Source: a virus | Length of the DNA: 36,795 nucleotides | Strand: one strand, 5' to 3' | IMG/VR virus record: IMGVR_UViG_3300045932_000238 | Span: 1-36,795 of that record | Shown: positions 1 to 36,795 of the stretch, piece by piece | Layout: each line of letters starts with the position of its first letter | Numbering within the stretch: the stretch's first letter is position 1 | Notes under the pieces: model-generated | What the model was told of the DNA's origin: nothing | What the model saw: the letters and a program-made list of their open reading frames with translations, nothing else | Database searches by the model: none | Translations under genes and position numbers: made by a program

Positions 1-13
1 AAGGGAGCTCGCC

Positions 14-943
14 GTGGGTAGCACCTCGATCGAGTGGACCGACACGACCTGGAATCCCGTGCGCGGGTGCTCGGTGATTTCTCCGGGGTGCGTGAACTGC
101 TATGCCATGAAGCAGGCGCACCGGTTCAGCGGAGCAGGGAAGGCCTACGAGGGTCTGACGAAGCAGACGAAGGCCGGCCCGCAGTGGACCGGGAAAGTCG
201 TTCCTGTCGAATCTGTGCTGCTCGAGCCGCTGTCCTGGGGGAAGCCGCGTCGTGTGTTCGTCAACTCGATGAGTGATCTGTTTCACGAGGACGTGCCGAC
301 TCGTTTTATCGATCGCGTGTTTGCCGTGATGGCGCTGTGTCCACAGCACGTGTTTCAAATTCTGACGAAGCGGCCCGAGCGAATGCGTCAATACGTCGCT
401 CAGGTGCTTGATCGCAAATGCGTGACTCGAATCGCGATCGCAGCAGAGCGGATACGGCCGGGTGGCGCCCACACGCCAGAGTGGCTGCGGAATCACGCTT
501 ATCAGCCGGCGAGCGAGGTGTCTCCGCCGTTGCCGAACGTCTGGCTCGGTGTCTCCGTGGAGAACCAGCAGTACGCGGACGAGCGGATCCCGCTGCTGCT
601 GCAGACTCCGGCAGCGTTGCGCTTCATCAGCGCGGAGCCGTTGCTCGGGCCTCTGGACCTTCAGCCGGCTGTTCGATACGCGCCGATCGATTGGGTGATC
701 GTAGGCGGCGAAAGCGGACCCGGCGCACGCCCGTTCGATCTCGCGTGGGCGCGGTCCATCGTCCAGCAGTGCCAGGCGGCTGGTGTCGCCTGCTTCGTCA
801 AACAGGTTGGAGCGAAGCCGGTATTCGAAGGAACGCCAGTCGGCGTCTTCGAGGGCTACGACTACGAGGACCCCAAAGGCGGCGATCCGTCTGAGTGGCC
901 GGAAGACCTGCGTGTGCGGGAGTTCCCAGGGGTGCGTCAGTGA
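14..943 (+). CDS. Phage Gp37/Gp68 (DUF5131) family protein
   Basis: 309 residues. The N-terminus has the family signature SIEWTDTTWNPVRGC followed by SPGCVNCYAM, giving cysteines at 19, 26 and 29 in a CX6CX2C arrangement. Later parts (LTKRPERM, NVWLGVSVENQ, PLLGPLDL, VIVGGESGPGARPF) are also family hallmarks. The family is widespread in phages and mobile DNA. Its three-cysteine cluster recalls radical-SAM enzymes, but no reaction is established and I infer none. The GTG start is supported by AAGGGAG at positions 1-7, six bases upstream. The gene appears complete, and its 3' end overlaps a convergent small gene by a few bases. Confidence 0.9.
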   Translation: MGSTSIEWTDTTWNPVRGCSVISPGCVNCYAMKQAHRFSGAGKAYEGLTKQTKAGPQWTGKVVPVESVLLEPLSWGKPRRVFVNSMSDLFHEDVPTRFIDRVFAVMALCPQHVFQILTKRPERMRQYVAQVLDRKCVTRIAIAAERIRPGGAHTPEWLRNHAYQPASEVSPPLPNVWLGVSVENQQYADERIPLLLQTPAALRFISAEPLLGPLDLQPAVRYAPIDWVIVGGESGPGARPFDLAWARSIVQQCQAAGVACFVKQVGAKPVFEGTPVGVFEGYDYEDPKGGDPSEWPEDLRVREFPGVRQ

Positions 944-1122
944 TCAGACGTGCTGACGCGCCGCTGCCATTTGCGCGTGTCGCGAGCCGGCGGGTTCGTG
1001 CCCTGCCACCACGGACACTCCGGGTTCGAGCACGGCAGGCCAGGCCCGTGGCAATCATCGTGCGGCCACGGCTGATCCGGATGCTCCTCGCAGATCCAGC
1101 CCTCGTCGCAGTGGCAGGGCAC
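937..1122 (-). CDS. Small cysteine-rich hypothetical protein (antisense)
   Basis: 61 residues on the minus strand with a GTG start. The N-terminus CHCDEGWICEEHPDQPWPHD is followed by a second group around GPGLPCSNPECPW. This matches in style a small CDEGW..HPD..W family that I recall in phages and proteobacteria. The cysteine and histidine spacing suggests metal binding, but the function is unknown. It would be the only minus-strand gene in the window and is convergent with the Gp37/Gp68 gene. A plus-strand ORF over the same bases (895-1179) is Arg/Val-rich with no recognisable motif, so the minus strand is preferred. No clear ribosome binding site is visible. Confidence 0.55.
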   Translation of the reverse strand: MPCHCDEGWICEEHPDQPWPHDDCHGPGLPCSNPECPWWQGTNPPARDTRKWQRRVSTSDH

Positions 1123-1171
1123 GCCGAGAGTGTAGTTCTGTCGAGCGTCGTTCGCACCGGGAGCGGCGATC

Positions 1172-1798
1172 GTGGCTGACGACAGATGTCCCGAATGCGG
1201 GCGATGGACGAGTGAGTGTGCTCTAGCGCCGTGCTACCTCACGGAGGCTCAGTCTTTGCGAGCTGAGGCTGAGTCTCTGCGGGCACTCGTCCTCTCGCTG
1301 GAGGACAAGCTGCTGGCCGCTGAGCGCCGGCGCGACGCCCAAGCCAATGAGTTTTGTATCCGCGGGAATGTCATCGAGAACCTCCGGACAAGACTCGAAG
1401 AACTGAAAGCCGAGAACGCGAGCTTGAAGGCCACCAACGAGAGCCTGAATCGCCGCGTCGATCTGCATCACGACGAACGCACGCGCTACGAAGAGCAGCT
1501 CCGGCGCCGTGCGCAGCAGCTCGCGCGCCTGGTGCGCGCCGGCTACTTCGAGCAGTCGACGCTGGCGCTGTTTGTCGGCCAGGTCCTCCGCGCTGCGGTT
1601 CCTCTGTGCGGCGAGGGGCTGCGCTCCGAGCTGTTCGAGTGGCTGGCGCGCAAGGGCCGAGAGGACCTGGGACTCTGCGCATTCTGCGGCTCACGGAAGG
1701 GCGCCGACGCGCTCGTCTGCATCACGTGCTCGAACGAGATGGAGACGCTCGACCTGCAGCTCCGGCTCGAGACGGCTGACGAGGCGGTCAAGCAGTGA
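1172..1798 (+). CDS. Coiled-coil protein with two zinc-knuckle-like ends
   Basis: 208 residues, GTG start with GGGAG about 8 bases upstream. Three parts are visible. The N-terminus has CPECGRW and two further cysteines. Residues about 25-125 form a long charged heptad-rich coiled coil (for example ENLRTRLEELKAENASLKA). The C-terminus has CAFCGSRKGADALVCITC, a four-cysteine CX2C-X11-CX2C pattern typical of a zinc ribbon. The family is not recognised. It overlaps the next gene by the GTGA arrangement, so the two are probably translated together. A structural or DNA-associated role is possible but not shown. Confidence 0.7.
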   Translation: MADDRCPECGRWTSECALAPCYLTEAQSLRAEAESLRALVLSLEDKLLAAERRRDAQANEFCIRGNVIENLRTRLEELKAENASLKATNESLNRRVDLHHDERTRYEEQLRRRAQQLARLVRAGYFEQSTLALFVGQVLRAAVPLCGEGLRSELFEWLARKGREDLGLCAFCGSRKGADALVCITCSNEMETLDLQLRLETADEAVKQ

Positions 1799-2001
1799 GC
1801 ACCAGGCGAACGATCGCGGTCCGTCTGCGGGTGTCGCAGCTCGAGGAGATCTGCAACGGGCTGGAGGGCTGGTGCAACCGCCTTGAGACGTGGAACAGGT
1901 ATCGAGGCCGTGAACGCCGGGCCATACGACAGCTGCTGGCCGCGAAGTCCGCGCTCGATCGCTGCCGCAAGTCTCTCATCGAGCTCCTGGAGCGGTCGTG
2001 A
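1795..2001 (+). CDS. Small helical hypothetical protein
   Basis: 68 residues, mostly Arg- and Leu-rich helix (RVSQLEEICNGLEGWCNRLE). The GTG start overlaps the preceding stop as GTGA, and its own stop overlaps the following GTG in the same way, which places it in an operon of small early genes. No family is recognised. Confidence 0.55.
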   Translation: MSTRRTIAVRLRVSQLEEICNGLEGWCNRLETWNRYRGRERRAIRQLLAAKSALDRCRKSLIELLERS

Positions 2002-2207
2002 CTGGCTCAATCGAATTCGACGGCACGCTGTTTTGGTACGTCGATACACACGACCCCTCCGAAGATCGGTGTTGCTTTTGCCAGGAACTGATCAACGAGG
2101 ACGAAGTCCCGCTGATTCTCTGGATGGACGCCGGCCGCAAGATGGCCCGAATTCATTGGGAGCCGTGCGCGCAGTCCGTCGTTCGGCAGAAGCTGAGGCT
2201 GGGATAA
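1998..2207 (+). CDS. Small hypothetical protein with CXXC
   Basis: 69 residues. It contains CCFCQE and a later WEPCAQ, so two or three cysteines could bind a metal, and the acidic hydrophobic context (INEDEVPLILWMDAGRK) is protein-like. It starts with GTG overlapping the previous stop by four bases. Function unknown. The CXXC resembles the ends of the upstream coiled-coil protein, but not closely enough to claim homology. Confidence 0.55.
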   Translation: MTGSIEFDGTLFWYVDTHDPSEDRCCFCQELINEDEVPLILWMDAGRKMARIHWEPCAQSVVRQKLRLG

Positions 2208-2208
2208 G

Positions 2209-2391
2209 ATGGCGCCCCGCCGCGGCCGCCGTCGTGCGCTGACGCTGGTGAAGACGCCGCCGGCGCCGCGGTATTTCACCAAGGACAGCGATCGCGTGTT
2301 CGACCGGTGCAGCCTCGAGCTCGCGCGCGTGCTGGGGCGACAGGCGGCGAGAGAGTTTCACGCGCGGCTGCAAGAGCGACAACGATCGTGA
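2209..2391 (+). CDS. Small basic hypothetical protein
   Basis: 60 residues. It has a strongly basic N-terminus (APRRGRRRALTLVK) and a helical C-terminus (LELARVLGRQAAREFHARLQE). It starts one base after the previous stop. Nucleic-acid binding is a possibility from charge alone. No family recognised. Confidence 0.45.
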   Translation: MAPRRGRRRALTLVKTPPAPRYFTKDSDRVFDRCSLELARVLGRQAAREFHARLQERQRS

Positions 2392-2416
2392 CGAAGCAGA
2401 AGGCGGCGAAGAGGCG

Positions 2417-2638
2417 ATGACGCGGCGTGACTGGTGGCTAGGTATCGGAGCTATTGCGCTCGTGATTCTGCTTCACGCGGTGTTCCCTCGCTATGAGTGG
2501 CGTGGCGAAGGCACTGGACTCATTCGCATCGACCGGTGGACAGGGTCGGCGGTCGTGGGAACGTGGGAGGCAGGGCGGTGGACGTATCAGCCGACGATCA
2601 CTTTCCGCGTCGAGGACATTGATCGGGAGACGAAATGA
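2417..2638 (+). CDS. Small single-pass membrane protein
   Basis: 73 residues. Residues about 7-24 (LGIGAIALVILLHAVF) form one membrane segment near the N-terminus. A short soluble tail of beta character follows (TGLIRIDRWTGSAVVGTW). A purine-rich GAAGAGG lies just upstream of the ATG. The stop overlaps the ATG of the serine recombinase gene by four bases (ATGA), so the two are coupled. Function unknown. Confidence 0.6.
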   Translation: MTRRDWWLGIGAIALVILLHAVFPRYEWRGEGTGLIRIDRWTGSAVVGTWEAGRWTYQPTITFRVEDIDRETK

Positions 2639-4233
2639 CGCGCGTCGCGCTCTACGCGCGCTATTCTTCGGACCTGCAGCGGCCGGCCTCAATCCCGGAT
2701 CAATTCCGCGAATGCCGCGCCCACGCCGCCACACGCGGCTGGACCATCGTCGCCGAGTACTCCGACGCGGCAACATCGGGAGCCACGATGCTGCGCCCGG
2801 GCGTGCAGGCGCTGATGCACGCCGCGCGGGCCCGCGAGTTCGACGTCGTGCTCGCCGAGGGCATGGACCGCTTGTCGCGCGATCTCGCTGACACCGCCGG
2901 CATCCTGAAGCGATTGCGCTTCGCTGGCGTCGGCCTGCACACCATCCTCGAGGGCGACGTCGGGTCCATGCACGTGGGACTGAAAGGCACGATGAACGAG
3001 CTCTACATCGCGGAGCTCGCGGTGCGGACCCATCGCGGCATGAAGGGGCGAGTGATGCTGGGTAAGCTGGCTGGCGGGCTGTGTTATGGCTACAGACCCG
3101 TGTACGGCGCTCCCGGCGATCGCGAGGTCGACCAATCGGAGGCCGACGTCGTCCGCAATATATATAAATGGTTTATCGACGGCGTCGCGCCAAAGGCGAT
3201 CGCGCGTCGGCTGAATGGTGACGGTGTCGCTGGCCCGCGCGGGCGAGTGTGGAGTCCGAGCACCATCCACGGCCATGCCTCACTCGGCACCGGCATCCTG
3301 AACAACGAGCTCTACGTCGGCCGCCTGGTGTGGAACCGGCAGCGGTACGTCAAGGACCCCGACACGGGCCGGCGCCTGGCCAGGCCGAACGCCGCGGCCG
3401 ATCGTGTCGTCACCGACGTCCCGCACCTCCGCATCATCGACGACACGACGTGGGACGCAACGAAGGCGCGGCAGGCCTCGACGCGTCTGGCCACGCGGAC
3501 GAACATCGGGCGCGCCAGGCGGCCGCGCTATCTGTTTTCAGGTCTCACGACCTGCGCGGTCTGCCACGGCGGATTCACGCTCGGCTCGAAGGACCGGCTG
3601 ATCTGCTACAACGCGCGCGAGCGCGGCACGTGCACGAACCGCCGCGCGATCAAGCGACAGGAAGTCGAGTCGCGCGTCCTCGTGGCCATGCAGGAGCGCT
3701 TCTTCGACCCTGGACATTTCGGTGCCTTCTGCGAGGCCTTCACCGCGGAACTGACGCGACTGCGACGCGAGCAGCTCGCCAGCCAGGCAGGGCAGCGGCA
3801 CGAGCTCGCCGGCGTCGAGCGTCGGCTGAAGGAAATCGTGCGGGCGATCAGCGAGGGCTATCGTTCCGAGTCCATGAAGACGGAGCTGCAGGACCTCGAA
3901 GAGAAGAAGGCCCGGCTCACCGCGTCGCTGGTAGTGCCCCAGGTGCCAGCCCTGCACCCAAACATGGCCCATATATATAGAGAGAAGGCCACGGCGTTGG
4001 CGGCTGGGCTTGTGGACGAAGCTCACCTCGACGAGGCGCGCCAGGCGGTGCGCGGATTCATCGAGCGGATCGAGATTCCGCCGGACGGACTATTACAAGT
4101 GGTCGGCAGCCTGGGCACGATGCTCGAACTCGCCCAGGGCCGGCTGAAGCCGGGGGCAATTGCGTGCGGTATAGATGGTTGCGGGGGCCCGCTGCCACTG
4201 ATGCCGCACGCTTCATTCGTGATCGCAGCCTGA
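2635..4233 (+). CDS. Large serine recombinase (site-specific integrase)
   Basis: 532 residues with the standard three-part layout. Residues 3-150 are the resolvase catalytic domain, with YARYSSD giving Arg9 and the predicted nucleophile Ser11, and the conserved MDRLSRD at 78-84. Residues about 150-280 are the recombinase DNA-binding domain (ADVVRNIYKWF, GVAPKAIARRLN, WSPSTI). Residues 300-335 are a zinc ribbon with Cys307, Cys310, Cys324 and Cys333. A coiled coil at about 375-435 follows. Enzymes of this family integrate phage genomes at att sites through a Ser-DNA intermediate. No attP could be identified beside it. Two internal ATATATATA tracts stand out from the GC-rich background. Probably the phage integrase. 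Confidence 0.95.
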   Translation: MTRVALYARYSSDLQRPASIPDQFRECRAHAATRGWTIVAEYSDAATSGATMLRPGVQALMHAARAREFDVVLAEGMDRLSRDLADTAGILKRLRFAGVGLHTILEGDVGSMHVGLKGTMNELYIAELAVRTHRGMKGRVMLGKLAGGLCYGYRPVYGAPGDREVDQSEADVVRNIYKWFIDGVAPKAIARRLNGDGVAGPRGRVWSPSTIHGHASLGTGILNNELYVGRLVWNRQRYVKDPDTGRRLARPNAAADRVVTDVPHLRIIDDTTWDATKARQASTRLATRTNIGRARRPRYLFSGLTTCAVCHGGFTLGSKDRLICYNARERGTCTNRRAIKRQEVESRVLVAMQERFFDPGHFGAFCEAFTAELTRLRREQLASQAGQRHELAGVERRLKEIVRAISEGYRSESMKTELQDLEEKKARLTASLVVPQVPALHPNMAHIYREKATALAAGLVDEAHLDEARQAVRGFIERIEIPPDGLLQVVGSLGTMLELAQGRLKPGAIACGIDGCGGPLPLMPHASFVIAA

Positions 4234-4264
4234 AACAGACGGCTGCGTCACGAAGGAGGCGTTC

Positions 4265-4561
4265 GTGCACTCCTTCGACGTCGTCACATGCGGGGCATCC
4301 AGTCCAGATCCGCATGTTGAATCCAAAGCCATTGCCGCGCGGGCGCGTGTCGGCGCCCCACGAGACGAGGCCTGCTGCGGGAAGCAGCTCCGGCTCGAGC
4401 ACGCCTACCGGTGCGTCGAGTGCGGGCGCTGGGCCCACCGCGCGTGTCTCGAGAAGCACTTCGCCGAGCACCAGACTCCACGCTCAGCGCTGCTGGCTGC
4501 GCTCGATCAGGCGGCCTCGGCGATCGCCGCCGGGCGGCAGGCGCTTGCAGGCAGGCCGTAA
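4265..4561 (+). CDS. Small zinc-finger-like hypothetical protein
   Basis: 98 residues. The GTG start is fixed by a strong AAGGAGG six bases upstream. The middle carries CCGKQLRLEHAYRCVECGRW and then HRACLEKHF, a Cys/His pattern that would suit one or two zinc sites. The C-terminal 30 residues are an alanine-rich helix. Translation ends directly against the next ATG, with no gap. Function unknown. A protein-protein or DNA contact role is only inferred. Confidence 0.6.
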   Translation: MHSFDVVTCGASSPDPHVESKAIAARARVGAPRDEACCGKQLRLEHAYRCVECGRWAHRACLEKHFAEHQTPRSALLAALDQAASAIAAGRQALAGRP

Positions 4562-4798
4562 ATGGCGGCGCCAGCGGCGAACCTCGAAGGGTTCAGAGAC
4601 TGGGCCGTTCTCGATGTCGTGGTGTTGGGGATCTGTCTCCTCGTCGGCGTGATCATCGCCTGGCTGATGGCCAGCGCTGAACATCGTCGACTCATGGACA
4701 AGGCCAAGGGACAGCCCCCGAAGCCGAAGCACCAGTTCATCCCCAGGAAGAAGAACCTGCAGGCCGGAGCACACGATGAAACTCAAGCTGGCGAATGA
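4562..4798 (+). CDS. Small single-pass membrane protein next to the ATPase
   Basis: 78 residues. Residues about 16-36 (AVLDVVVLGICLLVGVIIAW) form one transmembrane helix. A basic cytoplasmic-looking tail (KAKGQPPKPKHQFIPRKKN) follows. The ATG directly follows the previous stop, and the 3' end overlaps the ATPase gene by 23 bases. Tight linkage suggests it could work with, or tether, the ATPase. That is inference only. Confidence 0.6.
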   Translation: MAAPAANLEGFRDWAVLDVVVLGICLLVGVIIAWLMASAEHRRLMDKAKGQPPKPKHQFIPRKKNLQAGAHDETQAGE

Positions 4799-6503
4799 CC
4801 TGTCGCTGCCCCTCGACGTCGTCACCGAGAAACTGGCGTGGCTTGGTCGAACGGGCAGCGGCAAAACGTACGGCGCGATCAAGCTCGCCGAGCTCATGCT
4901 CGACGCCGGCGCGCAGATCGGCGCGCTCGATCCCGTTGGCGTGTGGCGCGGACTGCGCGTCCCGGAGAAGAAAGGCGGCACGTCGTACGACGTCGTTGTC
5001 TTCGGCGGGCTGTACGGAGATCTTCCGCTGCAGCCCGGCGCCGGCGCGCTCATCGCGGACGTCGTGTGCGATCGGGGCATCTCGTTCGTGATCGACGTCA
5101 GCCAGTTCATCGCGTCCGAGCAGCAGCGCTTCGCGAAGTCATTCGCCGAAAGATTCTTCCAGCGCCGAAAGGCCGCGCCGGCGGCGTGTCACTTGTTCAT
5201 GGAGGAATGCCAGGAGTTCCTGCCGCAGAACCCGATGGGCCTCGAGGCGGACACGCTGCACGAGTTCCAGCGGCTGTGGAAGATTGGCCGCAACTTCGGC
5301 ATCGGTGGCAGTCTGATCTCGCAGCGGCCGCAGGAAGTCAACAAGAAAGCCCTGAACATGAGCGGCACGCTGTTCGCGTTTCAAATGACGGCGCCGCAGG
5401 AAAGAAAGGCGGTCAAGGATTGGGTCGCCGACCACGGCATCGCCACGGAGATCGAGAGCGTGCTGCAGAAGCTCGAGGTCGGAGAGCCGCATGTTGAGAG
5501 CCCGATGTTTCTCAACGTGTCGAGGACCGTGCGCATTCTCCCTCGTGTCACGGCGGATCTCTCGAGCACGCCGAAGGTGGGCACGTCGAAGGCGGCGACA
5601 CGGCCGCTCACGCCGATCGACGTCGAGCAACTGAAATCCGCGATGGCCGAAACCATCGAGAGAGCGGCGGCTGACGATCCCCGCCTGCTTCGCCGGCGCA
5701 TCCAGGAGCTCGAGAAGCAGGTCAAGGGTATGAGTTCAACTCATATACCGGCACGTCAGCCGCCGGCTCCAAAGGTCGTGGAGAAGCCCGTGCTGAAGGA
5801 CGCGCAGCTGACGAAGATCGACGCGCTCATCATGCGCACCGAGAAGGCGTTCGATCGTGCCACCAAGCCGGTCGAGGAGCTGCGCAGCGTGCTGAAGACG
5901 CTGAACGACGCCGTGCGACTCGTCCGGCAGCCGGCGCCAGCTGCACGCCAGGTCGTTCAGCCGACCGCCCGCCACATACCTGTCGGGTCGGGGGCCGAGG
6001 CCGCTGACAGACCGTCGCGCGCGACGTCGCCGGCGAGCTCGAACGGCTCTCTCGGCTCCGGCGAGCGCGCCACGCTCATCGCCGCCGCGCAGTATCCCGA
6101 AGGCCTGACCCGCGAGCAGGCCACCATCCTGACGGGCTACAAGCGCTCCACGCGCGATGCGTACATTCAGCGGCTCCAAGCTCGTGGGTTCGTCGATGCG
6201 CGCTTAGGCGACGTCTACGTGACCCAGGCGGGTATTGCTGCGCTGGGGTCGGACTTCGAACCGTTGCCCACCGGGCAGGAGCTGCAGGCCTATTGGCTGC
6301 GCCGGTTGCCCGAAGGGGAGAGGGCGGTCCTCGAGGCCTCCCTGCGCTCGTATCCGCATGCGGTCGACCGCGAGTCGCTCAGCGAATCGACGGGCTACAA
6401 ACGCTCGACCCGGGACGCCTACATTCAGCGCCTGTCGGCGAGGAAGCTTGTAGTGCCAGGGCACGGGGTTGTGAAGGCCAGCGACCACCTTTTCGGCACA
6501 TAA
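4776..6503 (+). CDS. HerA/VirD4-like P-loop ATPase with two winged-helix-like repeats
   Basis: 575 residues. Walker A GRTGSGKT is at 24-31, a Walker B-like strand LFMEECQEF at 140-148, and SQRPQEV at 182-188, the position where HerA/VirD4-type motors carry a Q-R-P motif. About 300 residues of motor domain are followed by a coiled coil (280-385), a Pro/Ala/Ser linker, and two copies of a winged-helix-like unit. Each unit contains the identical stretch TGYKRSTRDAYIQRL, at 453-467 and 539-553. Such ATPases pump or remodel DNA as hexamers. Here the role is unknown. Candidates are DNA transfer, replication or exclusion. It follows a small membrane protein in the same operon. An AT-rich palindrome sits in the linker-coding DNA. 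Confidence 0.8.
   Translation: MKLKLANDLSLPLDVVTEKLAWLGRTGSGKTYGAIKLAELMLDAGAQIGALDPVGVWRGLRVPEKKGGTSYDVVVFGGLYGDLPLQPGAGALIADVVCDRGISFVIDVSQFIASEQQRFAKSFAERFFQRRKAAPAACHLFMEECQEFLPQNPMGLEADTLHEFQRLWKIGRNFGIGGSLISQRPQEVNKKALNMSGTLFAFQMTAPQERKAVKDWVADHGIATEIESVLQKLEVGEPHVESPMFLNVSRTVRILPRVTADLSSTPKVGTSKAATRPLTPIDVEQLKSAMAETIERAAADDPRLLRRRIQELEKQVKGMSSTHIPARQPPAPKVVEKPVLKDAQLTKIDALIMRTEKAFDRATKPVEELRSVLKTLNDAVRLVRQPAPAARQVVQPTARHIPVGSGAEAADRPSRATSPASSNGSLGSGERATLIAAAQYPEGLTREQATILTGYKRSTRDAYIQRLQARGFVDARLGDVYVTQAGIAALGSDFEPLPTGQELQAYWLRRLPEGERAVLEASLRSYPHAVDRESLSESTGYKRSTRDAYIQRLSARKLVVPGHGVVKASDHLFGT
5727..5749. repeat. AT-rich inverted repeat inside the ATPase gene
   Basis: The core is TATGAGTT, one base, then AACTCATA: a perfect 8+8 inverted repeat. 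It is flanked by GG on the left and TACC on the right, so the symmetry nearly continues. It lies in the linker-coding part of the ATPase (residues about 318-325) and is markedly more AT-rich than its surroundings. It looks like an operator or recombinase site, but no cognate protein is known. Confidence 0.5.
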
Positions 6504-6507
6504 GCCA

Positions 6508-6538
6508 TTCAAATAATTAGCGTTCGGTCGATTACACT
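6508..6538 (+). promoter_or_regulatory. Candidate promoter of a leaderless XRE-type gene
   Basis: A -10-like TACACT occupies 6533-6538, and the ATG of the regulator begins at 6544, about where transcription should start. A poor -35-like TTCAAA lies at 6508-6513 with a 19-base spacer. The 40-base gap is the most AT-rich intergenic stretch here. No usable Shine-Dalgarno precedes the ATG, which fits a leaderless transcript. This is a motif reading only. Confidence 0.4.
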
Positions 6539-6543
6539 GAGGC

Positions 6544-6906
6544 ATGGCTGATGCTGAGGTGGAGCGACGCCGCCGCGGCGATGACCGACGGCCCCGTCGT
6601 CCCCTCAGGGGCATCAACCGCCGCTGTAACGATGACCCGGATCTCAAGGCCGTATTCGAGCGAGCGTTGCTCGACGTGGGCCGGGCGCTGCACGCGTTGC
6701 GCGAACGCCAGGGCTGGAGCCAGGAGGCGGAGGCGATCGCCGCCGGCCTGCATCGCGAGACGGTCTGCGAGCTCGAGCGTTGCCAAGGCGATCCGCGGCT
6801 CAGCACGATCGTCCGGCTCTTCTACATCCACGGCTTTCGCTTCCAGGTCGAGTTGCGTGCCAACCCGCAGCCGCGGATTGACGGTTATAACCAGCCGCCG
6901 GTTTGA
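6544..6906 (+). CDS. XRE/Cro-like helix-turn-helix regulator
   Basis: 120 residues. The first 30 residues are arginine-rich (ERRRRGDDRRPRRPLRG). Residues about 42-95 form a Cro/C1-type HTH: LGRALHALRERQGWSQEA, then AIAAGLHRETVCELERCQGDPRLSTIVRLF. The short C-terminal tail may assist dimerisation. It is the only clear repressor-like protein in the window and has its own putative promoter, so it may control lysogeny or the neighbouring genes. Arginine-rich N-terminal extensions are unusual for this family. An internal start further in is possible. Confidence 0.75.
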   Translation: MADAEVERRRRGDDRRPRRPLRGINRRCNDDPDLKAVFERALLDVGRALHALRERQGWSQEAEAIAAGLHRETVCELERCQGDPRLSTIVRLFYIHGFRFQVELRANPQPRIDGYNQPPV

Positions 6907-7036
6907 ACCGTCCAGATCCAACCAGTCCCACGAAAAGCTGAGACGGTTGACCTCGGCTGTCACCACGGCGCTCCCGTGGCCGATGGCGCTTTCCTGGACA
7001 ACTGAATCTCCGCTTGAGGTCATGAGGGACTCGACC

Positions 7037-7558
7037 ATGAAGACTGCACGCATCCTGCTGTTCATCGCTCTCGCTGTGCTTGTAATCGTCGCGCCGGTTT
7101 TCGCGCAGACCACTCCCTCAGAGGTCCCAGCCGGTCGGGCTTTGCGTCTGGTCGTTGACCACGACGGCGATGGCGTCACCGGCTCGCCATCGGGCTATCG
7201 CCTATATCTCTGCCCGGGCACGGTCCCGGACTGCACGACCGTGCTCATGGCGGTGATCGCGAGTACGCGCGTCAACAATGTCGTGACGTTCGACATCCCT
7301 GCCGGCGTCGCGCGTGGTCGCTACACGCTGCAGGCCTCGGCGTTCAACCCTGATTACGAAACGAAGTCAGCGGTCCTTGTCTTCGACGCCAAGCTCCCCG
7401 CGCCGAGCGCGCCTGGCACTCCCCGATTCCTGACCGTCACCACAGCGGCCGACGGCACGATCGGGCTCAGGTTGCTCGACGTAGCCGACGTGCGGGAGAT
7501 GCTGCTCGCGCTGCCGCCCCTCGGCGCCCTCTCAGCTCCACTCGAGCACGCACAGTAG
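7037..7558 (+). CDS. Secreted beta-sandwich-like protein (possible moron)
   Basis: 173 residues. The ATG at 7037 is chosen because GAGGGA precedes it by seven bases and a signal peptide begins there: KTARILLFIALAVLVIVAPVFAQ, with a likely cut after AQ. The mature part alternates beta strands (ALRLVVDHDGDG, SGYRLYLCPGTVPDC, RYTLQASAFN) and has one cysteine pair, resembling a fibronectin III or Ig-like domain. No phage structural role is evident. It may be lysogenic cargo altering the host surface, which is inference. The 130 bases upstream hold no other gene. Confidence 0.65.
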   Translation: MKTARILLFIALAVLVIVAPVFAQTTPSEVPAGRALRLVVDHDGDGVTGSPSGYRLYLCPGTVPDCTTVLMAVIASTRVNNVVTFDIPAGVARGRYTLQASAFNPDYETKSAVLVFDAKLPAPSAPGTPRFLTVTTAADGTIGLRLLDVADVREMLLALPPLGALSAPLEHAQ

Positions 7559-7582
7559 TTTCGCTCGACGCGGCACGACGAG

Positions 7583-7867
7583 ATGTTCGTGGCGAACGCG
7601 ACCGACACTCCCGGAACTCCAGCCGCGAGCGATCAGTCCACGACTCGATCCCCCAATGGGAAACCCGAACGATTCGTCAGCCCTGACTGGCTCGTCGCCT
7701 ACCTGGTGCGCAGCTTCGACATCGAGATCACGGTGAAGACGCTGGCCAACTGGCGCTCGAGCGGCAAAGGGCCCAGCTACATCTCGGTTGCGGGCCGCGT
7801 GCGGTACGACGTCCACGACATCGGCCGCTGGCTCGCGGCGCAGCGACGTCGGCGAGGCGAGCCATGA
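7583..7867 (+). CDS. Excisionase/AlpA-like helix-turn-helix protein
   Basis: 94 residues. After a disordered Thr/Ser/Pro-rich 30 residues comes a MerR-type single wing HTH: SPDWLVAYLVRSFDIEITVKT, LANWRSSGKGPSYISVAGRVRY, DVHDIGRWLAAQ. This is the layout of the HTH_17 family that includes excisionases and AlpA-type activators. It overlaps the next gene by four bases. It could act as the recombination directionality factor for the serine recombinase or as a late gene activator. Neither is shown. Confidence 0.7.
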   Translation: MFVANATDTPGTPAASDQSTTRSPNGKPERFVSPDWLVAYLVRSFDIEITVKTLANWRSSGKGPSYISVAGRVRYDVHDIGRWLAAQRRRRGEP

Positions 7868-8613
7868 GCAGCGCGACCTACGGCGTGCGCGCGCAGTGGG
7901 ACAGCCGGACCGTCAAGGCCGCGCTGTCAGCGCTTCAGCCGAGGCAATGGGCGTTCGCGACGGCGATGGCGCTCACGCAGACCGCGAAGCACGTGAAGGG
8001 CGCCGAGCTCGAGACGATGCGCGGCGTCTTCGATCGACCGACGCCGTTCACGATGAACGCCCTCTACATCCAAGGCGCGACCCGCGATCGCCAGGAAGCG
8101 CGGGTCTGGTTCAAGGACTTCGCGCCGAAGGGCACGCCGGCGGGCAAGTACCTCCTGCCGCAGGTCCACGGTGGCGAGCGCAGCGATACACGCTTCGAAC
8201 GATCGTTGCAGCGCGCGGGCTATCTCTCGAAGGGCAAGCAGCTGGTGCCGGCGAGCGGTGCGCCGCGTGACGCCTACGGAAACGTGCAGCGAGGGATGTA
8301 CACGCGCATCCTCTCGCAGCTGCGGGCCTCCGCTGATCCGATGCAGCATTCGCGGCGCCGCAAGAGCCGTCGGCAGCGAGCTCGTGGCGGAACGTTCTTC
8401 TACGGGAATCCAGGCGGCAAAGGCCGCGGGATCTATGCGCGCTATCACTTCGCCTTCGGCAACACGGTGCGGCCCATCTTCCTGGAGATGCGCAATCGCC
8501 CGACGTATCGCAAGCGGTTCGCATTCTTCGCCGTGGCGGAACGGACAGCCGGCACGCACATGGCCACCGAGTTCAACAAGGCCGCTGATTTCACGCTGAG
8601 GACTGCGCGATGA
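7864..8613 (+). CDS. Minor tail protein Z / HK97 gp10-like protein
   Basis: 249 residues. The N-terminal helix ALSALQPRQWAFATAMALTQ and the continuation TAKHVKGAELETM, followed by FDRPTPFTMNALYIQGAT, resemble minor tail proteins of the GPZ class. These begin with an Arg/Ala helix in which T-A-x-x-V repeats. The C-terminal RYHFAFGNTVRPIFLEM also looks structural. The assignment is by style, not a confident family match. The location is odd, since it precedes the terminase rather than sitting with the head-tail completion genes. An unrelated phage protein is possible. Confidence 0.45.
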   Translation: MSSATYGVRAQWDSRTVKAALSALQPRQWAFATAMALTQTAKHVKGAELETMRGVFDRPTPFTMNALYIQGATRDRQEARVWFKDFAPKGTPAGKYLLPQVHGGERSDTRFERSLQRAGYLSKGKQLVPASGAPRDAYGNVQRGMYTRILSQLRASADPMQHSRRRKSRRQRARGGTFFYGNPGGKGRGIYARYHFAFGNTVRPIFLEMRNRPTYRKRFAFFAVAERTAGTHMATEFNKAADFTLRTAR

Positions 8614-8641
8614 AGATGATCGACGGCGAGTTGCAACCATC

Positions 8642-8791
8642 GTGAACACGTTCGTGGGCTACGTCCTGCTGAGGAAGATGGTCGGCGCGTGGCGTGGACT
8701 CGAATTCTACGGACTTGCATTCGGCAAGCGTTGGTACGTCGGCTTCGTGCGATTCGATCACGTGCGCGATCAGAAGCGAGTCACACCATGA
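8642..8791 (+). CDS. Possible 49-residue hypothetical protein
   Basis: The GTG start follows the end of the preceding gene by 28 bases, and the stop overlaps the next ATG (ATGA). The product is aromatic and basic (LEFYGLAFGKRWYVGFVRFDH), which is not typical of random reading in GC-rich DNA. No family and no good ribosome binding site. Short and uncertain. Confidence 0.35.
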   Translation: MNTFVGYVLLRKMVGAWRGLEFYGLAFGKRWYVGFVRFDHVRDQKRVTP

Positions 8792-8982
8792 TGAAAGCGT
8801 TCATCGAGATCACCAACGAGGACGAACGCGCGTGTGCGTGTCCGACATGCGCTGCGTCTTTGCGCTGCAAAGCACATCGCGTACCAACGGCGCCCCGTGC
8901 CATAGGTTCTTCCGCCGCCGCGGCGCGGGCGGGCACTTCGGCCCCCCCGACAGCGCTCACTGGGAAGGTTTTTGAGAGTTAA
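8788..8982 (+). CDS. Possible 64-residue cysteine-containing protein
   Basis: The ATG overlaps the stop of the previous small ORF. The first half (KAFIEITNEDERACACPTC) could hold a CXCX2C metal site. The second half is low-complexity Ala/Thr/Ser and may be out of frame: a run of seven C residues at 8942-8948 is a spot where an indel would change the ending. It ends within the tandem GTTAAC repeats. Doubtful. Confidence 0.35.
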   Translation: MMKAFIEITNEDERACACPTCAASLRCKAHRVPTAPRAIGSSAAAARAGTSAPPTALTGKVFES

Positions 8983-8998
8983 CAGTTAACGGTTGACA
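8978..8998. repeat. Three tandem 7-bp repeats before the small terminase gene
   Basis: GTTAACA (8978-8984), GTTAACG (8985-8991) and GTTGACA (8992-8998) follow each other without a gap. The third runs into the A of the terminase ATG. The tract is AT-rich against its surroundings. It could be a terminase or regulator binding site. The embedded TTGACA has no matching -10 downstream. Confidence 0.6.
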
Positions 8999-9588
8999 TG
9001 GTGGCTCGGAAACAGAAAACCATCGTTCCGAAGAAGCGCGCGCGCACCGTCAAGGCGGCCCTGCCACGGCACACATCGCAGGCGAGCTATGCGCGGCATC
9101 GTAATGTGAGTCGAGTCGCGGTCTCGAAAGCGATCGCGAGTGACCGACTCAAGGACTCCTTGATTGTGATCAACGGCGTCGCCTGGATCCGCGACGTCGC
9201 GCTCGCCGACAAGGAGTGGGCCGCGAACACCGATCTCTCGAGGGCGCATGATGCTGTGAAGTCAGCCGCGGCGCAGTCGAAGGTGCTGCCGTTCGTGCCC
9301 GTCGAACCACAGCCAGGTTCCATGGCAGACGCCTCGACGCGGGAGAAGCACTGGCGGGCGTTGAAGGCGGAACTCGATTACAAGCGGGCCGCCGGCGAAC
9401 TCGTCGACGCGGCCGCCATCCAGGCGCGCATCGTCGAGATCTTCACCACCTGCCGGACGAAGCTGCTGGGCCTGCCGACCAAGGCGAAGCAACGTCTGCC
9501 GCACCTGGCGCTCGCCGATGTCTCGGCGCTCGACGACGTCGTTAGGGAGTCCCTCGAGGAGCTCGTCCCGGAAAGGGTCAGTTCATGA
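8998..9588 (+). CDS. Terminase small subunit (Nu1-like)
   Basis: 196 residues. A basic N-terminus is followed by an HTH-like segment (SQASYARHRNVSRVAVSKAIA, about 28-48). The second half carries the helical signature of small terminases: STREKHWRALKAELDYKRAA, GELVDAAAI, then CRTKLLGLPTKAKQRLPHL. Small terminases recognise the packaging site and recruit the large subunit. It sits two genes before the GpA-type large subunit and overlaps the intervening gene by four bases. The ATG coincides with the end of a triple 7-bp repeat. Confidence 0.85.
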   Translation: MVARKQKTIVPKKRARTVKAALPRHTSQASYARHRNVSRVAVSKAIASDRLKDSLIVINGVAWIRDVALADKEWAANTDLSRAHDAVKSAAAQSKVLPFVPVEPQPGSMADASTREKHWRALKAELDYKRAAGELVDAAAIQARIVEIFTTCRTKLLGLPTKAKQRLPHLALADVSALDDVVRESLEELVPERVSS

Positions 9589-9893
9589 GCCACCCTGACG
9601 ACATCGCGGTCGCTATCGCGATCGGCAAGGAGAACCGCGAGCTGTCCATGCTCCTGGAGCACGCGATTGCAGAGTTGTCGAAGGCGAACGTGTGTCTGAC
9701 GCCGATACTCGAACACTGGCGGCTGCGCCGCGAGCTCGGACAACAACAGCACCGCGAGGATCTGAAGCGCCGCCTCAGCGCGGTCCCTGTCAAGCCGTCG
9801 CAGCTTGAACTCCAGCGAGCGGCTGAAGCGGAAGTGGCTGCCGCCGCCCAGAGCCTCGTGTCCTCGCTGCGGAATCGGAGGGGACGCGTGTGA
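9585..9893 (+). CDS. Small helical protein between the terminase genes
   Basis: 102 residues, predicted nearly all helix (KENRELSMLLEHAIAELSKA, then LRRELGQQQHREDLKRRL). The ATG overlaps the small terminase stop, and its own stop overlaps the GTG of the large subunit, so all three are translationally coupled. No family recognised. A packaging accessory role is suggested only by position. Confidence 0.65.
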   Translation: MSHPDDIAVAIAIGKENRELSMLLEHAIAELSKANVCLTPILEHWRLRRELGQQQHREDLKRRLSAVPVKPSQLELQRAAEAEVAAAAQSLVSSLRNRRGRV

Positions 9894-11863
9894 TCGCCGA
9901 CACCGCGAATGTCGACGAGCTGCTCGATCGTGCCCTCACGGCGTGGCGGCCGCCGCCGCGGCTGAAGCTATCGGAGTGGGCGGACGAGAAGTACTACCTC
10001 TCAGTCGAGTCCGCCGCGGATCCCGGGCGCTGGCACACGCTGCCGTATCAGCGGGAGATGATGGACTGCTTCACCGATCCCGCTGTCACCCAGATCACGG
10101 TGATGAAGTCCGCGCGTGTCGGCTACACGAAGGTGATCGGCGCGGCGATCGCCTACCACGTGGACCAGGACCCGTGCCCGATCATGGTCGTCCAACCGAC
10201 CTTGCCTGATGCCAAGGGCTACAGCAAGGAAGAGATCGCGCCGCTGATTCGCGATGTGCCCGTGCTGACGGATCGGTTCGCGGCGTTCCGGAACACGCTC
10301 CTCCTGATGCGATTCGTCGGAGGCATCCTGCAGATCGTGGCGTCGACCACCGCGAGCAGCTTTCGACGCGTGTCGCGCCGGCTGCTGTTGCTGGACGAGG
10401 TCGACGGCTACGCGCCCAGCGTCGGCAATGAAGGTGATCAGGTCAAACTCGCCATCCGACGCACGGAGTACTACTGGAACCGGAAAGTCGCGGCGGGCAG
10501 CACGCCGACGCTCGCCGGCGCGAGCCGCATCGAGCTCCTCTTCGCCGCCGGCGATCAGCGTCGGTACTACGTGCCCTGCACGCAGTGCGGACACATGGAC
10601 TATTTCGTGTTCCGCCGTGAAAGCACCGACGGCGCCGGCAAGGCCGTCGGCCACTTCATGATGTGGGACGCGCCTGACGGGTCAGACGCGCACTTCGTCT
10701 GTAGCGTCTGCGGCGGCGTCATCGAGGAGCGGGACAAACGCGACATCATCGCCCGCGGGGAATGGTGTGCCGCGGCGCTGTTCACCGGGCACGCGAGTTT
10801 TCACATCTGGGCCGCGTATAGCTACTCCCCGAACGCCACGTGGCCGCAGCTCGCAGCCGAATACATCGCGGCGAATCGTGAGGGCGTCGAGTCGCTGAAG
10901 ACCTACGTCAACACGGTTCTGGGTGAGACGTGGAAGGACAAGGGGGAAGCGCCCGAGTGGGAGCGGCTCTACGAACGGCGTGAGAGCTACGCCATCGGCA
11001 CATGCCCGGAGGGCGTGCTCTTCCTCACCGCTGGCGTCGACGTGCAGCAAGACCGCCTGGTCTACGAAGTGGTGGGCTGGGGGCGCGGGAAGCGCTCGTG
11101 GTCGATCGATGCCTTCTCCATCCCCGGTGACACCGCGGACGAAACGACGTCGGGGCCCTGGGTAAAGCTCGACGCGGTGCTCGCTCGCACGTTCCGGCAC
11201 GTGTCTGGCGCGGAGCTCGCGATTGCGCGGACGGCGGTCGATAGCGGGTTTCGGACGCAGACGGTGTATAGCTACGCGCGGCGGCACGGCAGCGCTCGTG
11301 TGATCGCCACGAAGGGGACGGATCGCGCAGGCCTGCTGATTGGCACGCCGGCGAAACTCTTCGTCACGGCCAGCGGCAAGCGCATCGGCCACCGTGTCTG
11401 GCCGATCGGCACCCCGGTCGCGAAGAGCGAGCTCTATGGCTGGCTGAAGCTGCCACGTCCGACAGACACGGCGCGCGCCGCCGGCGACAGCGATCCACCG
11501 GGCTACTGTCACTTCCCGCAGTACGACGAAGAGTTCTTCAAGCAGCTCACGGCGGAACGCCTGGTCGGTCAGCGCATCCACACGGGTTTCATCGTGTACG
11601 TCTGGACCCTGCAACCCGGGCGGGAGAATCACTTCCTCGATTGTCGAGTCGGCGCACGCGCGGCGGCCGCCGTCGTCGGCATCGATCGCTTCGCTGAATC
11701 CGATTGGGCGAAGCTCGAGAGCGCCGTCTCTCACGAGCCTCCACCGCCACCGGCGTCGCCGGTGCCGCCGCCGAGCTCCCCAGCACCAGTCCCGTCGGCA
11801 GGGCACGCTCGGCAGGGGCCGTGGATTTCGCCGAAACCGAGCTGGTTCAAGAAAGGACGATAG
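9890..11863 (+). CDS. Terminase large subunit, GpA family
   Basis: 657 residues, the usual length for lambda GpA relatives. The N-terminal ATPase has the variant Walker A KSARVGYTK at 73-81 and Walker B LLLLDEVDGY at 165-174. A cysteine cluster (CTQCGHMDY and later CSVCGG) lies in the middle. The C-terminal nuclease part begins at LTAGVDVQQDRLVYEVVGWG. It packages phage DNA into the prohead and cuts it, acting with the small subunit and portal. The proline-rich tail (PPPPPASPVPPPSSP) is variable. The GTG start overlaps the upstream gene. Strong assignment. Confidence 0.96.
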   Translation: MIADTANVDELLDRALTAWRPPPRLKLSEWADEKYYLSVESAADPGRWHTLPYQREMMDCFTDPAVTQITVMKSARVGYTKVIGAAIAYHVDQDPCPIMVVQPTLPDAKGYSKEEIAPLIRDVPVLTDRFAAFRNTLLLMRFVGGILQIVASTTASSFRRVSRRLLLLDEVDGYAPSVGNEGDQVKLAIRRTEYYWNRKVAAGSTPTLAGASRIELLFAAGDQRRYYVPCTQCGHMDYFVFRRESTDGAGKAVGHFMMWDAPDGSDAHFVCSVCGGVIEERDKRDIIARGEWCAAALFTGHASFHIWAAYSYSPNATWPQLAAEYIAANREGVESLKTYVNTVLGETWKDKGEAPEWERLYERRESYAIGTCPEGVLFLTAGVDVQQDRLVYEVVGWGRGKRSWSIDAFSIPGDTADETTSGPWVKLDAVLARTFRHVSGAELAIARTAVDSGFRTQTVYSYARRHGSARVIATKGTDRAGLLIGTPAKLFVTASGKRIGHRVWPIGTPVAKSELYGWLKLPRPTDTARAAGDSDPPGYCHFPQYDEEFFKQLTAERLVGQRIHTGFIVYVWTLQPGRENHFLDCRVGARAAAAVVGIDRFAESDWAKLESAVSHEPPPPPASPVPPPSSPAPVPSAGHARQGPWISPKPSWFKKGR

Positions 11864-11868
11864 ATCCG

Positions 11869-12075
11869 ATGGCATGGACACAGGCCGACGTCGACACCCT
11901 GAAGGCCGCGATCGCGAGCGGTGTGCGACGAGTGCGGTACACAGACCGTGAAGTCGAGTACCAGAGCACTGACGAAATGCTCGCGGCGCTTGGGACGGCC
12001 CAGCAAGCGGTCAACGCGAGCGCTGGCACGCCGAGCTTCGTCCGCCTCGGGATCACGAAAGGATTCGACGCATGA
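11869..12075 (+). CDS. gpW-like head-tail connector
   Basis: 68 residues, exactly the gpW size class. The family pattern is clear: WTQADVDTLKAAIASGVRRV, YTDREVEYQSTDEML, AALGTAQQAV. In lambda gpW joins the filled head and prepares it for tail attachment. AAAGGA lies upstream of the ATG. The stop overlaps the portal ATG by four bases, which is the typical place for gpW. Confidence 0.9.
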   Translation: MAWTQADVDTLKAAIASGVRRVRYTDREVEYQSTDEMLAALGTAQQAVNASAGTPSFVRLGITKGFDA

Positions 12076-13577
12076 CGCTCAGCCGATTGGACCGCGCGCT
12101 GCTCTCAGTGGCCCCGCAGTTTGCCGCGCGCCGGCTGCGAGCTCGCGCGCTCGCGCTGACCTACGCGCACTACGAGGCCGCACAGGGCGGACGACGCACC
12201 GACGGATGGACGCGCATGTCGACGGACGTCAATGCGGCGAACGCCGCCGCTCTTCCGGTGCTCCGTGATCACGCGCGCGATCTCATCAGGAACAACCCGT
12301 GGGCGGAGCGCGGCAAGCAGGTGATCGCGAACAACACCGTTGGTTGGGGCATCATGCCGAAGCCCATCGGCGACTTGAACGGCCACGCCGTCAAGCGTGC
12401 GCGGACCCTCTGGAAGGCGTGGGGCCATTCGACGCAGTGCGATCTCGAGGGCCAGCGTGACTTCTACGGCCTTCAGCGGCTCGTGATGGAAACCGTTGCC
12501 GAAAGCGGTGAAGTCATCGTGCGCAGGTATCGCGTCACGAACCGGGGCCTGGCGATCCCGATGCAGCTGCAGGTCCTCGAGGGGGACTACCTCGATACGA
12601 CGCGCGATCTCATCGCCACACGCGAGGGCGGGAAAATCATTCAGGGTGTCGAGTTCGATGCGATGGGTCGACGCGTGGCCTATTGGTTGTTCCCCGAGCA
12701 TCCCGGTTCGGCGAATCGCTTCGGCACCAGCCGCTTGATTGGGACCTCGCAGCGTGTGCCGGCCGACGGCGTGTTGCACGTCTACCGCAAGCGCCGGCCT
12801 GGCCAGGTCCGCGCGGTCACCTGGTACGCCCCAGTGATTGCGCGCCTGAAAGGCTTCGATGTGTTCGAGGATGCCGCGCTTGTGCAGCAGCAAGTGGCCG
12901 CGTGCCTGGCGGGTTTCATTACGGACACCGACGGCACCGGTGTCGCGGTCGGCGACAAGGACGCCTCAGACCCGCTCCTCGAGACCATTCAGCCGGGCAC
13001 GCTGCAGAAGCTGCCCGTCGGCAAGAGCATCACGTTCACGACGCCGCCGCGGCCGGTCGATGGCCGATTCGATCAGCGGCAGCTCCGCGCGATCGCCGCC
13101 GGCCTCGGCATCACCTATGAGGAGCTGACCGGCGATTACAGCGCGGTCAACTTCAGCTCAGCCCGCATGGCACGACTCGCCCATTGGGCCAACGTCCACG
13201 ACTGGCGGTGGAACCTGATCATTCCGATGTTCTGCGGTCCGTGTTGGGATTGGGCGATGGAGACCGCATTCATCGCGGGCTCGATCGGAGACACGCCCGC
13301 TGCGGAATGGACGCCACCGCCGATGCCGCTGATCGAGCCCGACAAAGAAGCCAGGGCCGGCATCACACGGGTCAGGGGAGGTCAGGCGCTCTTCGACGAT
13401 CTCGTACGTGAGCAGGGCCTGGACCCAGAGACGTTCTGGCCCGAATACGCGGCGAATTTGAAGCGGCTGGACGATCTCGGCATCGTGCTGGACAGCGACG
13501 CGCGAAAAACCACACAGGCGGGGAATCCGACCGATCCGGGGGAATCATCGGGAAAAGTAGGGAATTCAGAGGAATAG
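12072..13577 (+). CDS. Portal protein, lambda family
   Basis: 501 residues. Family features include RLRARALALTYAHYEAAQ near the N-terminus, TDVNAANAAALPVLRDHARD, RNNPWAERGKQVIANNTVGW, and the core GLGITYEELTGDYSAVNFSS followed by ARMARLAHW. The portal dodecamer forms the DNA entry vertex and contacts the terminase and connector. The last 20 residues are encoded across a 10-bp-period repeat tract, so the C-terminus is a low-complexity tail that may be recently acquired. Confidence 0.95.
   Translation: MTLSRLDRALLSVAPQFAARRLRARALALTYAHYEAAQGGRRTDGWTRMSTDVNAANAAALPVLRDHARDLIRNNPWAERGKQVIANNTVGWGIMPKPIGDLNGHAVKRARTLWKAWGHSTQCDLEGQRDFYGLQRLVMETVAESGEVIVRRYRVTNRGLAIPMQLQVLEGDYLDTTRDLIATREGGKIIQGVEFDAMGRRVAYWLFPEHPGSANRFGTSRLIGTSQRVPADGVLHVYRKRRPGQVRAVTWYAPVIARLKGFDVFEDAALVQQQVAACLAGFITDTDGTGVAVGDKDASDPLLETIQPGTLQKLPVGKSITFTTPPRPVDGRFDQRQLRAIAAGLGITYEELTGDYSAVNFSSARMARLAHWANVHDWRWNLIIPMFCGPCWDWAMETAFIAGSIGDTPAAEWTPPPMPLIEPDKEARAGITRVRGGQALFDDLVREQGLDPETFWPEYAANLKRLDDLGIVLDSDARKTTQAGNPTDPGESSGKVGNSEE
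13520..13576 (-). repeat. 10-bp-period TTCCC-type repeat cluster A
   Basis: Read on the minus strand, units ATTCCTCTGA, ATTCCCTACT, TTTCCCGATG and ATTCCCCCGG follow each other at exactly 10 bases. A further ATTCCCC lies 19 bases on. The tract overlaps the end of the portal gene. Related clusters occur at 28222 and 34976 on the opposite strand. Confidence 0.6.
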
Positions 13578-13605
13578 CCATCGGGTTTTCCTTGGGCCGT
13601 TCGCA

Positions 13606-13657
13606 GAAGAGCCTGACCATGAGCGTCACACCTTCATGACGCGCGTGCTGGCTCTTC
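13606..13657 (+). promoter_or_regulatory. Nested inverted repeats before the protease start
   Basis: The outer arms GAAGAGCC (13606-13613) and GGCTCTTC (13650-13657) pair perfectly. Inside them GCGTCA (13623-13628) pairs with TGACGC (13637-13642). The outer right arm ends immediately before the protease ATG, and no Shine-Dalgarno is visible there. An mRNA fold controlling translation, or a weak terminator remnant, are possibilities. No U-run follows. Confidence 0.4.
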
Positions 13658-14308
13658 ATGTCTGCGGGTAATCCTGTTATCACGCGCGAGCTTCCTCCGC
13701 TGTCGCTACGCGCGGCGTTCGTGCCATCCAGCGTCAATGTCGAGAAGCGCACCGTCGACGTGGTCTGGTCGACGGGCGAGCGCGTCCTGCGCGGCTACTT
13801 CGACAAGTACTACGAGGAGCTCTCGCTCAATGCGCGGCACGTGCGCCTTGGGCGATTCAACAACGGTGCGCCCTTCTGTGATGGACACCCGCTGAAGGGT
13901 GGCGACTACCGTGCGGCCATCGTGCGGGGCGTCATCGTCGCCGGCACGGCCCACACGAACGGGAAGCAGGGCACGGCGACGGTTCGCTTCGCGAAAGCGG
14001 CGATCGACCCCGAAGCCGAGATGCTGTTCCAGAAGGTCCAGGACGGCATCGTCCAGAACCTGAGCATCGGCTATCGCATTTACAAGCTCGAGAAGGCGGA
14101 AGAGTCCGTCGACAAGGTGCCGGTCTATCGCGCGATTGACTGGGAGCCGGTCGAACTCTCGTCCGTGTCCGCCGGCGACGACGATGGCGCCGGATTTCGC
14201 AGCGCCGATCGCTCGCCAAACCCGTGTGAATTCATCGCGCGCGGCGTGATCACCGACACGGATCGCAATCGCACGCTCCGACTCGCCGAGGCGTTTCTGC
14301 TGCACTGA
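13658..14308 (+). CDS. Prohead maturation protease, HK97 type
   Basis: 216 residues. The herpes/HK97 protease fold is shown by the strand pattern around VEKRTVDVVWSTGERVLRGY. The catalytic candidates His77 (in APFCDGHPLKGGD) and Ser136 (in IVQNLSIGYRI) match the family spacing and context. The later segment DWEPVELSSVSAGDDDGA is also characteristic. It cleaves scaffold and capsid protein during maturation. The ATG is forced, since an in-frame stop lies 21 bases upstream. It lies directly before the capsid gene, whose N-terminal coiled coil is the probable substrate. Confidence 0.92.
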   Translation: MSAGNPVITRELPPLSLRAAFVPSSVNVEKRTVDVVWSTGERVLRGYFDKYYEELSLNARHVRLGRFNNGAPFCDGHPLKGGDYRAAIVRGVIVAGTAHTNGKQGTATVRFAKAAIDPEAEMLFQKVQDGIVQNLSIGYRIYKLEKAEESVDKVPVYRAIDWEPVELSSVSAGDDDGAGFRSADRSPNPCEFIARGVITDTDRNRTLRLAEAFLLH

Positions 14309-14322
14309 GGAGAATCCGACTC

Positions 14323-15912
14323 ATGAAGACGCTCAAGAAACTGCGGAAACAGTATCGAACGCTCGTCGACGAAGCCAAGGGCTTCCGCAGTGCTGACGGC
14401 TCGTTCAAGGACGATGAGTCCCGATCGTCGTTCGACGCCAAGATGCGTGAGGCCGAGGCCGTCGAGCTGAAGATTCGCGCGCTCGAGGACGACGACGAGG
14501 ACGAGGGTCCTGAGGGTACGCCTGGCGCCGCAGCGAACGCCGAGCAGATCCGCTCAGCGGCCGTCACCGAAGAGCGTGAGCGTCAAGCCGGCATTCGCCT
14601 CGCGGTGCGTGCCGCGAAGTTCGATCAGCCTGCCGCGGAGACGCTCATCGAGGAGCTGATCACCAAGGGGACCCCGCTGCCTGACGCGCGGTCGGTCATC
14701 ATGGAGAAGCTCGAAGCCGCAGACAAGAAGACCCGCACCGACGGGAATCACACGGTCGTCGCCGGCGAAGACGTCCGTGACAAGTTCTTCCGCGGCGCCG
14801 GCAACTGGCTGCTCCACAAGGCGGGGATGGTGGACGTCGTCGCACGACACGCCAATCCCAAGTCGCCCGACCTGGCGTCGTTCGACCCAGGGGACTTCCG
14901 CGGCCTGACACTGCTCGACCTGGCGCGGGAGTGCCTGGAACGAGGCGGGATCAAGACGCGAGGCCTGAGCAAGCTGGATCTCGTGGGCACCGCCTTCACC
15001 TATCGCAGCGGCATCACCCAATCGACGAGCGACTTCACCGTGCTCCTCGAGAACACGATGCACAAGATGCTCGAGGCCGCGTACGCGCTCGCGCCTGATA
15101 CCTGGCGCCGTTGGGCGGCGTCGAGCACGGTCTCCGACTTCCGCGCGCACCCACGCTATCGCATGGGGCAATTCGGTGCGCTCGACGCGGTGACGGAAAA
15201 CGGCGAGTTCAAGAACAAGGCGATCAACGACGCCGAGAAGGCGACCATCACGGCCGCGACCAAGGGCAACATCATCAACGTGTCGCGTCAGATGATCGTC
15301 AACGACGACATGAACGCGTTCGGGCGGCTGCTGACCATGTTGGGCCGCGCGGCTGGCCTGTCAATCGAGATCGATGTCTATGCCCAGCTGCTGCTGAACA
15401 GCGGTCTCGGACCCACGCAGAGCGACGCACAGCCGCTCTTCCACGCAAACCGCGCCAACGTCGGGACCGGATCCGCGCTGGCCGCGGCGGCGATCGATGC
15501 CGACCGCGTCCTGATGGCGAAGCAGCGCGACCCCTGGGGGAACGAGTATCTCGATCTCCGCCCGGCGATCCTGCTGGTGCCCGTCGAGCTCGGTGGTCAG
15601 TCGCGCGTCGTCAACGACTCGCAGTACGACCCCGACACGGTGGCGAACAAGTCGCAGATGAAGCCCAACCTCGTGCGAGGCCTCTTCCGTGACGTCGTCG
15701 ACACCCCGCGCTTGTCAGGGACGCGGCGCTATCTGTTCGCCGATCCCAGCATTGCCCCGGTGTTCGAGGTGGCGTTCCTCGAGGGCCAGACGGCGCCCGT
15801 GCTCGAGAGCCGTGACGGCTGGCGCGTGGACGGCACCGAGATGCGCGTGCGGCTCGACTACGGCGTCGCGGCTGTCGACTATCGCGGCGCGGTGACCAAC
15901 GCCGGCGTGTAA
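14323..15912 (+). CDS. Major capsid protein with N-terminal coiled-coil (delta) domain
   Basis: 529 residues, AGGAGA upstream of the ATG. Residues 1-75 are a charged coiled coil (LRKQYRTLVDEAKGF, FDAKMREAEAVELKIRAL) that resembles the HK97 delta scaffold domain removed by the protease. From about residue 200 the capsid core follows, with FTVLLENTMHKMLEAAY, NEYLDLRPAILLVP and SGTRRYLFADPSIAPVFEVA. Parts resemble Mu gpT as well as HK97-fold capsids. The protein assembles the icosahedral head. No separate scaffold gene is present, which fits the fused domain. Confidence 0.92.
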   Translation: MKTLKKLRKQYRTLVDEAKGFRSADGSFKDDESRSSFDAKMREAEAVELKIRALEDDDEDEGPEGTPGAAANAEQIRSAAVTEERERQAGIRLAVRAAKFDQPAAETLIEELITKGTPLPDARSVIMEKLEAADKKTRTDGNHTVVAGEDVRDKFFRGAGNWLLHKAGMVDVVARHANPKSPDLASFDPGDFRGLTLLDLARECLERGGIKTRGLSKLDLVGTAFTYRSGITQSTSDFTVLLENTMHKMLEAAYALAPDTWRRWAASSTVSDFRAHPRYRMGQFGALDAVTENGEFKNKAINDAEKATITAATKGNIINVSRQMIVNDDMNAFGRLLTMLGRAAGLSIEIDVYAQLLLNSGLGPTQSDAQPLFHANRANVGTGSALAAAAIDADRVLMAKQRDPWGNEYLDLRPAILLVPVELGGQSRVVNDSQYDPDTVANKSQMKPNLVRGLFRDVVDTPRLSGTRRYLFADPSIAPVFEVAFLEGQTAPVLESRDGWRVDGTEMRVRLDYGVAAVDYRGAVTNAGV

Positions 15913-15973
15913 CACACCGGAGATCAGGTAAACGGCCACGGCGGGCCATAACGCCGCAACGTAGAGGAGTCAC

Positions 15974-16675
15974 ATGGCGAAGAACTTCATTCAGCCCGGC
16001 AAGACGCTCACGCTCGTCGCTCCGGCGGGTGGCGTCACGACAGGTCTCGGGTACTTCATCGGCGCCGTCTTCGTGGTCGCGCTGCAGACCGCAGCGGCCG
16101 CGGCGTCCTTCAATGGCGCCACCGAGGGCATCTGGGAGCTGCCAAAGCTGAACACGCAGGTCTGGGTCGCCGGCGAGCGCATCTTCTGGGATGTCGCCAA
16201 CGCGCGATCGACGAACGTCCCGACGGCGAACCGAGAGATCGGCGTTGCGACGGCGGATGCCGCGAATCCCTCGACCACCGGGTTCGTGCGATTGAACGGC
16301 ACGAAGACGACGTTTGTGCCTGGCGTGCCGGCCTCCTATGCGACGGCCGGTGCGCAGACCTACACGGCGGCCGACATCCTCGGTGGGACGATCGTCCGCG
16401 ATCCGAATGGCGCTGCGCGCACCGACACACTGCCGACGGCCGCCCTGCTCGTCGCGGCGATCCCTGGCGCGAAGGTGGGCGACACCGTCGACGTCCTGAT
16501 CGTCAACGGCGCCGACGCGGCCGAGACGCTCACCCTTGCCGCTGGCGCCGGTGGTGCGTTCGATGCGAATCAGACCGCGGCGTCACGGGTGATCCCGCAG
16601 CTCGCGTCGAAGCTGGTGCGCGTTCGCCTGACGAACGTGACGGCCTCGAGCGAGGCGTACGTCGTCTACGCGTAA
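15974..16675 (+). CDS. DUF2190-like capsid decoration protein with extra C-terminal domain
   Basis: 233 residues, AGAGGAG upstream. The first 110 residues match the DUF2190 style of decoration proteins: NFIQPGKTLTLVAPAGG, GYFIGAVFVVALQTAA, EGIWELPK, ERIFWDVAN. From about residue 130 a second beta-rich unit follows (TDTLPTAALLVAAIPGAKVG, TVDVLIVNGADAAETLTLA), seen in other phage head or fibre proteins. The first part probably stabilises the capsid lattice. The second may project outward. It directly follows the capsid gene. Upstream lie 61 noncoding bases with a small imperfect palindrome at the capsid stop. Confidence 0.8.
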   Translation: MAKNFIQPGKTLTLVAPAGGVTTGLGYFIGAVFVVALQTAAAAASFNGATEGIWELPKLNTQVWVAGERIFWDVANARSTNVPTANREIGVATADAANPSTTGFVRLNGTKTTFVPGVPASYATAGAQTYTAADILGGTIVRDPNGAARTDTLPTAALLVAAIPGAKVGDTVDVLIVNGADAAETLTLAAGAGGAFDANQTAASRVIPQLASKLVRVRLTNVTASSEAYVVYA

Positions 16676-16684
16676 GCGGGCGAC

Positions 16685-17005
16685 ATGAGCTGGGCCGCCT
16701 TGGCCGGCGGGCTGAACACCGCCGTGCTCGCTCACTTCGGCGAGGCGACGACCTACAGCCCAGGGGTCGGCCAGGCGGTTCAGGTACAGGGCATCTTCGA
16801 TGCGGCGTATGTCCGCGTCGACGCTGGAGAGGCGGGCGTTTCGAGCGTGGGACCGGCGGTCTGGTACCGGCTCGCGGATCTTCCCGTCGACCCCGTGGAG
16901 GACGAGCCGCAGATCGTGGTCGGCACCGTCACCTACGAGGTGCGCGAGGCGCAGAAGGACGGCCAGGGCGGCGTGCTGTTGCTGTTGCGCAAGGTCGTGA
17001 CGTAG
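16685..17005 (+). CDS. Head-tail joining protein (gpFII/attachment-like)
   Basis: 106 residues, beta-rich. Features are LNTAVLAHFGEATTYSPG near the N-terminus, VQVQGIFDAAYVRVDAG, a paired strand PQIVVGTVTYEVREAQKDGQ and the end GVLLLLRKVV, consistent with small head-completion proteins of the FII type. Its place between the decoration protein and the tail terminator supports this. It would seal the connector and bind the tail. Confidence 0.75.
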   Translation: MSWAALAGGLNTAVLAHFGEATTYSPGVGQAVQVQGIFDAAYVRVDAGEAGVSSVGPAVWYRLADLPVDPVEDEPQIVVGTVTYEVREAQKDGQGGVLLLLRKVVT

Positions 17006-17572
17006 GTGGCCACGACGCACCAGCGGACGGTGATTCGCGCAGCGTTCGTCGCGGCGCTGAAGGACACGACCAGGGCGGAGGAGCGCGTGGTATCCACGCG
17101 CATCTGGCCCTGGAAGGAGAAGGACCTCCCGGCGCTCGCCGTCTATACGCTGACCGAATCGGTCGATCCGGCCAGCCGAACGACGGCGCCGCGGGAGCTC
17201 GAGCGGAACGTCGACGTCGCCATCGAAGGGGTCGTGCAGCTCTCCGACGCCGTCGACGACGAGCTCGATGCGTTCGCCGTCGAGATTGAACGGGCCGTTG
17301 ACGCGATCCTCAGTGCCACGGCGCCCGATCAGGTGCTGTCGGACCTGCTGTTGCAGTCGACGGAGCTCGCGATCGCGACGGAGGGGGAGCAATCGGTCGG
17401 CCTCGTGCGGCTGGTCTACGACGTGCGCTATTACACGCGCGCACCGGAGGCCGACGATGTGCCGCTCGAGGACCTGAAGACGGTGGACGTGCGGTACAGC
17501 GACCTGGACGGCGGCGAGGACATCTCTCCGAACGACCAAGCGAGCGACAGATTGGACAACCTCGATGAGTGA
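17006..17572 (+). CDS. Tail terminator / minor tail protein U-like
   Basis: 188 residues, GTG start directly after the previous stop. An alpha/beta pattern resembling tail terminators is visible: RTVIRAAFVAALKDTT, DLPALAVYTLTESVD, ELERNVDVAIEGVVQLSDAV, DELDAFAVEIERAVDAIL, and VGLVRLVYDVRYYTRAP. These proteins end tail-tube growth and dock to the head. The acidic C-terminus is unusual. It overlaps the DUF2635 gene by 8 bases. Confidence 0.75.
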   Translation: MATTHQRTVIRAAFVAALKDTTRAEERVVSTRIWPWKEKDLPALAVYTLTESVDPASRTTAPRELERNVDVAIEGVVQLSDAVDDELDAFAVEIERAVDAILSATAPDQVLSDLLLQSTELAIATEGEQSVGLVRLVYDVRYYTRAPEADDVPLEDLKTVDVRYSDLDGGEDISPNDQASDRLDNLDE

Positions 17573-17744
17573 CGCAACCGATCGCATGTTCGTGAAGCCC
17601 GCGGACGGCCTCAAGGTGCGCGACCCGCACTCGCGACGACATCTGCCACCGCAGGGCGCATTTGTGCCGCGGGAGCCCTACTGGCTGCGTCGGCTCGACG
17701 ACGGCGACGTCGTCGACGCCACGCCCGACGAGACCGAGGAGTAG
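17565..17744 (+). CDS. DUF2635 family Mu-like tail protein
   Basis: 59 residues, starting inside the previous gene's end. The sequence MFVKPADGLKVRDPHSRRHL, then PPQGAFVPREPYWLRRLDDGDVV, is an excellent match in style to DUF2635. That small protein precedes the sheath gene in Mu-like phages. The function is unknown. Order and spacing (9 bases before the sheath ATG) fit the Mu tail operon. It is easily missed because it is short. Confidence 0.9.
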   Translation: MSDATDRMFVKPADGLKVRDPHSRRHLPPQGAFVPREPYWLRRLDDGDVVDATPDETEE

Positions 17745-17753
17745 TCACCAGCC

Positions 17754-19226
17754 ATGTCGATCAGCTTCAGCTCGGTGCCTTCGAATCTCCGCGTGCCGTT
17801 CGTCACGGCGGAGTTCAACAACCAGCGTGCGACGCAGGGTGCGGCGCTCCTCCCGTACCGCGTGCTCATCGTCGGTCAGAAGCTGACCGCCGGGGCGTGG
17901 GCCGCGAACTCGATTCAGAAGGCGTCGAACGTCGACCAGGTCATCGCCGGCGCCGGGCGCGGCAGCATGCTGCACCGCATGGCGTTGAAGTACTTCGAGA
18001 ACAACCGATTCACGGAGACGTGGTTCGGTGTGCTCGCGGACAGCGGCGGCGGCGCGTTCGCCACGGGGACCTTGACGGTCACGGGCCCGGCGACGGCTGC
18101 AGGGACGCTCAACATCTATCTCGGCGGCACGCTCGTGCAAGTCGCGGTGGCCAACGGCGACGCGCAGAACACCATCGCCACCAACATCAACGCGGCCATC
18201 AACGCGAACACCGATCTACCCGTCACGTCGTCGGTCTCGACCAATGTGGTCACCGTCACCTTCCGTCATCGCGGCGACGTGGGCAACAGCCTCGACATGC
18301 GCCTGAACTACCAGGACGGCGAAGCCACGCCGGCCGGGGTTGCGGTGGCGATCGTGGCACTCGCGGGCGGCACGACGAACCCTACGCTGACGACGCTCAT
18401 CACGGCGCTCGGCGACAACTGGTATCAGGTGTGGGCGCATCCCTATGTGGACGCGACGAGCCTGAGCGCGATCGAGGCGGAGCTCTCGTCTCGCTTCGGA
18501 CCGATGCGCATGATCGACGGCGTCGCGATCACCTCCGCTGCCGGCACGCAGGGCACGTTGGGCACGCTGGGTGACAGCCGCAACAGCCAGCACTCCTGCA
18601 TCGCCGCGCAGCCCGGCAAGAACCCGGTGACCCCACCGATGGAATACGCCGCGGCCGTTGCCGGCGTGGTGGCGCTGCACGCGGCGAACGACCCCGCGCG
18701 GCCCTTCCAGACTCTGGAGGTCAAGGGCGTGAAGGCGCCGGCGGAAGTCGACCGGTTCACGTTCACGGAGCGCAATCTCGAGCTCTTCGACGGCATCAGC
18801 TCCAGCAAGGTCGCGGCTGGCGGCGTCGTGCAGCTCGAGCGCCTGGTGACGACCTATCAGACCAGCAGCTCCGGCGCCGCGGACACGTCGTATCTCGACG
18901 TTACGACGATGCTGACGCTGCTCTACCTGCGGTACAGCTTCCGGACGCGGATCCTGACGAAGTTCCCCCGGCACAAGCTGGCGAACGACGGCACGCGCGT
19001 CGGCGCCGGCCAGGCCGTCATCACACCGCTACTCGGGAAAGCGGAAGCGATCGCGTGGTTCCGCGAGATGGAAGACCTCGGGCTCGTCGAGAACGGGGAT
19101 CAGTTCAAGCAGGACGTCGTCGTGGAACGCAACGCGAGCGACCCGAACAGGCTCGACTTCGTGCTGCCGCCCGACATCATCAATCAGTTCATCGTCGGCG
19201 CCGCGCGCATCGACTTCCGGCTGTAG
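17754..19226 (+). CDS. Contractile tail sheath protein (Mu gpL-like)
   Basis: 490 residues. N-terminal features typical of Mu-type sheaths are SISFSSVPSNLRVPFVTAEF and NQRATQGAALLPYRVLIVGQ. The middle Ig-like insert runs about residues 100-190 (ATGTLTVTGPATAAGTLNIY, VVTVTFRHRGDVGNSLDMRL). The C-terminal part has YLRYSFRTRILTKFPRHKLA, and the end VERNASDPNRLDFVLPPDII is a family hallmark. It polymerises around the tube and contracts on infection. Its presence makes the virus a myovirus. Confidence 0.95.
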   Translation: MSISFSSVPSNLRVPFVTAEFNNQRATQGAALLPYRVLIVGQKLTAGAWAANSIQKASNVDQVIAGAGRGSMLHRMALKYFENNRFTETWFGVLADSGGGAFATGTLTVTGPATAAGTLNIYLGGTLVQVAVANGDAQNTIATNINAAINANTDLPVTSSVSTNVVTVTFRHRGDVGNSLDMRLNYQDGEATPAGVAVAIVALAGGTTNPTLTTLITALGDNWYQVWAHPYVDATSLSAIEAELSSRFGPMRMIDGVAITSAAGTQGTLGTLGDSRNSQHSCIAAQPGKNPVTPPMEYAAAVAGVVALHAANDPARPFQTLEVKGVKAPAEVDRFTFTERNLELFDGISSSKVAAGGVVQLERLVTTYQTSSSGAADTSYLDVTTMLTLLYLRYSFRTRILTKFPRHKLANDGTRVGAGQAVITPLLGKAEAIAWFREMEDLGLVENGDQFKQDVVVERNASDPNRLDFVLPPDIINQFIVGAARIDFRL

Positions 19227-19241
19227 AGGAGCGAGGAGACC

Positions 19242-19604
19242 ATGCCTGATCAGCGCCGCGCCGGCACCATCGAGTTCCAGATCGATGGCGAGATGATGGA
19301 TGCCGTCGGCAACTTCACCTACAACCTCGGACGCCCGAAGCGCGAGGCCCTGGTCGGGGCCGACAAGGTCCATGGCTACAAGGAAATGCCGCAGCCGGCG
19401 TTCATCGAGGGCGAGATCCGCGATCGCCGCACCCTCGATCTGAAACGCATCATCGACATGGTCGACGCCACGGTCTACCTCCGCTTCGCACACGGCAAGG
19501 CGTTCGTGCTGCGAAACGCCTGGTTCGCCGGCGAGGGAACGGGCAACAGCGAGGAGGCGAATTTCCCGGTCCGGTTCGAAGGACTCAGCGGCGAGGAGGT
19601 GTAG
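19242..19604 (+). CDS. Tail tube protein (Mu gpM-like)
   Basis: 120 residues, AGGAG upstream. The pattern RAGTIEFQIDGEMMDAVGNF, TYNLGRPKREALVGADKVHG, YKEMPQPAFIEGEIRDRRTL and VRFEGLSGEEV fits the Mu-type tube family closely. It forms the inner tube through which DNA passes. It sits between sheath and chaperone genes, the invariant order. Confidence 0.95.
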   Translation: MPDQRRAGTIEFQIDGEMMDAVGNFTYNLGRPKREALVGADKVHGYKEMPQPAFIEGEIRDRRTLDLKRIIDMVDATVYLRFAHGKAFVLRNAWFAGEGTGNSEEANFPVRFEGLSGEEV

Positions 19605-19608
19605 GCGG

Positions 19609-19878
19609 GTGGAGCCGAAGACCTACACACTGAAGCATCCCGTCGACGTGGGGTCCCAGACCATCACGACGCTCACATTCAAGCGTCCTATCGGGGCCCA
19701 TGTGCGTCGGTTTCCGTTTCAGAACCCGACCGCCGGCGACCTGCTGGATATCGGCGCCAAGATGTGCGAGCAGCCGCAAGTCGTGATGGACAAGCTCGAT
19801 CTCGAAGACATCCTGGCCATCACGCAGTTGGTGGCGGATTTTTTGCCGGATGGCCTGCTGACTGGGCTCAAGCCCTAG
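19609..19878 (+). CDS. Tail assembly chaperone, short form (Mu gp41-like)
   Basis: 89 residues, GTG start. Family-like segments are TITTLTFKRPIGAHVRRFPF, GDLLDIGAKMCEQPQVVMDK and LEDILAITQLVADFL. These chaperones coat the tape measure protein during tail assembly and are not in the virion. Codons 77-79 contain a slippery T TTT TTG, ten codons before the stop, so a longer form is expected by -1 frameshifting (see the next entry). Confidence 0.88.
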   Translation: MEPKTYTLKHPVDVGSQTITTLTFKRPIGAHVRRFPFQNPTAGDLLDIGAKMCEQPQVVMDKLDLEDILAITQLVADFLPDGLLTGLKP

Positions 19879-19988
19879 CAGTCCTGGCCGCGACGTTCCA
19901 CTTTCCGCCCGATCAGCTCTGGGCGATGGACCAAGAGGATCTCGCGTTCTGGCTGACGCAAGCGGAGTGGATCAATGCCCGCCGGTAA
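19609..19988 (+). CDS. Tail assembly chaperone, -1 frameshift form
   Basis: If ribosomes slip back one base on T TTT TTG at 19839-19845, reading continues in the -1 frame from GCC at 19845. It then runs AGWPADWAQALAVLAATFHF and PPDQLWAMDQEDLAFWLTQA to a stop at 19986-19988, giving about 126 residues. The extension has the PPDQLWAM..DLAFWL pattern of Mu gp42/gpE-like chaperone tails and no good start of its own. Programmed frameshifting at this gene pair is established for many tailed phages. Here it is predicted from sequence. The extension overlaps the tape measure start. Confidence 0.85.
19839..19845 (+). promoter_or_regulatory. Slippery heptamer for -1 frameshifting
   Basis: T TTT TTG in the zero frame (X XXY YYZ). 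It is the only T6 run in the tail module, lies 33 bases before the zero-frame stop, and leads into the chaperone extension in the -1 frame. A stimulatory stem is not obvious by eye. Confidence 0.85.
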
Positions 19989-21666
19989 AAGCTATCCGCT
20001 CTCGCTCATTCTCACCGCGGTCGATCGCGTCACAGCGCCGCTGAACCGGATCACCGCGTCTCTGAATCGGGCCACGGCGCCGGTCCGGTCGGTGCAGCAA
20101 TCGTTCGGCGCTTTCAAGACAGCCGCCGGCGTCGACAAGCTGCACGACGCGATGGGCGACGTCACGAGATCGATCACGGGCATCGGCTCGGCCGCCAGCG
20201 CATCGTTTGGCAAGGTGACGGTCCTCATCGGCGCCGCCACTGCCGGAGCGTACCTGTTCAAACGTCAGTTCATCGATACGGCCGCGGAGTTCGAGTCCAT
20301 GCGCCTCCGTCTCGCTGCCGTAACGGGGGACGAGGCGCAGGGCAAGGAGGCTCTCGCATTCATCACGAACCTCTCGATGAAATCCCCATTCGCTATCGAG
20401 GCGATCACCGACGCGTTCGTGAAGCTGCGGATGAACGGGCTCGACCCGTCGGCCGGCAGCCTTCAGGCGATCGTGGATCAGGTCGCTAAGGTGGGTGGCA
20501 ACACTGAACAGATGCAAGGGATCGCGACCGCGCTCACGCAGATTCTGGGAAAGGGCCGCGTGTCGGCTGAAGAAATGAATCAGCTCGGCGAACGCGGCAT
20601 CAACGGATGGGAACTGCTCGCGCGGGCGATCAAGCGCACGCAGAAGCAGACGTTCAACACGGCGCAGCTCCGCAAGATGGCCGAGGAAGGACAGCTCGGT
20701 CGGAAGTCCGTGCTGTTGATGATCGAGCAGATGGGGAAGGAAAGTGCCGGGTCCGCAGCGACGATGTCGAAGTCGTGGAGCGGCATGGTCCAAGGCCTCC
20801 TCACACGCTGGCAGTTGTTCACCGACAAGGTCATGAACTCCGGACCGTTCGACGTCTTGAAGAAACGGTTGGCCGGCGTGCTCGAGCGTGTCGACCAGAT
20901 GGCCAAGAGCGGCGAGCTCGACAAGATCGCCGAACGGTGGGGCGCGCGCCTCGTCGCACTCTTCACGTGGATCGAAGAACGCGGCGTGCCGATGGCCGTT
21001 TCCGCCTTTCAGACCATCAGCTCGTGGCTGCAGAAGGCGGCCGACGTCGCCGGCGGGTGGGAAAACCTCCTGAAGTTCGGTCTGGCGCTCTTTGTCGCGG
21101 CACCCATCATCGCGGCGATCGGCGGAGTCGTGGCTGCGCTCGGGTCGCTCGCGCTGGCCGTCGGCGCCACACCAGTCGGCTGGTTCCTCGTCGCGCTCAT
21201 CGTGCTCGTGACTGAGCTCGCTCTCTGGGCAGTTGCGCTGATGTCGCAGTGGAAGAAAATCACCGCCTTCTACAGCGCTCTGTGGAGCGCCGTCACAGAC
21301 ATCTTCCGCGGGTTCTCCGAGTTCCTGCAAGGCGTCTTCACGCTCGACGTGCAACGAGCCATTGACGGTTTGAAGCAGTACTTCAAGGGGTTGTTCGACT
21401 TCGTTGCGCAGGGCTTCTCTGTCCTAAAGAACGTTCTCGGGTTCGTCGGCAATTCGTTCGGTGTCGGTGCCGCGGCTGGCCAGTTGATCCCAAGCGGCGC
21501 GCCGCTCGGCGCGGATCGAGCGGCCGCGGCGATCAATCCGCCTCACGAACTGCACGCCAATGTGAACTTCAGCAACATGCCGCCGGGCACCAGGGTGTCC
21601 ACGCGGATCTCGGACCGGATGACGCTGGACCTCACCCGTGGCTACTCGATGGTGGACGCACGCTGA
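19975..21666 (+). CDS. Tape measure protein
   Basis: 563 residues. N-terminal helices (DRVTAPLNRITASLNRATAP) lead to a tape measure core at about residues 95-230 (EFESMRLRLAAVTGDEAQGK, SPFAIEAITDAFVKLRMNGL, QLGERGINGWELLARAI). Residues about 363-425 hold two or three hydrophobic segments (LALFVAAPIIAAIGGVVAAL, VGWFLVALIVLVTELALWAV). The protein sets tail length. By the usual proportion of residues to length, this would be a short tail. The ATG lies within the chaperone extension. Confidence 0.92.
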   Translation: MPAGKSYPLSLILTAVDRVTAPLNRITASLNRATAPVRSVQQSFGAFKTAAGVDKLHDAMGDVTRSITGIGSAASASFGKVTVLIGAATAGAYLFKRQFIDTAAEFESMRLRLAAVTGDEAQGKEALAFITNLSMKSPFAIEAITDAFVKLRMNGLDPSAGSLQAIVDQVAKVGGNTEQMQGIATALTQILGKGRVSAEEMNQLGERGINGWELLARAIKRTQKQTFNTAQLRKMAEEGQLGRKSVLLMIEQMGKESAGSAATMSKSWSGMVQGLLTRWQLFTDKVMNSGPFDVLKKRLAGVLERVDQMAKSGELDKIAERWGARLVALFTWIEERGVPMAVSAFQTISSWLQKAADVAGGWENLLKFGLALFVAAPIIAAIGGVVAALGSLALAVGATPVGWFLVALIVLVTELALWAVALMSQWKKITAFYSALWSAVTDIFRGFSEFLQGVFTLDVQRAIDGLKQYFKGLFDFVAQGFSVLKNVLGFVGNSFGVGAAAGQLIPSGAPLGADRAAAAINPPHELHANVNFSNMPPGTRVSTRISDRMTLDLTRGYSMVDAR

Positions 21667-22940
21667 TGCCTGGGCGCGACATCGGCTCGTTCCGCGGCGC
21701 ATCGTTCGTCCTCAGTCTCGGCGAGCTCGCCGGCGGCCGCAAGGTCGTCGTTCACGACTATCCCTTTCGCAACCAGGCCTTCGCCGAGGACCTTGGGCTG
21801 CGCGGCCGTGTGCTCCGCGTCGAAGGCTACGTCGTCAGCGATCCGCGCGTTACCGACCGTGATGACTACGTTGCCGCTCGCGATGCGCTGCAGGACGCGC
21901 TCGAGCAGCCCGGGCCTGGCACGCTGGTGCACCCGTACTACGGCGCGAGGCTCGTCGTCGTCCCCCAATACAACATCCGGGAAACGATTGACGAGCTCCG
22001 GATCGCCCATTTTCAGATCGATTTTTTTGAAACCGCCGCGGACGCCTTCAGCCCCTCGATCGCGGCCGCGCCCGGCGCCCAGGTTGATGCGTCGGCCGAC
22101 GCCACGCATGCGGCTTCCCAGACCAGCCTGACGAAGAAATATCGGCTGACGATCCCGTTGTCCGGTGCCCCGGGATTGCCTGGTGCTGGCTCCACGCGAT
22201 CGCTACCGAATTTCAGCTTCAACAGCATCACCAGCCTCGTACAGAGCGCCAGTCGTTCGCTCCACAACGCACTCGCGCCATTGGCACGCACCGCGGCGCA
22301 AGCGGCCTCGCTCAAGCGCTCGATCGATTCGCTCGTGAGCGACGCCTCGAAGCTGGTTCGCGATCCGCTGTCCCTGGCGACGCGGCTGCTCGACCTGTTT
22401 CGAGACCTGACGTCATTCCCGCGCATTCCCAGCCTCGGCGTGCAGGCGTTCCTGCACGCCGCCGACTTCACGTCCGTCGACCCGCCACCGCCGGCCTCGA
22501 CCACGACCCGGCAGTACGAGCTGGTGAACTACATGGAGGTCGACGCGTTTCTCCGCCGCGGCTTTGTCACGGAGGCGGCACGCCAGCTGTCCATCGCGTC
22601 GCGCACGTCCGGCAGCTATGGCAGCTACGAGGAGGCCGTCGCGGCGCGCGACCAGGTCCTGACGGCGCTCGACGAGCTCGCCGAGCAGACCGGCGACGAC
22701 GAGATGTATGCCGCGCTGCTCGAGCTACGGGCGGACGTCGCGGCCGCAGTGCCGGCGGAATCGGCGTCGCTCCCGCGACTCGTCAGCCACACGCCGCCGG
22801 TGACGACGCCGGCGCTGGTCCTCGCCCATCGCCTATACGGGGACGTTGATCTTGCTGACGACCTAGTGGCTCGCAATCGAGTCCGGCATCCGGGGTTCGT
22901 GATCGGCGGCCGCGAGCTGCAGGTGCTCTCCCATGGCTGA
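21666..22940 (+). CDS. DNA circularisation / tail baseplate protein (Mu gpN-like)
   Basis: 424 residues. The N-terminus matches the DNA_circ_N style: GSFRGASFVLSLGELAGGRK, VVVHDYPFRNQAFAEDLG, RVEGYVVSDPRVTDRDDYVA, ALEQPGPGTLVHPYYGARLV. Mu gpN is a baseplate hub component, and the circularisation name comes from a phage paralogue. The C-terminal half is Ala/Leu-rich helix with AREQ-like segments. Its ATG overlaps the tape measure stop by one base. Confidence 0.9.
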   Translation: MPGRDIGSFRGASFVLSLGELAGGRKVVVHDYPFRNQAFAEDLGLRGRVLRVEGYVVSDPRVTDRDDYVAARDALQDALEQPGPGTLVHPYYGARLVVVPQYNIRETIDELRIAHFQIDFFETAADAFSPSIAAAPGAQVDASADATHAASQTSLTKKYRLTIPLSGAPGLPGAGSTRSLPNFSFNSITSLVQSASRSLHNALAPLARTAAQAASLKRSIDSLVSDASKLVRDPLSLATRLLDLFRDLTSFPRIPSLGVQAFLHAADFTSVDPPPPASTTTRQYELVNYMEVDAFLRRGFVTEAARQLSIASRTSGSYGSYEEAVAARDQVLTALDELAEQTGDDEMYAALLELRADVAAAVPAESASLPRLVSHTPPVTTPALVLAHRLYGDVDLADDLVARNRVRHPGFVIGGRELQVLSHG

Positions 22941-24108
22941 CGGCGCGCGTCTCCTGGTGAACGGGAAGGCCTACGGTGGCTGGACGAGCGTCCGGGTCAC
23001 GCGCGGTATCGAGGCGATCGCCGGCAGCTTCGATCTGACGGTGTCGGAACGCTGGGATGGCCAGGCCGAACCCTGGCCGATCGTCGAGGAGGATACCTGC
23101 GTCGTGACGCTCGGAGACGCGCTCGAGACGCCCGTCATCACCGGGTACGTGGATATCCGATCGCAGGGGTTCGAACCCGGAGGGCGCACGTTCAACGTCA
23201 GCGGCCGGGACAAGACCGGAGCCCTCGTCGATTGCAGCGCGGTCCTCGGCAAGTATGAGTTCAAGAAAATCGGCGTGCTCGAGTTCTGCGAGCTGCTCGC
23301 CAAGCCCTTCGAGATCGGCGTGTCGCTGCAGCCAGGCGCCGAGGACAAGGCGATCAGCACGACCGGCAAGGCCGATGGCGGAGGGACTCCGTCGGCGGTC
23401 GGCACGGCCGGAAAGTCGAGCAGCATGAAGCTCTCGAGCCCCATCGCCAGACTCGTGATCAATCCCGGCGACAGCGTCTTCGAGGTCATCGACCGCGCGT
23501 GCCGGATGGCGGGATTACTGCCCGTGTCGGACGGCGCCGGCGGCATCGTGCTGACCCGCACCGGCGGCGCCCGCGCGACGTCGGTCCTGGCGCAGGGCGA
23601 GAACATCCTCACCGCGGACGTCAACTACGACGCGACGAAACGGTATCGACGCTACATGGTGGCTGGGCAGACACCCGGCAGCGATGAGCTCGTCGGGCAG
23701 ACGGCGGCGAACGTCAGCGCACACGCGGAGGACCTGCAGGTGCGCCGGGCGTCTCGGGTGCTGCTCGTTCGACCTGACGGCGCGGTCACGCTGGAGTTTG
23801 CGAAAGCGCGCGCCGCGTGGGAAGCCAGCGTCCGTGCCGCCCGATCGGCCACGGTGACCGTGACGGTCCAAGGCTGGACGCAGCGCGACGGCTCCATGTG
23901 GCCGATCAACGCGCTCGCGCGGGTGCACATCCCGGCGCTCGGAATCACGTACACCGATCTGCTGATCACTGAGGCGACGTATTCCCTGCAGCTATCGGGC
24001 GGGACGACCACGACGCTCTCGCTGACACGCGCCGACGCGTTTCGCCCGGAGCCGACCATTGAGCCGAGTCGCAGCGAGAGCTCGGCGCCGGCGTGGCTGG
24101 GGAACTGA
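22933..24108 (+). CDS. Baseplate hub protein (Mu gpP / gp44-like)
   Basis: 391 residues. Characteristic features are ARLLVNGKAYGGWTSVRVTR, GIEAIAGSFDLTVSERW, VTLGDALETPVITGYVDI and the RYMVAGQTPGSDELVGQTA segment, with an OB-like and beta-barrel pattern as in late control D / gp44 hubs. It forms the trimeric hub that links tube and spike. A 22-residue stretch around GGGTPSAVGTAGKSSSMK is an insert of low complexity. Confidence 0.9.
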   Translation: MADGARLLVNGKAYGGWTSVRVTRGIEAIAGSFDLTVSERWDGQAEPWPIVEEDTCVVTLGDALETPVITGYVDIRSQGFEPGGRTFNVSGRDKTGALVDCSAVLGKYEFKKIGVLEFCELLAKPFEIGVSLQPGAEDKAISTTGKADGGGTPSAVGTAGKSSSMKLSSPIARLVINPGDSVFEVIDRACRMAGLLPVSDGAGGIVLTRTGGARATSVLAQGENILTADVNYDATKRYRRYMVAGQTPGSDELVGQTAANVSAHAEDLQVRRASRVLLVRPDGAVTLEFAKARAAWEASVRAARSATVTVTVQGWTQRDGSMWPINALARVHIPALGITYTDLLITEATYSLQLSGGTTTTLSLTRADAFRPEPTIEPSRSESSAPAWLGN

Positions 24109-24653
24109 CGTTGGACGCGCTGAACCGTCTGCTCGCTCCCGTGCGCCGGCGGATCGAGAACCTGGTCGCGCGCGCGGTCGTGTCGCTGGTGACAGACACG
24201 ACCAGGCTCCAAGAGGTGCAGCTCGCGATTCTGAAGGACGAGACGCGGGACGCGTGCGAGCGCTTCCAGGAGTACGGCTTCACGTCGGTACCCGCTGCGC
24301 CGACACTCGCCGGCGCCGCCGAAGCTGTCGTGCTGTTCGTGGGAGGCCTCCGCGATCACCCGCTCGTCGTGAGCGTCGACGATCGGCGGTATCGCAAGAC
24401 GGGCCTCGCCGCCGGCGAGGTCGCGCTCTACAACCACCAGGCGGTGTACCTGCTCCTCAAGACCGGCCAGGTCATCGAAGCGAACGCGCCCATCGACCTG
24501 GTGAACGGCTCGGCGTACAGGGTTGCCGGAACGCAGGTCGTGGGGCCGCAGGGCGCCGCCGTTGCCGATTCGACCGCCACTGCGGCGTCCGTCTCGACGC
24601 AGCTCAATCTCCTGCTGGCGCGCCTCCGCGCGCATGGGTTGATTGCGTCATGA
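24093..24653 (+). CDS. Baseplate spike protein (Mu gp45-like)
   Basis: 186 residues. The GTG start at 24093 overlaps the hub gene. Family-like parts are LDALNRLLAPVRRRIENLVA, VQLAILKDETRDACERFQEY, GFTSVPAAPTLAGAAEAVVL and the strand repeats in LAAGEVALYNHQAVYLLLKT. Mu gp45 is the trimeric membrane-piercing spike with an OB domain and beta-helix tip. The tip region here (residues about 140-186) is short. A TTG at 24111 is an alternative start. Confidence 0.9.
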   Translation: MAGELTLDALNRLLAPVRRRIENLVARAVVSLVTDTTRLQEVQLAILKDETRDACERFQEYGFTSVPAAPTLAGAAEAVVLFVGGLRDHPLVVSVDDRRYRKTGLAAGEVALYNHQAVYLLLKTGQVIEANAPIDLVNGSAYRVAGTQVVGPQGAAVADSTATAASVSTQLNLLLARLRAHGLIAS

Positions 24654-25111
24654 GTGACATCGGGCTGACGTGGCACGTGCACGCCGCGGACCTGTCGATC
24701 GCCATGAACGATCTCGTGATGGACGAGGGGCTCGAGACCGCGGTGCTGCTCTCGCTGTTCACCGATCGGCGCTCGCACGATGGCGACGTCCTGCCCGACA
24801 CGCAATCGGACCGCCGCGGCTGGTGGGGTGATGCGTTCCCGAGCGTCGCCGGCGATCGCATCGGCAGCCGACTGTGGCTGCTGTATCGCGAGAAAGAAGA
24901 CGCCACGGTGCTCGTGCGCGCGCGCGAGTATGCGCGCGAGGCGCTCCAGTGGCTCCTCGACGACCAGGTGGCCGCGGCCGTCGACGTCGAGGCCGAGATC
25001 ACGCGGCCGGGGATGCTCGGCCTGCATGTCGTGATTACGCGGCCGCTGAGCACGCCCGTCGAGTATCGCTACAGCGCGGTCTGGGCGGGCCAGGCCGCCA
25101 GGGAGCACTGA
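24650..25111 (+). CDS. Baseplate wedge protein (Mu gp46-like)
   Basis: 153 residues. The ATG overlaps the spike stop as ATGA. The GP46 family pattern is visible: LVMDEGLETAVLLSLFTDRR, LPDTQSDRRGWWGDAFP, GSRLWLLYREK, and AREYAREALQWLLDD. It is a T4 gp25-like lysozyme-fold wedge component without enzymatic activity in Mu relatives. Confidence 0.92.
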   Translation: MSDIGLTWHVHAADLSIAMNDLVMDEGLETAVLLSLFTDRRSHDGDVLPDTQSDRRGWWGDAFPSVAGDRIGSRLWLLYREKEDATVLVRAREYAREALQWLLDDQVAAAVDVEAEITRPGMLGLHVVITRPLSTPVEYRYSAVWAGQAAREH

Positions 25112-25117
25112 GCACTC

Positions 25118-26179
25118 ATGCCGTTCGCGCGTCCCACGCTCCAGGAGATTGTCGATCGCGTGCAGACCGATCTGGCCACGCGGCTGACGTTGACGGGCGC
25201 GGTGCTGCGTCGCAGCGTCCTCTCCGTCGTCGCGCGCGTGCTGGCCGGCGCGGTCCACCTGCTGCACGGGCATCTCGAGTTCCTCGCGCAGCAGATCTTC
25301 CCCGACACCTCGGAAGTGGAGTACCTCGAGCGCCAGGCGAACCTGTTCGGGTTGACGCGCACCGTCGCGACGTTCGCGACCGGGAACGCGACGGCGACGG
25401 GTAGCGACGGCACGATCATTCCAGCCGGAACGGTGCTGCAGCGTGCCGACGGCGTGCAATACACCTCGGACGCTGAGGGGATCATCTCGAGCGGCACGGC
25501 GACGCTCGCGCTGACCGCGACGGTCGCGGGCCTGGCCGGCAACGCCGACGTCGACGTCGTGCTGACCTTCGTCTCCCCGGTCGAGAACGTGATGGCCACG
25601 GCCACGGTCGCGAGCGGAGGCCTCGCCGGCGGCGCCGACGCCGAGACCGACGATGCGCTGCGCGAGCGGCTGCTGACGCGCATGCGACAGCCACCGCATG
25701 GCGGCTCGTCTGCCGATTACATCGCGTGGGCAAAGGAAGTCGCCGGCGTGACGCGCGCGTGGGTCTATCCCCAGGAGCTCGGGGCCGGCACCGTGACCGT
25801 CCGCTTCGTGCGCGACGACGATGGTTCGGGCTCCGCGATCATCCCGTCCGCTGGCGAAGTGACCGCGGTGCAGGACTACATCAATCCTCGACGGCCGGTG
25901 ACGGCGACGGTCACCGTTGTCGCGCCGGTCGCGGTCGCGCTCAACTTCACCATTCACGTCGTGCCCGACAACAGCGCGACGCGCGCGGCGGTGCAGGCGG
26001 AGCTCGAGGATCTGCTGCGTCGCGATGGACAGCCGGGCGGGACCATCCTGCTGTCGCAGATTCGCGTCGCCGTCGGCGCCGGAGACGGGGTGACCGATTT
26101 CACGATCACCACGCCATCGGCGAACGTGACGCACACAACCGGGCAGCTGCCGATCATGGGTGTCATAACGTGGGTCTAA
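25118..26179 (+). CDS. Baseplate J-like protein (Mu gp47-like)
   Basis: 353 residues. Features of Baseplate_J are RPTLQEIVDRVQTDLATRL, LAQQIFPDTSEVEYLERQAN, LFGLTRTVATFATGNATATG, GGLAGGADAETDDALRERLL, and EVAGVTRAWVYPQELGAGTV. It forms the wedge arms that trigger sheath contraction. Alanine- and threonine-rich stretches (TATVAGLAGNADVDV) match the domain's beta repeats. Confidence 0.94.
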   Translation: MPFARPTLQEIVDRVQTDLATRLTLTGAVLRRSVLSVVARVLAGAVHLLHGHLEFLAQQIFPDTSEVEYLERQANLFGLTRTVATFATGNATATGSDGTIIPAGTVLQRADGVQYTSDAEGIISSGTATLALTATVAGLAGNADVDVVLTFVSPVENVMATATVASGGLAGGADAETDDALRERLLTRMRQPPHGGSSADYIAWAKEVAGVTRAWVYPQELGAGTVTVRFVRDDDGSGSAIIPSAGEVTAVQDYINPRRPVTATVTVVAPVAVALNFTIHVVPDNSATRAAVQAELEDLLRRDGQPGGTILLSQIRVAVGAGDGVTDFTITTPSANVTHTTGQLPIMGVITWV

Positions 26180-26247
26180 ACCACTCTCTCGCCCAGCTCG
26201 TGATCTGGATCGTTGCGAGGGCGTGCTCTTCGTGGAACTGATACCGG

Positions 26248-26913
26248 ATGGACGCGAACGCCTACGCCCGGCAGCTGCAGCAGCTTCTCCCTCGAGGCGC
26301 CGTGTGGTGGCTCGAGCCGAGCACGGCGCTCTCGAGGTTCCTGCTCGGACTCTCCGACGAGCTCGCCCGCGTGGACGGCCGCGGCGTGACGCTGATCAAC
26401 GAGTGGGATCCGCGCACAACCTTCGAGCTGCTGGGCGATTGGGAGCGCGTCTACGGGCTGCCGGATCCCTGCGTCGGGACCGACCCTTCGATCGTGCAAC
26501 GTCGCGCCTCGCTCGTGGCCAAGGTGATCGGCATCGGTGGTCAGACGCCGGCCTATTTCATCGCGGTCGCGGCGGCGCTCGGGTTCTCGATCACCATCAC
26601 CGAGTTCTCACCACACACCGTCGACGACGATGTCGAGGCGCCGATCGTGGGCGACGACTGGGCCTATGCCTGGCTGGTGACCGCGCCGCTGAATACGGTG
26701 GGCGAGCTCACGGTCGAGGAGACCGTCGACGATCCGCTGTCGTGGTGGACCAACCTGGTCCTCGAGTGCGTGCTGCAGGCGCTGAAGCCGGCGCACACGC
26801 AGATCGTCTTCCAGTTCGGCGAGCCCGTGCCGAACGTCGAGCCCTTCACGCAGCCGATCGTCGGCATGCGCACCTGGTGGCGGCGTCGTGGGCTGACGCG
26901 TCGCCTCTATTGA
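26248..26913 (+). CDS. Mu gp48-like tail protein (DUF2313)
   Basis: 221 residues. The family pattern is clear: YARQLQQLLPRGAVWW, LSRFLLGLSDELARVDGRGV, TLINEWDPRTTFELLGDWER, VYGLPDPC and the terminal LKPAHTQIVFQFG. In Mu, gp48 joins the baseplate and the fibres. The 68 bases upstream contain only a 23-codon GTG ORF, which is not called. Confidence 0.92.
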   Translation: MDANAYARQLQQLLPRGAVWWLEPSTALSRFLLGLSDELARVDGRGVTLINEWDPRTTFELLGDWERVYGLPDPCVGTDPSIVQRRASLVAKVIGIGGQTPAYFIAVAAALGFSITITEFSPHTVDDDVEAPIVGDDWAYAWLVTAPLNTVGELTVEETVDDPLSWWTNLVLECVLQALKPAHTQIVFQFGEPVPNVEPFTQPIVGMRTWWRRRGLTRRLY

Positions 26914-26929
26914 GAGAGAGGTAGGTCCC

Positions 26930-27685
26930 ATGGATCGCGTGTGGAAATCAGGAGCGTCAGGCACGCCGCCGGTGCACACCGAGAACGCCAGCAGCGGGTA
27001 TCCCACTGCGGGCAACCCCGGCACAGGCACGCCGGCGACGAAGCCCGGACCCTGGTGGTATCACATGATCACCGAGGAGATACGCGCCGTCATTGCCGAT
27101 GCTGGGCTCACGCCGGACAAGGCACAGACGAACCAGCTGCTGGCCGCCATCACGGGCAAGATTGGCGCCGCGATCATCGGCGTCAACGTCCTCAATCGCG
27201 ACGTCACGCAGGCCGAGGTCACGAACACGACCACGGAGACGACGGTCTACACGTTCTCGGTACCGGGGGGCACGCTGGGGACGAACAAGGCGCTCCGCCT
27301 GAAGCTACTCGGCGATCACTTCAACGACGACGGGGCCTCGAGGGACCTCACCATCCGGGTGAAGTTTGGCGGCACCACGATTCTGTCCGGCACGCTGACA
27401 GTCACGGCGACGAGCGGCCGCCTGCCCTTCATCGGGGAAGTCCAACTCGTGGCCGCCAACAGCGCGCTCGCGCAGATCGCCAGCGGCGACTTCATCATGG
27501 GGAATCAAGGGTCGGCGTCGGGCACAATGGCCGCGACCGGGTTCACGTTCCTCAACGGCATGCACAACGCCGTTGCCGAAGACTCCGGCGTGAACCGCAC
27601 GCTGTCGGTGACGATCCAGCACGCGGCGGCGAGCGGTAACATCAGCTTCCGGCTGCACACGGCGACCTTGGAGCTTCTGCCGTGA
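26930..27685 (+). CDS. Tail fibre protein
   Basis: 251 residues, GAGAGAGG upstream. The N-terminus (MDRVWKSGASGTPPVHTENA, SSGYPTAGNPGTGTPATKPG, PWWYHMITEEIRAVI) is the baseplate-attachment part common in Mu/lambda-type fibres. From about residue 90 an all-beta jelly-roll-like domain follows (TETTVYTFSVPGGTLGTNKA, LTIRVKFGGTTILSGTL, FRLHTATLELLP). It immediately follows gp48, the position of Mu fibre genes. Receptor specificity cannot be read from sequence. Confidence 0.8.
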   Translation: MDRVWKSGASGTPPVHTENASSGYPTAGNPGTGTPATKPGPWWYHMITEEIRAVIADAGLTPDKAQTNQLLAAITGKIGAAIIGVNVLNRDVTQAEVTNTTTETTVYTFSVPGGTLGTNKALRLKLLGDHFNDDGASRDLTIRVKFGGTTILSGTLTVTATSGRLPFIGEVQLVAANSALAQIASGDFIMGNQGSASGTMAATGFTFLNGMHNAVAEDSGVNRTLSVTIQHAAASGNISFRLHTATLELLP

Positions 27686-28047
27686 AGGCCTGGGTGATCC
27701 GCACGCGCGACAACGTGTTCCTGCGCGACAGGGGCGCCGAGGCACTCTCACCGGGCGAAGCCGAGGTCCTCCTCGAGAAACCGCCGGATATCACCCGCGA
27801 ACGATACGACCCCCTCAGTCCGACCCGCACGCGTCCCGTCACGTCCGAGGAGCTCGAGGCGCACGTCGACGACGCGCTGACGCTGCAGGCACAGCTCGCG
27901 CTGGCGAATCCGATTCTGGCGGCGAGCTTCGAGACGACCTTCTTCGTCGTCCATCGCCGGGCACCCACCGACGCCGAGCGGGCGGAATGGCGCGCGCGCT
28001 TCATCGACGAGTTCAAGGCCAGGTACGCGGCACCTCGGGTGCGCTGA
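27682..28047 (+). CDS. Small fibre-associated hypothetical protein
   Basis: 121 residues. The GTG start overlaps the fibre stop by four bases. The middle (TSEELEAHVDDALTLQAQLA, LANPILAASFETTFFVVHRR) is helical and the last 35 residues are charged. In Mu-like phages a fibre assembly chaperone or tail fibre tip protein follows the fibre. This may be an equivalent, but no motif proves it. Confidence 0.55.
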   Translation: MKAWVIRTRDNVFLRDRGAEALSPGEAEVLLEKPPDITRERYDPLSPTRTRPVTSEELEAHVDDALTLQAQLALANPILAASFETTFFVVHRRAPTDAERAEWRARFIDEFKARYAAPRVR

Positions 28048-28218
28048 ATGCGTGTCCCCAGCAAGCGCGCCCGGCAGCTGGCGGAGCAGTTCGCGCGTCG
28101 ACTGCTGCGGGAGCTGCCCGGCTATCGCACGGTGGCGCCGAGCTCGTCGACGGTGGTTACCGTCACCGCGTGGTTGTTGGCGTACCGGCAGGCGAGCCGG
28201 CCACGACGACGCCCGTAG
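28048..28218 (+). CDS. Small basic hypothetical protein
   Basis: 56 residues. The ATG directly follows the previous stop. It is basic with a helical N-terminus (KRARQLAEQFARRLLRELPG) and ends in ASRPRRRP. No family recognised. Its stop is immediately followed by the second 10-bp-period repeat cluster. Confidence 0.4.
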   Translation: MRVPSKRARQLAEQFARRLLRELPGYRTVAPSSSTVVTVTAWLLAYRQASRPRRRP

Positions 28219-28221
28219 CGC

Positions 28222-28257
28222 TATCCCCAGGATTCCCGCCAATTCCCGCGAATTCCT
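28222..28257 (+). repeat. 10-bp-period TTCCC-type repeat cluster B
   Basis: TATCCCCAGG, ATTCCCGCCA, ATTCCCGCGA and ATTCCT start at 28222, 28232, 28242 and 28252. The period is exactly 10 bases. The cluster begins 4 bases after the stop of the gene ending at 28218, in a 93-base gap with no other feature. Confidence 0.65.
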
Positions 28258-28311
28258 GCACGGCCGATCGGCGGCGATCGGGCCTCCATACTGGCGATTC
28301 ATCCGCAACCG

Positions 28312-28608
28312 ATGCCACTCGATCCGACATGGCGGGACGTCGCGCGCGAGCTCCCCGACGCGCGCGCCGTCCGCTCGCGCAATGAGAAGAAGCACAAACT
28401 CCTCGGCTGGATGGAGGAGATCTTCTGCGTGAACTGTTTCCGGTCAGGTGGGATGGTGTCGAAGCATTGGGCCGCGCACGTCTTCTACCTCTGCGACGAC
28501 TGCGTCGCGAAGCACGGCCACGTGCCGCTGCAGACGATGCCTGAGTCGTTGGTTCGTGATCCGCTTTCACCAGGTCCGCCGACGGCGGCGCTGATTCAAG
28601 GAGTCTGA
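28312..28608 (+). CDS. Zinc-knuckle hypothetical protein
   Basis: 98 residues. Two CXXC pairs (FCVNCF and CDDCVAK) lie 22 residues apart, with His52 and His56 between them, a plausible single zinc site. The remainder is charged helix (EKKHKLLGWMEEI) and a proline-rich end. It lies between fibre-related genes, so a structural or assembly role is possible. Function unknown. Confidence 0.55.
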   Translation: MPLDPTWRDVARELPDARAVRSRNEKKHKLLGWMEEIFCVNCFRSGGMVSKHWAAHVFYLCDDCVAKHGHVPLQTMPESLVRDPLSPGPPTAALIQGV

Positions 28609-28610
28609 CT

Positions 28611-29087
28611 GTGCCGTTCTACTACGACGTCAAGAAGGTCATCACGACCAACGGAACTGCAAACACGCTGAGCACGCACTTCCGCTTTGCCACGGTCGCC
28701 AACCAGATGATGGCGCGGTTCATGGGCCTGTATGGGGCGGCCCGCTTCGGTACGGCGGGCGGTGCGGTGCTCAAGCTGATTCGCGGCGGCGCCGCGGGAT
28801 CGGGCGGCACGTCGCAGACGCCGGCGAAGCGCAATCCCAACGCGCGGGCGGCCGACACCACGGCGTTCGATGACACCTCGGCGATCACGGCCGGTACCTC
28901 GCCCGTCACGCATCTGTCGGTCGGCGTCGCGCAGACGGGTGGCATGGGTGGCTGGGTCGCGCTCGAGCAGGACCACGCGCCCGCTATGCTGCCCAACGGC
29001 GGCGCCAACGGCAACATGGAGATCGGATCACTGGCGAACGCGGCGAGCGTGACGGTCGAGGCCACCGCCGAGTTGATGGAAAACTAA
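28611..29087 (+). CDS. Virion-like hypothetical protein
   Basis: 158 residues, GTG start with AAGGAG seven bases upstream. Glycine- and alanine-rich beta pattern: YYDVKKVITTNGTANTLSTH, MMARFMGLYGAARFGTAGGA, VGVAQTGGMGGWVALEQDHA, NGNMEIGSLANAASVTVEAT. Such composition is common in phage fibre or decoration proteins. No family is certain. Placement in the fibre region makes an adhesion or decoration role reasonable. Confidence 0.55.
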   Translation: MPFYYDVKKVITTNGTANTLSTHFRFATVANQMMARFMGLYGAARFGTAGGAVLKLIRGGAAGSGGTSQTPAKRNPNARAADTTAFDDTSAITAGTSPVTHLSVGVAQTGGMGGWVALEQDHAPAMLPNGGANGNMEIGSLANAASVTVEATAELMEN

Positions 29088-29112
29088 GCGCCCGACCGCG
29101 CGTGCTGTGTCC

Positions 29113-29139
29113 GTGGTCCCTGCCGCGCGCGGGGACCAC
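29113..29139 (+). terminator. GC-rich stem-loop, possible terminator
   Basis: GTGGTCCC (29113-29120) pairs perfectly with GGGACCAC (29132-29139) around an 11-base GC-rich loop, between two virion genes. Only a short TTT follows, 4 bases on, so it is a poor intrinsic terminator. It may act as an mRNA processing or stability element. Confidence 0.4.
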
Positions 29140-29201
29140 CCGATTTCCCATCCAAGAGTGGGCCGCCAAACATGCGACGCATGGGTGCTCGAGGGCGGCC
29201 G

Positions 29202-30893
29202 ATGCCGTCTCAAGGCGCGATCCCGTTTGCTCCGAGCGCAGGCGTGGTCAACGCCCTCTACGTCAACAAACTGACCGGCGACGACAACCGTACGAAGGCC
29301 GAGGCACGCAGCCCGCTGACGCCGTTCGAGACCATCGGCCGCGCTCTGTGGGGTGATGCGGACCGCAACAACCCGACACCTCTCCAAGCTGCCGATGCCG
29401 GGGACACGGTGGTCGTGATTGGAGGGCCCACGCCAGGCTCGGCGATTGTCTACGGCTCCGCCGTCCAGCTCAATGACCGCCTGGGGGTGCTCTATAACCC
29501 CACCAACAGCGGCACGCCAGGGAATTTCATCACGATCACGCCGGATGGCTACGTCCGGCTGGCGGGGCATGCACTGAACGCCGGCGTCATCGGGTCTGTC
29601 GGGAAAGACTGGATCAAGTGGTACGCCGACCGCGCGACGGCGAAGTTCCTGATCACCTGTGACGGACGGTTTGCGTCGGCCGTCAACATCGCGAGCAGCA
29701 CGGTGCCGAGTGCGAACGTCTTGCAGGTGGTCACCGATGGGGATCACAACTTCACCAACGGTGAAGAGGTCCACATTTACAACCATGACTGCACGCCTCC
29801 GTTTGACAACAGTCAAGGATGGCAGGCCATCGTCACCGTCATCAACTCCACCACGTTCGAGATACCCACTCCTGGCGTGACGGTCGGTGGAGGAGCCACG
29901 GGCACGGTGCAGCGAACGGAGGACACGAAAGCCGATACGACCATCGTCAATCCGACCGCGGACACCGGCCCAGTCATCTTCAACGGGAGTGAAAACTGCT
30001 GGCTGGAAGGATTCGACATCGACGGCGGCCCGCAGGTGGATTGGAACGACAACTGGTCGGGCGTTCGTACGGAGAGCGCCTTCAACACGACGATTCGCAA
30101 CTGCAAGATCTGGAACTTCTACGTTCGGTCGGGCGCGGGGAATAGCTCCGCGGTCAAGCACTACTCGTCCGAAGGCACGCTGGTCGAGCAGTGTGAGTTG
30201 CATCATTGCGGAACAGGGATCTCGACCAAGGACATTCCTGGTGGTGCGGAGTTCGGCAACGAGAATTACACCTACCGCCGCCTCTACATCCACGACGTCG
30301 GGTTCACCGGGGACGGTGGGTCGTTCTTCTCGTGGTCGCAGACGGATCAGCTCGGTGGCGACATCACCGAGAATCTCTGCGTCGGTGCGGTGGGCCATGC
30401 CCTCCACATGACCGGCGGCAACATGAACTTCGAGCGGATCTTCAACAACACGTTCGTGGGGTTCGGCCCCTCGGGGACTGGTGATGGAGTCTTCGTCTCG
30501 ACACCGCTTGCGTGGTCAACCGTGAAGATTCTGAACAACATCTGGAGCTCCTCGCCCTCCCGCATGCTGGAGTACTCCGGACAGAACTGCCCAGCGGCGA
30601 CGGCATGCAGCTATCAGCACCAGGTCTACCACCAGACGGCGGGGCAGTTCTACTCCGGGAACGAAGGGAACCTCGATTTCGCGAGCTTCAACAGCGCCCA
30701 CACGGATCAGCATTCCGTAGACCCAGACTCAGTGACCGACGATCCGGAGTTTGTCGATCCTGGGAATGGAGATTACACGCTGGGCGTGTCATCTCCCGCA
30801 CGTGACTTGGGTCGACATCCAGATACCGATGCCGTCGTGGACGCCGGGTGCTATCCGCTCGGTTATAGGGTCCTCGGTTTGGAGGTCGCGTAG
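29202..30893 (+). CDS. Right-handed beta-helix protein (tailspike-like)
   Basis: 563 residues from the ATG at 29202, chosen because GAGGG lies six bases upstream. The ATG at 29172 would add 10 residues. The start resembles beta-helix proteins (ALYVNKLTGDDNRTKAEARS, PLTPFETIGRALWG). The body alternates short strands with Asn/Gly turns: FNGSENCWLEGFDIDGG, TIRNCKIWNFYVRSG, TLVEQCELHHCGTGIS, RIFNNTFVGFGPSGT. This is the fold of tailspikes and pectate lyases that bind or cut polysaccharides. Whether it is catalytic cannot be told. Probably the host-recognition spike. Confidence 0.75.
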   Translation: MPSQGAIPFAPSAGVVNALYVNKLTGDDNRTKAEARSPLTPFETIGRALWGDADRNNPTPLQAADAGDTVVVIGGPTPGSAIVYGSAVQLNDRLGVLYNPTNSGTPGNFITITPDGYVRLAGHALNAGVIGSVGKDWIKWYADRATAKFLITCDGRFASAVNIASSTVPSANVLQVVTDGDHNFTNGEEVHIYNHDCTPPFDNSQGWQAIVTVINSTTFEIPTPGVTVGGGATGTVQRTEDTKADTTIVNPTADTGPVIFNGSENCWLEGFDIDGGPQVDWNDNWSGVRTESAFNTTIRNCKIWNFYVRSGAGNSSAVKHYSSEGTLVEQCELHHCGTGISTKDIPGGAEFGNENYTYRRLYIHDVGFTGDGGSFFSWSQTDQLGGDITENLCVGAVGHALHMTGGNMNFERIFNNTFVGFGPSGTGDGVFVSTPLAWSTVKILNNIWSSSPSRMLEYSGQNCPAATACSYQHQVYHQTAGQFYSGNEGNLDFASFNSAHTDQHSVDPDSVTDDPEFVDPGNGDYTLGVSSPARDLGRHPDTDAVVDAGCYPLGYRVLGLEVA

Positions 30894-31592
30894 ATGCCTG
30901 TCAACCACGACGGCGAAACGAATCTCAGTGGGCATCTGGCGTCCGCCAATCCGCAGGACATTCCCGGCACGAAGATCTGCTCTGGTGCCAACGGATTTGT
31001 CGTCGTTGATCTTGAGCTGTCGGGCGGCGCGTTTGCAGGTGGTGAACCGACATCAGTCGAATACAACGGCGTCGCCATGACGCAAATCGGATCAGGCGTG
31101 GCGAATGGCGTAGGCGTGCGCTCATACGGTTTGGTGAATCCTCCAGGCACGTCCACCCTGATTCGTATCAGCTTGACGAATCCCACGTCACTCGGCTATG
31201 TCGTGCGGTCGTTCAACGGAGTGAATCAATCTACACCTACGAGTGGTGTCCAAACCGCAACTGGAACAGATACCGCCCCGACATCGCCTGCAGTGACCTC
31301 TGCCGTCGGAGACATGGTGCTCGATGCGACGGCAGCGCAGGCTCCGTACAATGCTGACGACGACGAGACAGTTGATGGCACGATGACCGATGGTGGGTCA
31401 TACGACGCACGGGCAACCCGGATTGCTGGTGCAGCGTCCGTCACGATGAGCCACTCGCTGTCGGGTTCGGGCAATTGGGCCATTCAAGCGTTCAATCTTC
31501 TTCAAGCCGCCGGCGGGCCGCAGGGGCAGGGCGAGGTGATCGCGTCGAGTCCGCCGCGCTTCCCGCGGTTGATGGCGCGGCTGCGCGGGTAA
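30894..31592 (+). CDS. Beta-sandwich fibre-type protein
   Basis: 232 residues, GGAGGT upstream. Mostly beta: GFVVVDLELSGGAFAGGEPT, SVEYNGVAMTQIGSGVANGV, RSYGLVNPPGTSTLIRISLT and GDMVLDATAAQAPYNADDDE. This pattern recurs in phage fibre proteins as a carbohydrate-binding-like domain. The last 25 residues are basic. It begins directly after the beta-helix stop, so a partner role is likely. Confidence 0.65.
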   Translation: MPVNHDGETNLSGHLASANPQDIPGTKICSGANGFVVVDLELSGGAFAGGEPTSVEYNGVAMTQIGSGVANGVGVRSYGLVNPPGTSTLIRISLTNPTSLGYVVRSFNGVNQSTPTSGVQTATGTDTAPTSPAVTSAVGDMVLDATAAQAPYNADDDETVDGTMTDGGSYDARATRIAGAASVTMSHSLSGSGNWAIQAFNLLQAAGGPQGQGEVIASSPPRFPRLMARLRG

Positions 31593-31598
31593 CCACGC

Positions 31599-34550
31599 GT
31601 GGCGGTCACCCAGAGTCATTACCGCTTCGGCATCGACGAGGGGACTGAGTCGACCCACGGGTGGCATGCCGCGGAAGACGCGAATCCATCCGCCGGCGTC
31701 ATTCCGATCAACACGACGTTCCTCCTGCGGTTCTGCCTGCAGTGCGATGGCACGGCCCAGAGCAACGTCGACGCCGAGTTCCAGGTGCGCCGCAACGGCG
31801 GTGCCTACCAAAACATCACGACGTCGTCGAGCATTGTTCGCGCGGTCGCGACCGTCGCCTTTGCCAACGGCGACAACACGACCAAACGCCTGAGTGGCAC
31901 CGGCACGTTCGAGTCGTCGTCCGCGGGGTGCACCGAGGACGGCGTCTCCGGCGGCACGGCGTTCGACATTGTCTCGAACGGCAACGGCGAGACCGAATGC
32001 TCGCTGCAGATTGTCGGCGCCGACGTCGCAGATGGCGACGTGCTCGAGTTCCGCCTGACGCGGGATGGTGGCACACAGCTCGACACCTACGCGGTCACGC
32101 CGAGTCTCACCGTCGTGTTGCCGCAGACGCTCCTGCAGCCGATGCCGGTCCGCGGCTACAACGCGATCCGATCACGCAGCGCCGAGTTTGCGCGCGCGGC
32201 GATCGCCGCGGGCCTACTGCTGCACGTCGCGGGCTTCGTGGACGGCCCGTTGCCCACGCAGCCCGAGACGTGGACGCAGGAGGTCGTCGGTGCCAGGGCC
32301 TGGTCGGGGCTGAAGTCCTGGCCGGCCGGTCCGAACCTCGCGGCGGGAGACGACGTCGCACCAACCAACCAACCGGACACCTACACGCAGCCGATCCCCG
32401 GCACGCGATCGCTGGGGCGAAGCTGGCCGGCAGGCCGCGCCGCGCTGACGCAGGGTCTGCGCATGACCGCGGGCGAGGTGCCGCCGTCGGTGCCAGAGCC
32501 GGACACCTGGGTGGTCGAGATCCCCATTGGCGTACGGGCCTGGCAAGGCCTGAAGGCGTGGCCGGCCGGCCCGAACCTCGCGGCGGGATACGACGTCGCG
32601 CCAGCGAATCAAGAGAGCACGTGGACTCAACCGGTTCCCGGAGTGACTGCGCTGGCGCGTGCGGCCACGGCGTCGCGCCGCCTTGTCACGCTGACCGGTG
32701 GTCTGCGATCGAACATCGGGGAGATCGCGCCGCCCGAGTCTGACACGTGGACAGCGCCGCTGCTCGGCACCGCCGCCCTGCGGCTGGGCGCGTTGAGTCG
32801 TGGCCGCGCCATCTCCGCCTCGCGGCTGGTCCTCTGGTCACTCCCAGAAGAGGACGGGCCGCTCGCACTCCAGGAGAGCACCTGGACGGTGGAGATCCCG
32901 GTCGGCGTGCGCGCGTGGCAAGGGCTGAAGTCCTGGCCGGCCGGCCCGAACCTCGCGGCGGGATACGACGTCGCGCCGGCGAATCAAGAGAGCACGTGGA
33001 CGTCGCCGATCGGTGGTACCACCATTCTCCGAACCACGACTCGTGTGCGGTGGGCACGCGCGTCGGCGAGCTCGCTCGTTCGCAGCCCAGCGGCGTGGGA
33101 TCCGATCGCCGCGGCCCTCGAGGAGAGCACCTGGACGCAACGGACGCCGGGGACGTGGGCGCTCGGTGCATCAGCGCGGGCATTCGCGTCGAGGGCGCAT
33201 CGCGCGACGACGCATCTCCGTGCCAGCGACCGCGATGGTGAGGCGCTCACGGAATCCGGGTGGCAAGGCCCGGTGTTCCATCCAGCTCAGTACCAAAATC
33301 TCGTCTGGCTCCTCTGGTACGGCGCATCCGTCGGCGCCGACAACGCGCCGCTCGACCAGCAGCCGGATACGTACGCGCAGCCGATCCCTGGCACGAGCTG
33401 CGTGCGCAGAGCGATCCAACAGCGCGCACAGCTCGCGGGTCGATCGATCGCACTGCGCCAGTTCGGCGCCGGTGATCAGGCGGCCGCACCAGAAGAACCC
33501 ACGTGGGCACAGCCGACGTCCGGGACTCGCGCGATCCGCGTCGCCGCGGCCGCGCGCGCGCGGGCGCTCTCTGCTGCACGGTTACAGATCTGGACGACGG
33601 CGCAGGACGCTGACGCGCCGCTGCCAACGCAGGAGAGCACCTGGACGCAGCAGGTGCCAGGCACGCGGGCCCTGGCAGCGAGCACGCGCCTGGCGTGGCG
33701 GGTCGCAGCGACGCAGCTCCTGCGCAGCTACAGCGCGTTCGACCCGTTGACGCCACCGCCGGAAGAGAGTACCTGGACGCAGCCCGCGAGCGGCGCCGGC
33801 GCCTTGCGCATCCAGGCGGCTCGGGCGACCGTGCGTGCGGCGATCGCGCGCGCGCGCCTCTCGGACACGGCGCAGGACGTCGACGGACCGCTTGCGGCGC
33901 AGCCCGACACGTGGCTTCAGCCCCTCCCGGGCACGCGTGCTCTCGAGGGTCGCCGCCGGGCCCTGCAGGCGATCGCCGCGGCGACCGTCTCGCAGCGCAG
34001 CGCTCGCACGGACGAGGCCTCCGCCGAGGAGCCTGCGTCTGCGACGACGTCGGCGATTGGTACGCATCGTTGGCTGACTGATGCCGCCGCACGGCGCTCG
34101 CGGGTGCGCGCGTTCGGGCTGTTGGTCTGGTCCGGATCGGCCGACATCGAGCAGGAACCCGCGACGCCCTGGACGCAGCCCGTCGTCGGCACGGCTGCAC
34201 TGCGGCAGATGGCCGCCGCCCGATCGCAACGCGCCGCGCTCGTCACGCGCCACGCGTATGTGGTGCCCGGCTACGACGACGGTCCACTGCCGGCACAGCC
34301 CGATACGTGGGTCTCGCCGATCGGGGGCACGCGATCGCTGCGCGCGCGCGCCATCGAGCTCTGGCGACTCGCGACGCGGTTCCTGGCCTGGGGCAGCCGA
34401 GACGACCGCATCGAGAGCACACCGGTCATTGCGCGCGTCGGCTCGTACTCGCCCACACTCGATCGCAGTGCGGAGTACTCCGCATACGTGGCGCGCACCG
34501 CGGACTATCAGCCGACGATCGATCGCGTCGGCGGCCTGCCGGAGGGATGA
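31599..34550 (+). CDS. 983-residue protein with about 17 Trp-anchored repeats
   Basis: GTG start. Residues 1-175 form a beta domain (YRFGIDEGTESTHGWHAAED, FLLRFCLQCDGTAQSNV, FRLTRDGGTQLDTYAVTPSL) as seen at the N-terminus of other phage virion proteins. From about 215 to 915 run degenerate repeats, each with a core like ESTWTQPVPGTRAL. The anchoring Trp or Tyr falls at 225, 262, 304, 342, 384, 429, 467, 512, 555, 592, 635, 682, 726, 772, 858 and 904, with one position near 817 degraded. The spacing is 37-47 residues. Arg/Ala helices link the cores. Three repeats carry a near-identical WPAGPNLAAG segment, at 241, 321 and 446. The end has SYSPTLDRSAEYSAYVA. Likely a fibre; function unknown. Confidence 0.8.
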   Translation: MAVTQSHYRFGIDEGTESTHGWHAAEDANPSAGVIPINTTFLLRFCLQCDGTAQSNVDAEFQVRRNGGAYQNITTSSSIVRAVATVAFANGDNTTKRLSGTGTFESSSAGCTEDGVSGGTAFDIVSNGNGETECSLQIVGADVADGDVLEFRLTRDGGTQLDTYAVTPSLTVVLPQTLLQPMPVRGYNAIRSRSAEFARAAIAAGLLLHVAGFVDGPLPTQPETWTQEVVGARAWSGLKSWPAGPNLAAGDDVAPTNQPDTYTQPIPGTRSLGRSWPAGRAALTQGLRMTAGEVPPSVPEPDTWVVEIPIGVRAWQGLKAWPAGPNLAAGYDVAPANQESTWTQPVPGVTALARAATASRRLVTLTGGLRSNIGEIAPPESDTWTAPLLGTAALRLGALSRGRAISASRLVLWSLPEEDGPLALQESTWTVEIPVGVRAWQGLKSWPAGPNLAAGYDVAPANQESTWTSPIGGTTILRTTTRVRWARASASSLVRSPAAWDPIAAALEESTWTQRTPGTWALGASARAFASRAHRATTHLRASDRDGEALTESGWQGPVFHPAQYQNLVWLLWYGASVGADNAPLDQQPDTYAQPIPGTSCVRRAIQQRAQLAGRSIALRQFGAGDQAAAPEEPTWAQPTSGTRAIRVAAAARARALSAARLQIWTTAQDADAPLPTQESTWTQQVPGTRALAASTRLAWRVAATQLLRSYSAFDPLTPPPEESTWTQPASGAGALRIQAARATVRAAIARARLSDTAQDVDGPLAAQPDTWLQPLPGTRALEGRRRALQAIAAATVSQRSARTDEASAEEPASATTSAIGTHRWLTDAAARRSRVRAFGLLVWSGSADIEQEPATPWTQPVVGTAALRQMAAARSQRAALVTRHAYVVPGYDDGPLPAQPDTWVSPIGGTRSLRARAIELWRLATRFLAWGSRDDRIESTPVIARVGSYSPTLDRSAEYSAYVARTADYQPTIDRVGGLPEG

Positions 34551-34551
34551 C

Positions 34552-34965
34552 ATGGCTCTGGAATCGAACGTGGACGTCGGAGATATCTTCGCCGGCGAGG
34601 ACAAGGTCATGCGCTTCGAAGTCTTCGCCGCAGGTGCGGATCCGAGCGACCCACATGCGGCGATGCAGAATGCCGCCGGTTGGACGTTCGCCTACACCTG
34701 GCGGAAGCGCGTCCGCGGCGTGCCACCCCATCGCACCAACGGACCAGAGGTCCTCTCGAAGCCAAACGCGGCGATCACGGTGACCGGCGTCTTCAACGCA
34801 GACCGGGCACTGAACACCCAGCGTGTCGAGGTCGCTCTCGCGGACACCGACACGGCAGACCTCGCAGGCGGCGATTACGTGGATGCGTTGAAGCGTATGG
34901 ACGATGGATTCGAGACCGTGCTCAGTTACGGCGTCGTGCCGTTGCTGGTGGCCGCGACGCCGTAA
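34552..34965 (+). CDS. Small beta-rich virion-like protein
   Basis: 137 residues, GGAGGG upstream of the ATG. Pattern MALESNVDVGDIFAGEDKVM, FEVFAAGADPSD, GWTFAYTWRKRVRG, RALNTQRVEVALADTDTADL, GDYVDALKRMDDGFETVLSY. The combination of a ligand-like first strand and WTFAYTW resembles the N-terminal domains of phage baseplate or receptor-binding proteins, without a certain family. It directly follows the repeat protein and precedes the third repeat cluster. Confidence 0.55.
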   Translation: MALESNVDVGDIFAGEDKVMRFEVFAAGADPSDPHAAMQNAAGWTFAYTWRKRVRGVPPHRTNGPEVLSKPNAAITVTGVFNADRALNTQRVEVALADTDTADLAGGDYVDALKRMDDGFETVLSYGVVPLLVAATP

Positions 34966-34975
34966 GCGCCGCGTA

Positions 34976-35011
34976 GTTCCCGAACATTCCCGCCGCATCC
35001 CGCGCGTTCCC
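34976..35011 (+). repeat. 10-bp-period TTCCC-type repeat cluster C
   Basis: GTTCCCGAAC, ATTCCCGCCG, CATCCCGCGC and GTTCCC start at 34976, 34986, 34996 and 35006, exactly 10 bases apart. The cluster starts 10 bases after a stop codon, in the gap between the fibre and lysis regions. Same unit and period as cluster B. Confidence 0.65.
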
Positions 35012-35069
35012 GGGCGGCCGGGTGCGCGGCGCCGGAGACCTACGATCGCAGTCTCCGGCACCTGGCCCC

Positions 35070-35270
35070 ATGCCTCTGAAAAAGCTCCTCATCATCCTGC
35101 CGCTCGTGCTCGCGCTGCTCGGGGGCGTGGTCTGGATGGTGCGGCTCGAGGGCCGCGTCAACGGGCACGATCGCGAGCTCCTCAGCCACGAGAAGCGGTT
35201 CGACGCCATCAAGGACGACATCCGGTACGTGCGCGACCGCATCGATCGCGCGCTGGAGCGCGAGCGGTGA
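35070..35270 (+). CDS. Membrane-anchored coiled coil (holin/spanin-like)
   Basis: 66 residues from the ATG at 35070. Residues 3-24 (LKKLLIILPLVLALLGGVVW) form one transmembrane helix, followed by a charged coiled coil (RLEGRVNGHDRELLSHEKRF, DAIKDDIRYVRDRIDRAL). This is the layout of inner-membrane spanins and of some small holin-like proteins. It overlaps the DUF5675 gene, so the pair looks like a lysis unit. A longer GTG start exists upstream. Confidence 0.6.
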   Translation: MPLKKLLIILPLVLALLGGVVWMVRLEGRVNGHDRELLSHEKRFDAIKDDIRYVRDRIDRALERER

Positions 35271-35713
35271 GCCTCGAGCTGCGCGTGGTCCGTGAGCCGA
35301 CCCTCAACGGCGCGACGTTCGGCGTGCTCTTCGTCGATCACCGCTTCCAATGCTTCACGCTCGAGGACACGATTCGCGAGCGCCCAGGGCAACCCGTCTC
35401 CGACTGGAAGATCAGCGGCCGCACGGCGATCCCTGCGGGGCGCTATCGCGTGATCGTGACGCCGTCGCAGCGGTTCAAGCGGATGCTGCCGCTGCTCGTC
35501 GACGTCCCTGGCTTCACGGGCGTGCGGATTCATCCGGGCAACGGCACGCTCGACACCGATGGCTGCCTGCTGGTCGGGCGGGCGCGACACGAGGGACGCG
35601 TCATCGAGTCACGCCTGGCGTTCACGCCGCTGTTGAATCTGATCGACTTCGCCGATGGGGAGGTCTGGATCTCCATCGAGAACCCGCCGATCCCGGAGCG
35701 GCGTGCCGCATGA
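35267..35713 (+). CDS. DUF5675 family protein
   Basis: 148 residues, GTG start overlapping the previous stop. Family features are LELRVVREPTLNGATFGVLF, FQCFTLEDTIRERPGQPVSD, GRTAIPAGRYRVIVTPSQRF, VPGFTGVRIHPGNGTLDTDG and CLLVGRARH. The conserved His in IHPGN and Cys in GCLLVG recall L,D-transpeptidase-like active sites, and the family often occurs in phage lysis regions. It might act on peptidoglycan. No activity is established. Confidence 0.85.
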   Translation: MSLELRVVREPTLNGATFGVLFVDHRFQCFTLEDTIRERPGQPVSDWKISGRTAIPAGRYRVIVTPSQRFKRMLPLLVDVPGFTGVRIHPGNGTLDTDGCLLVGRARHEGRVIESRLAFTPLLNLIDFADGEVWISIENPPIPERRAA

Positions 35714-35901
35714 AGCGGGAGTGGCCGATCGACGACGTCGTGCGGGCGCTCCCGCCGATGACACGCGAGACAGACGGGCGGGAGCGCCTGGAGCTCGTGC
35801 TGGGCACGTTCGGCGGCCGCGTGTGCGCCCTGGCGGTACGGAAACATCCAGGTTCGGGAGACATGACGCTCGCGATCGAGCCTCGGAGAGTCGCGACCTG
35901 A
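35710..35901 (+). CDS. Small hypothetical protein of the lysis region
   Basis: 63 residues. The ATG overlaps the DUF5675 stop as ATGA. The product is a mix of short strands and charged helix (EWPIDDVVRALPPMTRETDG, RERLELVLGTFGGRVCALAV). No family recognised. Tight coupling suggests a minor lysis-region gene. Confidence 0.5.
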   Translation: MKREWPIDDVVRALPPMTRETDGRERLELVLGTFGGRVCALAVRKHPGSGDMTLAIEPRRVAT

Positions 35902-35910
35902 GGGCGACAC

Positions 35911-36311
35911 ATGACGGATCGAGAAGACGACCAGGTGCACGCGCTGCGCCGCGGAATTCACCGATGCCGACATTGAGGCGGCCACCGCATGTTCCATCCT
36001 GCGGATCGACGGGCGTCCCGTGCGCCATCAAGAACGACGTGCAGGTGACCGTCAACTGGCATGAGCTCCGGATCCTGGTGATGTGGGCCGAGAACTACGA
36101 GGCGGCGATCGTGGCCTCTGATCCAGTGGCCAACGGCTCGAGCAAGGGGGCCATCGCTGCGATCGCGAAGCGGTTGATGCGCTTCCGTCCTGACGGAGCA
36201 CCGCCGTTGCGATTCGCCGACGAATTCGCGGAACTGCAAGACCGTGTCCCGACCACGGAACTGCTGGACGGATCCGGACGCGTCATCACCCCGAAGCGGA
36301 CGCTGCAGTGA
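35911..36311 (+). pseudogene. Zinc-ribbon phage protein broken by two +1 frameshifts
   Basis: No single frame encodes the whole gene. From ATG 35911 (GAGGG upstream) the reading MTDRE must skip one A at 35924/35925 to continue as TTRCTRCAAEFTDADIEAAT. It must then skip one T at 35992/35993 to reach ACPSCGSTGVPCAIKNDVQV and the rest (NWHELRILVMWAENYEAA, RFRPDGAPPLRFADEFAELQ). Joined, this gives about 132 residues with CTRC and CPSC as a four-cysteine zinc ribbon, and the NWHELRIL..WAENY pattern of a phage hypothetical family I recall. Two extra bases within 70 bp suggest sequencing errors or recent decay. An intact sub-ORF starts at ATG 35964. Function unknown. Confidence 0.7.
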
Positions 36312-36709
36312 CGGTGCCCGTGTGGCGGATCGTCGCGGCGCTGATCAGCCTCTGGTCGGCCGACGCGAAGCCGATGCGGGTCTCGGCCGCGATCTGCAGC
36401 AACCGCACCTGCACCGAGCGAGCGATCGTCGGCTTCGAGCCGGCGCGCGTCGACGTGCAGGTCTACGTGCCGCTCGACGGTCGGAATCGGCGTCTCACCT
36501 ACGGTCTGGTGTGTGAGGACGGCGTCGTCGCGCAATCAGCGACACAGCTCAATGGCACCAGCGATCCGCCGCTCTTCGTGCAGACGTACCGCGACGTCGG
36601 CGCCGGCGAGTGCCAAGCCATGGCCGTCGTCGACCGAATCGACGGCTCACGGCAGACGGGGCGGTCGATCACGCTCGTCATTCGATCTCGATTCGGGGGC
36701 AACGAATGA
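36308..36709 (+). CDS. Possible secreted hypothetical protein
   Basis: 133 residues, GTG start overlapping the preceding stop. The N-terminus (VPVWRIVAALISLW) is a weak signal or membrane segment. The rest has four cysteines (ICSNRTC, VCEDG, GECQ) in a beta-rich context (VDVQVYVPLDGRNRRLTYGL), compatible with disulfides outside the cytoplasm. No family recognised. The stop overlaps the holin-like gene. Confidence 0.55.
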   Translation: MTVPVWRIVAALISLWSADAKPMRVSAAICSNRTCTERAIVGFEPARVDVQVYVPLDGRNRRLTYGLVCEDGVVAQSATQLNGTSDPPLFVQTYRDVGAGECQAMAVVDRIDGSRQTGRSITLVIRSRFGGNE

Positions 36710-36795
36710 ATCCGATGTTGGCGGCGTTTCTGACCGCGGCGCTCCGTCACGTGCTGACCGGCGTCTTCGGGGCGCTCGTCGCGCGGGGCGTCATC
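36706..36795 (+). CDS. Holin-like small membrane protein, 3' end missing
   Basis: Only the first 30 codons are present because the window ends. The start MNPMLAAFLTAALRHVLTGV resembles holin-like phage membrane proteins that begin with a basic helix and continue into GALVARGVI. The ATG overlaps the previous stop. If correct it would permit lysis together with the upstream genes. The partial sequence makes this tentative. Confidence 0.55.
   Translation, partial: MNPMLAAFLTAALRHVLTGVFGALVARGVI

Follow-up and report, generated by a model that had tools for sequence, protein, structure and literature searches.

What does a temperate soil phage do with an ATPase of the DNA-pumping kind whose C-terminus carries a putative DNA-reading unit twice? 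The question is raised by a gene located at positions 4776-6503 (plus strand) of the window, i.e. the whole stretch of 36,795 nucleotides that was analysed. The initial annotation had recognized a HerA/VirD4-like ATPase here, and an intact gene for a HerA-type ATPase is confirmed: the open reading frame starts with ATG, is backed by homologues and encodes a protein of 575 amino acids (P0001), and all three ATPase motifs were located in its translation. The explanation we favour, at a probability of about 0.5, is that P0001 is a stand-alone HerA-class translocase for double-stranded DNA, probably hexameric, that is aimed by two rigidly linked C-terminal winged-helix heads at a target consisting of two equal half-sites.

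The window represents a temperate phage with a contractile tail and encodes a serine integrase (2635-4233, assigned by domain search), small and large terminase subunits, a portal protein, head proteins, tail sheath, tape measure and baseplate hub. The motor gene sits between the integrase gene and an HTH gene, and its start is overlapped by 23 nt by the gene for a one-helix membrane protein (4562-4798). An open reading frame immediately upstream of the latter (4265-4561) encodes a small cysteine-rich protein with weak PHD/RING-like matches (best E 0.014, below the cut-off), and two long open reading frames in the tail-end region (29172-30893 and 31599-34550) lack a PHROG match at E 0.001. The membrane protein and the integrase had been pointed out as neighbours of the motor gene. 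Both statements are true for the window but neither can be generalized: a TM-like open reading frame ends at the motor gene start in 10 of 183 loci, and of 21 records with a recombinase gene, 7 have it within 2.5 kb as compared to 3.2 at random (P 0.027). The comparison of neighbourhoods that had been proposed was run on 186 loci and did not reveal any obligatory partner. The commonest families within 3 kb of the motor gene, named from Pfam matches of single members or by eye, are DUF5131 (29 loci), ParB-like proteins (20 loci) and tyrosine-recombinase-like proteins (12 loci). An effector partner such as NurA, SIR2, DUF4297 or similar did not emerge, with no neighbour family exceeding 29 of the 186 loci. 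DUF5131 (phage Gp37/Gp68-like) is also encoded in the window, at 14-943. The ParB-like neighbours are mostly situated upstream on the same strand, with PF02195 present in 11 of 37 records, and a link to partition is possible. On two actinobacterial plasmids, genes with an FtsK/SpoIIIE domain directly adjoin the motor gene (L315, 1-3795; L005, 4750-7539).

The HerA-class ATPase domain, delimited by sequence searches, the structural model and Foldseek, covers residues 1-270 (4776-5585, end approximate). Walker A (GRTGSGKT, residues 24-31, 4845-4868), a Walker B-like strand (HLFMEE, residues 139-144, 5190-5207) and the SQRP motif (residues 182-185, 5319-5330) are seen in the translation as well as in the homologue alignment, and the combination of Walker A, Walker B and the Q-R strand in a single RecA-like core is the hallmark of the HerA/FtsK superfamily. 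In an alignment of 74 homologues the invariant columns include G29, K30, E144, G171, G175, R184, W216, D301 and P302, while R172 and Q183 are conserved in at least 90%. Lack of conservation of the Walker residues had been named as a reason for doubt; instead, the catalytic residues proved to be invariant or nearly so. Assignment of the motor to the HerA clade was likewise corroborated. The nearest fold of the full-length AF2 model (pLDDT 89.3, pTM 0.61) is HerA (4d2i_B, Foldseek E 2e-13), HerA models of PADLOC (E 1.2e-15) and NCBIfam match, and a sequence search retrieved PDB chain 8wiv_A (E 2.2e-7). Pfam DUF87 matches the ATPase part weakly (E 0.00065, 20.3 bits, below the Pfam cut-off). Defence HerA models align to part of P0001 only, and the HerA/defence equivalogs of NCBIfam score far below their cut-offs (32.8 bits versus 800 and 29.6 versus 970). 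Pfam searches at E 0.1 gave no HAS-barrel family; in the model, the P-loop begins at residue 24 and is preceded by a short pair of strands. FtsK_gamma was likewise not matched at this threshold, neither by the entire protein nor by the head region, and no nuclease domain was matched in P0001. Going by these fold families, P0001 is probably hexameric, likely binds and translocates double-stranded DNA and is likely a DNA pump that works in an FtsK- or TraB-like manner.

C-terminal of the motor, the AF2 model predicts long helices (residues 283-383, 5622-5924, with a break near 328-336) that link it to the heads and are separated from the head pair by a disordered stretch (residues 385-422). Repeat units and a model of the head pair define head 1 (residues 424-483, 6045-6224) and head 2 (residues 497-572, 6264-6491). 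Modelled alone (AF2, 32 sequences), the pair consists of two winged helices (pLDDT 95.9) with the same order of elements. Head 1 aligns with many MarR chains at Z scores of 10.5-13.0, the best being 6pcp_B (Z 13.0, rmsd 3.2, 74 aligned). The duplicated winged-helix unit of the initial annotation is supported, with a predicted MarR-like fold. Foldseek matches of the head pair include the winged helices of SelB, which binds RNA, and of ScpB; FtsK_gamma is absent among the fold matches listed for the heads, which is no evidence either way. The 15-residue sequence TGYKRSTRDAYIQRL indeed occurs twice, at residues 453-467 (6132-6176) and 539-553 (6390-6434), and both copies run into the predicted recognition helices (residues 457-469 and 543-555). 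Chance can be excluded as the origin of this duplication because the same two-unit C-terminus is present in 182 scorable non-redundant homologues, with a nearly constant head-to-head spacing (median 87 residues).

Relatives were confirmed on at least 539 stretches in a profile scan of IMG/VR, of which 80 were kept. The family is hardly represented among sequenced phages, a single one (MW202482) of 50,697 phage records holding a relative. Among 72,556 plasmid records there are 102 with a match, which is mostly confined to the ATPase, and nine span at least 80% of the query. Relatives are encoded on actinobacterial and Gemmatirosa plasmids; metagenome-assembled genomes of several phyla also carry the family, and a scan of genome contigs yielded eight loci in records titled Polyangiaceae, Pyxidicoccus, Gemmatimonadetes (two), Acidobacteria, Elusimicrobia, Armatimonadetes and Anaerolineales. 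The relative from a haloarchaeal plasmid (L009, 1-1656) combines the motor with a coiled coil and one C-terminal unit was found, whereas L317 encodes a headless relative. In a protein from Manatee Spring (L003, 19992-21860) an extra stretch is inserted between helical arm and heads, which by eye we take to resemble a MazG-like domain. Our literature searches found neither a paper describing this two-headed motor family nor a description of paired, swappable specificity of a DNA pump.

The repeated motif noted in P0001 is the visible part of a more general phenomenon, a family-wide matching of the two helices that is invisible from one sequence. In 80 proteins, identity across the 16-column helix core amounts to 78% when the two heads of one protein are compared and to 41% when different proteins are. 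Compared with the three proteins nearest by ATPase the value is 44%, and the maximum over 1000 local reassignments is 0.478. For this first set, L001, L010, L031, L016, L072, L007 and L056 were removed as duplicate or truncated; the helix-matching count also omits the frameshifted L002 and L086, and the archaeal L009 had one unit. Matching is strongest at columns 48-51 and 54, in P0001 represented by T459, R460, D461, A462 and Q465 in head 1 (within 6132-6176) and by T545, R546, D547, A548 and Q551 in head 2 (within 6390-6434), which we refer to as the code. In 70 of the 80 proteins, head 1 and head 2 agree at all five code residues, a count that is not an independent test because the columns were picked after inspecting this set. 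They were fixed before 102 new proteins were scored, and in this independent set all five are identical in 82 (mean 0.945 within versus 0.325 between proteins, permutation maximum 0.400). The new set derives from 167 loci with 166 proteins, 60 of which were removed as at least 90% identical. Two of the remaining 106 had one unit (L159, with head 2 cut off, and L191), and two had gaps in the code columns. Over both sets, the code is equal in both heads in 152 of 182 proteins and differs in at least one residue in 30, while between proteins it matches at about 33%, with 102 different codes among the 182. Column 51 is the same in both heads in 180 of the 182 proteins. In the largest class (45 proteins) it is T, A, S, R, E or D, and the minority residue is doubled in 23 of 23 cases. 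Even the length class of the recognition helix is equal in both heads in 175 of 182 proteins, as compared to 88 expected, and eight of ten two-headed proteins from isolate plasmids have identical codes, L006 and L007 being one residue off. Two matched reading heads are very likely a property of the P0001 family.

It is conceivable that the match is a mere by-product of fresh duplication or gene conversion, devoid of meaning for the target. Codon agreement is indeed slightly higher within than between proteins (0.466 versus 0.397, 182 proteins that differ in codon usage). Still, at identical residues the same codon is used in 574 of 1196 cases, with 555 expected from each gene's own usage, and the lack of an excess over this usage argues against recent gene conversion. 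Fresh copies, on the other hand, would share their scaffold, which the two heads do not: for 351 of 364 units the closest scaffold is that of the unit occupying the same position in another protein, and for just one unit it is that of its own partner. Judged by scaffold similarity, the head duplication is old, as old as the family, and we consider a by-product very improbable. The sequences rather suggest that selection probably holds two old, diverged heads to the same reading residues while these residues change. The simplest cause would be a target with two equal half-sites, which, given two recognition helices that are alike within one protein, should lie at fixed spacing.

Head pairs and motors were also compared as separate modules. 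The 68 pairs of proteins with ATPases 70-92% identical exhibit a mean code identity of 0.31, with 51 pairs at or below 0.4, whereas in the 14 pairs whose head scaffolds reach 70% identity or more, code identity is 0.94 at an ATPase identity of 0.49. Across 16,471 pairs, no correlation exists between identity of the ATPase and identity of the scaffold (Spearman -0.005). Code identity amounts to 0.31 in 41 flank-related pairs and to 0.27 in pairs without flank similarity, so that a genome-tied code is not favoured. L014 and L039, which have related flanks and the same heads combined with dissimilar motors, point in the other direction, as at the nucleotide level the L014 motor is 78% identical to the motor of L042, whose heads belong to a different class. 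A link between heads and genome would be favoured here, but this is a single case set against the value of 0.31 over 41 pairs. Flank composition, taken as a stand-in for the host, gave a mixed result and was therefore not used as evidence (distance 0.207 at ATPase identities of at least 0.7 versus 0.302, and 0.278 for head-sharing pairs; over all pairs, Spearman +0.04 for the ATPase with a Mantel share of 0.9 and -0.06 for the scaffold with a Mantel share of 0/200). According to these sequence comparisons, head pairs and motors have independent histories and head pairs are exchanged between motors; the contigs are metagenomic, so that some may be chimaeras, and within-protein matching is also present in isolate plasmids.

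Where could the target be located? We consider the chances about even that it is part of the DNA of the very phage or plasmid that encodes the motor. Scans for 4+4 dyads in the flanks of 16 RDT-type loci, for repeated dyads and for repeats within the window gave nothing convincing, and k-mer enrichment in 11 contigs with the same code revealed no clear polar guide motif and no KOPS-like enrichment. The candidate CCTGA N10 CCTGA was rejected since it stems mainly from one tandem-repeat stretch in G023, by eye a pentapeptide-repeat gene. In a presence-based search for dyads, the top 5-mer matches in the DTQ group recur for the most part at periods that are multiples of 3 and were discounted because such periods arise from codon usage. 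The best repeat beside the motor gene is not in excess. Periodic hexamers near the gene were found in three instances where 0.56 would be expected, with a P of 0.02 that is post hoc, ten settings having been tried. Two leads may be mentioned. In the related pair L019/L020, TGAG[AG]CCCCCCA occurs twice, 30 bp apart, just 3' of the gene, and the two codes are one residue apart, with S replaced by G at column 50 of either head. On a plasmid of Mycolicibacterium vanbaalenii (L004, 9828-9863), TGGTGC is present four times at an exact spacing of 10 bp, starting 21 bp after the stop codon. In L163, TTACTAGTAAA forms three head-to-tail copies with a period of 11 bp, roughly between 51 and 20 bases ahead of the motor gene start.

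P0001 resembles several established systems without coinciding with any of them. Regulators of the MarR family share the fold of each head. They pair two chains to read a palindrome, whereas both heads of P0001 reside within one chain that is fused to a motor. The DNA reader of TraB is presumably a winged helix as well. TraB from Streptomyces is described as a P-loop motor for double-stranded DNA on mobile elements, which assembles on 8-bp repeats at clt, moves double-stranded DNA and has its DNA-reading domain aimed at an element-specific site with no need for a relaxase (PMC4170104, PMC12857230). P0001 differs in having two matched heads per chain, a core that by closest fold is of the HerA and not the FtsK type, no membrane part and no conserved membrane or spread genes alongside. 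FtsK and SpoIIIE likewise pump double-stranded DNA and use a C-terminal winged helix to read a guide sequence, KOPS in the case of FtsK_gamma (PMC8190038), while P0001 features two heads with a highly variable code and lacks both an FtsK_gamma match and a KOPS-like enrichment. HerA systems with NurA, SIR2 or DUF4297, among them the anti-phage system DUF4297-HerA (PMC11291478), are nearest in motor fold and motor sequence; P0001 has no HAS-barrel match, no partner gene and, in addition, C-terminal tandem winged helices. In Bacillus phages Sam46 and Sam112, FtsK_gamma is reported to be fused to the small terminase, a further case of a phage protein having taken over a winged helix of the pump type; as described there, the fusion has no motor, one head and host-like conserved DNA-binding residues (PMC8190038). 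Judged by the missing FtsK_gamma and HAS-barrel matches, the low equivalog scores and the missing effector partner, P0001 is not a member of the FtsK, canonical HerA or HerA-defence groups.

Other functions have to be weighed against a directed pump. Transfer, partition and exclusion, as raised in the initial annotation, are conjectural roles. P0001 could be a two-headed transcription switch or a site-bound scaffold at an operator with two equal half-sites, its assembly being controlled by ATP with no pumping involved, and the code would then be comparable to the repressor specificity of immunity groups. The likeness of the heads to MarR regulators, the position between integrase and HTH genes in the window and the lack of a nuclease or any other partner gene fit this reading. 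Nevertheless, we regard it as unlikely, as 74 homologues retain the complete HerA-type catalytic set, for which a plain regulator would have no use, and an excess of repeats beside the motor gene was not seen. Heads that read competing or incoming DNA, with a motor that displaces or blocks it and a code that varies in an arms race, would account for the great diversity of codes, and HerA motors do act in anti-phage systems as described in PMC11291478. Exclusion or defence of this kind is nonetheless quite unlikely in our view, given the lack of an effector partner, the partial alignment of defence HerA models and the low scores of the NCBIfam defence equivalogs reported above.

Alternatively, the heads may bind RNA or protein and the matching may serve symmetric contact there, as the occurrence of SelB and ScpB among the Foldseek matches might suggest. 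We judge this improbable, since the variable matched residues are located on the recognition helix and the best one-head alignments are with MarR regulators, which bind DNA. Finally, P0001 matches phrog_2666, labelled terminase large subunit, at 2.8e-14, so that an automated pipeline would wrongly call it a terminase, and the packaging ATPase B204 of STIV2 is among the fold matches. A role as the packaging motor of the phage was nevertheless rejected and can practically be dismissed: a GpA terminase large subunit with a nuclease domain (9890-11863, Pfam), a small subunit and a portal protein are all separately present in the window, which means that packaging has its own motor, GpA is also found in 9 of 36 other records, and the motor gene occurs on plasmids, too. 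The statement that this is not a standard packaging gene therefore holds.

If P0001 is a directed DNA pump, the two heads with the same recognition helix would bind a site of two equal half-sites at fixed spacing and would load the motor at this site on the element's own DNA, as FtsK_gamma does at KOPS and TraB at clt. The motor would then translocate double-stranded DNA, and its likeliest use would be to segregate, resolve or move the DNA of the element. More tentatively, and with less than even confidence, we propose a general address code of mobile DNA, in which a common pump is fitted with an interchangeable two-headed reader whose code would mark the element's own DNA, so that the pump acts on self and not on relatives or host. 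If this is true, one common pump is shared by phages and plasmids across several bacterial phyla in more than 100 code versions among 182 proteins, any change in the two half-sites has to be paralleled in the two heads, and head pairs move as complete cassettes from motor to motor. Few sequence-directed DNA pumps are known (FtsK, SpoIIIE, TraB), and the present family is large, with specificity residues that are readable from the protein, highly variable and duplicated. It constitutes a natural data set for the recognition code of winged helices and allows one to ask how specificity switches if a change has to involve two heads and two half-sites at once.
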